A program made the position numbers and the translations under genes. From an uncultured Gemmiger sp. (GTDB taxonomy: Bacteria; Bacillota; Clostridia; Oscillospirales; Ruminococcaceae): a stretch of 54,892 bases of DNA. Each line of letters starts with the position of its first letter. Within the stretch, counting starts at the first letter, position 1. This document shows positions 1 to 54,892 of this stretch, piece by piece. The DNA lies in assembly GCA_944388135.1 (NCBI GenBank), contig CALXHP010000008.1:1-54892 (forward strand), written 5' to 3'. Below the pieces are notes generated by a model that was not told the origin of the DNA, did not search any database, and saw nothing but the letters and a program-made list of their open reading frames with translations.

Positions 1-21
1 TATTACTTTTGGCATAGCAAA

Positions 22-70
22 GCACCCCACTTGTTATTCAGTATACCATACTGTCTAACAAATGGGGTGC
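22..70. repeat. Long nested palindrome at the left edge
   Basis: Nearly perfect inverted repeat: outer arms GCACCCCA/TGGGGTGC (22-29, 63-70), inner arms TTGTTA/TAACAA (31-36, 56-61), and a core hairpin CAGTAT-acc-ATACTG (39-53). Only one mismatched pair and two 2-nt bulges interrupt about 20 base pairs. It lies just beyond the stop of the leftward gene at 133-714, so it may be that gene's terminator. The following leftward T-run is poor (TTTGCT), so a palindromic repeat element is also possible. Confidence 0.6.
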
Positions 71-132
71 AGTTCAGTTCTGGCAGGGGCCTTCACAAAC
101 AGATGGTTTTTGGCCGGGCAAGGAACTGTTGA

Positions 133-714
133 TCACATCACCAGTTCGCGGAAATACGTGGCATTCACACTCTTGTCCTGCTCTGCCAGTTTGGCAATAC
201 AGGCATCCAGCGTATGGGCCACATCGTCCAGGCTGCGCCATTCCGCCGCCTGGGGTTTCACCTCTTTCTCCAGCCAGGGGGCGATCTCGGTATGGGAACA
301 GGCACCTTCGATGAGGTAGGCTCCTGCCCGGGCAGGCTGGGTCTGGGGCACATACTGTTCCGCGCTGCCCAGGGTGGTCAGCACAAACTGTCCTTTGCGG
401 TTGCGTCCGCCCACCAGCAGGCGCACCCCCACCGGCTGCACCCGGACGGAAGGCGCTTTCTGGCAAAGAATTTTGACGATCTTTTCCAGTGTCAGGTACC
501 GGGTATCGTATTCGTCCAGGGCGTTGATGATCTGAACCGCGGCCAGGGTATCCCCCGCAAAGCCCACCACTACATTGCGGTTGATCTTGCGAACCTTGGG
601 TACATCCTCACTGACCACTTTGGGCTGCTGACCGGTGATGGGCTCTTCCACCATGCGGCCATCACTGACCATGGCGCAGAACGCTTCCCCGCAGACGGCT
701 AAAATCGCACTCAT
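133..714 (-). CDS. Proteasome-like (Ntn-hydrolase-type) hypothetical protein
   Basis: 193 aa, no signal peptide or membrane segment. The N-terminal pattern (ILAVCGEAFCAMVSDGR, then a basic stretch, then KINRNVVVGFAGD near residues 40-55) resembles the first beta-strands of the proteasome/HslV Ntn-hydrolase fold. An N-terminal catalytic Thr is not apparent: residue 2 is Ser. Function unknown; I infer only the fold relationship. The start is supported by AAGGAA about 8 nt upstream. The gene is monocistronic, with its own promoter at 770-799 behind the crr terminator. Confidence 0.75.
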   Translation of the reverse strand: MSAILAVCGEAFCAMVSDGRMVEEPITGQQPKVVSEDVPKVRKINRNVVVGFAGDTLAAVQIINALDEYDTRYLTLEKIVKILCQKAPSVRVQPVGVRLLVGGRNRKGQFVLTTLGSAEQYVPQTQPARAGAYLIEGACSHTEIAPWLEKEVKPQAAEWRSLDDVAHTLDACIAKLAEQDKSVNATYFRELVM

Positions 715-740
715 AAGGCAACTTCCTTTTTCTATAGGTT

Positions 741-757
741 GGGCGCGGGACGCGCCC
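741..757 (-). promoter_or_regulatory. 5'-UTR hairpin of the proteasome-like gene
   Basis: Perfect 7-bp inverted repeat GGGCGCG-N3-CGCGCCC lying about 13 nt downstream of the -10 box and upstream of the ribosome-binding site. It could be an operator or an mRNA 5' stability hairpin. Confidence 0.5.
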
Positions 758-769
758 CCGCCGTCTGTT

Positions 770-799
770 ATTGTAGCATAAAAACAGGGCGCACCGCAA
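770..799 (-). promoter_or_regulatory. Promoter of the proteasome-like gene
   Basis: Leftward -35 TTGCGG (794-799), 18-nt spacer, -10 TACAAT (770-775). The -35 lies inside the stem of the crr terminator. Confidence 0.5.
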
Positions 800-808
800 G
801 GTGCGCCC
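779..808 (-). terminator. Intrinsic terminator of the PTS EIIA gene
   Basis: Stem GGGCGCACC/GGTGCGCCC (787-795, 800-808) with a TTGC loop on the leftward transcript, followed by TGTTTTT. Confidence 0.85.
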
Positions 809-822
809 CAAAAGAATCCTGA

Positions 823-1335
823 TTACTTGCTGATCTTGAGCAGATCGGCACCCGGCTCCACAGCGCCGGAAGCGACCAGCTCCACATCCTTGAACTCATC
901 GGTATTGGTAATAACGGTAATGACCACCGCCGGATGGTTGGCCGCCTCAATTTTGGCAAGATCCATCTCCAGCAACAGCTGGCCCTTCTGGATCTTGTCT
1001 CCTTCCTTGACTTTGGGGCTGAAGCCATCGCCTTTCATTTCAACGGTGTCCACACCCACGTGGATGAGCACCTCCACGCCGCCGTCCCCCAGAATACCCA
1101 GGGCATGACCACTGTCAGGTGCCTGAGTGATGGTACCGCCCACCGGTGCATAGACCTTGCCTTCGGTGGGATCAATGCCGCAGCATTTGCCTAGAATTCC
1201 CTGTGCAAACACCTCATCGGGAATCTGTTCCATCGGAACTACCGTGCCTTTGGCATCCGCCGCCAGCATCATCGGGAAGGCGGGCGCAGCCGGAGCTGCC
1301 TCCGGTTTCTTCTTCAAAAAGTCAAAAAAGCCCAT
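823..1335 (-). CDS. crr: PTS glucose-family EIIA component
   Basis: 170 aa stand-alone EIIA of the glucose family, a cytoplasmic phosphocarrier that takes phosphate from HPr-P and passes it to an EIIB domain. After an Ala/Pro-rich linker (residues 8-20) the body carries the two conserved histidine regions: GHALGI and the phospho-acceptor region VLIHVGVDTV. The C-terminal KIEAANHPAV stretch is typical of the family. Length matches single-domain EIIA proteins. No EIIBC gene is adjacent, so the partner permease, or a purely regulatory role, must be sought elsewhere. Monocistronic, with a strong own promoter (1391-1419). Confidence 0.93.
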   Translation of the reverse strand: MGFFDFLKKKPEAAPAAPAFPMMLAADAKGTVVPMEQIPDEVFAQGILGKCCGIDPTEGKVYAPVGGTITQAPDSGHALGILGDGGVEVLIHVGVDTVEMKGDGFSPKVKEGDKIQKGQLLLEMDLAKIEAANHPAVVITVITNTDEFKDVELVASGAVEPGADLLKISK

Positions 1336-1358
1336 GATGTACTACCTCTCTTTATGTA

Positions 1359-1377
1359 TGGTCCGCGGTGCGGACCA
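1359..1377. promoter_or_regulatory. Perfect palindrome in the crr leader
   Basis: TGGTCCGC-GGT-GCGGACCA, 8-bp perfect arms, located about 13 nt downstream of the crr -10 and upstream of its ribosome-binding site. It is a candidate operator or 5' mRNA hairpin. The nearby TetR gene is a possible but unproven ligand-dependent partner. Confidence 0.5.
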
Positions 1378-1390
1378 ATGATATGCGTCC

Positions 1391-1419
1391 ATTATAACGT
1401 AGGTCATGGCAGAAAGCAA
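1391..1419 (-). promoter_or_regulatory. crr promoter
   Basis: Leftward TTGCTT (1414-1419), 17-nt spacer, TATAAT (1391-1396). Confidence 0.75.
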
Positions 1420-1434
1420 CGAAAATTTGGCGTC

Positions 1435-2001
1435 CTACAGAAGTTCTTCCACCGCACGGATAGACTGCCAGGTGATGGCGGCCATCTCGGCCGGCGGGGG
1501 CTGATACCCCTGGGTCTGCCAGGCGGCAATACTGCCGAAGCAGCCATTGATGGCAAAGGCCAGCAGATATTGCTGCCGCAATGTGCCGCCGTCCGGCATC
1601 AGCTGCCCCAGGCACCGTTTGGCGATCATCTCCTTGGCACTGCGGGTGAATTCCGATTCCCAGCTCTTGCCGTACAGAGCACGGCAGACATCGGGATTGT
1701 CATTAAGATAAGTAAACAGGGCCACCAGCGCGGGCGGGACGTCATCCTGGGAGATATTGGGAACCAGCGCATCCATCAATTCACACAGATGGTCCAGTTG
1801 GGCCGCCTCCATTTGTTCCATCAGAGCATAAATGTCGGCGTAGTGGAAATAGAAGGTGCCGCGGCTGATCCCGGCCAACTCGGTCAATTCCCGAACCGTG
1901 ATCTCCCGCAAATCCTTTTTTTGCAGCAGGCTGATAAGCGCCTGATAAAGCCGCTGCTTGGTCATGCGCACACTGCGATTCGCATCGCCTTTGGCGTTCA
2001 T
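1435..2001 (-). CDS. TetR/AcrR-family transcriptional regulator
   Basis: 188 aa from the ATG at 2001, which has AAAGGTGG about 8 nt upstream. In-frame GTG codons at 2013 and 2010 are possible alternatives. The N-terminal HTH is clear: MTKQRLYQALISLLQKK, then ITVRELTELAGISRGTFYFHY near residues 35-55, matching the TetR recognition-helix signature. The C-terminal half is an all-helical ligand/dimer domain typical of TetR_C-type gut Firmicute regulators. A perfect palindrome overlaps its own -35 (2065-2080), so autorepression is likely. Targets beyond itself are unknown; the divergent HD gene and downstream crr are the nearest candidates. Confidence 0.9.
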   Translation of the reverse strand: MNAKGDANRSVRMTKQRLYQALISLLQKKDLREITVRELTELAGISRGTFYFHYADIYALMEQMEAAQLDHLCELMDALVPNISQDDVPPALVALFTYLNDNPDVCRALYGKSWESEFTRSAKEMIAKRCLGQLMPDGGTLRQQYLLAFAINGCFGSIAAWQTQGYQPPPAEMAAITWQSIRAVEELL

Positions 2002-2051
2002 CGCATGCACCACCTTTCAAGGGAATTTCCGGGCAGGGTTTATATACATAA

Positions 2052-2080
2052 AGCATAGCGTTTTTTGACATAAATGTCAA
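2052..2080 (-). promoter_or_regulatory. tetR promoter with overlapping palindromic operator
   Basis: Leftward TTGACA (2075-2080), 17-nt spacer, TATGCT (2052-2057). The palindrome TTGACATAAATGTCAA (2065-2080) covers the -35 and part of the spacer, a classical TetR-type autoregulatory operator layout. Confidence 0.75.
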
Positions 2081-2136
2081 GTTTTTTCGCCTTCAAGGTG
2101 GATTTATGTGCATTTTGTCCGAAGTTTTGTGCAAGT

Positions 2137-2165
2137 TTTGCAGTTTTGCCAAATTATGATACAAT
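2137..2165 (+). promoter_or_regulatory. Promoter of the HD-domain gene
   Basis: TTTGCA (2137-2142), 17-nt spacer, TACAAT (2160-2165), followed by a GAAGGAGG ribosome-binding site before the ATG at 2217. Confidence 0.6.
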
Positions 2166-2216
2166 GACAGAAACACCTGTTTTTTCTGCTTTCCATTCCG
2201 AAGGAGGTTTTCTGCC

Positions 2217-2990
2217 ATGGTTCTTGATCGCAGCCGTGCGTTGCAGGCGTTTGCGGACTACGCTGCTCATTACAATGCCGCAGACCCCAAAATCAAATTG
2301 AAAATCGACCACACCTACCGGGTAGCCGCTTTGTGCGACCGCATCGCCGTCAGCCTGGGGCTCTCTGCCTCCGAGGTGGATCTTGCCTGGTTGTGCGGTA
2401 TTTTGCACGACGTGGGCCGCTTTGAACAACTGCGGCAATATGGCACCTTTAACGACGCCCAGTCCATCGACCACGCTGCCATGAGTGCCAAAGTCCTTTT
2501 TGAAGAAGGGCGTATCCGGGACTATCTGGCAGACGGCGGGGAGGACGACCTGCTCCGCACGGCGGTGACCTGGCACAGCGCCTACCGCCTGCCGGAAGGC
2601 CTGGATGACCGTACCCTGCAATTCTGTCAGATTTTGCGGGACGCCGACAAGGTAGACATCCTGCGGGTCAACGTGGAAGTGACCATGGAAGAGATCTACA
2701 ACGTAAGCACCGAAGCTTTGCGGCAGAGTCCGGTCTCCCCTGCCGTGCTCCAGGCATTTTACGAGCATCACTGTGTGCTGCGGGCCTTGAAGCAATACCC
2801 TGCCGACAATGCGGTGGGTCATGCCTCGCTGGTGTTTGAGCTTTGCTACCCCGAAAGTCTGCGGGCTGTGGCCCAGCAGGGTTGGCTGTGGAAGCTGCTG
2901 AACTTTCCCACCGACAACCCCGACACCGCTGCCGCTTTTGCCGCCATGCGAAGGGAGATGGAGCACTGGCTGCAGCAGAAGCTGGCCTGA
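2217..2990 (+). CDS. HD-domain metal-dependent phosphohydrolase
   Basis: 257 aa cytoplasmic protein. HD-superfamily residues are in order: H in KIDHTYRVA (about residue 31), the HD pair in CGILHDVGRFE (about 64-65), H in SIDHAAMSA, and a D in LRDADKVDILRV. This is the YpgQ/YedJ-like or COG1418-type hydrolase layout, which acts on nucleotides or phosphoesters; the substrate cannot be read from sequence. Strong GAAGGAGG ribosome-binding site. The gene stands alone, divergent from the TetR gene and convergent with the SNF transporter. Confidence 0.88.
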   Translation: MVLDRSRALQAFADYAAHYNAADPKIKLKIDHTYRVAALCDRIAVSLGLSASEVDLAWLCGILHDVGRFEQLRQYGTFNDAQSIDHAAMSAKVLFEEGRIRDYLADGGEDDLLRTAVTWHSAYRLPEGLDDRTLQFCQILRDADKVDILRVNVEVTMEEIYNVSTEALRQSPVSPAVLQAFYEHHCVLRALKQYPADNAVGHASLVFELCYPESLRAVAQQGWLWKLLNFPTDNPDTAAAFAAMRREMEHWLQQKLA

Positions 2991-3014
2991 CCTTTTCGCC
3001 GCAAACAAAAAAGA

Positions 3015-3050
3015 ACAAGCAGCCGCCTGTTGGCGGCTGCTTGTTTGTTT
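3015..3050. terminator. Bidirectional terminator between HD gene and SNF transporter
   Basis: 13-bp stem ACAAGCAGCCGCC/GGCGGCTGCTTGT with a 4-nt loop. T-rich tract on the right (TTGTTTTT) and A-rich tract on the left, so it can serve both convergent genes. Confidence 0.85.
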
Positions 3051-3051
3051 T

Positions 3052-4428
3052 TCAGATCAATCCCTGAACCAGGATCACTACAATAAGAATGGGCAGGATA
3101 AACTGGAAGTAGGGCTTGAACACCCGGGCCATCTTCAGACCCGTGCCGGTGTTGCACTCTTCCATATATTTGTCGTAGCCCCAGCCCCAGCGGCTGACGC
3201 AGAACAGCAGGTAGACCAGGCTGCCGATGGGCAGCAGCAGGTTGGAGACCAGGAAGTCCTCGATATCCAGGATCTGACCGCCGGCCGGAGCGTTGGGCAG
3301 CGGCACCGAGAAGTACCACAGATTGTAGCCCAGTACGCAGGGCAGGCTTGCCAGCAGAATGAACACACCGCAGATAAGGGTGGCCTTTTTCCGGCTCCAG
3401 CCAAAGCAGTCGATGCAGCTGGCCATGATGTTTTCAAAAACTGCCAGAACAGTGGTAAAGCTGGCAAAGGTCATAAACAGGAAAAACAAAGCCCCCCAAA
3501 CCCGGCCGCCGGCCATGTTGACAAAAACCCGGGGCAGGGTCTGGAAAATCAGAGAGGGGCCTGCATCGGGCTCCACACCGAAGGCAAAGCAAGCCGGGAA
3601 AATGATGAGGCCGGCGCAGATCGCCACGAACGTATCCAGGGCGCAGATGCGAACCGCCTCGCCGGGAAGACTGTGCTCCTTGGTCATGTAGCTGCCGAAA
3701 ATCTCCATGGCCGCAATGCCGAGGCTCAAGGTGAAGAAGGACTGGTTCATCGCCGCCGTAATGACGTTGCCCAGGCCCACCTCAGAGGCCCGTTCCAGAT
3801 CGGGCAGCAGGTAGAAGGCGAGCCCCGCCTTGCCGCCGTCCAGCATGATGCTGTTGACCGCCAGCACCACGATCAGGACCAGCAGGGCCAGCATCATCCA
3901 CTTGGAGATGCGCTCCAGGCCTTTTTGCAGCCCGAAGGAGCAGACCAGGAAGCCGCCTACCGTAATGATGGCCATGAACACCGTCAGTTCCACAGGATTG
4001 GCCAGCATGGCGTTGAACACATCGCCCACGGCGCTGTTTTCCATGCCGTCAAAGGCACCGGTGGCAAACTTGTAGAAGTAATCCAGCATCCAGCCGGCCA
4101 CCGTGGTGTAGTACATCATCAGCAGGCAGCAGCCGATGATACAGAACCAGCCGTGGATATGCCATTTGCTGCCCTTGGGTTCCAGGGCCTTGTAAGCGCC
4201 CACCGCACTCTGGCGGCTTGCCCGGCCTACGGCCAGTTCCATGGTCAGCACCGGCACGCCCATGATGACCAGAAACAGCAGATAGAACAGAACAAAGATA
4301 CCGCCGCCGTTAGCCCCGGCCATCCAGGGGAATTTCCATACATTGCCAATGCCGATGGCACAACCGGCACTGACAAGGATGAAGCCGAGGCGGGAAGCAA
4401 AATGCTCCCGTTGTTTTTGAGATTCCAT
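3052..4428 (-). CDS. Sodium-dependent amino-acid transporter (SNF/NSS family)
   Basis: 458 aa polytopic membrane symporter using the Na+ gradient to import amino acids or related amines. TM1 has the family signature GCAIGIGNVWKFPW followed by GGG near residues 20-40. About 11-12 hydrophobic segments follow, including the FFTLSLG region of TM6 that forms Na+/substrate sites. I chose the ATG at 4428 because GGATGG lies 7 nt upstream. The GTG at 4449 would sit only a few nt from the expected transcription start. The substrate is unknown. It is divergent from a threonine aldolase with which it shares a -35 hexamer, which hints at an amino-acid (threonine/glycine-type) link. Confidence 0.92.
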   Translation of the reverse strand: MESQKQREHFASRLGFILVSAGCAIGIGNVWKFPWMAGANGGGIFVLFYLLFLVIMGVPVLTMELAVGRASRQSAVGAYKALEPKGSKWHIHGWFCIIGCCLLMMYYTTVAGWMLDYFYKFATGAFDGMENSAVGDVFNAMLANPVELTVFMAIITVGGFLVCSFGLQKGLERISKWMMLALLVLIVVLAVNSIMLDGGKAGLAFYLLPDLERASEVGLGNVITAAMNQSFFTLSLGIAAMEIFGSYMTKEHSLPGEAVRICALDTFVAICAGLIIFPACFAFGVEPDAGPSLIFQTLPRVFVNMAGGRVWGALFFLFMTFASFTTVLAVFENIMASCIDCFGWSRKKATLICGVFILLASLPCVLGYNLWYFSVPLPNAPAGGQILDIEDFLVSNLLLPIGSLVYLLFCVSRWGWGYDKYMEECNTGTGLKMARVFKPYFQFILPILIVVILVQGLI

Positions 4429-4462
4429 AATTTTTCCATCCTTCCTCACACAGATACGTCTT

Positions 4463-4514
4463 ATTATATCGCATTTTACCGGTCATTGCAAGGTTTACCC
4501 GTCTGTGCTATACT
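4463..4514. promoter_or_regulatory. Divergent promoters sharing one palindromic -35
   Basis: Rightward: TTGCAA (4486-4491), 17-nt spacer, TATACT (4509-4514), for the threonine aldolase. Leftward: the same self-complementary TTGCAA, 17-nt spacer, TATAAT (4463-4468), for the SNF transporter. The two promoters are exactly symmetric about the hexamer. Confidence 0.8.
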
Positions 4515-4545
4515 GGAAGATACCTGATGGAAAGGAGAATCGGAA

Positions 4546-5598
4546 ATGATTCGTTTTGAATGCGATTATGGCGAGGGCGCTGCCCAGCCTGTACTGGATC
4601 TTTTACAGAAAACCAATCTGGAACAGACCCCCGGTTATGGGGAGGATGAATACTGCGCCGCCGCTGCCGGCAAAATTCGTGCTCTGTGTGATGCGCCGGA
4701 CGCCGCCGTTCACTTTTTTGTGGGGGCCACCCAGGCCAATCTGACCGTGATTGATGCCGCCCTGAAGCCCTGGCAGGGGGTTCTTTGTGCCGAGACCGGC
4801 CACATTCATGTCCATGAGACCGGCTCCGTGGAAGCTACCGGCCACAAGTGTCTGGCCCTGCCCGCCACCGCCGGCAAAATCACTGCGGCCCAGATTCGCG
4901 CCGCCGTACAGGCTCACCGTTCCAATCCCAGCCATGAGCATGAGGTCCAGCCCGGCATGGTCTACCTCTCCAATCCCACCGAGGTGGGCACCCTCTACAC
5001 CAAGGAGGAACTGACCGATATCTCGGCTGCCTGCTATGAGCTGGGGCTGTACCTGTTTGTGGACGGCGCCCGCATGGCCTACGGCCTGACCAGCCCTGCC
5101 AACGACCTGAACCTGCAGGACTACGCCGCCCTGTGCGACGTGTTTTATCTGGGCGGCACCAAGTGCGGGGCCCTGTTCGGCGAGGCGGTGGTCATCACCA
5201 ACGACGATCTGAAGGAAGATTTCCGTTATGCCATCAAGCAGCACGGCGGCATGCTGGCAAAGGGCCGGCTGCTGGGGCTCCAGTTCCTGGCCCTGCTGGA
5301 GGGCGAGGACGGCAGCGGATGCAGCCCCTACTTCACCATGGCCGTCGAGGCGGACCGGCAGGCCCTGGAGATCCGCAAGGCCTTTACCGAAAAGGGTATC
5401 GGCTTGCTGCACGACTCCCCCACCAATCAGCAGTTCTTTGTGCTGCCTGACGCCTGGTACCACACCCTGGCGGAGCAGTATGCCATGAGCGAGATGGGCA
5501 AGCCCGATGAGGGCCACACCGCCGTGCGGATCTGCACCAGCTGGGCCACCCGCCCCGAGGCTGTGGCGCAGCTGATCACCGACGTCCGGAAGCTGTAA
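4546..5598 (+). CDS. ltaE: Threonine aldolase family PLP enzyme (low-specificity type)
   Basis: 350 aa, fold-type I PLP enzyme cleaving L-threonine/L-allo-threonine to glycine and acetaldehyde, or a related beta-hydroxy amino acid. Landmarks: YGEDEYCAAAAGKI near the N-terminus, the ETGHIHVHETGSVE segment, VDGARMAYGL with the cofactor-binding Asp, and FYLGGTKCGALFGE, which carries the Schiff-base lysine near residue 206. It resembles the 'aminotransferase class V/beta-eliminating lyase' subgroup of roughly 340-350 aa common in Clostridia. ATG preceded by AAAGGAGA. Monocistronic with a strong terminator. Confidence 0.9.
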   Translation: MIRFECDYGEGAAQPVLDLLQKTNLEQTPGYGEDEYCAAAAGKIRALCDAPDAAVHFFVGATQANLTVIDAALKPWQGVLCAETGHIHVHETGSVEATGHKCLALPATAGKITAAQIRAAVQAHRSNPSHEHEVQPGMVYLSNPTEVGTLYTKEELTDISAACYELGLYLFVDGARMAYGLTSPANDLNLQDYAALCDVFYLGGTKCGALFGEAVVITNDDLKEDFRYAIKQHGGMLAKGRLLGLQFLALLEGEDGSGCSPYFTMAVEADRQALEIRKAFTEKGIGLLHDSPTNQQFFVLPDAWYHTLAEQYAMSEMGKPDEGHTAVRICTSWATRPEAVAQLITDVRKL

Positions 5599-5604
5599 TT
5601 TTCT

Positions 5605-5740
5605 ACATAAAAAGCAAATGCACCTCAGCAGAAAACCTGCCGGGGTGCTTTTTGCATCTATTCAAATGGCGCAGGGCGCCTTGTTGGTTGTCTGCGCCGG
5701 ACCGAGGTTTTCGCCTCTCGCATGGTCCGACGGCAGTATA
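5605..5740 (-). ncRNA. Possible small RNA between ltaE and metI
   Basis: The 254-nt gap 5599-5852 contains no credible gene. On the leftward strand it has an extended -10 (TGATATACT, 5735-5743) without a good -35. Downstream come a hairpin GGACC..GAGG/CCTC..GGTCC (about 5697-5728), a second hairpin with GGCGCAG/CTGCGCC arms (about 5668-5698), and the terminator-like hairpin at 5620-5653. The result would be a structured RNA of about 125 nt. It could equally be the processed 3' end of the metNI transcript. Low confidence. Confidence 0.3.
5620..5653. terminator. Terminator after threonine aldolase
   Basis: Stem GCACC..GCAG/CTGC..GGTGC with an AAAAC loop followed by TTTTTGC. The leftward complement also ends in a T-rich run (ATTTGCTTTTT), so it may work both ways. 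Confidence 0.75.
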
Positions 5741-5852
5741 TCAGGTCTTTGGTTGTTTACCTTGACTTCCCCTATAGTATACGCCCAGATTGTGTCCGAG
5801 TTGTCACACCATTTTGAACCTTTTATGAATTTGGAAAAATCCGGAAGCCCTT

Positions 5853-6551
5853 TCAGCGCTGGATGCGCTTGTCGCACCGCAGGGCCAGCCGGGTACCCAC
5901 GGTCTGAAGAATCTGCACCAGGATGACCAGCAGCACGGTGGCAAAGATCTCCAGCACACCGTTGAAGCGGTAATAGCCGTAGTTGATGGCGATCTTGCCC
6001 AGACCGCCGCCGCCGATGATACCCGCCATGGCGCCGTAGCCCATGATGGTGGTGGTGGCAATGGTCACGTTGGAGATCAGACTGGGCATGCTCTCCGGGA
6101 TCATGACTTTGGTGATGATCTGCAGCGGCGTGGCCCCCATGCTCTGGGCAGCTTCAATGACACCGGCATCCACCTCCCGGATGCTGGTTTCCACCAGGCG
6201 GGAGACAAAGGGGAAGGACGCAATGACCAGCGGCACGATGGAAGCGGGGGTACCGATGGAAGTGCCCACGATCAGCCGGGAGAGTGGGATCACAATGATC
6301 ATCAGAATCAAAAAGGGCACGCTGCGCAGCAGATTGATCAGTGCATTGAGCAGACTCATGACCCAGCGGGGCAGCGGACGGACACCGCCCTGTTCGCCGG
6401 TGACCAGGCAGACGCCCAGGGGCAGACCGATGACCAGCGCCAACAGGGTAGCCACGGCGGTGGACCAGATGGTCTCCCAGGTTTCAAAGGGAATGGTGGG
6501 CAGCACCTGCAAGAAGGTAGCCCATTCTTTGCTTGCCAGTAACTCTGCCAT
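5853..6551 (-). CDS. metI: Methionine ABC transporter permease MetI
   Basis: 232 aa integral membrane subunit of the MetNIQ importer. It has five to six hydrophobic segments and the EAA-loop region ASMGATPLQIITKVMIPESMPSLISN (about residues 135-160), which contacts the ATPase. The reading frame begins one nucleotide inside the metN stop (TGATG), indicating translational coupling. Length is normal for MetI. The last gene of the operon; no strong terminator is seen within the first 100 nt after it. Confidence 0.96.
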   Translation of the reverse strand: MAELLASKEWATFLQVLPTIPFETWETIWSTAVATLLALVIGLPLGVCLVTGEQGGVRPLPRWVMSLLNALINLLRSVPFLILMIIVIPLSRLIVGTSIGTPASIVPLVIASFPFVSRLVETSIREVDAGVIEAAQSMGATPLQIITKVMIPESMPSLISNVTIATTTIMGYGAMAGIIGGGGLGKIAINYGYYRFNGVLEIFATVLLVILVQILQTVGTRLALRCDKRIQR

Positions 6552-7549
6552 CAGCCGTTCACCTCCTCATAGGTAATGCCGGGATAATTTTTGATATACT
6601 CGATGGCCCTGGCGGCATTCTCATCATCGGGCAAAGCCAGCAGCATACTGCCCAGGGTCTGTCCGTTGACGATGCGGGTATCGGCTGCCAGGATGGAAAC
6701 CAGCGCCCCGCACTGAATGGCCAGGCTGGCCACAAGGGGTTTGTCGGTGGTCTGGGTGCCGTTGAATGCCACACGCACCAGTTTGTGTCCGGGCAGGGAT
6801 TCCGCTTTGGGCGCCCCCGCCGGATACACCAGACGTTTGGCGGCCGCAGAAGTGGGATGACTGAAGATCGCCTGGACCTCCCCTTCCTCCACCACGGTGC
6901 CTTCATCCAGAATGGCCACCCGGTTGCAGATTTCTTCCACCACGCTCATCTGGTGGGTGATGACCACCACGGTGATCCCCAGTTCCCGGTTGATCTTCTG
7001 GATCAGCTGCAGGATGGCATGGGTGGTGTTGGGGTCCAGCGCGCTGGTGGCTTCATCGCAGAGCAGGACCTTGGGATCGGTGGCCAGGGCACGGGCAATG
7101 GCGATGCGCTGTTTCTGGCCGCCCGAAAGCTGGGCCGGATAGGCTTCCGCCTTATCGGGCAGGCCCACCAGTTCCAGCAGTTCCCGGGCGCGGGCTTCCG
7201 CCTTTTCCTTGGGGACCTTGGCCAGTTCCATCGGGAACATGATGTTCCGCAGGCAGGTGCGCTGCATCAGCAGGTTGAACTGCTGGAAGATCATCGTGAT
7301 ATCCCGCCGGGCTGCCCGCAGTTCCCCGGCGGTGAGTTTCTCCATCTGACGGCCATCTACCACCACGCTGCCCTCGTCGGGGCGTTCCAGCATGTTGATG
7401 CACCGCACCAGCGTGGATTTGCCGGCACCGGACATGCCGATGATGCCGTAGATGTCCCCGTCCCGAATGGTCAGGTTGATGTCGTTGAGCGCGACCACCG
7501 TTCCGCCTTTGGTAGCAAAACGCTTGGTCAGATGTTGCAATTCGATCAT
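6551..7549 (-). CDS. metN: Methionine ABC transporter ATP-binding protein MetN
   Basis: 332 aa ATPase. Walker A GMSGAGKST (about residues 38-46), Q-loop FQQFNLL, signature LSGGQKQR, Walker B KVLLCDEATSALDP and H-loop VITHQ are all intact. The C-terminal about 90 residues form the NIL/ACT-like domain that in characterised MetN proteins binds methionine and trans-inhibits transport. AAGGGGG precedes the ATG. The metNI pair has its own promoter in the metQ-metN gap. Confidence 0.97.
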   Translation of the reverse strand: MIELQHLTKRFATKGGTVVALNDINLTIRDGDIYGIIGMSGAGKSTLVRCINMLERPDEGSVVVDGRQMEKLTAGELRAARRDITMIFQQFNLLMQRTCLRNIMFPMELAKVPKEKAEARARELLELVGLPDKAEAYPAQLSGGQKQRIAIARALATDPKVLLCDEATSALDPNTTHAILQLIQKINRELGITVVVITHQMSVVEEICNRVAILDEGTVVEEGEVQAIFSHPTSAAAKRLVYPAGAPKAESLPGHKLVRVAFNGTQTTDKPLVASLAIQCGALVSILAADTRIVNGQTLGSMLLALPDDENAARAIEYIKNYPGITYEEVNG

Positions 7550-7569
7550 GGGTTTTCCCCCTTATTCTA

Positions 7570-7602
7570 CAATAGGGAACGGGCTGTACACCCGTTCCCT
7601 AT
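7570..7602. promoter_or_regulatory. Perfect 13-bp palindrome at the 5' end of the metNI transcript
   Basis: AATAGGGAACGGG and its complement CCCGTTCCCTATT flank a 7-nt loop. It starts within about 3 nt of the -10 of the metNI promoter, so it lies at the transcription start. There is no following T-run (TGTAG), which argues against a terminator; operator or 5' stabilising hairpin are the alternatives. Confidence 0.6.
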
Positions 7603-7604
7603 TG

Positions 7605-7633
7605 ATTGTACCTTACCCGCCGTGCGGTTGCAA
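7605..7633 (-). promoter_or_regulatory. Internal promoter for metNI
   Basis: Leftward TTGCAA (7628-7633), 17-nt spacer, TACAAT (7605-7610), located between metQ and metN. Confidence 0.65.
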
Positions 7634-7652
7634 GGTATTTCCCTGTTTTTTA

Positions 7653-8534
7653 TCAGAAAAGAGCCACCACGGCACCGCCATAGGTCTCGTTGATGAAATC
7701 CTTGACCTCCTGGCTCTGGAGGGCCTTCAGCAGGGCCTGGACAGCGGGGTCGTTCTCGTTGCCTTCCTTAACCACCAGCACGTTGGCGTAGGTCTGGGCC
7801 GCTTCAGAGTCGGCGTCCTCGGTAGCCAGCGCATCGGTTCCCACCGAGAAACCGGCTTCCAGGGCGTAGTTGCCGTTCATGACTGCGTAGTCCACATCGG
7901 CCAGGGTGCGGGGCAGCTGGGCAGCTTCCAGTTCCTCCACCTGCACATTGTGGGGATTCTCGGTAATGTCGTTGACGGTAGCGGTCAGACCGGCATCCTC
8001 CCGGATAGTGATGATGCCCTGGGCCGCCAGCAACTGCAGGGCACGGGCCTCGTTGGTGGTGTCATTGGGAACGGCGATCACCGCGCCGTCAGGAATCTCC
8101 TCCAGGCTCTGGGTCTTGCCGGGATAGATGCCCAGCGGCTCATAATGGATATCACCTACGCTTACCAGATGGGTGCCGTTTTCCTCATTGAAGGAATCCA
8201 GGTAAGGCTGATGCTGGAAGTAGTTGGCGTCCACCTCGCCGCTCTCGGTGACCATGTTGGGCTGCACGTAGTCGCTGAACTCAATGATGTCCAGGGTGAT
8301 TCCCTGCTCGGCCAGCAGTTCCTTGGCTACATTGAGGATCTCGGCGTGGGGCGTGGGAGAGGCGGCCACCTTGATGGTGGTGCCGGCCAGGTCGCTGCCG
8401 GTCTCCGCGGTAGAAGCGGCAGCCTCCGAGGATGCGGAAGAAGGGGTGGATTCAGAAACAGATGCGGAAGAACCGCAGGCGGCCAGGCTCAGGGCCAGCG
8501 TGCCGGCCAGGGCAGCAGAGATCAACTTTTTCAT
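7653..8534 (-). CDS. metQ: Methionine-binding lipoprotein MetQ (NlpA family)
   Basis: 293 aa extracytoplasmic substrate-binding protein of the MetNIQ importer. The signal peptide MKKLISAALAGTLALSLAACG ends in a lipobox (LAAC), predicting lipid anchoring at Cys19. A Ser/Ala-rich linker follows, then the NlpA domain (IKVAASPTPHAEIL, the FSDYVQPN region, ANYFQHQPYLDSF). I chose the ATG at 8534, with AGGAGA upstream. An in-frame ATG at 8684 would precede the signal peptide by 50 codons and falls inside the attenuator terminator, so it is rejected. First gene of the met operon, behind a long regulatory leader. Confidence 0.96.
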   Translation of the reverse strand: MKKLISAALAGTLALSLAACGSSASVSESTPSSASSEAAASTAETGSDLAGTTIKVAASPTPHAEILNVAKELLAEQGITLDIIEFSDYVQPNMVTESGEVDANYFQHQPYLDSFNEENGTHLVSVGDIHYEPLGIYPGKTQSLEEIPDGAVIAVPNDTTNEARALQLLAAQGIITIREDAGLTATVNDITENPHNVQVEELEAAQLPRTLADVDYAVMNGNYALEAGFSVGTDALATEDADSEAAQTYANVLVVKEGNENDPAVQALLKALQSQEVKDFINETYGGAVVALF

Positions 8535-8580
8535 AATCAGATATTCTCCTTTGTTGTTTGGTTTTGTGGTGTTGCGTACG

Positions 8581-8600
8581 GGCAGGTCCCTCAACCTGCC
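8581..8600 (-). promoter_or_regulatory. Leader hairpin between mini-ORF 2 and metQ
   Basis: Perfect 7-bp hairpin GGCAGGT/ACCTGCC with a 6-nt loop and no T-run. It lies directly after the stop of the 14-codon mini-ORF and 47 nt upstream of metQ. Confidence 0.5.
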
Positions 8601-8601
8601 G

Positions 8602-8646
8602 TCACATTCGTACACCGGGTTGTTTGTACACCGGACCACGTTCCAT
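8602..8646 (-). CDS. Second leader mini-ORF upstream of metQ (14 codons)
   Basis: ATG preceded by a near-ideal AAGGAGG (8656-8662) with 9-nt spacing. It encodes 14 residues beginning MERGPVYKQP and ends in TGA at 8602. It lies beyond the attenuator terminator, so it is present only in read-through mRNA. Inside it the sequence CCGGTGTAC occurs twice. Its Shine-Dalgarno is better than that of many genes here, which suggests real translation and perhaps coupling or a translational control step for metQ. Not recognised as a known family. Confidence 0.5.
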   Translation of the reverse strand: MERGPVYKQPGVRM

Positions 8647-8677
8647 GACAAGTTTCCTCCTTCTGGGATTGGAAGCC

Positions 8678-8718
8678 AAAACAAAAGCGGGGCGCCGAAT
8701 CTGCTTCGACACCCCGCT
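8678..8718 (-). terminator. Attenuator terminator in the metQ leader
   Basis: 14-bp stem on the leftward RNA (AGCGGGG.. with ..CCCCGCT, arms 8718-8705 and 8699-8686, two G-U pairs), 5-nt loop, then TTTTGTTTT. The 5' arm contains TGTCGAAGCA (8711-8702), which can instead pair with TGCTTCGGCA (8780-8771) in the leader-peptide coding region, forming a mutually exclusive antiterminator of 10 bp with one G-U. Confidence 0.85.
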
Positions 8719-8730
8719 GTGTTTCTTTCT

Positions 8731-8826
8731 TTATGCGTCCAAATTTGCGCACGAGAAAGCAGGCACAGGCTGCCGAAGCAAACTGCACATGCACATCATC
8801 ATGGTAGAGCGGCTGGTGCGGTTCAT
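8731..8826 (-). CDS. Met/Cys-rich leader peptide of the met operon
   Basis: 31-codon ORF, ATG at 8826 with AAAGGGG 10 nt upstream, stop at 8731, 13 nt before the attenuator stem. Residues 9-14 are Met-Met-Met-Cys-Met-Cys (8785-8802). It is placed between a consensus promoter (8884-8912) and the terminator at 8678-8718. The antiterminator segment 8771-8780 begins about 20 nt downstream of the first Met codon of the run, so a ribosome stalled there leaves it free, while a ribosome continuing past it would cover it. This is the standard layout of ribosome-mediated transcription attenuation and indicates sensing of charged tRNA-Met, perhaps also tRNA-Cys. Confidence 0.8.
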   Translation of the reverse strand: MNRTSRSTMMMCMCSLLRQPVPAFSCANLDA

Positions 8827-8883
8827 GGGCCGTGTTCCCCTTTCTCTGCAAACTGGACAAGCCAAAGGGCTTCTCTGGGTATG

Positions 8884-8912
8884 AGTATAGCCCCCTTGGG
8901 CCGGTATGTCAA
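8884..8912 (-). promoter_or_regulatory. met operon leader promoter
   Basis: Leftward TTGACA (8907-8912), 17-nt spacer, TATACT (8884-8889), about 58 nt upstream of the leader-peptide ATG. Confidence 0.85.
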
Positions 8913-8920
8913 CACTTTTT

Positions 8921-8953
8921 GTATAAAATGCGACATTTTTCAGAATTTTATAC
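8921..8953. promoter_or_regulatory. Inverted repeat between met leader and rrf2 promoters
   Basis: GTATAAAAT (8921-8929) and ATTTTATAC (8945-8953), perfect 9-bp arms separated by 15 nt, lying 9 nt upstream of the met -35 and 28 nt upstream of the rrf2 -35. Candidate binding site for the divergent Rrf2 regulator. Confidence 0.5.
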
Positions 8954-8980
8954 AAACAAGAGCAAAAATTCCCAAAGGGG

Positions 8981-9009
8981 TTGCCAATTTCCTACAAATA
9001 TGGTATGGT
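8981..9009 (+). promoter_or_regulatory. Promoter of the Rrf2-family gene
   Basis: TTGCCA (8981-8986), 17-nt spacer, TATGGT (9004-9009), 36 nt before the ATG. Confidence 0.55.
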
Positions 9010-9044
9010 AATAGAAACCCAATATACAGAAAGAGGAACCCTGC

Positions 9045-9461
9045 ATGAAATTTTCGACCCGCGACCGCTACGCCCTGCGCCTGATGGTGGAGCTGGCCAA
9101 CCACGGCGATGCACTGGTCCCATTGAAAGAGATCAGCGACAGCCAGCAGATCAGTCTGAAATATCTGGAACAGATCATCACCCCCCTGGCCAAGGCCGGT
9201 CTGGTGTCCAGTGTGCGCGGTGCCCAGGGAGGATACCGTCTGGCCCGGCCTGAGGCAGAGATCACCGCCGGGGAAATTCTGCGGGCAGTGGAAGGCGAAT
9301 TGACCGCCATTCCCTGCCTGGGTGCCAACATGGAATGTCCCCGCCGGGACCAATGTCAGACCCTGGGGTTCTGGTGCGGCCTGAATGACCTGATCAACCA
9401 GTATGTGGACGGCGTCACGCTGGAAGCATTGCGGACTAACAGCGCCGGCAGGCAAGAATAA
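9045..9461 (+). CDS. Rrf2-family transcriptional regulator
   Basis: 138 aa winged-helix regulator. N-terminal MKFSTRDRYALRLMVELA and the HTH segment PLKEISDSQQISLKYLEQIITPL are followed by the wing VRGAQGGYRL, all diagnostic of Rrf2. The C-terminal loop PCLGANMECPRRDQCQTLGFW has three cysteines in the position where IscR/NsrR-type members bind an Fe-S cluster, whereas CymR-type members lack them. Being divergent from a Met/Cys-regulated transporter suggests a sulfur-amino-acid or Fe-S-linked regulator; which one cannot be decided from sequence alone. AGAGGAA precedes the ATG. Confidence 0.9.
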   Translation: MKFSTRDRYALRLMVELANHGDALVPLKEISDSQQISLKYLEQIITPLAKAGLVSSVRGAQGGYRLARPEAEITAGEILRAVEGELTAIPCLGANMECPRRDQCQTLGFWCGLNDLINQYVDGVTLEALRTNSAGRQE

Positions 9462-9470
9462 CAAAACCAA

Positions 9471-9514
9471 TGCCCCGGCCGTTTCCCTTCGGGAAGCGGC
9501 CGGGGCACTTTTCT
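9471..9514. terminator. Bidirectional terminator, rrf2 / SGNH hydrolase
   Basis: Strong GCCCCGGCCG.TTCCC / GGGAA.CGGCCGGGGC hairpin (9472-9506) with a TTCG loop. ACTTTTCT on the right and ATTGGTTTTGTT on the leftward strand. Confidence 0.85.
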
Positions 9515-9517
9515 ATC

Positions 9518-10810
9518 TCAGGTCTGGGGTTCGGTTTGCGGCTGTGTGTTGGTATTGTCAACCACTTCATTCCCCGGCGAGGTTGTGGGCGTCTGCGTGT
9601 CTGTACTGGTGGACGACGAACCCCCTTCACCGGAAGGTGTCTCTGCCGGGGCCTGCGTAGGCGCGGGTGTGGGCGCCGGTGTAGGTGCTGGTGTAGGTGC
9701 TGGTGTCGGGACCGGCGTGGGTACGGGCGTCGGCACAGGTGTGGGAGCAGGCGTTGTCTCCACCACAGGTGCCGGTGTCGGCACAACTTCCTCCACCACC
9801 GATTCCGGCTGGGATTCGGTGGTTTCCGAGCTGGAACTGGAGCTGGCCGAGGAAGTGGTCGTTACAGTCGAAGCGGTAGAGACGGATACATCCTTATCGC
9901 CAATATGCTTGGCCACATTTTTCACGGTGGGACGATCATCATCCGTGATATAGCTGTGGGTACGGATATACTCGAACAATGCATCCATAGCATCCTTGGT
10001 CAGGTGGATACCGTCGCTGGATTCCACATACCCGCTCTTGGCATAACCGGTAGAGGAGTCCTTCAGGACTTCCGCGCTGTTCAGGAACTTCCAGCCCTTC
10101 TCCTTGCACATCTCCACCAGAGCCTTATTGTACTCATCCACCTGGGTCTGGGTCAGGTTCTGGTTGGAGTGCACCTTACCCAGCGGCGGGATGGAGTTGA
10201 CGATGATATCCACACTGGGGTAGGCCTCAACAATGCTCTCGATGCCTTCCTGATAGGCCTCCACAAAGCTGTCTGCCGAGTAGCTGGGGCTCAGGTCGTT
10301 GGTGCCGAAGGTCAGGATTACCCGCCGGGGCTGCATCAAGGACACCGCCTTTGCCATGGTGACATAGTTGGAATACCCCTGAAGCTGCACGCAGGCGTAG
10401 GTGGCCAGAGAGCGGGCACTCATGCCTACCGAGCCGATGGCATTGTCATAACTGCAATAATCAAACATACGGTACATACGGGCCGTATTGCTGTCCCCCA
10501 GGAAAAGGGTCTCATCCACATACTCCTGCCCGGCATCCTTGCTTTCCTCCAGAATGGTGGAAGAATACTGGGACTGGTCGATGGTGTTCTGGTCTTTGTC
10601 ATAGCCGCTTTCTGTGACCAGCGACTCACCTCCCGAGGCAGATTCACTGTCCCCATTCTGTTGCTTGAGAATGTCCAGTCCTCCGACCAGAACAAAGGAG
10701 ATTGCCACGCTGATCAGCAACATCAGGCTGCACAAGCCCATGACAATGTACATTTTGCTGCGTATATCCAACGGCTTTGAGGCCGCTTTTTTCTTCGTTT
10801 TGCCTGCCAT
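9518..10810 (-). CDS. Membrane-anchored SGNH/GDSL hydrolase with Thr/Pro-rich tail
   Basis: 430 aa from the ATG at 10810 (AGGAAA upstream; an in-frame GTG or ATG-like extension to 10846 lacks a ribosome-binding site). A basic N-terminus and one hydrophobic helix (about residues 18-43) predict a type II membrane protein with an extracellular catalytic domain. SGNH blocks: FLGDSNTARMYRMFDY (block I Ser), LTFGTNDLS (block III), and SSDGIHLTKDAM (Asp-x-x-His). Such enzymes are usually esterases acting on acylated cell-wall or surface polysaccharides. The last about 100 residues are low-complexity Ser/Thr/Pro with PAPT/PVPT repeats, a probable wall-spanning or glycosylated spacer. Confidence 0.88.
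   Translation of the reverse strand: MAGKTKKKAASKPLDIRSKMYIVMGLCSLMLLISVAISFVLVGGLDILKQQNGDSESASGGESLVTESGYDKDQNTIDQSQYSSTILEESKDAGQEYVDETLFLGDSNTARMYRMFDYCSYDNAIGSVGMSARSLATYACVQLQGYSNYVTMAKAVSLMQPRRVILTFGTNDLSPSYSADSFVEAYQEGIESIVEAYPSVDIIVNSIPPLGKVHSNQNLTQTQVDEYNKALVEMCKEKGWKFLNSAEVLKDSSTGYAKSGYVESSDGIHLTKDAMDALFEYIRTHSYITDDDRPTVKNVAKHIGDKDVSVSTASTVTTTSSASSSSSSETTESQPESVVEEVVPTPAPVVETTPAPTPVPTPVPTPVPTPAPTPAPTPAPTPAPTQAPAETPSGEGGSSSTSTDTQTPTTSPGNEVVDNTNTQPQTEPQT
9655..9757. repeat. Imperfect tandem repeat encoding the Pro/Thr tail
   Basis: GGTGTAGGTGCT/GGCGTGGGTACG-type 12-nt units repeat about eight times and encode alternating Pro-Thr-Pro-(Ala/Val) on the leftward strand. Slippage-prone, so length polymorphism between strains is likely. 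Confidence 0.8.
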
Positions 10811-10930
10811 CGCGTTTCCTTTCACGCAAAAAAGAATCCGAACCAACCTATTTATGCATACAGTGGTTATTGTACACTATTTTTTATCTGAACGCCAGTG
10901 TTTTCTCAATTTTTACATATTTTAGAGCAG

Positions 10931-10962
10931 AAAAAACAGCCCCTGTGCCGAAGCAAGGGGCT
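10931..10962 (-). terminator. Terminator of the ECF S-component gene
   Basis: Leftward stem AGCCCCT/AGGGGCT with an 11-nt loop followed by GTTTTTT. Confidence 0.75.
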
Positions 10963-10977
10963 GCCGAAGGGCTCTGC

Positions 10978-11625
10978 TTATTCTTTGGGCAGCAAATGTG
11001 CACGCCGCAGCGCAGGTTCCAGGGCCAGATACAAAACCACCGCGCAGACGGTAGAAAGCAGCGAATTGACCAGCGTCACGCCGCCGGTAATTTTGATGAA
11101 CACCGCAGCCACCTCTACCGGCTGGCCAAAAATGTACCGGTCACGGAAATACCCCACCAGCGGATCGGTAAACACATTGACCAGCAGACCGCTGAAAGCG
11201 CTGAGGGTTACCACAGCCAGGTAACGGCCTTTTCCGTCCTGCTTGCGGCGGCGCAGGCGGAACAGCCGATGGGCCGTAGCGCCGCAGACCAAACCGATGA
11301 TAAACTTTAAAATAAAGGTTGTGAAGGCATAGCCCGGGTCCCCGGCGATCACATCCGCAAGGGCCAGGCCGATGGCCCCTGCCAGACCGCCGGACACGCC
11401 ATCCAGCAGCATAGCGGTCAGTGCGGTAAAGGTGTTTCCCAGGTGGAAAGAGGAGCCACCCGCAAAGGGGAAACGGAAAAATTCATAGGCCACAAAACTC
11501 AAAGCCGCCATGACACCCACGATACTGATCTTTTGCACGGTAAATTTTGTTCTTGTCAGAGCCGCAATAAGCAGCGCCACCGCCACTGCTCCAAACAGCA
11601 GCAGCCACATCGTTGCTGTATTCAC
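10978..11625 (-). CDS. ECF-transporter substrate-binding (S) component
   Basis: 215 aa, six hydrophobic helices, no ATPase domain. The segments FRFPFAGGSSFHLGNTFTALTAMLLDG and GLALADVIAGDPGYAFTTFILKFIIGLV match the S-component fold of group II ECF vitamin transporters, which share a common EcfAA'T module encoded elsewhere. I chose GTG at 11625 because AAGGAG lies 9 nt upstream; a Met six codons in has no such site. The divergent neighbour is a MocR-type, PLP-fold regulator, and MocR/PdxR proteins are known to control vitamin B6 genes, so pyridoxine-type uptake is the best inference. The ligand is not proven. Confidence 0.85.
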   Translation of the reverse strand: MNTATMWLLLFGAVAVALLIAALTRTKFTVQKISIVGVMAALSFVAYEFFRFPFAGGSSFHLGNTFTALTAMLLDGVSGGLAGAIGLALADVIAGDPGYAFTTFILKFIIGLVCGATAHRLFRLRRRKQDGKGRYLAVVTLSAFSGLLVNVFTDPLVGYFRDRYIFGQPVEVAAVFIKITGGVTLVNSLLSTVCAVVLYLALEPALRRAHLLPKE

Positions 11626-11671
11626 TGTAAAACACTCCTTACTATTTCCTTCCGCCTGCATAAAATGGCGG

Positions 11672-11709
11672 TTGACAAATTCTCTCCTGCAGGGTATGCT
11701 CCTATTATA
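11672..11709. promoter_or_regulatory. Divergent promoter region, MocR regulator / S component
   Basis: Rightward TTGACA (11672-11677), 17-nt spacer, TATGCT (11695-11700) for the regulator. Leftward -10 TATAAT (11704-11709) with a weak -35 for the S component. The -10 boxes overlap within 15 bp, so a bound regulator could control both. Confidence 0.6.
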
Positions 11710-11778
11710 GCGTTTTCTGGCTCTGGATAAATGCCCAGTTTTTGATTTTTTTATGGTGCCAGTTGGGAGGATTCTTCT

Positions 11779-13170
11779 ATGATCGAATTGAAAGCAGAAG
11801 AGAAAACGCCGCTGTATGAGCAATTGTATACCGCACTGGCGGACGAGATCCGCAGCGGCCAGCGGGCCTCCGGCACGGCCTTGCCGGGGCGGCGCACCAT
11901 GGCCGCTCAGTTGGGGGTAAGCATCAATACCGTGGACGCCGCCTACCAGATGCTGGCTGCCGAAGGGTTGGCCGAGGCCCGGCCCCGCAGCGGTTTTTAT
12001 GTGCAAAAAACCTACGGCATGCTCCACAGCCGGGCGAACCGGCACAGACCCGACACCGCTCTTCCCGAACCGGCAGAAGAGGCGCCCCGGTATGACCTTT
12101 CCACCGGCAGTGTGGATACCGCCCTCTTCCCTGCCCGCAGCTGGGGCCGCATCCAGCGGGAACTGCTCTACCAGCGGCCGGAGCTCCTGCAGCGGGGAGA
12201 AATGCAGGGGGATGAGGCATTGCGCATTCAGATTGCCCGGTATCTCTCCGCCTACCGGGGTGTGGACTGCACCCCCGAACAGATCGTGGTGGGCGCAGGT
12301 ATCGAATACCTTCTAGGCTGTCTGGCCCATCTGTTTGCCGGCAGCATGGCCGCCGTGGAAAATCCCGGATACTCCCGCACACGAGCGGTTTTACAAAACA
12401 ATGCCCTGCCCTGCACCCTGGTGGACATCGACCAGGAGGGGCTTTCGGCGGAAGCCCTGGAAGAAAGCGGTGCCAATCTTTGTTATCTGACCCCCAGCCA
12501 CCACTTCCCCACCGGCGTAACCATGCCCGCTCCCCGCCGTGCCCAGATCCTGGCCTGGGCTGCTGCCCGGAAAGGGCGGTATGTGCTGGAGGATGATTAT
12601 GACTCGGAGTTTCGTTTTGACACACGGCCATTGCCAAGCCTTCAGGGAATGGCCGGGCCGGAGGGCCCCGTGGTGTATCTGACCACCTTTTCCAAAAGTC
12701 TGGCCCCCGGCATCCGTATCGCCTGCATGGTCCTGCCCCGGGATCTTCTGGTCCGGTATCGGCGGGACTTTGCCTACTATGCCAACACGGTAGGCCGGTT
12801 TGAGCAGCAGACGCTGGCTGCGTTTATGGAGGGCGGCTATTTCACCCGGCATCTGGCCCGTATGCGGCTGGTGTACAAACGCCGCATGGAATCCTTTGCC
12901 GCTGCCCTGCGCAGCGCGCTGCCGGGGGTGACCCTGGGCAGCGTTCACAGCGGTCTGCATTTTCTGCTCACGCTGCCCGGCGCGGGAGGTGAAGCCGCCA
13001 TGGTGAAAGCGGCCGCCCGGGAAGGGGTGCGGCTGCGGGGCCTGGGGGAATACTACCTGGCCCGCCCGGAGCTTTGTCCCCCGGACACGGTGGTGGCGGG
13101 ATACTCCGCGCTGAAAGAGGAAGATATTCCGGCGGTGGCCGACGCCCTGGCCCGCGCCTGGATAGGGTAA
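11779..13170 (+). CDS. MocR/PdxR-type GntR regulator with aminotransferase domain
   Basis: 463 aa. N-terminal GntR winged helix (residues about 5-75: PLYEQLYTALADEIRSGQRASGTALPGRRTMAAQLGVSINTVDAAYQML) fused to a fold-type I aminotransferase domain. PLP landmarks: LEDDYDSEFR with the pyridine-binding Asp and TTFSKSLAPGIRIACMV, which holds the Schiff-base Lys. Family members use PLP or PLP adducts as effectors, commonly PdxR controlling B6 synthesis or salvage, GabR, TauR. The divergent ECF S component points to PdxR-like control of B6 uptake (inference). GGGAGGA precedes the ATG. Confidence 0.92.
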   Translation: MIELKAEEKTPLYEQLYTALADEIRSGQRASGTALPGRRTMAAQLGVSINTVDAAYQMLAAEGLAEARPRSGFYVQKTYGMLHSRANRHRPDTALPEPAEEAPRYDLSTGSVDTALFPARSWGRIQRELLYQRPELLQRGEMQGDEALRIQIARYLSAYRGVDCTPEQIVVGAGIEYLLGCLAHLFAGSMAAVENPGYSRTRAVLQNNALPCTLVDIDQEGLSAEALEESGANLCYLTPSHHFPTGVTMPAPRRAQILAWAAARKGRYVLEDDYDSEFRFDTRPLPSLQGMAGPEGPVVYLTTFSKSLAPGIRIACMVLPRDLLVRYRRDFAYYANTVGRFEQQTLAAFMEGGYFTRHLARMRLVYKRRMESFAAALRSALPGVTLGSVHSGLHFLLTLPGAGGEAAMVKAAAREGVRLRGLGEYYLARPELCPPDTVVAGYSALKEEDIPAVADALARAWIG

Positions 13171-13178
13171 CACAACAA

Positions 13179-13217
13179 AAGCGGGACGACTTGCGTCGTC
13201 CCGCTTGCTTTGTTTTG
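13179..13217. terminator. Bidirectional terminator, MocR regulator / SPFH gene
   Basis: GCGGGACGAC/GTCGTCCCGC stem (13181-13190, 13195-13204) with TTGC loop, A-rich left flank and TTGCTTTGTTTTG on the right. Confidence 0.85.
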
Positions 13218-13228
13218 TATACGTACCG

Positions 13229-14128
13229 TTATTTGACTGCCGCACCGCCGGAAATTTCCTGAATGGCAGCCACCGTGGCGGCCAGGTTCTGCATATCGCT
13301 GGGCACGATGAGCTTGGTTGCCTTGCCGTCGGCCACCTTTTCCATGGCTTCCATGCTGCGCAGGGCCAGGAAATTGTGGTTGGGGTTGGCTTCGTTGATC
13401 AACCGGATGGCATCGGCCTGGGCTTTCTGGACCGTCAGCAGGGCCTGGGCTTCGCCTTCGGCCTCCCGGATGCGCTGCTGCTTGACAGCCTCTGCCCGCA
13501 GGATGGCGGATTCCTTCTCGCCTTCCGCCCGGGTGATGGCCGCCTGCTTTTCACCTTCCGCCAGCAGGATGGAGGCGCGTTTTTCCCGGTCTGCCTTCAT
13601 CTGTTTTTCCATGGCCTGGCGGATTTCCAACGGCGGTTCGATGTTTTTCAGCTCCACGCGGTTCACCTTGATGCCCCAGCGGTCGGTGGACTCATCCAGG
13701 CTGGCGGTGATGCGGGTATTGATGGCGTCGCGGCTGGTCAGGGTCTCATCCAGCGTCATGGAACCGATAATGTCACGCAGGGTGGTGGCGGAAAGGTTCT
13801 CGATCGCCTGGATGGGACGGTTGACGCCATAGGCGTACAGCTTGGCGTCAAACACCTGGAAAAACACCACAGTGTCGATCATCATGGTCACGTTGTCCCG
13901 GGTAATAACCGGCTGGGGCGGGAAATCGGCGGCTTCCTCCTTGAGGGAAACCTTGCGGGAGACACGCTCCACAAAGGGGGTGCGGATATGCAGACCGGCA
14001 CCCCAGGTGTCTTTGTAAACGCCCAGCCATTCGGTTACGTAGGCATTGGACTGGGGCACGATGACGATGCACCGTACCAGAATAATCAGGACCACAATCA
14101 ACAGGATCGAAAAAATCAGCAGTATCAT
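13229..14128 (-). CDS. SPFH/Band-7 (stomatin, QmcA-like) membrane protein
   Basis: 299 aa. One N-terminal membrane helix (residues 2-20), the SPFH domain (VIVPQSNAYVTEWLGVYKDTWGAGLHI through about residue 190), then an Ala/Glu-rich helical repeat region (EGEKQAAITRAEGEKESAILRAE) forming the oligomerising coiled coil. Such proteins organise membrane microdomains and often work with NfeD partners. The upstream gene 28 nt away is NfeD, confirming the standard operon pair. GGAGGT lies before the ATG. Confidence 0.95.
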   Translation of the reverse strand: MILLIFSILLIVVLIILVRCIVIVPQSNAYVTEWLGVYKDTWGAGLHIRTPFVERVSRKVSLKEEAADFPPQPVITRDNVTMMIDTVVFFQVFDAKLYAYGVNRPIQAIENLSATTLRDIIGSMTLDETLTSRDAINTRITASLDESTDRWGIKVNRVELKNIEPPLEIRQAMEKQMKADREKRASILLAEGEKQAAITRAEGEKESAILRAEAVKQQRIREAEGEAQALLTVQKAQADAIRLINEANPNHNFLALRSMEAMEKVADGKATKLIVPSDMQNLAATVAAIQEISGGAAVK

Positions 14129-14156
14129 AAGGGACCTCCTTTTCGCTTTTCTTTTT

Positions 14157-14609
14157 TCAAGCGGTGGCCGTTGTTTCCACGGTCACCGGGCATACGATCA
14201 GAACAGCACCGTCCACATCGGTCACACGACAGGGCGTACCCTGGGGCATCGGAACGTCGGACCGGGCCTGCCAATCCAGGCCGTCCACCCGTACCCGTCC
14301 CAGATAGCCGGGATTCACATCCACCAGTACCACGCCCTGCTTACCGATGGTCAGGGGGGAACCGTTGGTAATGGGTGCCTCACGCTTTTTGCGGCGTTTG
14401 TTCAATGTGGGGACCATGATGAAAAGGGCAATCGCCGAGACCACAGCAAACACTGCCCCCTCCACCGGCAAGGACCGGGTAAAGAAGCTGGTCACCAAAG
14501 CGGCTACCGCGCCCACCGCAAACCAGATGGAAACAAGGGCGGTGGTAGATGCTTCCAGCACGACAAACGCAATGGCTGCCACAAGCCAAAACAGTGCATC
14601 AGGCGTCAT
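14157..14609 (-). CDS. NfeD-family membrane protein
   Basis: 150 aa from the ATG at 14609 with AAGGAGG 8 nt upstream. An upstream in-frame ATG at 14714 would overlap the promoter and is rejected. Three hydrophobic helices (about residues 5-80), a basic loop KRRKKR, then a small beta-barrel OB-like domain (GKQGVVLVDVNPGYLGRVRVDGLDWQAR) typical of NfeD C-termini. It is the short, non-protease form and is expected to bind the SPFH partner at the membrane. Confidence 0.92.
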   Translation of the reverse strand: MTPDALFWLVAAIAFVVLEASTTALVSIWFAVGAVAALVTSFFTRSLPVEGAVFAVVSAIALFIMVPTLNKRRKKREAPITNGSPLTIGKQGVVLVDVNPGYLGRVRVDGLDWQARSDVPMPQGTPCRVTDVDGAVLIVCPVTVETTATA

Positions 14610-14649
14610 AACAGGGAACCTCCTTCCGTGCAGGGCCTTCTTTGTCAAC

Positions 14650-14678
14650 ACTTTAACATGTTCAAGATAGACTGTCAA
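14650..14678 (-). promoter_or_regulatory. Promoter of the nfeD-SPFH operon
   Basis: Leftward TTGACA (14673-14678), 17-nt spacer, TAAAGT (14650-14655). Confidence 0.65.
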
Positions 14679-14786
14679 GATTATTAGATGTAAAATTCTG
14701 GAAGGCCGCCACAAATTCTGTGCAACATGCCCATAACTTCTTTTTTGCCCTGGCTATAGCCATACTCCCTGTCCCCAGGGCTTCAA

Positions 14787-14816
14787 CAAAAAAGCTCCGG
14801 CTGCAGAAGCCGGAGC
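14787..14816 (-). terminator. Terminator of the glgP-GH13 unit
   Basis: GCTCCGGCT/AGCCGGAGC stem (14794-14802, 14808-14816), 5-nt loop, followed leftward by TTTTTTGTT. Confidence 0.85.
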
Positions 14817-14825
14817 CTGTATTCA

Positions 14826-16676
14826 TCAATAGATGGAAAAATAGCCTACATGCTGGGGAACGTTATCCTCCACCAGAACGGTGAATCCCCCGGGGTTTAC
14901 CTCGGTGGTTTTGCCGAAGGCTGTTTCAGCCAGCAGATGGGGGCCACGGTTGAGGATGATCTCCGCCGTCTGGGTTTTGCCCACCCGGCGATAATGGAGC
15001 ACATCCCCCTCTGCCCGGACGATCTCAAAACTGCCGCCGTCAAAGGCATCGCAGGTTTTACGCAGCTGCGCCAGATTTTTCATCGGCACACGCAGCCGCT
15101 CTTCGGTGGAATTCCAGTCGAAGAAAGCGCGGTTGAAGGGGTCGCGATACCCCTGCATGCCGATCTCATCGCCATAGTAGACGCAGGGAACGCCGGGCAG
15201 CGTAAAGATCATGGCATACCCCAGCAACAACTTGCGCAGTCCTTCCTCCACTTTTTTGGGGGCGATGCGACGGCCGCTCTGCCAGTAACGGTCCCGTCCG
15301 TTGGCCGGTTCCCCGGCAATAGCGGTCAGGGCGCGCTCGGTATCATGGGTGGAGAGAAAATTCATCAGGCAGTGCAGGGCCGGAGGCGGATAATTCTCGC
15401 AGATGTTCAGCAGCTGTTCGCTCACCGCCGCAACATCGGCACCGCGGATATAATCCAGCACCGCATTGCGGAAGGGATAGTTCATCACGGTGTCCAGTCC
15501 CTTGCCCCGCAGGTAGGTGCGGCGCCGACCGAAGGCCTCCTTGGTGGTGGCATCCTCCCACACTTCCCCGATAAGGAGTTTGTCCTCCCCATGGGATTTG
15601 ACGGCCTGACGGATTTTTTCAATAAAGGAATCCGGCAGTTCATCCGCCACATCCAGCCGGAAGCCGGAAGCGCCCAACCCCAGCCAGGTATCGATGACCC
15701 CGCCCTTGCCGCAGACAAATTCCTCGTAGGAAGGAGAATCCTCCTGCACTTCGGGCAGTGTCTCAAAGCCCCACCAGCAGCGGTAACCGCTGGGGTAGCC
15801 GGAATCGAAGTCGTACCAGCTGCGGTAAGGCGAATGGCGGTCACGGTAGGCGCCGCCGGGGCCGTACCGGCCTTCCCGGTTGAAATAGAGGGAGTCGGAC
15901 CCCGTATGGCTGAACACGCCGTCCAGAATGATGCGGATCCCCGCTTGTTTGGCCGCAGCGCAGAGGGCTGCAAAATCCTCGTTGGTGCCCAGCAGCGGGT
16001 CCGCCTTCAGGTAATTGGCCGTGTTGTACCGGTGGTTGGCGTGGGCCTCAAAGATGGGATTGAGGTAGATGCAGGTGACGCCCAGCCCCTGCAGGTAGGG
16101 CAGTTTCTGCTGGATGCCCGCAAAATCGCCGCCGTAGTAGTCCATGTTCAGGTAGCCGTCGTCCTGCTCGGTGGGCCAGAAATAGGGCTCCCCGGTCTTG
16201 TCCGCCCGGTAGATCCGGTCGGCAAAGGGCATGGGTTTGTTGGGCACGCCCTCACAGAAGCGATCCGGGAAGATCTGATACATGGTGCCGTTGCGGAACC
16301 AGTCCGGGGTGGTGAAGCCCTTCTCGTAGACGGTGAGCTGCCAACTGGCGCCGCCCGTCCAGCTGAGCACCCCTTCCCCACCGTTGCCGCGGTAGATCTT
16401 ACGGAAATCGGTGTACAGATCAAAATAGTAGAAATACAGCCCCGGTGTGGTAGGCGCGATGGAAAAGGTAAAATGGTTGACCTGCGGTGTCTGCCCGTCA
16501 AAATTCATACGGTAGTGGACGGGGTCCTCCTTGTCCTTGGTCAGGACCAGATGGGGGTCCACATAGCCAAGATGTTCGGGCACCGTCAGGTGAAAGGTCA
16601 CTTCCTGCCCGGCTTCAATGGCACCGAAAGGCGTTTTGCAGGCAGGGTCAAAACTATTGTAATAGGTATGCGGCAT
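14826..16676 (-). CDS. GH13 alpha-glucan hydrolase (neopullulanase/cyclomaltodextrinase-like)
   Basis: 616 aa, no signal peptide, so cytoplasmic. N-terminal beta-sandwich (about residues 1-125), then the (beta/alpha)8 catalytic domain starting MYQIFPDRF. Conserved regions: LDGVFSHTG (I), GFRLDVADE with the catalytic nucleophile Asp (II), LIGEVWED with the acid/base Glu (III), FLSTHDTER with the transition-state Asp (IV). The C-terminal beta-domain is short. Substrates are likely maltodextrins or branched oligosaccharides released by the phosphorylase encoded just upstream. Expression probably depends on read-through of the hairpin at 16703-16727. AGGGGGC precedes the ATG. Confidence 0.93.
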   Translation of the reverse strand: MPHTYYNSFDPACKTPFGAIEAGQEVTFHLTVPEHLGYVDPHLVLTKDKEDPVHYRMNFDGQTPQVNHFTFSIAPTTPGLYFYYFDLYTDFRKIYRGNGGEGVLSWTGGASWQLTVYEKGFTTPDWFRNGTMYQIFPDRFCEGVPNKPMPFADRIYRADKTGEPYFWPTEQDDGYLNMDYYGGDFAGIQQKLPYLQGLGVTCIYLNPIFEAHANHRYNTANYLKADPLLGTNEDFAALCAAAKQAGIRIILDGVFSHTGSDSLYFNREGRYGPGGAYRDRHSPYRSWYDFDSGYPSGYRCWWGFETLPEVQEDSPSYEEFVCGKGGVIDTWLGLGASGFRLDVADELPDSFIEKIRQAVKSHGEDKLLIGEVWEDATTKEAFGRRRTYLRGKGLDTVMNYPFRNAVLDYIRGADVAAVSEQLLNICENYPPPALHCLMNFLSTHDTERALTAIAGEPANGRDRYWQSGRRIAPKKVEEGLRKLLLGYAMIFTLPGVPCVYYGDEIGMQGYRDPFNRAFFDWNSTEERLRVPMKNLAQLRKTCDAFDGGSFEIVRAEGDVLHYRRVGKTQTAEIILNRGPHLLAETAFGKTTEVNPGGFTVLVEDNVPQHVGYFSIY

Positions 16677-16702
16677 ACAAAGCCCCCTGTTCAGAATAAA
16701 AC

Positions 16703-16732
16703 TGCCGCGGTCCGGACGGCCGCGGCAGCGAA
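16703..16732 (-). terminator. Intercistronic hairpin between glgP and GH13
   Basis: TGCCGCGG/CCGCGGCA arms (16703-16710, 16720-16727) followed leftward by TTTTATT. Likely a partial terminator or processing site that sets GH13 below glgP. Confidence 0.6.
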
Positions 16733-16746
16733 ATTACACAGGGAAA

Positions 16747-19149
16747 TTATTTGACCGGCGTGGCGCCCCAGATGTCACGCGCATAGTCCATGATGGAACG
16801 GTCGGCGCTGAAGATGCCGGCATTGGCAATGTTCATCAGGCTCATATGGTTCCACTTTTTCTTATCCTGGTACAGCTGCTGGACAGTCTGCTGGGCACGG
16901 CGGTAATCCTTGAAGTCCGCCATAACCATATACGGGTCAGAGTTGCGCAGGTTGTTGGTCACTTCGCTGAAGTTCTCACCGTTCCAGCCCTTCTCCAGCA
17001 TATCCAGAACCGCCATAGCGGTGTTGTCGCCGGAGATGAAGGCGGAAGGATGATAGCCCATGCCCTTGAGGGCGTTGACTTCCGGCGTGAGCATGCCGAA
17101 GATGATCTCATTGTCATGACCGGCAGCATCGGCGATCTCCACATTGGCGCCGTCCAGGGTGCCCAGGGTGATAGCGCCGTTGAGCATGAACTTCATGTTG
17201 CCGGTGCCGGAAGCCTCGGTGCCGGCCAGAGAGATCTGCTCGGAAACCTCAGACGCGGGCATCAGACGTTCGGACAGGGTAACACAGTAATCCTCCAGGT
17301 AGACGACGCGCAGCTTGCTGCGGACAGCGGGATCTTCGTCGATCATCTTGCCCAGCTTGCAGATCATGCGGATCATCTGCTTGGCCATGTAGTAGCCGGG
17401 GGCCGCCTTGGCGCCGAAGATATAGGTCTTGGGGATGAAATCGGCGTTGGGGTTGTTCTTCAGGTAGAGGTACTCGGCCGCGATATTCAGGGCGTTCAGG
17501 TGCTGGCGCTTGTACTCGTGCATGCGCTTGACCTGGCAGTCGAAGATAGAATCGGGGTCGATGAGCTGGCCGGTGGCCTTCTGCAGATAGTTGGAGAAGA
17601 TCACCTTGTTTTCCCGCTTGACCTTGCCCAGCTTTTCCAGCACGGCCGCGTCGTCGGAGAATTTCTCCAGCTTCTTCAGGTCGGAAGCATCGGTCTTGAA
17701 GCCGTCGCCGATGGTCTCTTCCAGCAGGTTGGTCAGGCCGGGATTGGAAGCCAGCAGCCAGCGGCGGTAGGCGATGCCGTTGGTGACGTTTTTGAAGGCC
17801 TTGGGCTTGAACAGGTAGTAGTCATGGAAGACGCTGTCCTTGATGATCTCGCTGTGCAGCTTGGAAACACCGTTGATGGCATGGCAGACATAGGCGCAGA
17901 TGTTGGCGGTGCGGACTTGGTTGTTGCCCAGGATGGCCATATAGTTGATCTTGCCGTAGTCGCCGGGGAAGGCCTTCTCCAGTTCAATGCGGCAGCGGCG
18001 GTCCAGCTCGCAGACGATCTGCCAGATGCGGGGCAGCGTGCTGCGGAAGATGTCGGCGTTCCACTTCTCCAGCGCCTCGCTCATGACGGTGTGGTTGGTG
18101 TACGCAAAGACCTTGCGGCAGATATCGAAAGCGGTATCCCAGTCGTAGCTGCACTCATCCAGCAGGATGCGCATCATCTCGGGGATGGCCACGGTGGGAT
18201 GGGTATCGTTCAGCTGGATGGCCACCTTGTCGGGCAGGTTGTCCAGGGTGCCGTACTGGTTCAGGTGATTCTGCAGGATGTCGGCAATGGAAGCGGCCGA
18301 GAAGAAGTACTGCTGACGCAGACGCAGGATCTTGCCCTCGGTGTGGTTGTCGTTGGGGTAGAGGATCTTGGAGATCAGCTCGGCGGAAGCAGACTGGCTG
18401 ATGGCGGTATTGTAATTGCCGGCGTTGAAGCTGCTCATATCGAAGCTGGGTGCCTTGGCCTGCCACAGGCGCAGCTTGGAAACGCCCTGGCTGCCGTAAC
18501 CGGCCACATACATATCGTTGGGCACGGCAATGACAGAATTATAATTCTCATACTTGACGTGATGGAAGCCGCCCTCCCAGGTCTCGATGGCCTGGCCGTC
18601 AAAGCGGATCTCCTGGGCCTGGTCGGGATGGGACTTGATCCACACCTGACCGCCGGGCAGCCAGTTGTCGGCAGTTTCCTGCTGCCAGCCGTCCACGATC
18701 TTCTGCTTGAAGATACCGTACTCGTAGAGGATGGAGTAACCGGTGCCGGGGATGCAGTCGGTAGCCATACCGTCCAGATAGCAGGCTGCCAGACGGCCCA
18801 GACCGCCGTTGCCCAGACCGGCATCGGGTTCCTGGTCATAGATGGTGTCGATCTTCACATCGGCATCGGCCAGAACGCTCTCGGCAACTTCATTCAGGCC
18901 CAGATTGAACAGGCTGGTGCGCAGGCTGCGGCCCATCAGGAATTCCATGCAGAGGTAGTAGACCTGCTTTTTGCCCTCGCCCAGGACTTTGGACTGGAAC
19001 CGCTTCTGGCGGTCCGACATGATCTGGCGGGTGATGGAAGCCAGGCAGCGATAGATCTGATCAGCGGAGGCAGTGTCCAGAGTGACATTGCACTCGCTCA
19101 TCAGGGTATCCTTGAGCATCTTCTCAAACTCACGCTTCGTATATTTCAA
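16747..19149 (-). CDS. glgP: Glycogen/maltodextrin phosphorylase
   Basis: 800 aa GT35 enzyme releasing glucose-1-phosphate from alpha-1,4-glucan. GNGGLGRLAACYLD (about residue 105), the active-site and dimer regions (QLNDTHP), and EASGTGNMKFMLNGAITLGTLDGANVEI containing the PLP lysine are intact, and length is standard. First gene of a two-gene unit with a GH13 hydrolase. Strong AAGGAGAG ribosome-binding site. Cytoplasmic. No glgBCAD synthesis genes are in the window, so storage-polymer synthesis must be encoded elsewhere, or the enzyme handles imported maltodextrins. Confidence 0.97.
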   Translation of the reverse strand: MKYTKREFEKMLKDTLMSECNVTLDTASADQIYRCLASITRQIMSDRQKRFQSKVLGEGKKQVYYLCMEFLMGRSLRTSLFNLGLNEVAESVLADADVKIDTIYDQEPDAGLGNGGLGRLAACYLDGMATDCIPGTGYSILYEYGIFKQKIVDGWQQETADNWLPGGQVWIKSHPDQAQEIRFDGQAIETWEGGFHHVKYENYNSVIAVPNDMYVAGYGSQGVSKLRLWQAKAPSFDMSSFNAGNYNTAISQSASAELISKILYPNDNHTEGKILRLRQQYFFSAASIADILQNHLNQYGTLDNLPDKVAIQLNDTHPTVAIPEMMRILLDECSYDWDTAFDICRKVFAYTNHTVMSEALEKWNADIFRSTLPRIWQIVCELDRRCRIELEKAFPGDYGKINYMAILGNNQVRTANICAYVCHAINGVSKLHSEIIKDSVFHDYYLFKPKAFKNVTNGIAYRRWLLASNPGLTNLLEETIGDGFKTDASDLKKLEKFSDDAAVLEKLGKVKRENKVIFSNYLQKATGQLIDPDSIFDCQVKRMHEYKRQHLNALNIAAEYLYLKNNPNADFIPKTYIFGAKAAPGYYMAKQMIRMICKLGKMIDEDPAVRSKLRVVYLEDYCVTLSERLMPASEVSEQISLAGTEASGTGNMKFMLNGAITLGTLDGANVEIADAAGHDNEIIFGMLTPEVNALKGMGYHPSAFISGDNTAMAVLDMLEKGWNGENFSEVTNNLRNSDPYMVMADFKDYRRAQQTVQQLYQDKKKWNHMSLMNIANAGIFSADRSIMDYARDIWGATPVK

Positions 19150-19231
19150 AATCGTTCTCTCCTTACTGTTTATGTTTTGGGATCACTGATTTTTCATAAG
19201 TTTAACGGCATTCAAAACTGCCATATTATTG

Positions 19232-19260
19232 ATTATAGCCAAAATTGAACGATTGCGCAA
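19232..19260 (-). promoter_or_regulatory. glgP promoter
   Basis: Leftward TTGCGC (19255-19260), 17-nt spacer, TATAAT (19232-19237). Confidence 0.7.
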
Positions 19261-19310
19261 GGGAATTTTGCCTCTTTGCCAGGTTTTTTACACTTTTCCA
19301 CAAAAAGGGC

Positions 19311-19339
19311 TTTTGCTGACTGCCGATTTGTATTATAAT
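19311..19339 (+). promoter_or_regulatory. zapA operon promoter
   Basis: TTTTGC (19311-19316), 17-nt spacer, TATAAT (19334-19339). The -10 is consensus, the -35 weak. Confidence 0.5.
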
Positions 19340-19415
19340 ATTGGTAAGATTTTTCTCATCTGCCAGACAGGGCAGGTTTAAATTTGAACATAAACCAGGA
19401 AGGAGCACAATTTTT

Positions 19416-19793
19416 ATGGGAATGGCTACCTCTAAGGTGCGGCTGAACATCTGCGGTTCCAGCTATGTGGTCAATACCAGCGAGAGTGAAGACTATATGC
19501 AAAATCTGGCCGACCGGCTGAATCTGGACATGAATGAACTGATGGCTTCCTCCAATTCCGTTTCCATCACCACCGCCGCCGTCATGACGGCGCTGAACTA
19601 CCGCGACGAGCTGGAAAAGGCCAGCGGCAGTGCCGACAATATGCGCCGTCAGATCAAGGATTACCTCGAGGATGCCGCCAGCGCCAAGATGGCCGCCGAG
19701 GAAGTGCGCCGGGAAAACGCCAACCTGAAGCGCCGCATTGACGAGCTGGAGCGTCGTCTGCGCCGTTCGCAGAACAGTCAGGAGAACCTGTGA
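19416..19793 (+). CDS. zapA: Cell-division protein ZapA
   Basis: 125 aa from the ATG at 19416 (GGAAGGAG upstream; an in-frame start at 19341 overlaps the promoter). N-terminal VRLNICGSSYVVNTSESEDYMQNLADRLN matches the FtsZ-binding ZapA head, with residues 70-125 a charged coiled coil for dimer/tetramer formation. It promotes FtsZ bundling at the division site. The stop overlaps the next start by 4 nt (GTGA). The N-terminal MGMATSK extension is slightly longer than usual. Confidence 0.93.
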   Translation: MGMATSKVRLNICGSSYVVNTSESEDYMQNLADRLNLDMNELMASSNSVSITTAAVMTALNYRDELEKASGSADNMRRQIKDYLEDAASAKMAAEEVRRENANLKRRIDELERRLRRSQNSQENL

Positions 19794-21868
19794 GCCGCCC
19801 GCTGGAGATTCTGGCCCCCGCGGGAAACCGTGAAATGCTTGGCGCCGCTGTGTTCAGCGGCGCTGATGCTGTTTATCTGGGGCTTACCGGCTTTAACGCC
19901 CGCCGCACGGCGGGCAACTTCACCCCCGAAGAACTGTGGGAGGCGGTTTCTTTCTGCCATGCCCGGGGCGTGCGGGTCCATGTAACGCTGAACACCCTGG
20001 TCTACGCCCGGGAACTGGACGGCCTGGCCGATGCGGTACGAGCCGTGGCCGAAGCCGGGGCGGATGCCGTCATTGCCGATGACCTGGCCACCGCCAGGCT
20101 CATCAAACAGATCGCCCCCACCCTGCACCTTCACGGGTCCACCCAGATGAGCGTGCACACCCCCGCCGGTGCCAAAGAGCTGGCGGCCCTGGGCTATGAC
20201 CGGGTGATCCTGGCCCGGGAACTTTCCCTGGAGGAGATCCGGGCCATCTGTGCCGCCAGTCCTATCGAATGCGAAGTATTTATTCACGGAGCCCTCTGCA
20301 TGAGCGTCAGCGGCCAGTGCATGATGAGCGCCTTTTTGGGCGGACGCAGCGGCAACCGCGGTGCCTGTGCGGGTCCCTGCCGCCTGCCCTTTGACGCATC
20401 TGTCGGTCTGGCGCCGGGCAAACCGGGCCAGGCCTGTCATCTGAGCCTGAAGGATATGGACCATATTCCCCATCTGCGGGAGCTGATGGACGCCGGTGTG
20501 GCCAGCGTCAAGATCGAAGGCCGGCTGCGCACGCCGGAATATGCTGCCGCCAGCGTGGCGGCCTGCCGTGCCGTGCGGGAAGGGCAGCCTTACGACGAAG
20601 CCCTGGTGCGGGATATTTTCTCCCGCTCCGGATTTACCGACGGCTACCTGACCGGACACAACGACGGCAGGATGTTCGGTGTGCGCACCGAGGCTGACGC
20701 CGCCGCCACCCGGGCCGCCACCCCCAAGGCGCGGGAACTGTTCCGCCGGGAGCTCCAGCGCATCCCCGTACACTTTGCTGTATCCTTTGAGGAGGAGGGC
20801 GTCAAGCTGGCCGTGACAGACGAGGACGGAAACAGGGCGATCGTCTACAGTGAGGAAGTGCCCCAGCCCGCCCAGAAGGACCAGGCCCCCGCCATTGAGC
20901 GGGCTCTGGGCAAGACCGGCGGCACTCCCTTCCTCTGCAAAGAGGTCGTCATAGCAGGCACGCAGGGCTTCTTGCCCGGCAGCGTCTGGAACGAACTGCG
21001 CCGGGAAGCCCTGGAAACCCTGCTGGAGAAGCGCTCTGTTGTAACGCCGCACCCCGTACAGCCCTATCTGCCGCCCCACTTTGCCTCCCACAGGGTGGGG
21101 GCCGTGCCGGCCCTGGCTGCACGTTTTTCCACGGTGACGCAGTGCCCGGCCTCCTTTGCGGACAGGCTGCAGTGGCTGGTGTTCCCCATTGCCGAAGCGG
21201 AAAAGGTGCCCGAGGATTGGCGCGTCAAGACGCTGCTGGAACTGCCCCGGGTGATGTTCGGCAAACTGGAAGCCCAAACCGCTGAACGGCTGCACGCTTT
21301 GCAGAATGCCGGTTTTGCCGGTGCCGTAGCCAACAACGCCGCCCATCTGCTGCTGGCCAAAGACTGGTCTCTCTATGGCGGGCTGGGTTTGAACATCACC
21401 AATCCGATGTCCGCCGCCCGTTATGCCGAACTGGGGCTGCAGGGCATGTTGCTGCACCCCGAGACCGCTGTGAACGCCATGCAGGCGGTAGCCCCCGTGC
21501 GGGACGGCAAGGCCCTGCCTACGGCGGCCCTCTGCTACGGGCATATTCCCCTGATGCTGACCCGGGCTTGCCCTTTGCGCAACGTGCGCAATTGTGCCCA
21601 GTGTTCCGGCGGCGGCACCCTACGGGACCGCAAAGGCCGGGACTTTACCGTGACCTGTTCCGCCCCCGGCGGCGCGGGCATCCGTACGGTGTTCAACCCC
21701 GTGCCGCTGTATATGGGCGACCGGATGACCGAGTTGCCGGTGGATGTGGCGGTGGCTGCTTTCACCACCGAATTCCCTGCCCGGGTTGCCCAGATTTTGG
21801 AGGCACTGTCCGCCGGTCAGCCGTTTGACAGTGAGTTCACCCGTGGGCTATACTATACCAACAACTGA
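19790..21868 (+). CDS. U32-family peptidase (RlhA/YegQ-like, long form)
   Basis: 692 aa, GTG start at 19790 coupled to zapA. Residues 5-230 form the U32 TIM-barrel-like domain (LEILAPAGNREMLGAAVFSGADAVYLG; GSTQMSVHTP; EVFIHGALCMSVSGQCMMS; GGRSGNRGACAGPCR). A DUF3656-like middle domain follows, and then a C-terminal Cys-rich segment (CPLRNVRNCAQC). Related long members act in tRNA/rRNA hydroxylation (TrhP, RlhA) rather than proteolysis, and the cysteines suggest Fe-S binding. The exact substrate is uncertain. It sits in the zapA-dut-maf-mreB cluster. Confidence 0.9.
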   Translation: MSRPLEILAPAGNREMLGAAVFSGADAVYLGLTGFNARRTAGNFTPEELWEAVSFCHARGVRVHVTLNTLVYARELDGLADAVRAVAEAGADAVIADDLATARLIKQIAPTLHLHGSTQMSVHTPAGAKELAALGYDRVILARELSLEEIRAICAASPIECEVFIHGALCMSVSGQCMMSAFLGGRSGNRGACAGPCRLPFDASVGLAPGKPGQACHLSLKDMDHIPHLRELMDAGVASVKIEGRLRTPEYAAASVAACRAVREGQPYDEALVRDIFSRSGFTDGYLTGHNDGRMFGVRTEADAAATRAATPKARELFRRELQRIPVHFAVSFEEEGVKLAVTDEDGNRAIVYSEEVPQPAQKDQAPAIERALGKTGGTPFLCKEVVIAGTQGFLPGSVWNELRREALETLLEKRSVVTPHPVQPYLPPHFASHRVGAVPALAARFSTVTQCPASFADRLQWLVFPIAEAEKVPEDWRVKTLLELPRVMFGKLEAQTAERLHALQNAGFAGAVANNAAHLLLAKDWSLYGGLGLNITNPMSAARYAELGLQGMLLHPETAVNAMQAVAPVRDGKALPTAALCYGHIPLMLTRACPLRNVRNCAQCSGGGTLRDRKGRDFTVTCSAPGGAGIRTVFNPVPLYMGDRMTELPVDVAVAAFTTEFPARVAQILEALSAGQPFDSEFTRGLYYTNN

Positions 21869-21877
21869 GAGGTTTTT

Positions 21878-22324
21878 ATGCAAATGACCGTTTCCTGCAA
21901 GAAGCTGGACCCCCGGGCCAAGCTGCCCGTCTACGCCACCCCCGGTGCGGCGGCCGCCGACCTGTGTGCCCTTCTGGAAGAGCCCCTGACCATTGCACCT
22001 ATGGAGCGGGTCCTGGTTCCCACCGGGCTGGCCATCGAGCTGCCCGACGCCCAGTGTGTGGCCCTGGTCTATGCCCGCAGCGGCCTTTCCATCAAGCACG
22101 GACTGTGTATGGCCAACGGCGTGGGGGTCATCGACAGTGACTACCGCGGCGAACTGCGGGTGCCCATGATCAACCTGGGCACCGAAGCCTATACCATCCA
22201 GCCCGGGGAACGGGTGGCCCAGCTCTGCATTGCTCCGGTGTGGCAGGCCGCCTTTGTCCAGGCGGAAACGCTGAGCGATACCGACCGGGGCACCGGCGGT
22301 TTCGGTTCCACCGGAACGGTGTAA
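21878..22324 (+). CDS. dut: dUTP diphosphatase
   Basis: 148 aa trimeric dUTPase converting dUTP to dUMP and PPi. All five motifs are visible: AAAADLCA (1), YARSGLSIKHG (2), NGVGVIDSDYRGEL (3), GERVAQLCI (4), and the C-terminal RGTGGFGSTG (5). Length is canonical. It starts 10 nt after the U32 stop with a GAGAGG site. Confidence 0.97.
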   Translation: MQMTVSCKKLDPRAKLPVYATPGAAAADLCALLEEPLTIAPMERVLVPTGLAIELPDAQCVALVYARSGLSIKHGLCMANGVGVIDSDYRGELRVPMINLGTEAYTIQPGERVAQLCIAPVWQAAFVQAETLSDTDRGTGGFGSTGTV

Positions 22325-22418
22325 GGACAAGCATTTTCCAAAATTTTCCAGTCTCGTGCCGGTGTGGCAGATTTCGACGCCGGTACCCCACTATAATCGA
22401 ACACGAAAGGACTCCGCT

Positions 22419-22973
22419 ATGGCTTTGATCCTAGCATCCGGCAGCCCGCGGCGCCGCGAGCTGATGGCACTGATCACACCGGATTATACCGTCATCACCA
22501 GCGACGTGGACGAAGGCAAGATCGCGGCCGATACCCCCGCCCATCTGGCCCAGGCACTGGCCACGGCCAAGGCCCGCGCCGTCGCTGCCACCCACCCGGA
22601 GGATATCGTCTGTGGGTTTGATACGGTGGTGGAATGCAAAGGCAACGTGTTCGGCAAACCGCGCGATGAAGCCGACGCTTTGCGGATGCTGCGTGCGCTT
22701 TCGGGCTGTACCCACAAGGTCCATACCGGTGTGTGCATCTGCCGGGGCAGCCGTGCCGCCGCGACGGTGGAAACCACGCTGGTCCACTTTTCCCCCATTG
22801 AGGAGGAGGACCTGCTGGCCTATGTACGCACGCCGGAACCCTACGACAAAGCCGGAGCCTATGCCATCCAGGGCCATGCGGCGCTGTGGTGTGCGGGCAT
22901 TGCGGGGTGCTACTACAATATTATGGGGCTGCCGGTGCACCGGGCGGCGCAATTGCTGCGCGAATTCCGGTAA
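22419..22973 (+). CDS. maf: Maf-family nucleotide pyrophosphatase
   Basis: 184 aa. LILASGSPRRRELM at the N-terminus, a GFDTVVECKGNVFGKPRD centre and the EPYDKAGAYAIQGHA motif are diagnostic. The enzyme hydrolyses dTTP/UTP or modified pyrimidine triphosphates, and its genes commonly neighbour mreB. I chose the ATG at 22419 with AAAGGA upstream; an in-frame upstream start at 22356 lacks a site. A TATAAT at 22402-22407 may be part of a weak internal promoter. Confidence 0.94.
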   Translation: MALILASGSPRRRELMALITPDYTVITSDVDEGKIAADTPAHLAQALATAKARAVAATHPEDIVCGFDTVVECKGNVFGKPRDEADALRMLRALSGCTHKVHTGVCICRGSRAAATVETTLVHFSPIEEEDLLAYVRTPEPYDKAGAYAIQGHAALWCAGIAGCYYNIMGLPVHRAAQLLREFR

Positions 22974-23012
22974 ACAGTGCCGGAATGCAGCCCCCAAGTG
23001 AGGGAGCTGTGC

Positions 23013-24083
23013 ATGAGCCGGATCAGTAATTTTTTCAAAGGTTTTTTCGGGAGAATACGCGCTATGTTTACCAAAGACATCGGCATTGATTTAGGCACCG
23101 CCAATACGCTGGTGTACATGAAAGGCCGCGGCATCATCATGCGGGAACCCAGCGTGGTGGCCGTTGACCCCCGCAGCGACGAACTGCGGGTACGCTGTGT
23201 AGGGCACGAGGCCAAGGCGGTCATCGGCCGCGCACCGGGTTCCATTGTGGCGGTGCGTCCGCTGAAGGACGGCGTCATTGCCGACTTCGACATCACCGCC
23301 GCCATGCTGCAAAGTTTCATCCGCCAGGCCTGCGGCAACAGTATTTTTGCCCGGCCCCGGGTAGTCATCTGTGTGCCTTCCGGCGTCACCGAGGTGGAGC
23401 GCCGTGCCGTTCGCCAGGCTGCCGCCAAGGCGGGGGCCCGCCAGGTCACCGTCATCGAGGAACCCATGGCTGCCGCCATCGGCGCCGGGTTGCCCACCAC
23501 CGACGCAGTGGGCAGCATGATCGTGGACATCGGCGGCGGCACGGCAGAGGTGGCGGTCATCAGCCTGTCGGGCATTGTGGCCAGCCACAGCGTACGCTGC
23601 GCCGGGGACACCCTGGACCAGAGCATCATCGCCTTCATCAAGCGGAAATACAACCTGCTGGTGGGGGAACGCACCGCAGAACAGATCAAGATCGAGATCG
23701 GTTCCGCCTGCCCCCAGGACCCCGAGACCAGCATGGAGATCAAGGGCCGCAACCTGGTGGACGGTCTGCCCAAGGATATCCTGATCCGTTCCGAGGAAGT
23801 GCGGGAGGCCATGAGCGAAAGCCTGCTGCGCATCGTGGACGCCATCAAGGATACCCTGGAACGCACCCCGCCGGAACTTTCCAGCGACATCATCGACCGG
23901 GGCATCATGCTTTCGGGCGGCGGTGCCCTGCTGCGGGGGCTGGACACTTTGATCCAGAACGAGACCGGTATCACCGTCCATGTGGCCGAAAGCCCGCTGG
24001 ACTGTGTGGCCCTGGGCGCTGGTGCCGTGCTGGATAACCCCGAACTGGTGGGCAAACGCAAAGAAGAACTGAGCTATCTGTAA
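23013..24083 (+). CDS. mreB: Rod-shape-determining protein MreB
   Basis: 356 aa from the ATG at 23013 (GAGGGAG upstream). An ATG at 23064 would give the more usual compact start, MFTKDIGIDLG, and cannot be excluded. Actin-fold motifs: phosphate-1 DIGIDLGTANTLVY, the adenosine/phosphate-2 region MIVDIGGGTAEVAVIS, and GGGALLRGLD near the C-terminus. If the longer start is used, the basic-amphipathic extension SRISNFFKGFFGRIR could act as a membrane-binding helix, as N-terminal amphipathic helices do in some MreBs. mreC and mreD do not follow: a terminator comes next. Confidence 0.94.
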   Translation: MSRISNFFKGFFGRIRAMFTKDIGIDLGTANTLVYMKGRGIIMREPSVVAVDPRSDELRVRCVGHEAKAVIGRAPGSIVAVRPLKDGVIADFDITAAMLQSFIRQACGNSIFARPRVVICVPSGVTEVERRAVRQAAAKAGARQVTVIEEPMAAAIGAGLPTTDAVGSMIVDIGGGTAEVAVISLSGIVASHSVRCAGDTLDQSIIAFIKRKYNLLVGERTAEQIKIEIGSACPQDPETSMEIKGRNLVDGLPKDILIRSEEVREAMSESLLRIVDAIKDTLERTPPELSSDIIDRGIMLSGGGALLRGLDTLIQNETGITVHVAESPLDCVALGAGAVLDNPELVGKRKEELSYL

Positions 24084-24094
24084 TTCATTTTTGA

Positions 24095-24126
24095 AAAGGA
24101 CGCAGCCTGTATGGCTGCGTCCTTTT
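24095..24126 (+). terminator. Terminator of the zapA-mreB operon
   Basis: AAAGGACGCAGCC/GGCTGCGTCCTTT with a 5-nt loop and TTTTTCG tail. Confidence 0.88.
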
Positions 24127-24157
24127 TCGTTTTCAGTGCGAAAAATCGGGTTTTCTC

Positions 24158-24186
24158 TTGCCGTAAAAAGGCAAAAGCAGTATAAT
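24158..24186 (+). promoter_or_regulatory. Promoter of the nonulosonate operon
   Basis: TTGCCG (24158-24163), 17-nt spacer, TATAAT (24181-24186), 64 nt upstream of the first gene. Confidence 0.8.
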
Positions 24187-24249
24187 GACAATGTATATGT
24201 GTACGTATAGGCCGTCTTGGTACGGTAACGATAAAGGGAGGCATTCCGT

Positions 24250-25413
24250 ATGTCTGAATTTATTCCGCTTTCGGTCCCGAACTTCGGACCTCGTGAAGCA
24301 GAACTGGCCGGTGAGGCCATCACCTCTGGCTGGGTTTCCACCAGCGGCGGCAAAGTCACCGAATTTGAGGAGGCCCTGGCCCGCTATCTGGGTATGGAGC
24401 GGGCCGTGGCCTGCAACGCCGGTTCCAGCGCGCTGCACCTGGCCGCCATGGCCGCCGGCATCACCCGCGGGGATGAAGTGATCGTTCCCACCCTGACCTT
24501 CATCGCCGCCGTCAATCCCTTGACCCGGTACGTGGGGGCAGAGCCCATCTTCATCGGCTGCGACGATTCTCTCTGTATCGATCCCGATGCCGTGGAAGAA
24601 TTCTGCCGCACCCACTGCGAACTGCGGGACGGCAAGCTGTACAACAAGACCACCGGCGCCCATGTGAAGGCCCTGGAAGCGGTACACGTTTTCGGCAATA
24701 TGGCCGACATGGTCCGGCTCACCGAGATCGCCCACCGCTATCACCTCATCCTGATTGAGGACGCCACCGAGGCCCTGGGCACCCACTACACCGACGGCCC
24801 CTTTGCCGGCAAGTTCGCCGGTACCATCGGCGACATCGGCTGCTACAGCTTCAACGGCAACAAGATCATCACCACCGGTGCCGGCGGCACCGTGGTGTCC
24901 AACCATCCCGACTGGGCCGAACATGCCAAGCATCTGTCCACCCAGGCCAAGGCCGATCTGCTCCAGTTCCTCCACGACGAAGTGGGCTACAACTACCGGA
25001 TGACCAACGTCCAGGCCTGCCTGGGCCTAGCTCAGCTGGAACGGCTGGAAGGCTTTATCGCCCACAAGAAAGAGCTCTACGACCATTATGTGGAAAAACT
25101 GGACGGCGTGAAGGGGCTGCGGATTCTGCCCTTCCGCACCGAGGGCGTGCGCCCCAACCGCTGGTTCTTCAGCCTCTATCTGAAGGACTCCGGCCTGGAC
25201 CGTGACACCGTCATTGAAAAGCTGCAGGCGGAAAAGATCCAGACCCGTCCGGTCTGGGCCCTCATCCATGAGCAGGCCGACTATCCCCGCAACGAAGCCT
25301 ACGGTCTGGACAAGGCGCTGGACTACCGCAAGTACATCGTCAATCTGCCCTGCTCCACCAACCTGTCGCTCGAGGATTGCGAGCGTGTCTGCCAGGCGGT
25401 CCTGAGCCTGTAA
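24250..25413 (+). CDS. legC: LegC-type sugar-nucleotide aminotransferase
   Basis: 387 aa DegT/DnrJ/EryC1-fold PLP aminotransferase. IPLSVPNFGPREAELAGEAITSGWVSTSG at the N-terminus is the LegC hallmark. CNAGSSALHLA binds cofactor phosphate, LIEDATEALG holds the pyridinium Asp, and SFNGNKIITTGAGG contains the PLP lysine near residue 202. It should transaminate a 4-keto-6-deoxy-GlcNAc nucleotide in the legionaminic pathway. The 4,6-dehydratase that makes this substrate (LegB) is not in the window. AAAGGGAGG precedes the ATG; first gene of the operon. Confidence 0.9.
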   Translation: MSEFIPLSVPNFGPREAELAGEAITSGWVSTSGGKVTEFEEALARYLGMERAVACNAGSSALHLAAMAAGITRGDEVIVPTLTFIAAVNPLTRYVGAEPIFIGCDDSLCIDPDAVEEFCRTHCELRDGKLYNKTTGAHVKALEAVHVFGNMADMVRLTEIAHRYHLILIEDATEALGTHYTDGPFAGKFAGTIGDIGCYSFNGNKIITTGAGGTVVSNHPDWAEHAKHLSTQAKADLLQFLHDEVGYNYRMTNVQACLGLAQLERLEGFIAHKKELYDHYVEKLDGVKGLRILPFRTEGVRPNRWFFSLYLKDSGLDRDTVIEKLQAEKIQTRPVWALIHEQADYPRNEAYGLDKALDYRKYIVNLPCSTNLSLEDCERVCQAVLSL

Positions 25414-25443
25414 CCCATCACCGACCGAGAGGGGGATCACCCT

Positions 25444-26493
25444 TTGATCCAAGTAGAAGAACTGTTCCTGCCGGGGGAAGCCTCCGTGCTGGAAGCCCTG
25501 CGCAAGCTGGACGAAACGGGCCAGCGCATCCTCTTTATCGCCCCCCAGGGCAAGCTGGAAGCCGCCCTGACCGACGGCGATATCCGCAAGTTTTTCCTGC
25601 GGGGCGGCACGCCGGACCAGGCTGCCAGCCTGGCCGCCAACTATCACCCCCTGAGCCTGCCCATCGAAGAGCGGGGCCGTGCCAAGGAAGTCCTGCAGGA
25701 CAATCGCATCGATGCCCTGCCCATTCTGGACAAGCGGGGCGTCATCACCGATATTGTCTTTGCCCACGGGCTGGATGTGGACAACCGCAAACATGCGGAC
25801 ATCCCCGTGGTGATGATGGCGGGCGGCCTGGGCACCCGGCTTTATCCCTATACCAAAATCCTGCCCAAGCCGCTGATTCCGGTGGGCGAGCAGCCCATTG
25901 CCGAGCTCATCATGGATCGGTTCCGGGATTTCGGCTGCCGGGAATTCACGATGATCGTCAACTACAAGCGGGGGATGATCAAGTCCTACTTCAGCGAGCT
26001 GGAGAAGGACTACACCGTGGATTTTGCCGACGAGGATGTCTTTATGGGCACCGGCGGCGGGCTCTGCCTGCTGAAAGGCAAAATTCATTCGCCCTTCTTC
26101 TTCACCAACTGCGACACCCTGCTGGATGTGGATTTCGGCGACATCTACGAATACCACAAAAAGCACGGCAACCTGGTGACGATGGTCTGCGCCTTCAAAC
26201 ACTACACCGTCCCCTACGGTGTGGTGGAACTGGGCCCCGACGGCGGCATTGCCGCCATGCGGGAGAAACCGGAACTGGACTTTCTGACCAACACCGGCGT
26301 CTACGTGGTGGAACCCCGGGTGGTGGAAGAGATGAAGGACGGTGAGGTCATCGGCTTCCCCGATGTGATCGAGCGGTACCGTGCCGCCGGTGAAAAGGTG
26401 GGGGTCTACCCCATCGCCGAGAGCAGCTGGATGGATATGGGCCAGCTGGAAGAACTGGAAAAAATGCGCCGGAAGCTGGAAAACCAGTCCTGA
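25444..26493 (+). CDS. PtmE-type CBS-domain sugar-1-phosphate nucleotidyltransferase
   Basis: 349 aa. Residues 1-115 form a CBS-domain pair (AALTDGDIRKFFLRGG; DALPILDKRGVITDIVF). From 120 comes a RmlA/GlmU-like nucleotidyltransferase with VVMMAGGLGTRLYPYTKILPKP, the classical GxGTRL..PK active site, and TNCDTLLDVDF for the metal. In Campylobacter the homologue PtmE makes GDP-glucosamine for legionaminic acid, so nucleotide-sugar supply to the neighbouring genes is inferred. It begins with TTG, supported by GAGGGGGAT upstream. The CBS pair may give nucleotide-responsive control. Confidence 0.88.
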   Translation: MIQVEELFLPGEASVLEALRKLDETGQRILFIAPQGKLEAALTDGDIRKFFLRGGTPDQAASLAANYHPLSLPIEERGRAKEVLQDNRIDALPILDKRGVITDIVFAHGLDVDNRKHADIPVVMMAGGLGTRLYPYTKILPKPLIPVGEQPIAELIMDRFRDFGCREFTMIVNYKRGMIKSYFSELEKDYTVDFADEDVFMGTGGGLCLLKGKIHSPFFFTNCDTLLDVDFGDIYEYHKKHGNLVTMVCAFKHYTVPYGVVELGPDGGIAAMREKPELDFLTNTGVYVVEPRVVEEMKDGEVIGFPDVIERYRAAGEKVGVYPIAESSWMDMGQLEELEKMRRKLENQS

Positions 26494-26515
26494 CGCTGTG
26501 TAAAAGGAGAGGACT

Positions 26516-27511
26516 ATGCCCGTTACGATTGTTGCCGAAGCCGGGGTCAACCACAACGGTGACCTGGAGATGGCCAAGCGCATGGCGCTGGTGGCCAAAG
26601 AATGCGGTGCCGATATTGTGAAATATCAGACCGCTGTGCCCGAGCTGGTCGTAAGCAAATTTGCCGAGAAAGCCGCCTACCAGAAAGAAACCACCGATGC
26701 CGGGGAAAGTCAGCTGGATATGATCCGCAAGCTGCATTTTTCCTTTGAGGGACACAAGGAACTGAAAGAATACTGCGATTCCATTGGCATCCAGTATCTT
26801 TCGGCCCCCTTTGACATTCCCAGTGTGCGGTTCCTCGGCACCTTGAACCTGCCGCTGATCAAGATTCCCTCCGGGGAGATCACCAACCTGCCCTATCTGG
26901 AGGAGGTGGCCAAACTGCACACCCCGGTCCTGCTCTCCACCGGTATGAGCAACCTGGACGAGATCACCGATGCCCTGGGCATTCTGGACGACGGCGGCTG
27001 CCCCGAGGCCACGGTACTCCACTGCAACACCCAGTACCCCACCCCCTATGCCGACGCCAACCTCACCGCCATGCTGGAATTGTTCGACCAGTTCGGCCTG
27101 CCGGTAGGGCTGTCCGACCACACCCCCGGTTGGGAGTGCGACGTGGCCGCGGCGGTTCTGGGCGCCACCGTCATTGAGAAACATTTTACTCTGGACAAGA
27201 ACCTGCCCGGTCCCGACCAGAAAGCCAGCCTGGACCCGGCCGAATTCAAGGCCATGGTTGAGGCGGTGCGCCATGTGGAAGCCGCCCTGGGTGACGGTCA
27301 CAAACACCTGACCGCCAGCGAAGCCCCCAACAAGGCCGTGGCCCGCAAGAGCATCGTGGCAGCCCGCCCCATCCAGGCGGGTGAGGTGTTCACCGCGGAC
27401 AACCTGACCACCAAACGCCCGGGCGACGGCATCAGCCCCATGCGCTGGTATGAGGTGCTGGGCCAGACGGCCAAGCGTGCCTTTGAAGAGGACGAAAAAA
27501 TCGAACTGTAA
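26516..27511 (+). CDS. neuB: Nonulosonic-acid synthase (legionaminate/N-acetylneuraminate synthase)
   Basis: 331 aa NeuB/LegI-family enzyme condensing a 6-carbon N-acyl amino sugar with phosphoenolpyruvate. The NeuB barrel begins VTIVAEAGVNHNGDLEMAKRM, continues with LSAPFDIPSVRFL, KIPSGEITNLP, LHCNTQYPTP and GLSDHTPGWE, and ends in a C-terminal antifreeze-like SAF domain (about residues 270-331: RKSIVAARPIQAGEVFTADNLTTKRPG). The fold does not separate Neu, Leg or Pse products with certainty; the adjacent LegC and PtmE favour legionaminic acid. AAAGGAGAGG before the ATG. Confidence 0.94.
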   Translation: MPVTIVAEAGVNHNGDLEMAKRMALVAKECGADIVKYQTAVPELVVSKFAEKAAYQKETTDAGESQLDMIRKLHFSFEGHKELKEYCDSIGIQYLSAPFDIPSVRFLGTLNLPLIKIPSGEITNLPYLEEVAKLHTPVLLSTGMSNLDEITDALGILDDGGCPEATVLHCNTQYPTPYADANLTAMLELFDQFGLPVGLSDHTPGWECDVAAAVLGATVIEKHFTLDKNLPGPDQKASLDPAEFKAMVEAVRHVEAALGDGHKHLTASEAPNKAVARKSIVAARPIQAGEVFTADNLTTKRPGDGISPMRWYEVLGQTAKRAFEEDEKIEL

Positions 27512-27562
27512 CACAGCTGCGGCGGCAAACTTTGCCGCCGCACTGTTTGGAAAGGACCCTCT

Positions 27563-28747
27563 ATGCGTACCATCTGTGTGGTGACCGCCACCCGGGCGGA
27601 ATACGGTCTTTTGCGCCCTGTGGTGCAGAAACTGGCGGCAGCCCCCGAACTGCAGTTGCAGCTGGTGGTGACCGGTGCCCACCTGTGCCCCCGGCTGGGG
27701 GAAACGGTGGGGGAAATTGAGGCCGACGGTCTGCCCATCGGGGCACGGCTGCCGACTTTTCGGGATGAGGAAGAACCGGTAGCCCGGACCATTGCCCGGA
27801 CCCTGACGGTGTTTGACGAATACTTTGCCGCCCACCGCCCCGATGTGGTACTGCTGCTGGGGGACCGCTTCGAGATTTTTGCGGTGGCCGCCGCGGCGGC
27901 CGCCCGGCATATTCCCATCGCCCATATTTCCGGCGGGGACGTGACGCTGGGGGCCGCCGATGAGTACTACCGCCATTGCATCACCAAGATGGCGGCTTTG
28001 CATTTTCCCTCCTGTGCCGACAGCGCCCGCCGCCTGGTGCGGATGGGCGAAGAACCGGACCGGGTTTTCTGCGTGGGTGGCCTGGGGGATGAAAACATCC
28101 GTACCCTGCCCAAGATGAGCCGGGCGGAACTGTGTGCTTCCACCGGCTTTCCGCTGGAACAACCTTTTGCCCTGGTGACCTACCACCCGGAAACCAGTGC
28201 CGACGCCCCCGACCCCGCTCTTCAGGTGGAGGCCCTCTGTGCCGCCATGGAAGCGGTGGAGGGTGTTTTCTGGCTCATCACCGGCTCCAACGCCGATGCG
28301 GGCGGGCAGCTCTGTACCCGTAAGATGCAGGAATTTGCCGCCACCCATCCCGGCCGTGCGGGGTTCATCCAGAGTCTGGGACTGCGGCGGTATCTTTCCG
28401 CCATGGAAGTTGCCTCGCTGGTGGCGGGCAATTCCTCCTCCGGTGTGGTGGAGACCCCCACCTTCGGTGTGCCCACCGTGAACATCGGCCAGCGCCAGGC
28501 GGGGCGGCTGATCTGCGCCAACGTGCTCTGCTGCCCTGCAGAGCCGTCTGCCATTGAAACCACTATGCGCAGGGCCCTCTCCCCTGCTTTTGCCGAAACG
28601 GTCCGCGCCGCACGGAGCCCCTACAACGGCGGCGATACCAGCGGCAAGATCTGCCGGGTGCTGCGCCGCTTCGACTTTGCCCCCGTGAAAACGTTTTACG
28701 ACGGCCCTGTGCCGGAATTTGATCCCCAAAGGAGCGTATCACTATGA
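27563..28747 (+). CDS. neuC: Hydrolysing UDP-sugar 2-epimerase (NeuC/LegG)
   Basis: 394 aa. TATRAEYGLLRPV near the N-terminus, VLLLGDRFEIFAVA, IPIAHISGGDVTLGAADEYYRH and the NSSSGVVETPTFGVPTVNIG motif are typical of the hydrolysing 2-epimerases that free the C2-inverted amino sugar for the NeuB step. Its last codons overlap the next start (ATGA), giving tight coupling. Preceded by GGAAAGGA. Confidence 0.94.
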   Translation: MRTICVVTATRAEYGLLRPVVQKLAAAPELQLQLVVTGAHLCPRLGETVGEIEADGLPIGARLPTFRDEEEPVARTIARTLTVFDEYFAAHRPDVVLLLGDRFEIFAVAAAAAARHIPIAHISGGDVTLGAADEYYRHCITKMAALHFPSCADSARRLVRMGEEPDRVFCVGGLGDENIRTLPKMSRAELCASTGFPLEQPFALVTYHPETSADAPDPALQVEALCAAMEAVEGVFWLITGSNADAGGQLCTRKMQEFAATHPGRAGFIQSLGLRRYLSAMEVASLVAGNSSSGVVETPTFGVPTVNIGQRQAGRLICANVLCCPAEPSAIETTMRRALSPAFAETVRAARSPYNGGDTSGKICRVLRRFDFAPVKTFYDGPVPEFDPQRSVSL

Positions 28748-29721
28748 AACTTCTCATCGTAGGCCTGGGCAGCATGGGCAAACGCCGCGCCCGGCTGGCC
28801 AAGGGCATGGACGCTACCCTGGAAATCGTGGGCGTGGACAGCGCCGACGCCCGCCGGGCCGAAGCCAAAGAGCTGGGCCTTGTGGCCGACGCCTGGGCTT
28901 CCATCGGGGAAGCTGTGGCCGCCGCCCGGCCCGACGCGGCGCTGGTCTGCACCGCCCCGCTGTCCCACGCAGCCATCATTGGCGAACTGCTGGACAATGA
29001 CCTGCCGGTTTTCACCGAGCTGAATCTGGTGCGGGACGGTTATGCCGAAAATATGGCCAAAGCCAAAGAAAAACACCTGCCGCTCTTCCTCTCCTCCACC
29101 ATGCTTTACCGGCGGGAGACCCAGTACATCAAGCAGGCGGTGCAGAACTTCGGCAAACCGGTCCACTACATTTACCACATCGGGCAATACCTGCCCGACT
29201 GGCACCCCTGGGAAAACTACAAGAACTTCTTTGTGGGCAACGCCCGTACCGGCGGCGTCCGGGAGATCTTCGGCATCGACCTGCCCTGGCTGCTGGATGC
29301 TTTCGGTGAGGTGGAAAAAGTAACGGTACAGGCCGATTCCATCAGTGATCTGGGGCTGCCCTACCCCGACTGTGTCACCCTGCTGCTGCGCCACAAGAGC
29401 GGCGCCCAGGGCGTGCTGGCGGCAGATGTGGTCTCCCCCAAGGCTGTGCGCAACTTTGAATGTTTCGGCGACGGGCTGCACCTCTTCTGGGAGGGCAATC
29501 CCAAAGCGCTGTACGAATTCCGGGACGGCGACAAACGGTTTGTGGACACCTACACCAGCTTTGAGCACGACAGCCGCTACAGCGACAACATTGTGGAGAA
29601 TGCCTACGTGGACGAGCTGGCCAATTTCTTCGGCGTGCTGAAAGGGACCGAGGCTCCCCGCTGGAGTTTTGAGAAGGATCTGGCAGCCATCGACCTGATG
29701 GACGCCGCGGAACAAGCCTGA
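28744..29721 (+). CDS. Gfo/Idh/MocA-family oxidoreductase, atypical active site
   Basis: 325 aa. N-terminal Rossmann motif LIVGLGSMGKRRARLAK and C-terminal alpha/beta domain of the GFO_IDH_MocA superfamily. The usual Glu-Lys-Pro catalytic/cofactor tripeptide is replaced by TELN (PVFTELNLVRDGY, about residues 92-104), so the standard catalytic lysine is missing. The family often occurs in legionaminic and pseudaminic clusters with poorly defined roles. ATG overlaps the neuC stop by 4 nt. It may be a redox enzyme on the sugar or a derived, non-redox protein. Confidence 0.85.
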   Translation: MKLLIVGLGSMGKRRARLAKGMDATLEIVGVDSADARRAEAKELGLVADAWASIGEAVAAARPDAALVCTAPLSHAAIIGELLDNDLPVFTELNLVRDGYAENMAKAKEKHLPLFLSSTMLYRRETQYIKQAVQNFGKPVHYIYHIGQYLPDWHPWENYKNFFVGNARTGGVREIFGIDLPWLLDAFGEVEKVTVQADSISDLGLPYPDCVTLLLRHKSGAQGVLAADVVSPKAVRNFECFGDGLHLFWEGNPKALYEFRDGDKRFVDTYTSFEHDSRYSDNIVENAYVDELANFFGVLKGTEAPRWSFEKDLAAIDLMDAAEQA

Positions 29722-29739
29722 GTTACCGGGAGGGTTCCC

Positions 29740-30081
29740 ATGTTTTTTTCTGCCTTTGGTTTCGACCTTTTCTTTCTGCTTTTTGTGATTGTTTTTGTAG
29801 TGGTCCTGGTGCGCAATCTGCGGGAATGGTCCCGCAACAACGCTTCCCCACGGCTGAGCGTGCCCGCCACCGTGGTGACCAAGCGGCGTTCCCATCATCA
29901 CGACGCCACCACCCATACCAGCAGCACCACCTACTACGCTACCTTTCAGTTTGAAAGCGGCGACCGGCTGGAACTGCGGCTGCCCTGGCGGGATGCCGGT
30001 ATGATTGCCGAGGGCGACCACGGCACCTTGCATTTCCAGGGGACCCGGTACCTGGGTTTTGACCGTGATCTGAATGCCTGA
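29740..30081 (+). CDS. DUF2500-family membrane protein
   Basis: 113 aa. One N-terminal membrane helix (residues 5-25), then a small beta-rich domain starting at LSVPATVVTKRRSHHH and ending YLGFDRDL, which matches DUF2500. A His/Thr-rich patch (HHHDATTHTSSTTYY) lies between. Function unknown. Unexpectedly it sits inside the sugar-nucleotide operon with 18 nt and 15 nt gaps and a GGGAGGG site, so it is co-transcribed. Confidence 0.85.
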   Translation: MFFSAFGFDLFFLLFVIVFVVVLVRNLREWSRNNASPRLSVPATVVTKRRSHHHDATTHTSSTTYYATFQFESGDRLELRLPWRDAGMIAEGDHGTLHFQGTRYLGFDRDLNA

Positions 30082-30096
30082 CAGGGGGATTTTTGC

Positions 30097-31044
30097 ATGA
30101 AAACCTTGACTGCCCTTTTTGTGGGGCTGGGCTCCATCGGAACGCGCCACCTGAACAATCTTTCCACACTGTGCGCGGACCGGGGCTGGACGCTCCAGGC
30201 CGACGCCCTGCGCAGCGATCTTTCCCGGCCGCTGCGCCCCGGTGTGGCGGAGAAACTCCACGCCCAATATACCCAGGCCGCTCAGCTGCCCGCCCACTAT
30301 GACCTGATCTTCATCACCAACCCCACCAGTCTGCACGCCGAAGCGCTGCGCACGGTCTACGGCCGTGGCGGGGCGCTCTTCATCGAGAAGCCCATCTTCT
30401 CGGCAGAGCAGACCGGGCTGGAGCTGAAGGACTACCTGCCTGCGGGGCAGAAAGCCTATGTGGCCGCCCCCATGCGCTGGTGCGGCACCATGCTGGCCCT
30501 GAAAGAGCTGCTGCCCACCCTGCGCCCTTACTGTGCCCGGGTGATCTGCTCCAGCTATCTGCCGGACTGGCGCCCCGGTGTGGATTACCGCACGGTATAC
30601 AGTGCTCACAAAGCCCTGGGCGGCGGGGTGACCATCGACCTGATCCATGAGTGGGATTATCTGGTGGACCTCTTCGGCGTGCCGGAAGAACTGTACAACT
30701 TCAAAGGCACCTACTCCGACCTGGAGATCGATTCGGACGATCTGTCTGTCTACATCGCCCGGTACCCTTCCCTGCTGGCGGAGGTCCATCTGGATTACTT
30801 CGGCCGGGGCTACCGCCGGTCCATCGAACTGTTCTGCCGGGACGGCAGCGTGGTGGCGGATTTCGGGGCCGGGACGCTGACCCTGCCCGACGGCACCGTG
30901 CAGCATTATGAGGAGGACGTCAACCGCCGTTATGAGCGGGAGATGGAATATTTTGTGGACTACGCGCTGGGGGACGCCCCGGCCAGCTGCAACCCGCCGG
31001 AACTGGCATTGCAGGTATTACAACTAACGTTGGGAGAGAAATAA
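30097..31044 (+). CDS. Gfo/Idh/MocA-family oxidoreductase
   Basis: 315 aa. Rossmann motif LFVGLGSIGTRHLNNL, then ITNPTSLHAEAL and the canonical EKP (GGALFIEKPIFSAEQ), unlike the paralogue two genes upstream. A SYLPDWRPGVDYRTVYSAHKALGGGVTIDLIHEWDYL region forms the substrate domain. NAD(P)-dependent oxidation or reduction of a sugar in the nonulosonate pathway is inferred. It begins 15 nt after DUF2500 with a CAGGGGGA site, and one nucleotide separates its stop from the next start. Confidence 0.88.
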   Translation: MKTLTALFVGLGSIGTRHLNNLSTLCADRGWTLQADALRSDLSRPLRPGVAEKLHAQYTQAAQLPAHYDLIFITNPTSLHAEALRTVYGRGGALFIEKPIFSAEQTGLELKDYLPAGQKAYVAAPMRWCGTMLALKELLPTLRPYCARVICSSYLPDWRPGVDYRTVYSAHKALGGGVTIDLIHEWDYLVDLFGVPEELYNFKGTYSDLEIDSDDLSVYIARYPSLLAEVHLDYFGRGYRRSIELFCRDGSVVADFGAGTLTLPDGTVQHYEEDVNRRYEREMEYFVDYALGDAPASCNPPELALQVLQLTLGEK

Positions 31045-31045
31045 G

Positions 31046-31810
31046 ATGAATCGTCTGCTCATCACCATTTGCGGCCGTGCCGGCAGCAAAGGTTTCAAGA
31101 ACAAAAACCTGAAAGTGTTCTGCGGCAAACCGCTGGTCTATTACTCTTTGAGCGCGGCGGAGCTGTTCTGCCGCAACCATCCCGAACTCCAGGTGGATCT
31201 GGCACTGAACACCGACAGCGAGGACCTGGCTCGCCTTGTGGCAGCCGAGTACCCGGAAGTGGTCTATCTGCCCCGGGGTGCGGAACTGGGCGGCGACAAG
31301 GTGCCCAAGATGGCCGTCTACCAGGACAGCCTGCGCCGGATGGAAGAGCGCACCGGTGCCCCCTACGACTGGCATATGGACCTGGACATCACCAGTCCCC
31401 TGCGCACCGCCGCCGACATTGAAAACGCCTTTGCCCTGAAGCAGTCCCGGGAGGACCTGGACCTGGTGTTCAGCGTCTGTGAGGCACGGCGCAACCCCTG
31501 GTTCAACATGGTCAAAACCGTGGGGGATCATGTGGAGCAGGTCATCCACAGCGAATTCACCGGCCGCCAGCAGGCCCCCGACGTCTACGACGTCAATGCC
31601 TCCATCTATGTGTTCCGCCGGGATTTTCTGGCCCAGAACACCGACGGCATGCTGTGGCGGGGCAAGATCGGCGTCAGCGTCATGATGGACACCGGCATCA
31701 TCGACATTGACTCGGAACACGACTACCTGCTGATGGAAGCCATTGCCCAGCATCTGTATGCCCACTACCCGGAATTCAATGCAGTGCGGGAGAACATCCG
31801 TGGCCGGTAA
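31046..31810 (+). CDS. neuA: CMP-nonulosonate cytidylyltransferase (NeuA/LegF)
   Basis: 254 aa. CTP-binding motif ITICGRAGSKGFKNKNLKVFCGKPLV (residues 5-30), NTDSEDLARLV, and DLDITSPLRTAADIENA carrying the metal-binding Asp pair. It activates the nonulosonic acid as CMP-sugar, the donor for glycosyltransferases. The last catalytic gene of the pathway in this operon. GGGAGAG before the ATG. Confidence 0.93.
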   Translation: MNRLLITICGRAGSKGFKNKNLKVFCGKPLVYYSLSAAELFCRNHPELQVDLALNTDSEDLARLVAAEYPEVVYLPRGAELGGDKVPKMAVYQDSLRRMEERTGAPYDWHMDLDITSPLRTAADIENAFALKQSREDLDLVFSVCEARRNPWFNMVKTVGDHVEQVIHSEFTGRQQAPDVYDVNASIYVFRRDFLAQNTDGMLWRGKIGVSVMMDTGIIDIDSEHDYLLMEAIAQHLYAHYPEFNAVRENIRGR

Positions 31811-32579
31811 TACCTTTGAACAGAGAATGGACCTGATCCTGGACGCCGGGCAGACCATGCTGGAAAACGGCGGCGAGGTATTCCGGGCCCAACAGACGAT
31901 GGAGATCATGGCCCGCAGCCTGCAGCTGCAGGAATTTCACGTCTACGTACTGACCAACGGCATCTTTGCCTCCGCCCGGTCCGACAACGGCGACGGGCTG
32001 AGTATGGTACGCCATGTACCGCTGGTTTCCATCCACCTGGGCCGGGTGGAAGCGGTGAATGAACTTTCCCGGGAACTGGCCCAAGGCCAGCTGGATCTGC
32101 CCCGGGCCCGCCACAAGCTGGAGGACGCCCGGGCCATCGGCTCCACCCCGCCCCGGGCCGAACGGCTGGCCTGTGTGGTGGGCAGCGCCTGCTTTGCTTT
32201 TCTCTTTGGCGGCGCCTGGGCGGAAATGCTGGTGGCTGCCGTGGCAGGCCTTCTGGAATCGGTGGTCTGCCAGCAGTTCGGCAAACGGCGGATCAACCGC
32301 ATCTTTACCGACATCATCGCGGCGGGGCTTGGCACCCTGTGGGCCCTGGGGGTCAGTTTCTTTCTGCCCACCCTGGACGTGAACACCGCCACCATCGGCG
32401 CCCTGATGGTGCTGACCCCCGGCGTGGCCCTGACCATGGGTATCCGGGATATTATCAACGCCGACTATCTTTCGGGGGCCATCCGGCTGCTGGACGCCGT
32501 CCTCATTGCCGGCAGCATTGCCTGCGGCGTGGTGCTGGCCTGGCTGGCCGGCCGCGGATTGGGGGCGATCGTATGGTAA
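31800..32579 (+). CDS. ThrE-family exporter, N-terminal half
   Basis: 259 aa, GTG start at 31800 overlapping the neuA stop by 11 nt, with GCGGGAG upstream (ATG at 31827 is the alternative). The soluble N-terminal part (about residues 5-110, LDAGQTMLENGGEVFRAQQTMEIMA; VTNG-like VLTNGIFAS) resembles the DUF1212/ThrE hydrolase-like domain, then about five membrane helices including GALMVLTPGVALTMGIRDIINADYLSG. ThrE proteins export threonine/serine or dicarboxylates; in split systems this half pairs with the next gene. Confidence 0.9.
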   Translation: MAGNTFEQRMDLILDAGQTMLENGGEVFRAQQTMEIMARSLQLQEFHVYVLTNGIFASARSDNGDGLSMVRHVPLVSIHLGRVEAVNELSRELAQGQLDLPRARHKLEDARAIGSTPPRAERLACVVGSACFAFLFGGAWAEMLVAAVAGLLESVVCQQFGKRRINRIFTDIIAAGLGTLWALGVSFFLPTLDVNTATIGALMVLTPGVALTMGIRDIINADYLSGAIRLLDAVLIAGSIACGVVLAWLAGRGLGAIVW

Positions 32580-33022
32580 TGCCGCTGTGGACCGATTATC
32601 TGGCCCAGTTTCTGGTAGCCGTTGTGGCCACCATCAGCTTTGGCGTCACCTTCCGGGTATCGCCGCGGCATTATCTGGCCTGCGGCTTCACCGGTGCGGT
32701 GGGCTGGCTGGTCTATGTGCTCTGCGCCGAACTGCTGACCATGAGTGCTCCGGTGGCTACCCTGGTAGCCGCCCTGCCCCTGACGGCCTGTGCCCGGCTG
32801 TTTGCCATCCGGCACAAAGCCCCCATCACCCTGTTTTTGCTGTGCGGCATCTTCCCGTTGGTGCCCGGCGCCGGCATCTATTACACCGCCTACTACTTCT
32901 TGCGGGATGACCGCACCCTTTTCGCCAACAAGGGCGTGGAGACCCTGAAAATTGCCCTGGCGCTGGCCTTGGGCATGGCACTGGTGTGCAGTATCCCCCT
33001 CAAGCGTCACAACAAATCCTGA
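32573..33022 (+). CDS. ThrE-family exporter, C-terminal half (DUF3815-like)
   Basis: 149 aa, ATG at 32573 overlapping the previous stop by 7 nt. Four to five membrane helices; CGIFPLVPGAGIYYTAYYFL is the conserved core of the short ThrE half. With the preceding gene it forms one split exporter. Its place at the end of the sugar operon is odd; amino-acid or acid efflux is inferred only from family. Confidence 0.9.
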   Translation: MVMPLWTDYLAQFLVAVVATISFGVTFRVSPRHYLACGFTGAVGWLVYVLCAELLTMSAPVATLVAALPLTACARLFAIRHKAPITLFLLCGIFPLVPGAGIYYTAYYFLRDDRTLFANKGVETLKIALALALGMALVCSIPLKRHNKS

Positions 33023-33025
33023 ACA

Positions 33026-33063
33026 AAACCGCCAGAAGCCTTCGTGGCTTCCGGCGGTTTTCT
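33026..33063. terminator. Bidirectional terminator, ThrE / DUF4830 gene
   Basis: 15-bp AAACCGCCAGAAGCC/GGCTTCCGGCGGTTT stem (one mismatch) with TTCGT loop; T-rich on the right, and TTTTGTT on the leftward strand. Confidence 0.88.
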
Positions 33064-33069
33064 GTGAGG

Positions 33070-33624
33070 TCATTCGGTGGGGTATTCGATTTCTGTCTCG
33101 GCGGCGGTAGCCTGGGTTTCCTCCTGCTGGGCAGCCGCGGTCTCGGCGCTGGCCTTGGCCGCCGTGATCAGCCCGGTCACCTCCCCGGAGGGTTTCTGCA
33201 GCAGGTAGGCCCCGATGGCCTTGGCCTTATACACCAGCAGTACACAGTAGGTGTCCTGGTCCCCGGTGGAAAGCTCCGGGCAGAGCAGCGTCCACTTTTC
33301 CACCGTCTTGCCCTTGTAGTCCGAAAGGTCCAGGTCACTTTCCTGCACCACCTGGTTGAAAGCCGTAAAGCTGTCGTCCCATTTTTTGGGGATCTTCACC
33401 TTATCTACCGCTGCCGTGGACAGATCGGTCTCGAATCCATAGCCGGTAAAATAGGTGCCGATGTCCTGGGTGGTCTCAATGCCCGGCGTGGCCTCGGCAG
33501 CGGCTGTCACCGCATCGCCGGAGAAATGTACCGCCGCCGCCACCGTGCCGCACAGGCACACCGCACACAGGGCAAGCGCGCCCGCCTGCCGCAGCCCGGG
33601 TTTTGTCACTGTAAATAAAAACAT
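33070..33624 (-). CDS. DUF4830-domain exported protein
   Basis: 184 aa. N-terminal hydrophobic helix (residues 15-32) acts as signal anchor. The middle (about residues 55-130: YFTGYGFETDLSTAAVDKVKIPKKWDDSFTAFNQVVQESDLDLSDYKGKTVEKWTL, then VLLVYKAKAIGAYLL) matches DUF4830. The tail is Ala/Glu/Thr-rich. Function unknown. Downstream of the GDPD gene, 60 nt away; probably co-transcribed. Confidence 0.8.
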   Translation of the reverse strand: MFLFTVTKPGLRQAGALALCAVCLCGTVAAAVHFSGDAVTAAAEATPGIETTQDIGTYFTGYGFETDLSTAAVDKVKIPKKWDDSFTAFNQVVQESDLDLSDYKGKTVEKWTLLCPELSTGDQDTYCVLLVYKAKAIGAYLLQKPSGEVTGLITAAKASAETAAAQQEETQATAAETEIEYPTE

Positions 33625-33684
33625 AAGCGCAGCCCCCTTGTCATCATTCCATCGAAAGATATGCGCGGGCTGCGCCTGGTATGC

Positions 33685-34545
33685 TTATTTGTATTTGGGT
33701 TGGGCCTGGTACCACTGGAAGATCACGGCATCGTTCTCCCGCTCCAGACGGGGGATGTCATAGTCCGGGGTGGCCGTCCACATCACGGTCATGGCCCCCA
33801 GGGCCGCACACAGCCGGATGGCCCAGTTGCGTTTGTCGGGGCACCAGGCTATGAAATCCGGCCGGGCGATCAGGTTGCCGAAACAATGGGACAGAAGATA
33901 GGCCGCCACCCGGGGCGTGCCGATCCGCCGGTGGTTGCGGTAGCTGTCCGCCAGCTGCCCCCGCACCACCCCCGGGGCCAGAATGCGCACCAGACGCACC
34001 ACCCGGGGGTCGAAGCTTTCAATACAATAGGGGCCGGGATAACTTTTCAGCGCCGTAAGCACAGCCCGGCAAAGTTCCACCAGATACCGGCCGCGGTATT
34101 CATACCGGCTTTTGATCTCCACGATCAGCGGCGTGGTGGGGTTGGCAGTCGCCACGGCGTGCAGCACCTCGGTAAACAGGGGCGCATGTTCGCCGCTGCC
34201 CGCCAACGGCAGGGCCGAGACCACCGGCCACGGCGTACTGCTCACGCCCCCCTTGGCGGAGGTCATCCGGTCCAGGGTGTCATCATGGAAAACCACCAGC
34301 TGGCGATCCTCGGTAAACTGGACATCCAGTTCAATGCCGTACCCATGGCGGGCTGCCGCGGCAAAAGCAGGCAGGCTGTTTTCCGGCGGGCGCTGCTGGA
34401 CGCTAAAGAGTCCCCGATGGGCAAAGCTGCGCCCGCAGAAGGGCTGCCGCAATCTTTTGCGGGGTGCCCCCGGCCACACCGAAAACAACACCAGTACGAC
34501 AAACAGGACCAGAACCGCCGCTACCAGCAGCAACCAAAACAGCAT
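33685..34545 (-). CDS. Membrane-anchored glycerophosphodiester phosphodiesterase
   Basis: 286 aa. N-terminal membrane helix (residues 2-25), then the GDPD barrel: FAHRGLFSV..PENSLPAF (first catalytic His), GIELDVQFTEDRQLVVFHDDTLDR (metal Glu/Asp and second His), LIVEIKSR. It hydrolyses glycerophosphodiesters to glycerol-3-phosphate plus alcohol. The orientation of the helix leaves the active site either outside, on lipid or teichoic material, or inside; sequence alone is ambiguous. Confidence 0.92.
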   Translation of the reverse strand: MLFWLLLVAAVLVLFVVLVLFSVWPGAPRKRLRQPFCGRSFAHRGLFSVQQRPPENSLPAFAAAARHGYGIELDVQFTEDRQLVVFHDDTLDRMTSAKGGVSSTPWPVVSALPLAGSGEHAPLFTEVLHAVATANPTTPLIVEIKSRYEYRGRYLVELCRAVLTALKSYPGPYCIESFDPRVVRLVRILAPGVVRGQLADSYRNHRRIGTPRVAAYLLSHCFGNLIARPDFIAWCPDKRNWAIRLCAALGAMTVMWTATPDYDIPRLERENDAVIFQWYQAQPKYK

Positions 34546-34565
34546 AGCATCACCCCTCTATGCAA

Positions 34566-34594
34566 ATTGTACCGCACCACGGCAAAAAATGCAA
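34566..34594 (-). promoter_or_regulatory. GDPD promoter
   Basis: Leftward TTGCAT (34589-34594), 17-nt spacer, TACAAT (34566-34571). Confidence 0.65.
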
Positions 34595-34684
34595 TGGGGC
34601 CCCGCACTGGCAAACCGCCCGGGCGGGAAAATTTATAGATTTTTTCAAAAGTTTTCACAATTTCGCCACGGCAAAAGGATATTG

Positions 34685-34693
34685 TGGTACAAT
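34685..34693 (+). promoter_or_regulatory. Extended -10 promoter of the two-component operon
   Basis: TGGTACAAT (TG-n-TACAAT) 29 nt before the regulator ATG, without a clear -35. Confidence 0.45.
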
Positions 34694-34721
34694 AGAAAGT
34701 GTGATAAAGGAGGCCGACTTT

Positions 34722-35405
34722 ATGGCAAAAATTTTGGTCGTGGATGATGAGCCGCGGATCCGGGATCTGATCCGCGAGCATTTGCAATATGCCGGTTATA
34801 CCTGTGAGGAAGCCGGGGACGGCGCTGCAGCCCTGAGTGCCCTGACCCAGGGCGGGATCGATCTGGTGATCCTGGATATCATGATGCCCTTTATGGACGG
34901 TATGACCTGCCTGCGGGAGATGCGCACCCGCAAGATCATGACCCCTGTGATCATGCTGACCGCCCGCAGTGAGGAATATGATAAACTGGCCGGGTTGGAA
35001 GGCGGTGCCGACGACTATGTGGTAAAGCCCTTCTCGCCCCGGGAACTGGTAGCCCGGGTCAAGGCGGTGCTGGGCCGCACGATGCCCCGCACCGACGACA
35101 GCCGGAGCAGCTACGTATTCGGGGACCTGAGCATTGATACGGCCAGCCATACCGTAAAAATTGCCGGCCAGGAAGCGCCCCTCACCCCCAAGGAATTTGA
35201 TCTTCTGGTCTTTCTGGTAAGCAACAAGGGCATCGCCCTGAGCCGGGAAAAAATCCTGCAGAAGGTCTGGAACTACGACTACTACGGTGAGGACCGTACC
35301 GTGGACACGCATATCAAAATGCTGCGCAGCCACCTGGGACCCTGCCGCAATTACATTGTGACGGTGTGGGGCATCGGCTATAAGTTTGACCCCGACACCC
35401 TGTAA
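34722..35405 (+). CDS. OmpR/PhoB-family response regulator
   Basis: 227 aa from the ATG at 34722 (AAAGGAGG upstream). Receiver domain with acidic pair VVDDE, phospho-acceptor Asp52 (LVILDIMMPF) and Lys102 in VVKPFSPREL. The C-terminal winged helix (about residues 130-227) ends TVDTHIKMLRSHLGPCRNYIVTVWGIGYKFDP. Partner kinase follows after 16 nt. Regulated target unknown. Confidence 0.96.
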   Translation: MAKILVVDDEPRIRDLIREHLQYAGYTCEEAGDGAAALSALTQGGIDLVILDIMMPFMDGMTCLREMRTRKIMTPVIMLTARSEEYDKLAGLEGGADDYVVKPFSPRELVARVKAVLGRTMPRTDDSRSSYVFGDLSIDTASHTVKIAGQEAPLTPKEFDLLVFLVSNKGIALSREKILQKVWNYDYYGEDRTVDTHIKMLRSHLGPCRNYIVTVWGIGYKFDPDTL

Positions 35406-35421
35406 AAGGAGTGCAGACGTT

Positions 35422-36942
35422 TTGAAATCCCATGAGCCCAAAGCGTCCCGGGGTGTCGTACTGAGCATACGGTGGCAGCTGATGCTCTTTATCACCGCCA
35501 TGACACTGCTGACCCTGGCCCTTGTATGGGGTGTGATCACCTATGCGCTGGTACCGCAGTACAACCGTACCATCCGCACCAGGCTGGGAAGCAAGGCCAA
35601 CGCCATCGTAGCGATGATCGACCAGAATGAGAATCCCATCTCCACCCGGGATTTCGGCACCCTGGTGCTGGACAACAGCTTCTGGGAAAGCATCAATCAG
35701 GCTTTTCTCAACCGGGCCATCAATGTGGACGGCTGTTGCGTGGATTTCAGTGATTCCACCCTGCGCTGCCTGAAAGCTTACGAGAGCATGTATCCCTGCC
35801 TGCTCCACAAAAGTACCGGCGCTTTTGGCGGTGAATTCGGGTATAATGTAAATACCTCCATCGTCATACAAATGCGGCAGAAACTCTTTCAGGACGGCAG
35901 CCTTTATGAGATCGTCCGTTCCAGTTCCAGCCAGCAGATGCTGGTGGGCCGCCTTTCCGCCGACGGGCAGTACGGTGTGATCGTTTCGGCCAGTCTGGCC
36001 CAGATCTCCACCGCCGCCGAGGTGCTGCGTTCCATCCTCATCCCCCTGGCGCTCCTTCTGCTGGTGCTGGACCTGCTCTTTGCCATGCTCTTCAGCCGGT
36101 GGTTTACCCGTCCCATTGAACGGCTTTCCGCCGGTGCCCAGGAGATCGCCGCCGGCAATTACGATGTACAGATCTCGGTAGTGCACCGGGATGAGATCGG
36201 CCGCCTGGCGGAGGACTTCAACCATATGGCTTCGGAGGTCAAACGCAGCGCCCAGCTGGAAAAGGACATTCTGGCCAACGTGAGCCATGATCTTCGCACG
36301 CCGCTGACCCTGATCAAGGGGTATGCCGAAACGGTGCGGGACCTGACCGGCAGCGACGATGCCAAGCGTACCGAGCAGTGCAACATCATTGTGGATGAGA
36401 CCGACCGCCTTTCGGCACTGGTCAACAGCGTGATGGAACTGAGCAAAGTGCAGAACGGTTCCGAGAAGCCCAACCTGATCGATTTTGATATGAGTGAGCT
36501 CTGCTTTGAAGTGGCAGGCCGTTACGACGCCCTCTGCGACCAGAACCACTGGACCCTTCGCCTGGAGGCCGACCATGCTGCCCCCGTAAGTGCCGACCCG
36601 GCCATGATGGAACGGGTATTGCACAACCTGCTGGGCAATGCGTTCCATCATATTGGCGCGGACGGCCTGGTGATCCTGCGGGTGATCCCCCTGGAAAAAG
36701 GCTGCCGTGTGGAAGTGGTAGACCATGGCCCCGGCATCCCGCCGGAGGATCTGCCCTACCTCTTCGACCGCTACTACCGCGCCCGCCAGGACGCCGGCAA
36801 GACCGGCACCGGCCTGGGACTTTCCATTACCAAGGCGATCCTGCAGCAGCATGGTTTTGCCTTTGGCGTGGACAGTGCCGTAGGCCAGGGCTCCACGTTC
36901 TGGTTTACCATGTGTGATACCCGCACCCAACCGAATCCCTGA
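35422..36942 (+). CDS. HAMP-domain sensor histidine kinase
   Basis: 506 aa, TTG start at 35422 with AAAAGGAG upstream. Two membrane helices (about residues 15-42 and 195-216) flank an extracellular sensor domain of about 150 residues with three Cys. HAMP follows, then the H-box DILANVSHDLRTPLTLIKGY (His about 288), N-box VLHNLLGNAFHHIGADG with His where Asn is usual in the second half, G1 DHGPGIPPEDLPYLFDRYYR and G2 GTGLGLSITKAI. Works with the upstream regulator. Confidence 0.94.
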   Translation: MKSHEPKASRGVVLSIRWQLMLFITAMTLLTLALVWGVITYALVPQYNRTIRTRLGSKANAIVAMIDQNENPISTRDFGTLVLDNSFWESINQAFLNRAINVDGCCVDFSDSTLRCLKAYESMYPCLLHKSTGAFGGEFGYNVNTSIVIQMRQKLFQDGSLYEIVRSSSSQQMLVGRLSADGQYGVIVSASLAQISTAAEVLRSILIPLALLLLVLDLLFAMLFSRWFTRPIERLSAGAQEIAAGNYDVQISVVHRDEIGRLAEDFNHMASEVKRSAQLEKDILANVSHDLRTPLTLIKGYAETVRDLTGSDDAKRTEQCNIIVDETDRLSALVNSVMELSKVQNGSEKPNLIDFDMSELCFEVAGRYDALCDQNHWTLRLEADHAAPVSADPAMMERVLHNLLGNAFHHIGADGLVILRVIPLEKGCRVEVVDHGPGIPPEDLPYLFDRYYRARQDAGKTGTGLGLSITKAILQQHGFAFGVDSAVGQGSTFWFTMCDTRTQPNP

Positions 36943-36962
36943 AACCGTTGGAGGAAACCGCG

Positions 36963-37499
36963 ATGGATAAACTGAACCGCGCAATGGATGAACAACTGCA
37001 AAAACGGGTGGCCGACCTGACCGCCCACAACGACGAAACCGGCGATGGCAAACTGGACGCCGCCGACCTGAAGGCCCAGCTCAACCGCATTGAAGCCCAG
37101 CTGGAACTGCAGGATCAGCAAAACCGGCGGATCATGCACAATCAGCGTCTGCGGATGCTGCTGAGCATTGCCATCACCGCGGTGCTGCTGATCGCCCTGG
37201 GGGTCTTCTGGTATTATGCCCGCATCGCTTACACTCAGGTCATGCAATCCACCGCCCAGGTGAACGAGCTGGCGAACACCTTGCAGAACAGCCTGAGCAC
37301 CGTGGACCCTGAGGCACTGGATTCCATGATGCAGGATCTGCCCCAGATCACCGAGCAGCTCAAACAGATCGACGTGAATGCCCTGAACCAGGTGCTGGAC
37401 GGACTGCCCACCCTGATGGACAACGTCAACAAACTGCAAAGCCAGGTGGAATCCATCAGCCAGCTGTTCAACGGTCTGGGTTCGGTATTCCGGTCCTGA
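36963..37499 (+). CDS. Single-pass membrane coiled-coil protein of the two-component operon
   Basis: 178 aa from the ATG at 36963 (TTGGAGGAAA upstream). Residues 1-62 are hydrophilic and helical, containing DETGDGKLDAADL, which resembles an EF-hand-like Asp cluster. One membrane helix (about 66-90), then a 85-residue coiled coil of heptad Leu/Val/Ile. Not a recognised family. Co-transcribed 20 nt after the kinase, so a role as accessory or target of the sensor system is inferred. Confidence 0.8.
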   Translation: MDKLNRAMDEQLQKRVADLTAHNDETGDGKLDAADLKAQLNRIEAQLELQDQQNRRIMHNQRLRMLLSIAITAVLLIALGVFWYYARIAYTQVMQSTAQVNELANTLQNSLSTVDPEALDSMMQDLPQITEQLKQIDVNALNQVLDGLPTLMDNVNKLQSQVESISQLFNGLGSVFRS

Positions 37500-37520
37500 C
37501 GATTCGTTCCCTATAAACAA

Positions 37521-37553
37521 ACCGGGGCGCAGGAAATTCCTGCGCCCCGGTTC
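37521..37553. terminator. Bidirectional terminator, sensor operon / DUF1540 gene
   Basis: 15-bp perfect stem ACCGGGGCGCAGGAA/TTCCTGCGCCCCGGT with 1-nt visible centre (4-nt functional loop), flanked by AAACAA on the left. Confidence 0.8.
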
Positions 37554-37574
37554 GCACTGTGCACGGTCCTGTGC

Positions 37575-37733
37575 TCAGCGCTGGCGGTAGCTCTGGCAGT
37601 AGTGGGGATTGTCCACACCCTGGCCGCCGTTGTCGGAATGCTCGGTGATCTTGATCGCATCCAGGTTGCACGTGCAGCCGTTCTGGTTGTACGCGCAGGA
37701 GCAAACATCACAGGTAACATTGGTGCTTTCCAT
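37575..37733 (-). CDS. DUF1540-domain small Cys-rich protein
   Basis: 52 aa. ATG at 37733 with GGAGGTGAACC upstream. Six cysteines in a C-x2-C-x-C-x6-C-x-C...C pattern (residues 8, 11, 13, 20, 22, 47) typical of DUF1540 proteins of Clostridia, likely metal-binding. Function unknown. Too short for many gene finders, but the strong Shine-Dalgarno, the start and the family match are clear. Confidence 0.85.
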   Translation of the reverse strand: MESTNVTCDVCSCAYNQNGCTCNLDAIKITEHSDNGGQGVDNPHYCQSYRQR

Positions 37734-37793
37734 TTTGGTTCACCTCCTTGCCGGTAGTATGGTCTGCCCACCGCGTTTTTATACAGACCTGCC

Positions 37794-37822
37794 TTGCGCT
37801 GCGCCCCTGCCTGTGTTATACT
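37794..37822 (+). promoter_or_regulatory. Promoter of the Cys-rich membrane peptide gene
   Basis: TTGCGC (37794-37799), 17-nt spacer, TATACT (37817-37822). Confidence 0.7.
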
Positions 37823-37863
37823 GATGCTATTAGGACGCAATTTGTCCCACGGAGGTAAATCCT

Positions 37864-38031
37864 ATGAATCTGGGAAGTATACTCGTTCTGGTCGTGGTTT
37901 TTGTACTGCTGGCACTGGCGATCCTTTTCATCTGCCAGAACGGCGGCTGGCAGGGCGGCTGCGGCGGCAACTGCGCCAGCTGTCACAACAAATGTGCCAC
38001 CCCCAAACCCAAGGACGAAACCAAATCCTGA
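37864..38031 (+). CDS. FeoB-associated Cys-rich membrane protein-like peptide
   Basis: 55 aa, ATG at 37864 with CGGAGG upstream. N-terminal hydrophobic helix (MNLGSILVLVVVFVLLALAILFI) then GGWQGGCGGNCASCHNKC with four Cys, matching the FeoB-associated Cys-rich family (a metal or Fe-related helper). No feoA or feoB lies nearby, so here it is free-standing. Own promoter and terminator. Confidence 0.8.
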   Translation: MNLGSILVLVVVFVLLALAILFICQNGGWQGGCGGNCASCHNKCATPKPKDETKS

Positions 38032-38036
38032 ACGCC

Positions 38037-38063
38037 CCCTCCCCTTTTGGGGAGGGCTTTTTT
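38037..38063 (+). terminator. Terminator of the Cys-rich peptide gene
   Basis: CCCTCCCC/GGGGAGGG stem with TTTT loop followed by CTTTTTT. Confidence 0.85.
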
Positions 38064-38075
38064 GTGCCTGCCCGG

Positions 38076-38104
38076 TTGCACAAATGCACAAAAAAGGGTA
38101 TACT
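38076..38104 (+). promoter_or_regulatory. Promoter of the PPK2-glycosyltransferase operon
   Basis: TTGCAC (38076-38081), 17-nt spacer, TATACT (38099-38104). Confidence 0.75.
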
Positions 38105-38140
38105 ATTTTTAACTATCTTATACGGCGGGAGGGTCTTTTC

Positions 38141-39013
38141 ATGAAAGCCGATCGATACCGTTTTGATGGCACAAAGCCCTGTGATCTGCGTGCACTGCCC
38201 TGCAACGGGAAGCGCGACGCCCTGGATAAAGAGGAAATTCTGGCCAAGACCGCCCGCAACCTCCAGGAGATGGCCGTCCTGCAGGATGCCCTGTATGCCG
38301 ATGGCCGGGAAGGGCTGATTTTTGTTTTGCAGGCGCTGGATGCCGCCGGCAAGGACAGTACCGTCAAACATGTTATGGGCGGGCTCAATCCCCAGGGGGT
38401 CCGGGTGACCAGTTTCAAACAGCCCAACAGTGAGGAGCTCAGCCACGATTACCTGTGGCGTATCCACAAGGCTCTGCCGCCCCGGGGCTCCATTGCCATC
38501 TTCAACCGCAGCTATTATGAAGACGTCCTGGTGGTACAGGTGCACGATCTGCAAAAGACCTACAAGATGCCGCCCCGCACCATGGAGGACGGCAAAAAAG
38601 CCTTTTTTAAAAAGCGCTACCGCCAGATCCGCCACTACGAGGATTACCTCTATGACAACGGTTACCGCATCATCAAAATCTTTTTGCATGTTTCCAAAGA
38701 AGAACAGCGCAAACGCTTTTTGCAGCGCATCGACAACCCCGCCAAGAACTGGAAATTTTCCCTCAGCGATGTAAAAGAACGTGTCCATTTTGATGAGTAT
38801 ATGGATATCTTTGAGGATGTGATCAACGCCACGGCCACCAAGGAAAGTCCCTGGTATGCCATTCCCGCCGACCAGAAGTGGTACACCCGCTACCTGGTGA
38901 GCGAGATCGTGGTGGATGCCCTGCGCCGGTGCTGCCACGGCTACCCCAAATTGCAGGACGATGCCAAGGCGGAACTGAAAGACTGCCGCACCCGGCTGGA
39001 AGCGGAGGAATGA
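38141..39013 (+). CDS. PPK2-family polyphosphate kinase
   Basis: 290 aa. Walker A LQALDAAGKDST (about residues 68-79), lid region with RGSIAIFNRSYYEDVLV carrying Walker B-like Asp, RKRFLQRIDNPAKNWKFS and the conserved DVKER. Length and motifs fit a single-domain PPK2 that transfers phosphate between polyphosphate and nucleotides; class (I to III) cannot be assigned. GGGAGGG precedes the ATG. Its stop is 3 nt from the first glycosyltransferase start, so a polyphosphate or NTP-regenerating enzyme is co-expressed with glycan synthesis. Confidence 0.92.
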   Translation: MKADRYRFDGTKPCDLRALPCNGKRDALDKEEILAKTARNLQEMAVLQDALYADGREGLIFVLQALDAAGKDSTVKHVMGGLNPQGVRVTSFKQPNSEELSHDYLWRIHKALPPRGSIAIFNRSYYEDVLVVQVHDLQKTYKMPPRTMEDGKKAFFKKRYRQIRHYEDYLYDNGYRIIKIFLHVSKEEQRKRFLQRIDNPAKNWKFSLSDVKERVHFDEYMDIFEDVINATATKESPWYAIPADQKWYTRYLVSEIVVDALRRCCHGYPKLQDDAKAELKDCRTRLEAEE

Positions 39014-39016
39014 ATC

Positions 39017-40132
39017 ATGGCGCCTATTCGCATATTACAGGTCATGCCCGCCATGGACGCGGGCGGTATGGAGACCTTTGTGATGAACGTCTACCGTACC
39101 ATCGACCGGGAACAGGTCCAGTTTGATTTCCTGTACCATTACAACAAAGCCTGCTTCTTTGACGACGAGATCCGGTCCCTGGGGGGGCGGATCTACAAGA
39201 TGACCGTCCGGCAGGACAACAACCTTCCCCGGTATCTGCGCCAGCTGCGGGAGCTTTTTGCTCAACATCCCGAGTGGCGCATTCTGCACGGGCATTACAG
39301 CGGCTTCGGCATGTTTTACAATCCGATGGCCCGCCGCGCCGGGATTCCCGTCCGGGTGGGGCACAGCCACAATACCGCCTATGAGCACAACCTGGTGGGG
39401 ACCCTGGACCGTCTGATGAGTTTACGGTTTTCCGCCGGGCTGACCGACCGGTTTGCCTGCAGCCAACAGGCCGGGGAAATGCTTTTCGGCAAAGATCCGT
39501 TTACGGTACTGCCCAACGGCATCGACACCGCCCTGTTTGCCGCCCGGGACCCCCAGCGCCGTGCCCTGCTGCGGGGAGACCTGGGCGTTGCCGACAACGA
39601 GATCCTGTTTGGCCATGTGGGGCGTTTTACCGCCCAGAAAAATCACCCTGGCCTCCTGCGGATCTTTGCCGCCCTGCGCAAACGGCTGCCGAAAGCCCGA
39701 CTGGTTCTGCTGGGGGGCGGTCCGGCCCCCTATGTGGAAGAAATGCAGGCCCTGGCCCGGGAATTGCAGCTGGGGGACAGCGTGATCTTTGCCGGGGTAC
39801 GCAGCAACATCCAGGGGTTTTACGATGCCATGGATGCCTTCCTGCTGCCCAGCCTGTTTGAGGGATTGCCGGTGGTGCTGGTGGAAGCCCAGACCGCCGG
39901 TCTGCCCTGCTTTGTTTCGGATACCATCGACCGGGGCGCCGCCTTCACCGACCGGGTACGTTTTCTGCCCCTGAAGGACCCGGACGCCTGGGCCAATGCC
40001 ATCGGGGCGGCCAGTTTCCGCCGGGACCCCAATGCCCGCCGGAAAGCGGTGGATGCCGGGTATGACATCCACACCAGCGCCGGCGTCCTGCAGGAATTCT
40101 ATCTGCGCCGCTATGCGGAGGTGATGGCATGA
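39017..40132 (+). CDS. GT4-family glycosyltransferase (EpsF/CapM-like)
   Basis: 371 aa GT-B enzyme. ILQVMPAMDAGGMETFVMN (glycine-rich acceptor-side loop) and the C-terminal donor-binding region GHVGRFTAQKNHPGLL, LLGGGP, PSLFEGLPVVLVEAQTAGLPC with the E-x7-E motif. No membrane helix. First of nine glycosyltransferases; its last four nt overlap the next start (ATGA). Confidence 0.92.
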   Translation: MAPIRILQVMPAMDAGGMETFVMNVYRTIDREQVQFDFLYHYNKACFFDDEIRSLGGRIYKMTVRQDNNLPRYLRQLRELFAQHPEWRILHGHYSGFGMFYNPMARRAGIPVRVGHSHNTAYEHNLVGTLDRLMSLRFSAGLTDRFACSQQAGEMLFGKDPFTVLPNGIDTALFAARDPQRRALLRGDLGVADNEILFGHVGRFTAQKNHPGLLRIFAALRKRLPKARLVLLGGGPAPYVEEMQALARELQLGDSVIFAGVRSNIQGFYDAMDAFLLPSLFEGLPVVLVEAQTAGLPCFVSDTIDRGAAFTDRVRFLPLKDPDAWANAIGAASFRRDPNARRKAVDAGYDIHTSAGVLQEFYLRRYAEVMA

Positions 40133-41139
40133 TGTCCGAACCCAAACGCTGCGAGATCGCTGTGATCGTGCCGGTACATAATGCAGCGGATTTTCTGCCC
40201 GACTGTCTGAACGCCCTGGCGGCCCAGCGGTTTGACGATTTTTGCTGCATCCTGGTGGATGACGGCTCCACCGACGCCTCCCCTGCTCTCTGCGATGATA
40301 TGGCCTTGAATGACCGGCGGTTTCTGGTGATTCACCAGCCCCAGAGCGGGGTCAGCGCCGCCCGTATGGCCGGCATGCGCAAAGCCCGGGAGGAAGGCGC
40401 CATCTGGTTTGCTTTCTGTGACGCCGATGACCGGTATCACCCGGATTTTCTGCGTACCCTTCACGCCGCCGCCCAGGACGCCGCCCTTCCGCTGGCCTGC
40501 TGCCGGTACAACACCTTCACCGACACCTTGCCGGAGGAGGCAACGGCCCCCGATACCTACCGGGTATTCCCTGCACCGGAACATCTGGAAGCGCTGCTCC
40601 ATGACCATGCCGTGGATTACGGCCTGTGGAACAAGCTCTACGCCGCCGGGCTGCTCACCGAGGCCATGCTGGACAACGACCTTGCCTATAATGAGGATCT
40701 GCTGGCCAACTGGCAGGCATTTCTGCGTGCACCCGGCTGCGCTTTCTGCGATTTTGCCGGATACCATTACCGTCAACATGCCGCCAGTGCCACCCACCGG
40801 GCCCTGCCGCCCCAGAGTATCGACGACCAGCGCCGGGCTGCCACCCTGATCCGCGGCAGCGTACCGGAAGAATGGCCGGAACTGCAGCAGTCTGCCAATG
40901 CGTTCTATTATGAGAAACTGGTCTACCTGGCCAGCATGATCCTGCGCCGGGCCGATGCCGACGACTATCGTGTCCACCTGGGGGAGCTGAACATCGGCAT
41001 CACCGCCGGGCTAAAAGACCCGCAGCTGGGCCGCAACCCCAGGCTGCCCTTTTCCATCCGTGTGGCAGCGTGGGCTACCGTCCGTACCCCCAAACTCTGG
41101 CGGCGGATCTGCCGCAAATTCTTGAAGGACAGGCAATAA
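40129..41139 (+). CDS. GT2-family glycosyltransferase A
   Basis: 336 aa GT-A enzyme. IAVIVPVHNAADFLPDCLNAL, LVDDGSTDASP and DxD-type CDADDRYHPDF (about residues 97-107), then the NKLYAAGLL region. C-terminal helical domain of variable type. Couples to the next gene by TAATG overlap. Confidence 0.92.
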   Translation: MMSEPKRCEIAVIVPVHNAADFLPDCLNALAAQRFDDFCCILVDDGSTDASPALCDDMALNDRRFLVIHQPQSGVSAARMAGMRKAREEGAIWFAFCDADDRYHPDFLRTLHAAAQDAALPLACCRYNTFTDTLPEEATAPDTYRVFPAPEHLEALLHDHAVDYGLWNKLYAAGLLTEAMLDNDLAYNEDLLANWQAFLRAPGCAFCDFAGYHYRQHAASATHRALPPQSIDDQRRAATLIRGSVPEEWPELQQSANAFYYEKLVYLASMILRRADADDYRVHLGELNIGITAGLKDPQLGRNPRLPFSIRVAAWATVRTPKLWRRICRKFLKDRQ

Positions 41140-42353
41140 TGCGTTTTTTACTGATTCTGGACCGGGTGGAAAACCCCGCCAGTGCCAATGCCCTGCTGGG
41201 ATACCGTCTGGCGGCGGAACTGCTAACCGCCGGGCATGAGGTGCACCTGCTGGAATTGTGGGACGGGCTTCATCCTCTGCCCACCCCACCGGAGGGCGCC
41301 CCCCGGCACTCGTTGGCCTTTGCCGACGAACGGCTGATGAATACCGCCCTGGAAAACGGCGCCAAAAGCGGTACCCCGGTGCCCCTGCGGCTGCTGCGGC
41401 TGGCCGTTCACCCCACTGCCGTGGCGGCGGCTTTCCGGCAGCTGGTCCTTCATAAGCCCCGCCGCACCACAGAGAGCCGCAAGGAGATGGAGCGACTGGA
41501 TGCCGCTTTCCATTTTGATGCGGTCTGTGCCGTCTGTGCGCCCTACCGCACGGCTTTTGCCCTGGAAACCGCCCGCATCGGCGGCAAAAAACTGCTCTGG
41601 CAGCTGGACCCCTACGCCAGCAACCGGGACTATACCGCCCCGGGGGGCTTTGCCCGGGAAGGCCAACTGCTGGATGCCATCGACGGCACCTTCATCACGC
41701 CCCAGGCGCTGCCCGATTATGAGGGCGGCCCGTTAAGCCCCTGGCGCAGCAAAGTGCATCTGCTGGGTTTTCCCGTGCTGCTGCCTGTGCCGGAGCCCGC
41801 CGCCCATACCGGTACCCGCTGTGTTTTCTGCGGGAGCCTGTATCCCACGGTGCGGGAACCGGACTTTGCCCTGCAACTGTTTACGGCCTTGCATGCCCCC
41901 GATTTGACCCTTACTATGGCAGGGGGCGGCTGGCAGCCCTTTGCCGCTTCGGCCCGGCAGGCCGCCGCGGTGCTGGGGGACCGCTTTGTGCAGCCCGGGC
42001 CGTTGCCTCCTGCCGAGGCGGCGGCGCTGGAACAGGGTGCCGACATCCTGCTGAGCCTGGGCAACTTCTACGATAACCAGATGCCCAGCAAGTTGTTCAG
42101 CTATTTTGGCACCGGCAAACCGGTGCTGCATCTGGCCGTCAGCGACACCGACCCCACCCTGCCCTATCTGGCCCGGTATCCTTTGGGGCTGGTTCTGTAC
42201 AAGCGGGAGGGCGTGACCCCTGCCGTTGTAGACCGGCTGCGCCGCTGGATCGCGGCCATGCGGGGACAGCGGCTGCCGTATAAAGAGGTTGCTGCCCTCT
42301 ATCCCGAATTCACACCCAGACAGGTGGCCCTGGATTTTCTGGCCGCCCTGTAA
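41139..42353 (+). CDS. GT-B-fold glycosyltransferase (family not assigned)
   Basis: 404 aa from the ATG at 41139, overlapping the previous stop. FLLILDRVENPASANALLGYRLAAELL, a WQLDPYASN segment and a GT-B second half with CVFCGSLYPTVREPDFALQLF, AGGGW and KLFSYFGTGKPVLHLAVSDTDP. It resembles GT4/UDP-glycosyltransferases but lacks the clear E-x7-E motif, so donor and family are uncertain. Confidence 0.85.
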   Translation: MRFLLILDRVENPASANALLGYRLAAELLTAGHEVHLLELWDGLHPLPTPPEGAPRHSLAFADERLMNTALENGAKSGTPVPLRLLRLAVHPTAVAAAFRQLVLHKPRRTTESRKEMERLDAAFHFDAVCAVCAPYRTAFALETARIGGKKLLWQLDPYASNRDYTAPGGFAREGQLLDAIDGTFITPQALPDYEGGPLSPWRSKVHLLGFPVLLPVPEPAAHTGTRCVFCGSLYPTVREPDFALQLFTALHAPDLTLTMAGGGWQPFAASARQAAAVLGDRFVQPGPLPPAEAAALEQGADILLSLGNFYDNQMPSKLFSYFGTGKPVLHLAVSDTDPTLPYLARYPLGLVLYKREGVTPAVVDRLRRWIAAMRGQRLPYKEVAALYPEFTPRQVALDFLAAL

Positions 42354-42377
42354 ATCCCACGAAAAGGAGTGTCCCCC

Positions 42378-43652
42378 ATGCATGTGTTCTGGCTGGTAAG
42401 TATGGTGTTGCCACAGGCCGCCCTGGCCTGCGGACTGCCTTCCGCCAGCGATGTGAGCGGCGGCTGGCTGACCGGCCAGCTCAACGCCCTGCAAAACCGG
42501 GACGACCTGCAGCTCACGGTGGCCTGCGTGGACGGACGTCAGCCCCACGATCTCTGTGGGGAGCGGGAGGGTGTGGTATACCGCATCCTGTCCGGGCCCC
42601 AGGATTTCCCCCGCCTGCTGCAAGCATCCCGGCCCGACCTGGTGCATATCTGGGGGACCGAGTACGCCGCGGCTGCCGCCATGCTGGATGCCGCCCGGTC
42701 CCGGGACCTTCCGGTATTGGTGGGCATTCAGGGGGTCATGGAAGATTGCGCCCGACACCTCTGTGATGGTGTGCCGGAAAGCTATCGCCATTCCACACCG
42801 CTGGACCGGCTGCTGGATCGGCTGGTGCCCGGCGCCTTGCTGGACAAGATGCAGCATCAGTTTGATGCCCTGGCCCAAAGCGAGGCGGCCTTGCTGCAAA
42901 AGGCCCGGTATGTCACCGGTCGTACCGGGTTTGACCGCCGTTCGGTGGCAGAGCTGGCGCCGGATGCCCGGTATTTTTGCTGCAATGAGACCTTGCGCCC
43001 CTTGTTCTATACCGGGACCCTGTGGAAAGCCCGGGACTTTGGCCGTACCCCGGTGCTGCTGCTCTCCCAGGGGAACTATCCCCTGAAAAATCTGCATACC
43101 GTTCTGAAGGCCCTGCCCGCCGTTTTGCAGCGCTGGCCTGATGCCGAACTGCGCATTGCCGGTTGGCCCCCGCTGGATAAAGGGCCTTTGTTCAGCCCGC
43201 TGATCGCCCGTCTTTTCCCCTATCAACGGTACTGCCGCAAACTGGCCAAGGCGTTGGGGGTTGCCGGGCATATCCATTACACCGGCCCCCTGGATGCCGC
43301 CTCCATGCGGCAGGCCTATCTGGAAGCCGACCTCTTTCTCTTGCCCTCCCTCAGCGAAAACAGTCCCAACAGTCTGGGGGAGGCCATGCTGTTGGGATTG
43401 CCCTGTGTGGCCAGCCGGGCCGGAGGCATTCCGGATATGATGGCCGATGGCGTGGAAGGGCTTCTCTACGGCGATGCTTTGGACGCGGATGCCCTGGCAG
43501 CCACCGTCCTGCAGGTCCTGGCCTCCCCCGACGGCGGCGCCGCCCTGGGGCAGGCCGCCCGCACCCGTGCCTTGCAGACCCATGACCCCGCCGTCAATGC
43601 CGGGACCCTCTGCGGCATCTATCAGACCATCCTGCAGGAGGTCCCGCGGTGA
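42378..43652 (+). CDS. GT4-family glycosyltransferase B
   Basis: 424 aa, ATG at 42378 (AAAAGGAG upstream; GTG 42369 overlaps that site). LVSMVLPQAALACGLPSASDVSGGWL at the N-terminus, LLLSQGNYPLKNLHTVLKALP, ELRIAGWPPL and LPSLSENSPNSLGEAMLLGLPCVASRAGGIPDM, with the donor-site E-x7-E near residue 330. Next start overlaps its stop. Confidence 0.92.
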   Translation: MHVFWLVSMVLPQAALACGLPSASDVSGGWLTGQLNALQNRDDLQLTVACVDGRQPHDLCGEREGVVYRILSGPQDFPRLLQASRPDLVHIWGTEYAAAAAMLDAARSRDLPVLVGIQGVMEDCARHLCDGVPESYRHSTPLDRLLDRLVPGALLDKMQHQFDALAQSEAALLQKARYVTGRTGFDRRSVAELAPDARYFCCNETLRPLFYTGTLWKARDFGRTPVLLLSQGNYPLKNLHTVLKALPAVLQRWPDAELRIAGWPPLDKGPLFSPLIARLFPYQRYCRKLAKALGVAGHIHYTGPLDAASMRQAYLEADLFLLPSLSENSPNSLGEAMLLGLPCVASRAGGIPDMMADGVEGLLYGDALDADALAATVLQVLASPDGGAALGQAARTRALQTHDPAVNAGTLCGIYQTILQEVPR

Positions 43653-44638
43653 AAATCAGTATCATCATTCCTTGCTACAAAGCCGCCGGCACCCTGCGCC
43701 GGGCCGTGGAAAGCGCCCTGAACGGCGCCCCGGAGGACCTGGAACTGCTTCTGGTGGAGGATGGCAGCCCCGACGATACCGGGGTGCTCTGTGACGAGCT
43801 GGCCGCCTTGGATGCCCGCATCACGGCGCTGCACCGCCCCAACGGCGGAGCCGGGGCAGCCCGCAACACCGGCCTGGAAGCCGCCCGGGGGGACTGGATT
43901 CTCTTTCTGGACGCCGACGACGAACTGTTGTCCGGTTTGTGGCAGGCACTGGAGGCGGTTGCCGTTACCGATGAGGAGATGATCCTCTTCGGGCTGCGGC
44001 GACAAAGTACCGGCGGGGATGTGACCGTGCCCTTGCCGGAAGGCCGGTACCGGGGGCTTGCCTCTTTGCAAAGTGTGCTGCCCGCCCTGCTTTTTGACAC
44101 CGGCTTGCTGGCCGCCCCCTACCCCAAGCTGTTCCGCCGCAGTGCCATCGGCACCCTGCGGTTCGACGAAACCCTCAAAATCAATGAGGATGTCCTTTTT
44201 AACATACTTTTTTTACAAAAAACGACTGCCATTTATTGGCTGTGTGGTGTATACTATAAGCAAAATGATGTGGGCGACAGCCTGTCCCGCTCGCTGCGGG
44301 GCGATCTGCTGGATGCCGAGGCCGTGACCCGCCCGGCGCTGGAAACCCTGCTGGTGCAAAACGGTCTGGACCCCGCCCCCTATCTGTATACCAGCCGGGT
44401 GCGGGCCTGCCTGAACCAGTACGGGCTGCTCACCGGCTGCCGGGGGACGCTGTCCTTCCGGCAACGCCGGGCGCTCTTCGCCCGCATTCTGGCGGACCGG
44501 GATGCCCGGGCCGCCCTGACGGACCGGCTGCGCCGCGACCCCAACCGGCTGCTGGCCATTCCCTACCGTATCGGCGTGGCCTGCCGGTGGCCAGGCCTTC
44601 TGGCCGCCTACACCCTGGCCAAACAACGCTTTCTGTAA
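43649..44638 (+). CDS. GT2-family glycosyltransferase B
   Basis: 329 aa, GTG start at 43649 overlapping the preceding stop by 4 nt. ISIIIPCYKAAGTLRRAVESAL, LLVEDGSPDDTGVLCD, FLDADDELLSG (DxD). Codons for about residues 180-215 are unusually AT-rich (44180-44280) against the GC-rich remainder. Confidence 0.92.
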   Translation: MKISIIIPCYKAAGTLRRAVESALNGAPEDLELLLVEDGSPDDTGVLCDELAALDARITALHRPNGGAGAARNTGLEAARGDWILFLDADDELLSGLWQALEAVAVTDEEMILFGLRRQSTGGDVTVPLPEGRYRGLASLQSVLPALLFDTGLLAAPYPKLFRRSAIGTLRFDETLKINEDVLFNILFLQKTTAIYWLCGVYYKQNDVGDSLSRSLRGDLLDAEAVTRPALETLLVQNGLDPAPYLYTSRVRACLNQYGLLTGCRGTLSFRQRRALFARILADRDARAALTDRLRRDPNRLLAIPYRIGVACRWPGLLAAYTLAKQRFL

Positions 44639-44652
44639 CCAAGGAGAACTCC

Positions 44653-45678
44653 ATGGGCCATTCCCCGAAAATCAGTATCGTCTCCACCGTGTACAACACA
44701 CAGCCTTTTCTGGAACAGGCTGTGCGCAGTATTTTGGCGCAGACCTTTTCCGATTTTGAGCTGCTTCTCATCGATGACGGCAGCTCGGACGATTCGGGCC
44801 GCCTGTGTGACCTGCTTGCCGCAGAGGATGCCCGCATCCGGGTATTCCATCAGCCCAACGGCGGACCGGCCAGCGCCCGGAACAAGGGCCTGGACAATGC
44901 CCGGGGGGCTTACATCGGGTTTGTGGATTCCGACGATCTCATCGAGCCCACCATGTATGAAACCCTGTACAACGCCCTGCAGGCTCCCGGAGTACGGTTG
45001 GCAGCCTGCAGCGGCGATTGTATCGACGCCAGCGGGCAGATCATCCCGGGGCGGCAGGTGGCCATCCGGGAACACGGCGTCCGCCCGGCCGAGGAACTGC
45101 TGCTGGAGACCTTCCAGACCGGCAGTTACTACGGCCCCCTGAGCTGGAACAAGCTGTTCGACATCCGGCTGTTCCGGGACAAAGGCATCCACTATGATGA
45201 GACGATGCTTTTTGGCGACGATGCCAGCGTGCTGCACCGGGTCTTTGAGGGAGAACGGTGCAACTGCCTGACCGATGTCCTGTATCATTACCGCACCCGC
45301 GCCGGGCAGATCACCAGCACCGCCACCTTTTCACCCCGCAAGCTGGACGACCTGCGGATGTACTGGGAATGGCTGCAATATTTTGCCAGCCGCCCGGGGC
45401 GCGAAGAATACCGCCGTTGGGCCACCGTATGGTACTGGCGGGTATTTTACCAGTTCTGGTGCCAGTCCGGTGCAGCCGGGAATCTGGCGGAACTGAAACC
45501 GAAATTCATGGCCCATAAAAAGCATTTGGACGCCGTACTGCCGGACCTGGTCAGCAGCCCGCTGCTGCCGGCCGGGGAAAAGGTGCGTGCCGTCTTATTT
45601 TGCGCCAACCCCGGCGCGCTGTATTCCGCAGCCACCGCCTGGGGCCGTCTGGCCGCAAAAAAGAGGAAGGGGAATTGA
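44653..45678 (+). CDS. GT2-family glycosyltransferase C
   Basis: 341 aa from the ATG at 44653 (AAGGAGA upstream). ISIVSTVYNTQPFLEQAVRSIL, LLIDDGSSDDSG, GFVDSDDLIEPTM (DxD) and SWNKLFDIRLFRDKGIHYDE, which is the NKLF block typical of capsule GT2 enzymes. C-terminus ends in a basic tail KKRKGN. Confidence 0.93.
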   Translation: MGHSPKISIVSTVYNTQPFLEQAVRSILAQTFSDFELLLIDDGSSDDSGRLCDLLAAEDARIRVFHQPNGGPASARNKGLDNARGAYIGFVDSDDLIEPTMYETLYNALQAPGVRLAACSGDCIDASGQIIPGRQVAIREHGVRPAEELLLETFQTGSYYGPLSWNKLFDIRLFRDKGIHYDETMLFGDDASVLHRVFEGERCNCLTDVLYHYRTRAGQITSTATFSPRKLDDLRMYWEWLQYFASRPGREEYRRWATVWYWRVFYQFWCQSGAAGNLAELKPKFMAHKKHLDAVLPDLVSSPLLPAGEKVRAVLFCANPGALYSAATAWGRLAAKKRKGN

Positions 45679-45681
45679 TTG

Positions 45682-46662
45682 ATGGAACGTATTGCAATCA
45701 GCGTGATCGTACCGATCTACAATACAAAGAAGTTTTTGGAGGAATGCCTGGACAGCATCCTGGCCCAGGACGTACAGGTGCCCTACGAAGTGTTGCTGGT
45801 CGATGACGGTTCAACCGACGGCTGCGGCGAGATCTGCGACGCCTACGCTGCCAAAGATTCCCGCGTGCGGGTATTCCATCAGGAGAACCAGGGCCTCTCG
45901 GCGGCACGCAACACCGGTATCGATGCCGCCCGGGGACGGTACTACGCCTTTGTGGATTCCGACGACGTGGTGCTGCCCGCCTACCTGCGCACCCTGTATG
46001 ATGCCTGCGAGGACCATGACGCTTACATGGCCCTTTGCGCTGTGGAGGATGTGCAGGAGAACGGCGAAAGCTGTGTGCCGCCCCACTCCACCCATCCCGC
46101 CCGGGAAGGGGTATTCTGCGGCAAAGATCTGCTGAATGAATTCTACACCCCCAACGGCACCGTCTACACGGTGGCCTGGAACAAGCTCTACCGTGCCGAG
46201 GTGTGGAAGCTGCTCCACTACCCCGAAGGCCGCCTGCATGAGGACGACTTTGTGGCCCACCGCCTTTTCTGGCGCTGCGACAAGGTGGTCTGTGTGGATA
46301 CCATCCTCTATCATTACCGGCTGAGCACCGGCAGCATCTGCCGTTCTTCCATCAAACCGGAAGCCTTCGACGCGGTGGACGGCCTGGCCGACCGCTACCG
46401 TTTCTATGTGGAAAACAACGCCGACCGCACGGTGATCGACTCTGCCTATGCGGCCTGCTGGCGGCGTTACCTCTTCCTCTGCGCCAAGGTGCGCCAGAAT
46501 CCCACCCCTGAGCTGGTCAAGGCCATCAGCAAGGAACAGTTCCTGATGCAAGGGCTCATCAGCTACCTGCCCAACTGCCGTCACATGAAGATGACGGAAA
46601 AACTCTCGGCCGCCCGCTGGTCGATGATGAGCGCCGAGAGCCTGTGCCCCATCAAAAAGTAA
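45682..46662 (+). CDS. GT2-family glycosyltransferase D
   Basis: 326 aa from the ATG at 45682; TTG at 45679 adds one residue. ISVIVPIYNTKKFLEECLDSIL, VDDGSTDGCGEICD, FVDSDDVVLPAY, AWNKLYRAEVWK and LHEDDFVAHRLFW. Ends 45 nt before the next start, the largest gap in the GT run. Confidence 0.93.
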   Translation: MERIAISVIVPIYNTKKFLEECLDSILAQDVQVPYEVLLVDDGSTDGCGEICDAYAAKDSRVRVFHQENQGLSAARNTGIDAARGRYYAFVDSDDVVLPAYLRTLYDACEDHDAYMALCAVEDVQENGESCVPPHSTHPAREGVFCGKDLLNEFYTPNGTVYTVAWNKLYRAEVWKLLHYPEGRLHEDDFVAHRLFWRCDKVVCVDTILYHYRLSTGSICRSSIKPEAFDAVDGLADRYRFYVENNADRTVIDSAYAACWRRYLFLCAKVRQNPTPELVKAISKEQFLMQGLISYLPNCRHMKMTEKLSAARWSMMSAESLCPIKK

Positions 46663-46707
46663 TGCTGCCCGCCTGACGGGCAAATCCATCACAGAAGGAG
46701 CCGACCG

Positions 46708-47943
46708 TTGGCCATCCTCAGACCCGACAAAGACAAGGATAAAGAAAAACTTCCCCGCATTTTGCTGGTACCGCCGCCGGATCTTCCGGTGCCCGCTGTA
46801 CAGGGTGGTGCGGTGGAAACACTGCTGACCCATCTCATCCGCGAAAACGAACGTCAGGGCAAGCTGGACCTGCTGTGTGCCAGTGTCCCCGACGAAGCGG
46901 CCCGCCGCGCCTCCGAGGGGCTGCAGCACACCAAAATGCTCTATATTCCCCGCCCCCACGGCCATCGCCGCTACTGGCCCATGGTATTCGTGGAGCGGTG
47001 CCTGGGGATTGCTGCCCCCTATGACCCCTGGTACCAGAAGGTACAGCTGGCCCTGGCCCTGGAACTGCCCGGCCCCGACCTGATCGTGGCCGAGGGCGGA
47101 AACCTGACCCAGTGCAGCGCCATTAGCCGGATGTTCGGCCGGCGGCGGTGTCTGGCCCATCTCCACGGGCAGACCGCCTGCAGCCCCGTGATGGATACCA
47201 TCTACGGCGGCATTCTGGCCCTGAGCGAATTTATCCGGGACGATTATCTGAAAACCAGCACCCTGGACCCCAAGCATGCCTACATCTGGTATAACTGTGT
47301 AGATACCCGGCGTTTCTGCCCCGGGCCGCCGCCGTTGGCGCTGCGTACCCGGCTGGGCTTCGGCGCCCGGGATTTTGTTGTGCTCTTCTGCGGCCGCCTG
47401 GATCCGGACAAGGGCATCCACAAGCTGATGGAAGCCCTGGCCCTGCTGCCGGTTCCCCAGATCAAACTGCTCATCGTGGGCAGTCCTTTCTTTGGCCGCA
47501 CCCAGCAGAGCAGCTTTCTGCGCAAGCTGGAACAGCAGGCCCGGGCCCTGGGCAACCGGGTCCAATTCACCGGGTATATTCCCAACGAGGACCTGCCCGA
47601 TTACTACCGTCTGGCCGACCTGGTCTGCGTCCCCACCCTGGTGGAGGAAGCCGCCGGTCTGGTGGCGGTGGAGGCCATGGCCTGCGGCCGTCCGGTACTG
47701 GCCACCCGCAGCGGCGGCATGCCGGAATATCTGGAAGGCAGCCAGGCGGTGCTGGTGGAACGGGGCGACAACATCGCCGACCAGCTGGCCTGGAGCATCC
47801 GGATGCTGTATGAGCACCCGGCTCTCTGCGCCGAGATGGGGGCCGCCGGTTCCAAGCGGGCCCAGGATTTTTCGGTGGAGCGTTACTATAATGAATTTGT
47901 CCGCATCGTTCGGGATATGCTCCGGAACGGAGGTGCTGTATGA
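46708..47943 (+). CDS. GT4-family glycosyltransferase C
   Basis: 411 aa, TTG start at 46708 with GAAGGAG upstream. RILLVPPPDLPVPAVQGGAVETLLTHLI, then FCGRLDPDKGIHKLMEALALLP, LLIVGSPFFG, VCVPTLVEEAAGLVAVEAMACGRPVLATRSGGMPEYL with the E-x7-E donor motif. Strongest GT4 match of the run; start overlaps by ATGA with the next. Confidence 0.93.
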   Translation: MAILRPDKDKDKEKLPRILLVPPPDLPVPAVQGGAVETLLTHLIRENERQGKLDLLCASVPDEAARRASEGLQHTKMLYIPRPHGHRRYWPMVFVERCLGIAAPYDPWYQKVQLALALELPGPDLIVAEGGNLTQCSAISRMFGRRRCLAHLHGQTACSPVMDTIYGGILALSEFIRDDYLKTSTLDPKHAYIWYNCVDTRRFCPGPPPLALRTRLGFGARDFVVLFCGRLDPDKGIHKLMEALALLPVPQIKLLIVGSPFFGRTQQSSFLRKLEQQARALGNRVQFTGYIPNEDLPDYYRLADLVCVPTLVEEAAGLVAVEAMACGRPVLATRSGGMPEYLEGSQAVLVERGDNIADQLAWSIRMLYEHPALCAEMGAAGSKRAQDFSVERYYNEFVRIVRDMLRNGGAV

Positions 47944-49001
47944 GCCAAGCTGCCATTTGTGTGGTGGTTCCGGTCTATCGCGCCGAAACCACCCTGGACC
48001 GCTGTGTGGAAAGCATTCTCTCCCAGCAGGTGGAAGGCGGCGTCTGCTGTGTCCTGGTGGACGACGGCAGTCCCGACACCAGCGGTGCTATCTGCGATGA
48101 TTGGGCCGCCCGGGACAGCCGGGTCCGGGTCATCCATCAGGACGACCTGGGCGTGTCCAGCGCCCGGAATGTGGGCATGGCTGCTGCCGACAGCGAATAC
48201 CTGGTTTTTCTGGACTCTGACGACGCCCTGCGTCCCGGCGCCTTGCAGGCAGCACTGAACGCCCAAAGGGCCGCGCCGGACGCCTTTGTCCTCTGGCATT
48301 ACACCACCCGGGAGGAGGACGCCGCCCCGGTGACTGACGCCGCGGTTTCCCGCTCCCGGCAGGAGCTGGCCGCCCTGTGGCTGGATTGCCTGCTGGCCAT
48401 GCCCTGGAATAAACTGTACCGTACGGCATTGGCCCAGCGGATCAAGTTCAACACACAGTATACTTTGGGTGAAGATTTACAGTTTGTATTGGACTATATC
48501 GCTCTGCTGGCCACGGAAACCGCCGATTTTTCCTATCGTGTGCTGGACAGTGCCCTGACCTTTTACGATTGCAGCCGCACCGGGACCCTTTCCACCAAAT
48601 ACCACGCCAATTACTGCGAGATCTGGCCCCAGCATTTTGCCAAGCTGAATGCCGCCTGCCTGGCCGCCCAGTGCCCCGAAGCCGACCTGCGCCAGCTGCA
48701 CCGGGCAGAGCTGACCGTATTTGCGGAAGGTGTGGCCGACATTCTGCGCCGGGACCCCGCTCCTCTTTCGGGCATCCGGCGGGATAAGGCTGCCGCCGCC
48801 CTGCGTACCCCCTGGCTGCGGGCCCTGCTGGACCAGATGCGCCGGGAACGGTGCTACAGCGCCTACTACCTGCCCTGCCGCTGGCGCAATGCCCAGCTGG
48901 TGTATACCATGGCGGAGGCCAAACGCACCGGTTCCCCGCTGTACGGCAAACTGGACTGGGCGGGGTATTATCTGCTGGCCGGCCGCCTGCGCCGGGATTG
49001 A
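47940..49001 (+). CDS. GT2-family glycosyltransferase E
   Basis: 353 aa. ICVVVPVYRAETTLDRCVESIL, LVDDGSPDTSGAICDD, FLDSDDALRPGA and MPWNKLYRTALAQRI, LGEDLQFVLDYIAL. Last gene of the PPK2-GT operon; terminator at 49025-49056 follows. Confidence 0.92.
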   Translation: MSQAAICVVVPVYRAETTLDRCVESILSQQVEGGVCCVLVDDGSPDTSGAICDDWAARDSRVRVIHQDDLGVSSARNVGMAAADSEYLVFLDSDDALRPGALQAALNAQRAAPDAFVLWHYTTREEDAAPVTDAAVSRSRQELAALWLDCLLAMPWNKLYRTALAQRIKFNTQYTLGEDLQFVLDYIALLATETADFSYRVLDSALTFYDCSRTGTLSTKYHANYCEIWPQHFAKLNAACLAAQCPEADLRQLHRAELTVFAEGVADILRRDPAPLSGIRRDKAAAALRTPWLRALLDQMRRERCYSAYYLPCRWRNAQLVYTMAEAKRTGSPLYGKLDWAGYYLLAGRLRRD

Positions 49002-49024
49002 TCCCCTGCCCCATCAAACAAAAC

Positions 49025-49058
49025 AAGCCCCTGCCGCGACCTTGCGGCAGGGGCTTTT
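49025..49058. terminator. Bidirectional terminator, GT operon / small RNA
   Basis: 13-bp perfect stem AAGCCCCTGCCGC/GCGGCAGGGGCTT with GACCTT loop. TTTTGG on the right; TTGTTTTGTTTG on the leftward strand. Confidence 0.88.
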
Positions 49059-49219
49059 GGATACAGAAATGCCCCACCACCCGGAGCAGAAGGCGGTGGG
49101 GCCAGACAATCGCAGACCGCTGAAAAAGGCGCAGAGCAAAACGCCGAAACGGAGGCGCAGCCTGCCATTGGCAGAAACTCCGACCGGAGAGGCATACCGT
49201 CGGGTTTCAGATTGGTTAT

Positions 49220-49237
49220 GGTTAGCTTACGCTAACC
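49220..49237. promoter_or_regulatory. GGTTAG-N6-CTAACC inverted repeat at the small-RNA start
   Basis: Perfect 6-bp arms, starting 9 bp downstream of the -10. The same element with the same spacing occurs at 52617-52634. Half-sites equal those of the DtxR/IdeR consensus, but that consensus has a 1-nt centre. Could also be a 5' RNA hairpin. Confidence 0.7.
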
Positions 49238-49245
49238 ACGTGTAT

Positions 49246-49274
49246 ACTGTACCATATCTGCGGGCTGTTGTCAA
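49246..49274 (-). promoter_or_regulatory. Small-RNA promoter
   Basis: Leftward TTGACA (49269-49274), 17-nt spacer, TACAGT (49246-49251). Confidence 0.8.
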
Positions 49275-49300
49275 CGGTTTCCGGAAGATTTTATTTTCCT

Positions 49301-50068
49301 TCATTCTTTGGGGGCGTCGGGATAGTCCCGCACATGAAGCAGATTTTCGGCATCCTTGACCTCTTCTTCGGTGGGGACCCGCACACCCTCCAGCGGGTAG
49401 GGAATCCCCAGATTCTGCCATTTGAAAAGGCCCAGGGTATGGTAGGGCAGGATCTCCACCCGGCGCACGGTAGGCAGGGTCTTGATAAAGGCATCCAGCT
49501 GCCGCAGTCCGTCGGCATCGTCGGTCAGGCCGGGCACCAGCACATGGCGAATCCAGAGGGGTACCCCATGGTCCGCCACATACCGGGCCATGGCCAGAAT
49601 GTTCCGGTTGGTATGGCCGGTGAGAGCCTTGTGCTTCTCGTCGTCGATCTCTTTCAGGTCGAGGATCACCAGGCTGGTATGTTCCAGCATGGCGTCGAAC
49701 CGGGCCATCCAGTCGGCGTTGTCCGGTGCAAAGGGCTGGCCACTGGTATCCAGCGCAGTGTGGATGTTCTTGGCGTGGGCCAGGCGGAACACCTCGCTGA
49801 CAAAGTCCATCTGCAGCAGCGGTTCCCCGCCGCTGATGGTCAGACCGCCGTTGTTGCGCCAGTAGTTCCGGTACCGGCAGGCAGCGTCAAAGGCCTCCTG
49901 GGGCGTTTTGGCAGTCTCTTTGGTGAAAGCCCAGGTCTCGGGATTGTGGCAGTACTGGCACCGCATGGCGCAGCCCTGCAAAAAGATAATATACCGGACT
50001 CCCGGCCCGTCCACCAGGCCGAAAGTCTCTACCGAATGGACATAGCCCATGGTTTCCTGTTGTGACAT
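49301..50068 (-). CDS. pflA: Pyruvate formate-lyase activating enzyme
   Basis: 255 aa radical-SAM protein. FLQGCAMRCQYCHNPETW holds the CxxxCxxC 4Fe-4S motif (about residues 29-36), and LTISGGEPLLQMDF is the SAM GGEP motif. It installs the glycyl radical on PflB. Separated from pflB by a terminator-like hairpin at 50094-50128, so its expression is likely set by read-through. AAAGGAG is 12 nt upstream of the ATG. Confidence 0.97.
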   Translation of the reverse strand: MSQQETMGYVHSVETFGLVDGPGVRYIIFLQGCAMRCQYCHNPETWAFTKETAKTPQEAFDAACRYRNYWRNNGGLTISGGEPLLQMDFVSEVFRLAHAKNIHTALDTSGQPFAPDNADWMARFDAMLEHTSLVILDLKEIDDEKHKALTGHTNRNILAMARYVADHGVPLWIRHVLVPGLTDDADGLRQLDAFIKTLPTVRRVEILPYHTLGLFKWQNLGIPYPLEGVRVPTEEEVKDAENLLHVRDYPDAPKE

Positions 50069-50093
50069 AGTTGGGTAGCTCCTTTGTAAACAA

Positions 50094-50128
50094 AAGATCC
50101 GCGGCCACAGAGGACAGCCGCGGATCTT
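50094..50128 (-). terminator. Terminator-like hairpin between pflB and pflA
   Basis: Perfect 12-bp stem AAGATCCGCGGC/GCCGCGGATCTT, 11-nt loop, followed leftward by TTGTTT. Expected to reduce pflA relative to pflB. Confidence 0.75.
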
Positions 50129-50147
50129 ACAAAATCAGTTCAGATGA

Positions 50148-52400
50148 TTACAGCACCTTGTGGCAGGTACGGGCAATGACATCCAGCTGCTGCTCGCGGG
50201 TCAGGTCGATGAACTTGACGGCGTAGCCGGAAACACGGATGGTGAAGTTGGCGTACTCTTCCTTCTCGGGATGCTCCATGGCGTCGATCAGCTTCTCTTT
50301 GCCAAAGACGTTGACGTTCAGGTGATGGGCGCCCTGATCGAAGTAGCCGTCCATGACCTGGACCAGGTTCTCCACACGCTCCTGCTCACTGTGGCCCAGG
50401 GCGTCGGGGCTGATGGTCTGGGTGTTGGAGATGCCGTCCAGCGCCCAGTGGTAGGGCAGCTTGGCCACCGAGTTCAGGCTGGCCAGCAGGCCGTGGGTCT
50501 CGGCACCGTAGCTGGGGTTGCCGCCGGGGGCAAAGGGCGTGTAAGCCTTGCGGCCGTCGGGCATGGCACCGGTGGCCTTGCCGTACACCACGTTGGAGGT
50601 GATGGTCAGGATGGAGGTAGTGGGCTCGGAGTTGCGGTAGGTGTGGCGACGCTTGATCTTCTCGATGAAGGTGCGCAGCAGGTTCACCGCAATGTCGTCG
50701 GCGCGGTCATCGTCGTTGCCGTACTTCGGGAAGTCGCCCTCGATCTCATAGTCGGTGACCAGGCCCTGCTCGTTGCGGATGCACTTGACCTTGGCGTACT
50801 TGATGGCGCTGAGGGAGTCCACCACGTGGCTGAAGCCTGCAATGCCGGTGGCAAAGGTGCGGCGCACATCGGTGTCGATGAGAGCCATCTCGGCGGCCTC
50901 GTAGTAGTACTTGTCGTGCATATACTGGATGAGGTTCAGGATGTTGACGTAAAGGCCGGCCAGCCAGTCCATCATCACGTCATACTTCTGAACGACCTCA
51001 TCGTAATCCAGGTATTCGCTGGTGATGGGGGCATAGTGGGGGCCTACCTGCTCGCCCAGCTTCTCGTCCACGCCGCCGTTGATGGCGTAGAGCAGGCACT
51101 TGGCCAGGTTGGCGCGGGCACCGAAGAACTGCATCTCCTTGCCGGTCTGGGTGGCAGACACGCAGCAGCAGATGGAGTAGTCATCGCCCCAGACCGGCTT
51201 CATGACGTCGTCATTCTCATACTGGACCGAGGAGGTCTTGATGGAGATACGGGCGGCGTAGTCCTTGAAGGTCTTGGGCAGAGCGGAAGAATAGAGCACC
51301 GTGATGTTGGGCTCCGGAGCGGGGCCCATGTTTTCCAGGGTGTGCAGGAAGCGGAAGTCGGTCTTGGTGACCATGGAACGGCCATCCATACCGATACCGG
51401 CCACTTCCAGGGTCGCCCAGACGGGGTCACCGCTGAACAGCTGGTTGTAGCTGGGGATACGGGCAAACTTGACCATGCGGAACTTCATGACCAGATGGTC
51501 GATGAGCTCCTGGGCCTGCTCCTCGGTGATCAGGCCGCGCTCCAGGTCACGCTGGATATAGATGTCCAGGAAGGTGGACACACGGCCCACGCTCATGGCA
51601 GCGCCGTTCTGGGTCTTGATAGCAGCCAGGTAGCCGAAGTAGAGCCACTGGACGGCTTCCTTGGCGTTGGCGGCGGGCTGGGAGATGTCGTAGCCGTAGG
51701 TGGCGGCCATCGCCTTCATGCCCTTCAGGGCGTTGATCTGCAGGGCCAGCTCCTCACGCTGGCGGATCACATCGTCCAGCATGGTGCCGTCGCCGCAGTT
51801 GGCAAAGTCGTTCTGCTTCTCCTTGATCAGGAAGTCGATACCGTAGAGCGCCACACGACGGTAGTCGCCCACGATACGGCCGCGGCCATAGGTGTCGGGC
51901 AGACCGGTGACGATGTGGCTGTGGCGGGCCTTGCGCATCTCGGGGGTGTAGGCATCAAACACCGCCTGGTTGTGGGTGCGGGTATACTGGGTAAAGATCT
52001 CGTGCAGCTTGGGGCTGGGGGTGTAGCCGTAGGTGGTGCAAGCCTGCTCCGCCATCTTGATACCGCCGTAGGGCATAAAAGCGCGCTTCAGCGGCTTGTC
52101 GGTCTGCAGGCCAACGATCTGCTCCAGATCCTTGAGTTCGGGGTCGATATAGCCCGGGCCATAGGCTGTCAGGCCGGAGACCACCTCGGTCTCCATGTCG
52201 AGGACACCGCCCTTGGCGCGCTCCTCTTTCTGCAGGGCCTGCAAAGCACCCCACAGTTTGTTGGTAGCTTCGGTGGGGCCGGCGAGGAAACTCTCGTCGC
52301 CGGCATAGGGTTTATAGTTCTTCTGGATGAAGTCACGGGTATTGACTTCTTCCTTCCAGATGCGGCCTTCAAAGCCTTCCCACTGCTTGAAATCTGTCAT
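50148..52400 (-). CDS. pflB: Pyruvate formate-lyase (formate C-acetyltransferase)
   Basis: 750 aa from the ATG at 52400 (GAAGGAG upstream; an in-frame upstream ATG at 52418 overlaps that site). Converts pyruvate and CoA to acetyl-CoA and formate. Active-site cysteines in [29 protein letters not shown] (about residues 408-436), C-terminal glycyl-radical motif [10 protein letters not shown] (about residue 725). An extra Cys adjoins the usual Cys-Cys pair. First gene of pflBA, with two or three tandem promoters upstream. Confidence 0.98.
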
Positions 52401-52445
52401 AAACGCACTCCTTCTCATCGTTTACGTTCCATATGTGGTGTTGAC

Positions 52446-52482
52446 ACAGATACTATAATACCATATCTGTAAAAAAACGCAA
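52446..52482 (-). promoter_or_regulatory. Proximal pflB promoter with overlapping palindrome
   Basis: Leftward TTGCGT (52477-52482), 16-nt spacer, TATTAT (52455-52460). ACAGATA-N11-TATCTGT (52446-52452, 52464-52470) straddles the -10, a candidate repressor operator. Confidence 0.65.
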
Positions 52483-52522
52483 GGGGCAATTTCCCATTTT
52501 GTGGTTTTTCCGCCTCTGTTCC

Positions 52523-52579
52523 TATACTATAGCAAAAATATAGGATATTGTATGTTGTCCCGGCAACACTTTTTTGCCG
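52523..52579. promoter_or_regulatory. AT-rich pflB control region
   Basis: Inside the 333-nt gap 52401-52733 with no gene. Leftward TTGCCG (52561-52566 region) and TATATT suggest a middle promoter. CGGCAA/TTGCCG (52561-52579) and CCTATA/TATAGG (52523-52546) are inverted repeats. I recognise no Rex or Fnr consensus. Confidence 0.35.
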
Positions 52580-52616
52580 CTTCTTTTTTCCCTCCTTCCG
52601 GGTCTGCATTTTTAGT

Positions 52617-52634
52617 GGTTAGTTGTATCTAACC
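52617..52634. promoter_or_regulatory. GGTTAG-N6-CTAACC inverted repeat at the distal pflB promoter
   Basis: Same half-sites, spacing and distance to the -10 as the element at 49220-49237. Centre sequence differs (TTGTAT versus CTTACG), so the arms, not the loop, are conserved. Confidence 0.7.
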
Positions 52635-52642
52635 TTGTGTTT

Positions 52643-52671
52643 AAGATACCACGCTGCTTTCCCTTTGTCAA
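52643..52671 (-). promoter_or_regulatory. Distal pflB promoter
   Basis: Leftward TTGACA (52666-52671), 17-nt spacer, TATCTT (52643-52648), about 236 nt upstream of the pflB ATG. Confidence 0.7.
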
Positions 52672-52684
52672 GGGCAAACGCAAA

Positions 52685-52720
52685 AACGGCTGCGCTTTCC
52701 AGACGGAAAACACAGCCGTT
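52685..52720 (-). terminator. Terminator of the membrane-protein gene
   Basis: 16-bp stem AACGGCTGTGTTTTCC/GGAAAGCGCAGCCGTT (two mismatches/wobbles), 4-nt loop, followed leftward by TTTTGCG. Confidence 0.82.
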
Positions 52721-52730
52721 TGTCCTTCTT

Positions 52731-53951
52731 TCAGAAAAAGAGAAAGTGGTAGGTCGCAATGGGGATGTTGTAGGATTCCCCCTCCATCAGCAGGACCAGG
52801 AAGCAGATGCCGCTGAAGATATGCCACGCCAGGGCAGCACCGCAGACCCACACCCGTATTCCCAGGCGGCCGCCGCGTTCGCCGCTGCGCCAAGCTGCCA
52901 GGGCCCGGAGCCAGACCGATACCGACTCCAACAGAAACACCCAATAGCAGATAAACGGGCCCCACCAAAGGTTGGCATGGTAGAGACGCTCACCGCTTTC
53001 CACCAGCAGCAGGGCTTCCGCCATGGAGACCGCAAAGAGCAGCAGACTGAACCGGTACCGGAATTCCGGCCAGGCTCTGCGTCCCAGCAGGATGCCTACC
53101 GCCGCCACAAACACAAAGGAGCGCAGCAGCCCCAGCACCGCGGCTTCATTGAAGGGTCCCCACAGCATGGCGTGGCGGTCAAAATCCACCGTAAAAATCA
53201 GCTTCATGCCGCTGTCCGCCTCGGAAAACAACACGTTGGCCTGAATGAGACAAAGGCCTATGCTGGGCAGAACGCTGCAGCCCATAATGACTTCCTGACG
53301 GAAATTTTTGCCGTGAGTGCGGACCAGATCGGCGATCAGCAGAATCAGCAGAGCCGGGGCAAAGGCAAACACAAGACTTGCCTTGAAACTGGTGGCCAGG
53401 GTCAGGCAGACCGTATAGACCACCCAGGCCCGCAGATCCAATTTACCGGCCATGCTGTGCCAGGCAGGATAGAAGCTGAGAACCGCCAGCAGGGCAAAGG
53501 GGGCCAGCATGATATAGGTGGTATTGTGGTAGACAGTGCCGATGACGGTACCCTGGTACCAGTACCCGCCCCGGGGCATCCAGACCGCCTGGGCCAGATA
53601 CACCGCCAGACTGACCAGCAGCCGGGCCGGAGGGGACCACCTGGGCAGTGCCGGACGAAGGCCCCAGGCAAAAACTGCCACCGCTGCCAGATGGAACAGC
53701 GCCAGCAAAACGGCAATGCCCCAACGCCCGCCCAATGCGTAGGCCGGACCCACCAGTAAGGAGGTGGTGGAGTAGATCATGCCCCGCTGGGCAAAGGCCA
53801 GATGCTGCCCCAGGTCGGAGGTATAGGGGTCGTTGCCGCCCCCCGGGGAGCATAGCTGCTGGTAATGCAGCCAGGCCATAGCCATGGTAAAAAGCGCCAG
53901 GAGCGACAGTGCTGCTGCCCACAGAATGCGTTGTTTGGTCGTTTTGGACAA
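52731..53951 (-). CDS. Polytopic membrane protein, GT-C-like
   Basis: 406 aa with about ten to eleven membrane helices. TTG start at 53951 fits GGGAGG 8 nt upstream; the ATG at 54008 has no such site and sits at the transcription start. After TM1 an extracellular loop has PGGGNDPYTSDLGQHLAFAQ, whose Asp residues resemble the first-loop Asp motif of GT-C glycosyltransferases; VYHNTTYIMLAPFALL and SFKASLVFAFAPALLI follow. A polymerase or polyprenyl-linked transferase for surface glycan is possible but not proven. Monocistronic. Confidence 0.82.
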   Translation of the reverse strand: MSKTTKQRILWAAALSLLALFTMAMAWLHYQQLCSPGGGNDPYTSDLGQHLAFAQRGMIYSTTSLLVGPAYALGGRWGIAVLLALFHLAAVAVFAWGLRPALPRWSPPARLLVSLAVYLAQAVWMPRGGYWYQGTVIGTVYHNTTYIMLAPFALLAVLSFYPAWHSMAGKLDLRAWVVYTVCLTLATSFKASLVFAFAPALLILLIADLVRTHGKNFRQEVIMGCSVLPSIGLCLIQANVLFSEADSGMKLIFTVDFDRHAMLWGPFNEAAVLGLLRSFVFVAAVGILLGRRAWPEFRYRFSLLLFAVSMAEALLLVESGERLYHANLWWGPFICYWVFLLESVSVWLRALAAWRSGERGGRLGIRVWVCGAALAWHIFSGICFLVLLMEGESYNIPIATYHFLFF

Positions 53952-54016
53952 AAAAGTTCCTCCCTTTTCGGCGGCAGACCGCCGCATGGGTCTACGGTAG
54001 AAAATCATATTCTATA

Positions 54017-54044
54017 ATGATACCATAGACACGGTAAAACGCAA
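54017..54044 (-). promoter_or_regulatory. Promoter of the polytopic membrane protein
   Basis: Leftward TTGCGT (54039-54044), 16-nt spacer, TATCAT (54017-54022). Confidence 0.5.
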
Positions 54045-54107
54045 GGCCCGGGCTGTTTTTTGGGCAGGGCTACCAAAAACAACCTATGAGGCACCGTTGT
54101 TTTTTGC

Positions 54108-54136
54108 TTGCCAAACCCGCCGCAATCCTGTATAAT
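54108..54136 (+). promoter_or_regulatory. Promoter of the small multidrug-export family gene
   Basis: TTGCCA (54108-54113), 17-nt spacer, TATAAT (54131-54136). Confidence 0.8.
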
Positions 54137-54180
54137 AGAGCCTGTTCTGTACAATAGAAATGACACTGTGAGGTTTCACG

Positions 54181-54663
54181 ATGCTGACAAGTTATCTGTA
54201 TGTTTTCTTTATTTCGATGGTGCCGCTGATCGAACTGCGCGGTGCGATTCCCGTGGGCGTTGTTGGCCTGGGCCTGCCCCTGTGGAGCGTTTACGTAGTT
54301 GCCATTCTGGGCAACATGCTGCCGGTTCCCTTCATCTTCTTCTTTGCCCGCAAAATTTTGGAGTGGGGTGCCAGCAAACCGGTCATCGGCAAGTTTTTTA
54401 CCTTCTGCCTGGAAAAAGGCCATCGCGGCGGTGAAAAGCTGAAAGCCACTGCTGGTCGGGGGCTGCCCTGGGCGCTGCTGCTCTTTGTAGGAATTCCCCT
54501 GCCGGGCACCGGTGCCTGGACCGGCACCCTGGCCGCCAGCCTGCTGGATATGGATTTCAAATCCAGCGTACTGGCCTGCATGGGCGGGGTCCTGCTGGCC
54601 GGCTGCATCATGGGCGCCCTGAGTGCCGCCGGCATCACCGCACTGGGTGCTGTGGTTGCATAA
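54181..54663 (+). CDS. Small multidrug export family membrane protein (COG2426-like)
   Basis: 160 aa with about four to five membrane helices. FISMVPLIELRGAIPVGVVGLGLPLW and LPVPFIFFFARKILEWGAS, then LLFVGIPLPGTGAWTGTLAASLL, the conserved GxPLPGTGAW core. Family role in export is only predicted from the family name (Sm_multidrug_ex); substrate unknown. GTGAGG is a weak ribosome-binding site 7 nt before the ATG. Own promoter and terminator. Confidence 0.9.
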   Translation: MLTSYLYVFFISMVPLIELRGAIPVGVVGLGLPLWSVYVVAILGNMLPVPFIFFFARKILEWGASKPVIGKFFTFCLEKGHRGGEKLKATAGRGLPWALLLFVGIPLPGTGAWTGTLAASLLDMDFKSSVLACMGGVLLAGCIMGALSAAGITALGAVVA

Positions 54664-54693
54664 GATTCCTTCCGTTCCTGTTTAAAAGTTCCT

Positions 54694-54727
54694 GCTCCGT
54701 CCGGCCCATACCGGGCGGGGCGTTTTT
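54694..54727 (+). terminator. Terminator of the small export gene
   Basis: GCTCCGTCCGG/CCGGGCGGGGC stem (two G-U), CCCATA loop, GTTTTTG tail. Confidence 0.85.
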
Positions 54728-54780
54728 GTTTTTCCGTCCTTTGTCTGCAGGCCGTCCTTTCCGGCTCTTTTGATTAGAAA

Positions 54781-54822
54781 AAATGCCCTTTTGCGCAGCA
54801 CTGCGCAAAAGGGCATTTGTTT
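54781..54822. terminator. Strong hairpin near the right edge
   Basis: 17-bp perfect arms AAATGCCCTTTTGCGCA and complement with a 4-nt loop, TTGTTTTG on the right and a long A/T flank on the left. Probably a terminator for a leftward gene outside the window. Confidence 0.7.
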
Positions 54823-54823
54823 T

Positions 54824-54892
54824 GTTAGCTTAAGCGTAACAACAACCCCCGGCTATGCCGGGGAGTGTAAAGAGATTATATAGTGAAAAAAG
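54824..54892 (+). mobile_element. Possible left end of an IS200/IS605-type element
   Basis: After the sequence GTTAGCTTAAGCGTAAC comes AACAACCCCC and a hairpin CCCCGGC-TAT-GCCGGGG (54847-54863), then a potential GTG start at 54883 (GTG AAA AAA). IS200/IS605 elements carry a short subterminal hairpin just before a tnpA start, which this resembles. The coding part lies outside the window, so this is only a suspicion. Confidence 0.3.

Follow-up and report, generated by a model that had tools for sequence, protein, structure and literature searches.

A 54,892-nucleotide stretch of DNA from an uncultured Gemmiger species (hereafter the window; the host genus is Gemmiger or very near) carries the dyad GGTTAG-N6-CTAACC at two promoters, one of a conserved small-RNA gene located directly after pflA and the other the distal promoter of pflB. 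Sequence comparison of the operator, its regulon content, the promoter geometry and the conservation and structure of the RNA points towards a DtxR-type iron regulon that includes this small RNA. We assign a probability of just under 0.8 to the operator, the iron regulon and the small-RNA gene taken together.

In the mechanism we propose, plentiful iron would keep a metal-loaded repressor seated near +1 of its promoters and thereby block them. Once iron is short, the repressor would be released and ferrous iron uptake (feoAB), pyruvate formate-lyase (PFL; pflB-pflA) and the structured small RNA whose gene immediately follows pflA would go up, together with flavodoxin in several relatives and enolase in some. 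The small RNA would most likely act in trans, with its CU-rich loops pairing to mRNAs of iron-costly enzymes at the ribosome-binding site and the first codons. PFOR is the best target candidate, and pyruvate cleavage would accordingly move from iron-rich PFOR to PFL. This complete two-level carbon switch, with a single-dimer DtxR-type regulon derepressing iron-free PFL and a new RNA of the pfl locus silencing PFOR, is a tentative proposal at somewhat less than even odds. If true, gut fermenters would have an iron regulon that is defined and whose operator can be tested, and a further sRNA family would join a type so far reported from few groups of Gram-positive bacteria. Further, there would be a concrete mechanism by which dietary or host iron could shift gut formate, hydrogen and butyrate output.

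Operators and promoters of the pfl locus

Exact copies of the operator were found in the window at 49220-49237 (GGTTAGCGTAAGCTAACC, where the small RNA is predicted to begin) and at 52617-52634 (GGTTAGATACAACTAACC, at the distal pflB promoter), both on the minus strand and at leftward promoters. The small-RNA promoter (49246-49274, minus strand) consists of TTGACA (49269-49274), N17 and TACAGT (49246-49251) with a TG preceding the -10 element, while the distal pflB promoter (52643-52671, minus strand) combines TTGACA (52666-52671), N17 and TATCTT (52643-52648). In both cases the operator follows after N8. Both promoters were identified by promoter scoring and by a separate scan of positions 48950-52750, which returned five promoter-like sites with these two ranked top. 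The paired arrangement TTGACA-N17-(-10)-N8-GGTTAG-N6-CTAACC that the sequence-only reading had claimed is therefore exact at both places and on the strand described. The two operators were also the only matches in the window at up to two mismatches. Shuffled versions of the window contained on average 1.17 matches at two mismatches, and two or more in 31 of 100 shuffles, so that within the window exactness alone is informative.

On the minus strand between these promoters lie pflA, which encodes the PFL-activating radical SAM enzyme (49301-50068; Pfam PF04055 and PF13353), and pflB (50148-52400; PF02901 and PF01228), whose start, MTDFKQ after AAGGAG, was picked by eye (mechanical ORF start, 52418). 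An exact operator upstream of pflB was also present in genomes G020 and G049 and, at a distance of ca. 0.9 kb, in G007.

We surveyed 61 genomes, the window's own and 60 relatives, using the reversed motif as a control. The exact motif occurred at 63 places in 32 of the genomes, compared with a single place for the control; the respective numbers for the own genome were three and zero. In line with the original claim, these counts argue against a chance duplication. Loose matches with up to two mismatches in the own genome (14) were outnumbered by those of the control (35) and are uninformative by themselves.

The small RNA after pflA and its candidate targets

The sequence after pflA is a conserved, structured small-RNA gene (49066-49239, minus strand, ca. 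175 nt, running from a start deduced from the position of the -10 element to the terminator) that is predicted to be under control of the operator. Its intrinsic terminator (49071-49102, minus strand) was located by folding and by a promoter/terminator scan; the terminator loop is itself a CU-rich motif and the T-run is weak in the window species. A second terminator-like hairpin was found by scanning between the small RNA and the convergent gene (49025-49056, minus strand). The CU-rich loops of the RNA read GCCTCT, GCGCCTCCG, TTTTGCTCTGC and TCTGCTCC. Its fold, with the dyad included, had a z-score of -5.45, and none of 200 shuffles was equally stable. In the alignment, 97.4% of cells were paired; a change on both sides was seen in 15 cells (5.2 when shuffled; 0 of 500) and in six pairs (3.6 when shuffled; 20 of 500), pair counts that rest on a structure derived from the same alignment. 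The first hairpin of the ten RNAs with an exact operator was lost when RNAalifold was run over all 13.

Directly after pflA, the small RNA was found in 13 of 35 genus genomes, and the operator was present in all 13. It was exact in ten homologues; the other three, recovered with a model built without the operator, bear AGTTAG-N6-CTAACT, a symmetric change. A model search found the RNA in at least 13 of 150 genomes, all within the genus, and gave no match outside it, absences here being lower bounds as stricter filters were used and at most 20 candidates per genome scored. At gathering level, no Rfam family, RyhB and FsrA among them, matched in the window or in 12 related loci, eight of which contain an RNA homologue; matches on the RNA region at lax E-values were weak, the best being rnk_pseudo with 22.4 bits of the 55 needed. 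The operator was absent from 11 pflA-like loci of RNA-lacking genomes. An unfiltered model search of these loci gave ten weak matches (best: 14.9 bits at a rough E of 0.0092, located ca. 0.6 kb past pflA on the other strand), which we judged to be noise because none of the 11 loci carries the operator. As would be expected of an iron-sparing sRNA, an iron-repressor-type operator, with binding predicted, stands at the promoter of 13 of 13 homologues, and prediction and conservation indicate a structured RNA with a terminator and conserved open loops.

In the window species, one of the CU-rich loops (loop 3) has an 11-nt match to the start of PFOR, a match reached by 3 of 20,000 shuffles. PFOR pairs better with this loop than any of 298 gene starts compared; in the background, one of 298 starts also showed a match of at least 11 nt. 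Among ten species compared, the full 11-bp pairing was seen in three, a pairing of 8 bp (rank 4 of 298) in four and one of 6 bp (rank 38 of 298) in the remaining three, in which loop 2 takes over the pairing (rank 10 of 298). Against PFOR as the target, the RNA-lacking genomes G002 and G012 retain the same PFOR codons, loop 1 pairs equally strongly with the starts of unrelated genes, and loops 2 and 3 are in the wrong order for joint pairing with one mRNA. The duplexes that ViennaRNA duplexfold gave for whole loops were long and implausible, and pairing was scored by contiguous stacking energies instead; the duplexfold ranks for PFOR among the 298 starts (28 for loops 2 and 3, 116 for loop 4, 177 for loop 1) were not outstanding. 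We regard silencing of PFOR by the small RNA as possible, at a little under an even chance, and the PFL/PFOR switch as suggested by a pairing that is not uniform.

It is close to an even bet that the transcript is iron-regulated and acts on something other than PFOR, be it other mRNAs, for example that of a flavoprotein, or a protein. In G004, loop 2 matches 12 nt without mismatch at the Shine-Dalgarno sequence of an FMN-reductase-family gene, the best of 298 starts for this loop, and GAAACGGAGGC is kept in 6 of 11 RNA-bearing genomes read compared with one of seven RNA-lacking ones read. Pairing with PFOR also differs between clades, although in the window species no compared start beats PFOR for loop 3. 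As a general target signature, AAACGGAGGCG was not enriched in RNA-bearing genomes but rather the reverse. A mere leader, 3' end or small-protein gene devoid of regulatory role is an unlikely description of a transcript that does directly follow pflA, but has its own consensus promoter and operator, a terminator, invariant loops and covariation, and combines an ORF start and a ribosome site in just one of 13 homologues.

Operator geometry, regulon content and putative regulator

The sequence-only reading had likened the half-sites to those of DtxR/IdeR iron boxes, with the caveat that the spacer is 6 instead of 1. According to the available part of PMC8464063, the DtxR/IdeR box comprises two overlapping TTAG-N6-CTAA sites, each for one dimer. 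In the 19-bp box (consensus TTAGGTTAGSCTAACCTAA, also given in the accessible portion of PMC1382209), one IdeR dimer occupies repeats 1 and 3, and an IdeR half site is bound by a single dimer. This TTAG-N6-CTAA geometry is present in the window's operators, with the contacts predicted, and it resolves the caveat. The two overlapping sites of the classical box are absent from them, as they contain only GGTTAG-N6-CTAACC, one dimer's worth. Near 80 DtxR relatives, GTTAG-Nk-CTAAC occurred 45 times at k = 6 and seven times at k = 10, spacer 6 accounting for 45 of 52 places, while no occurrence in these 80 loci had any other k between 0 and 12, k = 1 included. Spacer 6 is specific by this distribution, and the genome survey marks the dyad as a regulon operator. 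Single-dimer DtxR boxes are probably used in many Clostridia, and they can be overlooked when the 19-bp iron box is searched for in full.

Based on our reading of the neighbouring genes, of which only examples were checked by Pfam, the 63 exact places belong to feo (22), DUF3793 (13), the small RNA (10), pflB (4), enolase (4), ABC (4) and ZIP (2) genes, with four lacking a clear assignment. A flavodoxin gene follows the operator-bearing DUF3793 gene in 7 of 13 loci (two Pfam-checked). The suggestion that feo and flavodoxin genes might carry the motif was thus borne out in relatives, while in case of the own genome feoA has looser sites only (three, with one, one and two mismatches). The operator starts 0-12 bases past the best -10 element in 38 of 63 sites, the distance being 8 bases for all ten small-RNA promoters. 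It lies more than 12 bases past it in 21 sites, which counts against the proposed mechanism; by our scoring, it overlaps the promoter core in three sites and is located upstream in one.

A DtxR-family gene, the presence of which had been proposed as a check, is found at the end of the own genome's feo operon, by feoB (C30:6316-6690). The DtxR/MntR family protein has an N-terminal DNA-binding domain (PF01325, 48.1 bits, cut-off 26) and a metal-binding/dimerisation domain (PF02742, 53 bits, cut-off 27); two more PF01325 matches in this genome were below cut-off. No NCBIfam equivalog threshold was reached for MntR (87 of 153 and 62.5 of 138 bits) or DtxR (36.3 of 290 bits), and the protein is nearer to MntR than to DtxR/IdeR. 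In eight of the loci examined, dtxR is divergent from feoA with the operator between them, and operator sites were found in 22 of 80 named loci surrounding DtxR relatives. We infer that this feo-linked, two-domain DtxR-family repressor binds the dyad as its single-dimer operator.

The closeness to MntR, together with the missed equivalog cut-offs, makes manganese possible as the signal, in which case the same regulon would be MntR-like and place pfl and the small RNA in a manganese response. The best solved relatives of the feo-linked protein are indeed MntR, and two operators precede ZIP transporters. We nevertheless consider manganese improbable given the 22 sites at ferrous-iron transport genes and the 13 at DUF3793, seven of them followed by flavodoxin. 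Further, the residue aligned with the metal-binding glutamate of MntR is a cysteine, as in DtxR/IdeR, at a position that serves as a metal ligand in these proteins. An iron-responsive DtxR-type repressor is the reading we prefer. A different regulator acting on the dyad is very improbable: a Fur-family gene is located next to rubrerythrin, a short way upstream of feo, but Fur boxes differ in appearance from this dyad, half-site and geometry fit DtxR/IdeR, and the operators at divergent dtxR-feoA pairs and around DtxR relatives point to the DtxR family. About equally improbable is a role of the dyad in RNA, as a 5' hairpin for stability or protein binding, which would suit its position at the predicted transcript start in the 38 sites and its folding into the hairpin that opens the small RNA, but not a stem that is invariant and without covariation in the ten RNAs, a spacer fixed at 6 where loops would tolerate other sizes, the match to IdeR single-dimer half-sites (PMC8464063, available part) or the sites overlapping or upstream of the promoter core.

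Related systems

DtxR/IdeR iron regulons of Actinobacteria have the same half-sites, and each dimer covers TTAG-N6-CTAA (PMC8464063, available part). In contrast, the system described here belongs to Clostridia, offers a site for one dimer only, has an MntR-sized protein of ca. 125 amino acids and is predicted to control feo, flavodoxin, pfl and enolase. MrsI of Mycobacterium tuberculosis is likewise a small RNA under a DtxR-family repressor, iron-sparing and IdeR-linked, and its promoter is described with an IdeR site in the available text of PMC8628891. Compared by description only, the RNA reported here differs from it in phylum, regulator branch and position, as it follows pflA. IsrR of staphylococci has C-rich single-stranded regions, an intrinsic terminator and repressor boxes in its promoter, and FsrA of Bacillus binds Shine-Dalgarno sequences by a C-rich motif (both from the accessible portion of PMC9410917), features that the small RNA resembles. 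Both are iron-sparing sRNAs under Fur, whereas the RNA described here has a DtxR-type operator and no Rfam family match. Among the matches listed from open-licence literature, there was no description of the operator, regulon or RNA, which may still be published. In the available part of PMC4659462, no regulator or RNA is named for the low-iron fermentation shift of Roseburia intestinalis; pfo is raised at high iron, and so are feoB and the PFL-activating enzyme (PFL-AE) gene, the latter two counting against the proposed response. At low iron, the same part reports pfo at 0.6-fold, the PFL-AE gene at 2.3-fold and feoB at 1.8-fold, a shift similar to the one proposed here.

Operator sites in the window and in related genomes

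Both operators proposed for the window (GGTTAG-N6-CTAACC; 49220-49237 and 52617-52634, minus strand) and their promoters were recovered as claimed, with identical -35/N17/-10/N8/operator spacing, and in an independent scan these promoters ranked first among the five promoter-like sites of the region. The pflB (Pfam PF02901, PF01228) and pflA (PF04055) genes run leftward on the minus strand, and the second promoter, that of the predicted small RNA (ca. 175 nt; 49066-49239, minus strand), lies directly after pflA. Two further elements were read by eye. An inverted repeat, ACAGATA-N11-TATCTGT, covers the likely proximal pflB promoter (52446-52470), is partly kept in another site neighbourhood (L056) and is perhaps the site of a second regulator. 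Near the window end, an imperfect palindrome, TTGTTAGCTTAAGCGTAACA(A), follows a strong hairpin (54823-54842).

The genome scan suggested by the sequence-only reading was carried out on 61 genomes (own plus 60 relatives) and returned 63 exact places in 32 genomes, compared with one place for the reversed control. Among the 35 genomes of Gemmiger or its immediate vicinity, an exact site is present in 21 and absent from 14. The own genome (2.23 Mb, 83% complete, the window being its contig C8) holds three exact sites; the third precedes a DUF3793 gene and is accompanied, 60 bp upstream, by a copy with one mismatch. Three looser sites precede its feoA. Because the reversed control scores higher than the operator at up to two mismatches in this genome (35 vs 14), loose sites carry no weight alone. 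One single-mismatch site (contig C1:63051, L004) immediately precedes a gene whose product resembles NifU weakly and below threshold, a candidate Fe-S scaffold within the regulon.

Using a simple scoring scheme of our own, whose threshold excluded no place and which yields raw counts without shuffled control, the operator was found to start 0-12 bases past the best-scoring -10 in 38 of the 63 places and further downstream in 21, overlapping the core in three and lying upstream in one. Such a position would fit a blocking repressor, and we infer direct repression.

The regulon and its putative DtxR-family regulator

Genes in the neighbourhoods of relatives were assigned by BLAST to own proteins and the remainder from ORFs by reading, with Pfam run on examples only. 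The iron genes expected from the iron-box idea do carry the motif: feo accounts for 22 of the 63 exact places (six inside the operon or directly at feoB) and DUF3793 for 13, with a flavodoxin gene next in seven of these (by reading; PF00258 tested in two). The small RNA follows with 10 places, then pflB, enolase (Pfam-tested in two) and ABC transporters (tested in one) with four each and ZIP transporters with two (both tested); four have no clear assignment. In three genomes the gene order is enolase-pflB-pflA-RNA, and enolase and the RNA are each preceded by a site. In one relative (G007), PFOR and pflB are transcribed divergently and the site occupies the region between them, about 0.9 kb upstream of pflB; pflB likewise has a site in a genome from another family of the order (G049). 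Among the partners of the regulon, DUF3793 (function unknown) recurs often; in G001 and G026 (L060, L068) a site separates a DUF3793 gene from a divergent DtxR-like gene, and no feo gene occurs in the stretches covered. The operator-bearing ABC-transporter-like genes (L050, L068, L078, L088; by reading, one Pfam-checked), which in L078 and L088 stand behind an ATC-hydrolase-like or GLUG-repeat protein, are candidate iron or siderophore systems.

A candidate regulator of the kind anticipated by the sequence-only reading, a DtxR-family gene, is encoded after feoB in the own genome; two more PF01325 matches fall below cut-off. The protein has both Pfam domains of the family and the pattern DAC[RK]IEH, resembles MntR more than DtxR/IdeR and reaches no equivalog cut-off. 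By this protein, the closest named relative is Candidatus Gemmiger excrementipullorum (90% identity). In eight fetched loci the site separates a DtxR gene from a divergently transcribed feoA. The own feoB (contig C30:3872-5976, L018) is broken into two overlapping frames (3872-4744 and 4741-5976), where many relatives have a single one of about 670-800 aa; this split would be a frameshift in assembly or gene.

Among the best 80 of 580 confirmed DtxR-relative loci (983,563 bases, labelled mainly Clostridia, some Erysipelotrichaceae), GTTAG-Nk-CTAAC occurs at k=6 in 45 places in 22 loci and at k=10 in seven places, with none at any other k from 0 to 12 and 0-2 for the reversed control; for 58 of the 80 loci, the sequence covered contains none. 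The noted half-site likeness to the DtxR/IdeR box holds, and its spacer of 1 can be reconciled with the present 6: the iron box TTAGGTTAGSCTAACCTAA contains TTAG-N6-CTAA twice, offset by 5, and PMC8464063 places one IdeR dimer on repeats 1 and 3 of the 19-bp box and describes half-site binding by a single dimer. The present motif would thus be a single-dimer DtxR box.

The predicted small RNA

The alignment of ten homologues located after pflA gives a consensus with a 5' dyad and a first hairpin, followed by a long irregular stem and a terminator; CU-rich loops are among the invariant parts. With its dyad, the window RNA has a folding z-score of -5.45, a stability that none of 200 shuffles equalled. 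In the alignment, 97.4% of cells keep their pairing; both-sided changes number 15 vs 5.2 in shuffled alignments (0/500) and pairs with such a change 6 vs 3.6 (20/500), the structure being derived from the same alignment as counted. Searched with a covariance model that left out the operator, 150 genomes yielded 13 with the RNA, every one of them in the genus (13 of 35). The three newly found RNAs have AGTTAG-N6-CTAACT at the same spacing and after pflA (both judged by eye), and the operator is therefore present with all 13 homologues (10 GGTTAG-N6-CTAACC, 3 AGTTAG-N6-CTAACT). RNAalifold on all 13 kept the long stem and terminator and lost the first hairpin seen with the ten. Half of the 22 genus genomes without a found RNA have a pflA match (two of the 11 distant, 46-47% identity), and neither operator nor convincing RNA was seen at these loci. 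No ORF conservation was found across the homologues, and Rfam gave no family match in the window or in eight homologue-bearing loci. The closest functional analogues are MrsI under IdeR (PMC8628891) and IsrR/FsrA under Fur (PMC9410917).

Candidate targets of the RNA

Within the proposed iron-sparing PFL/RNA switch, there is good support for the operator, the regulon and the RNA gene, and iron is the likely signal; silencing of PFOR (the iron-rich pyruvate:ferredoxin route) by the RNA is a reasonable hypothesis with a probability of about 0.4. In Roseburia intestinalis, PMC4659462 reports pfo down and the PFL-activating gene and feoB up at low iron, and all three up at high iron too.

PFOR was picked as target beforehand, from the idea of this switch. 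The own-genome gene is split over two contigs, with its start on C44. CAGAGCAAAAC, which extends over PFOR codons 2-6 in the window species, is a perfect complement of loop 3 (GTTTTGCTCTG); the Shine-Dalgarno of the gene pairs with loop 2, one of the pairs being G-U. An 11-nt match was reached by 3 of 20,000 dinucleotide shuffles and by 1 of 298 background starts. Among 298 ORF starts of the relative G004 (our own ORF calling, some surely spurious), none pairs with the window loop 3 as well as PFOR. Across ten species, loop 3 pairs with PFOR over the full 11 bp in three and over 8 bp (rank 4/298) in four; in the remaining three it reaches 6 bp (rank 38/298) and loop 2 10 bp (rank 10/298). For both loops jointly, PFOR ranks 7/298 in G004. 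The 25 places of the 11-mer in 10 RNA-bearing genomes comprise nine PFOR starts, four RNA genes and 12 elsewhere. Counting against this target are the uneven loop-3 pairing, retention of the 11-mer in RNA-lacking relatives (G002, G012), equally strong pairing of loop 1 with starts of unrelated genes, and an order of loops 2 and 3 that precludes joint antiparallel pairing.

The loop-2-complementary AAACGGAGGCG occurs outside the RNA gene five times in 13 RNA-bearing vs 33 times in 22 RNA-lacking genomes (reversed controls 36 and 52), a scarcity that possibly reflects avoidance of off-target pairing, although the RNA-bearing genomes are probably related. Among the sampled starts, loop 2 finds its best partner, with a 12-nt match, at that of a gene for an FMN-reductase-family protein; a Cys-rich stretch of this protein was read as Fe-S-flavoprotein-like. 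Leaving out three further, unreadable loci, GAAACGGAGGC at this start is kept in 6 of 11 RNA-bearing vs 1 of 7 RNA-lacking genomes read.
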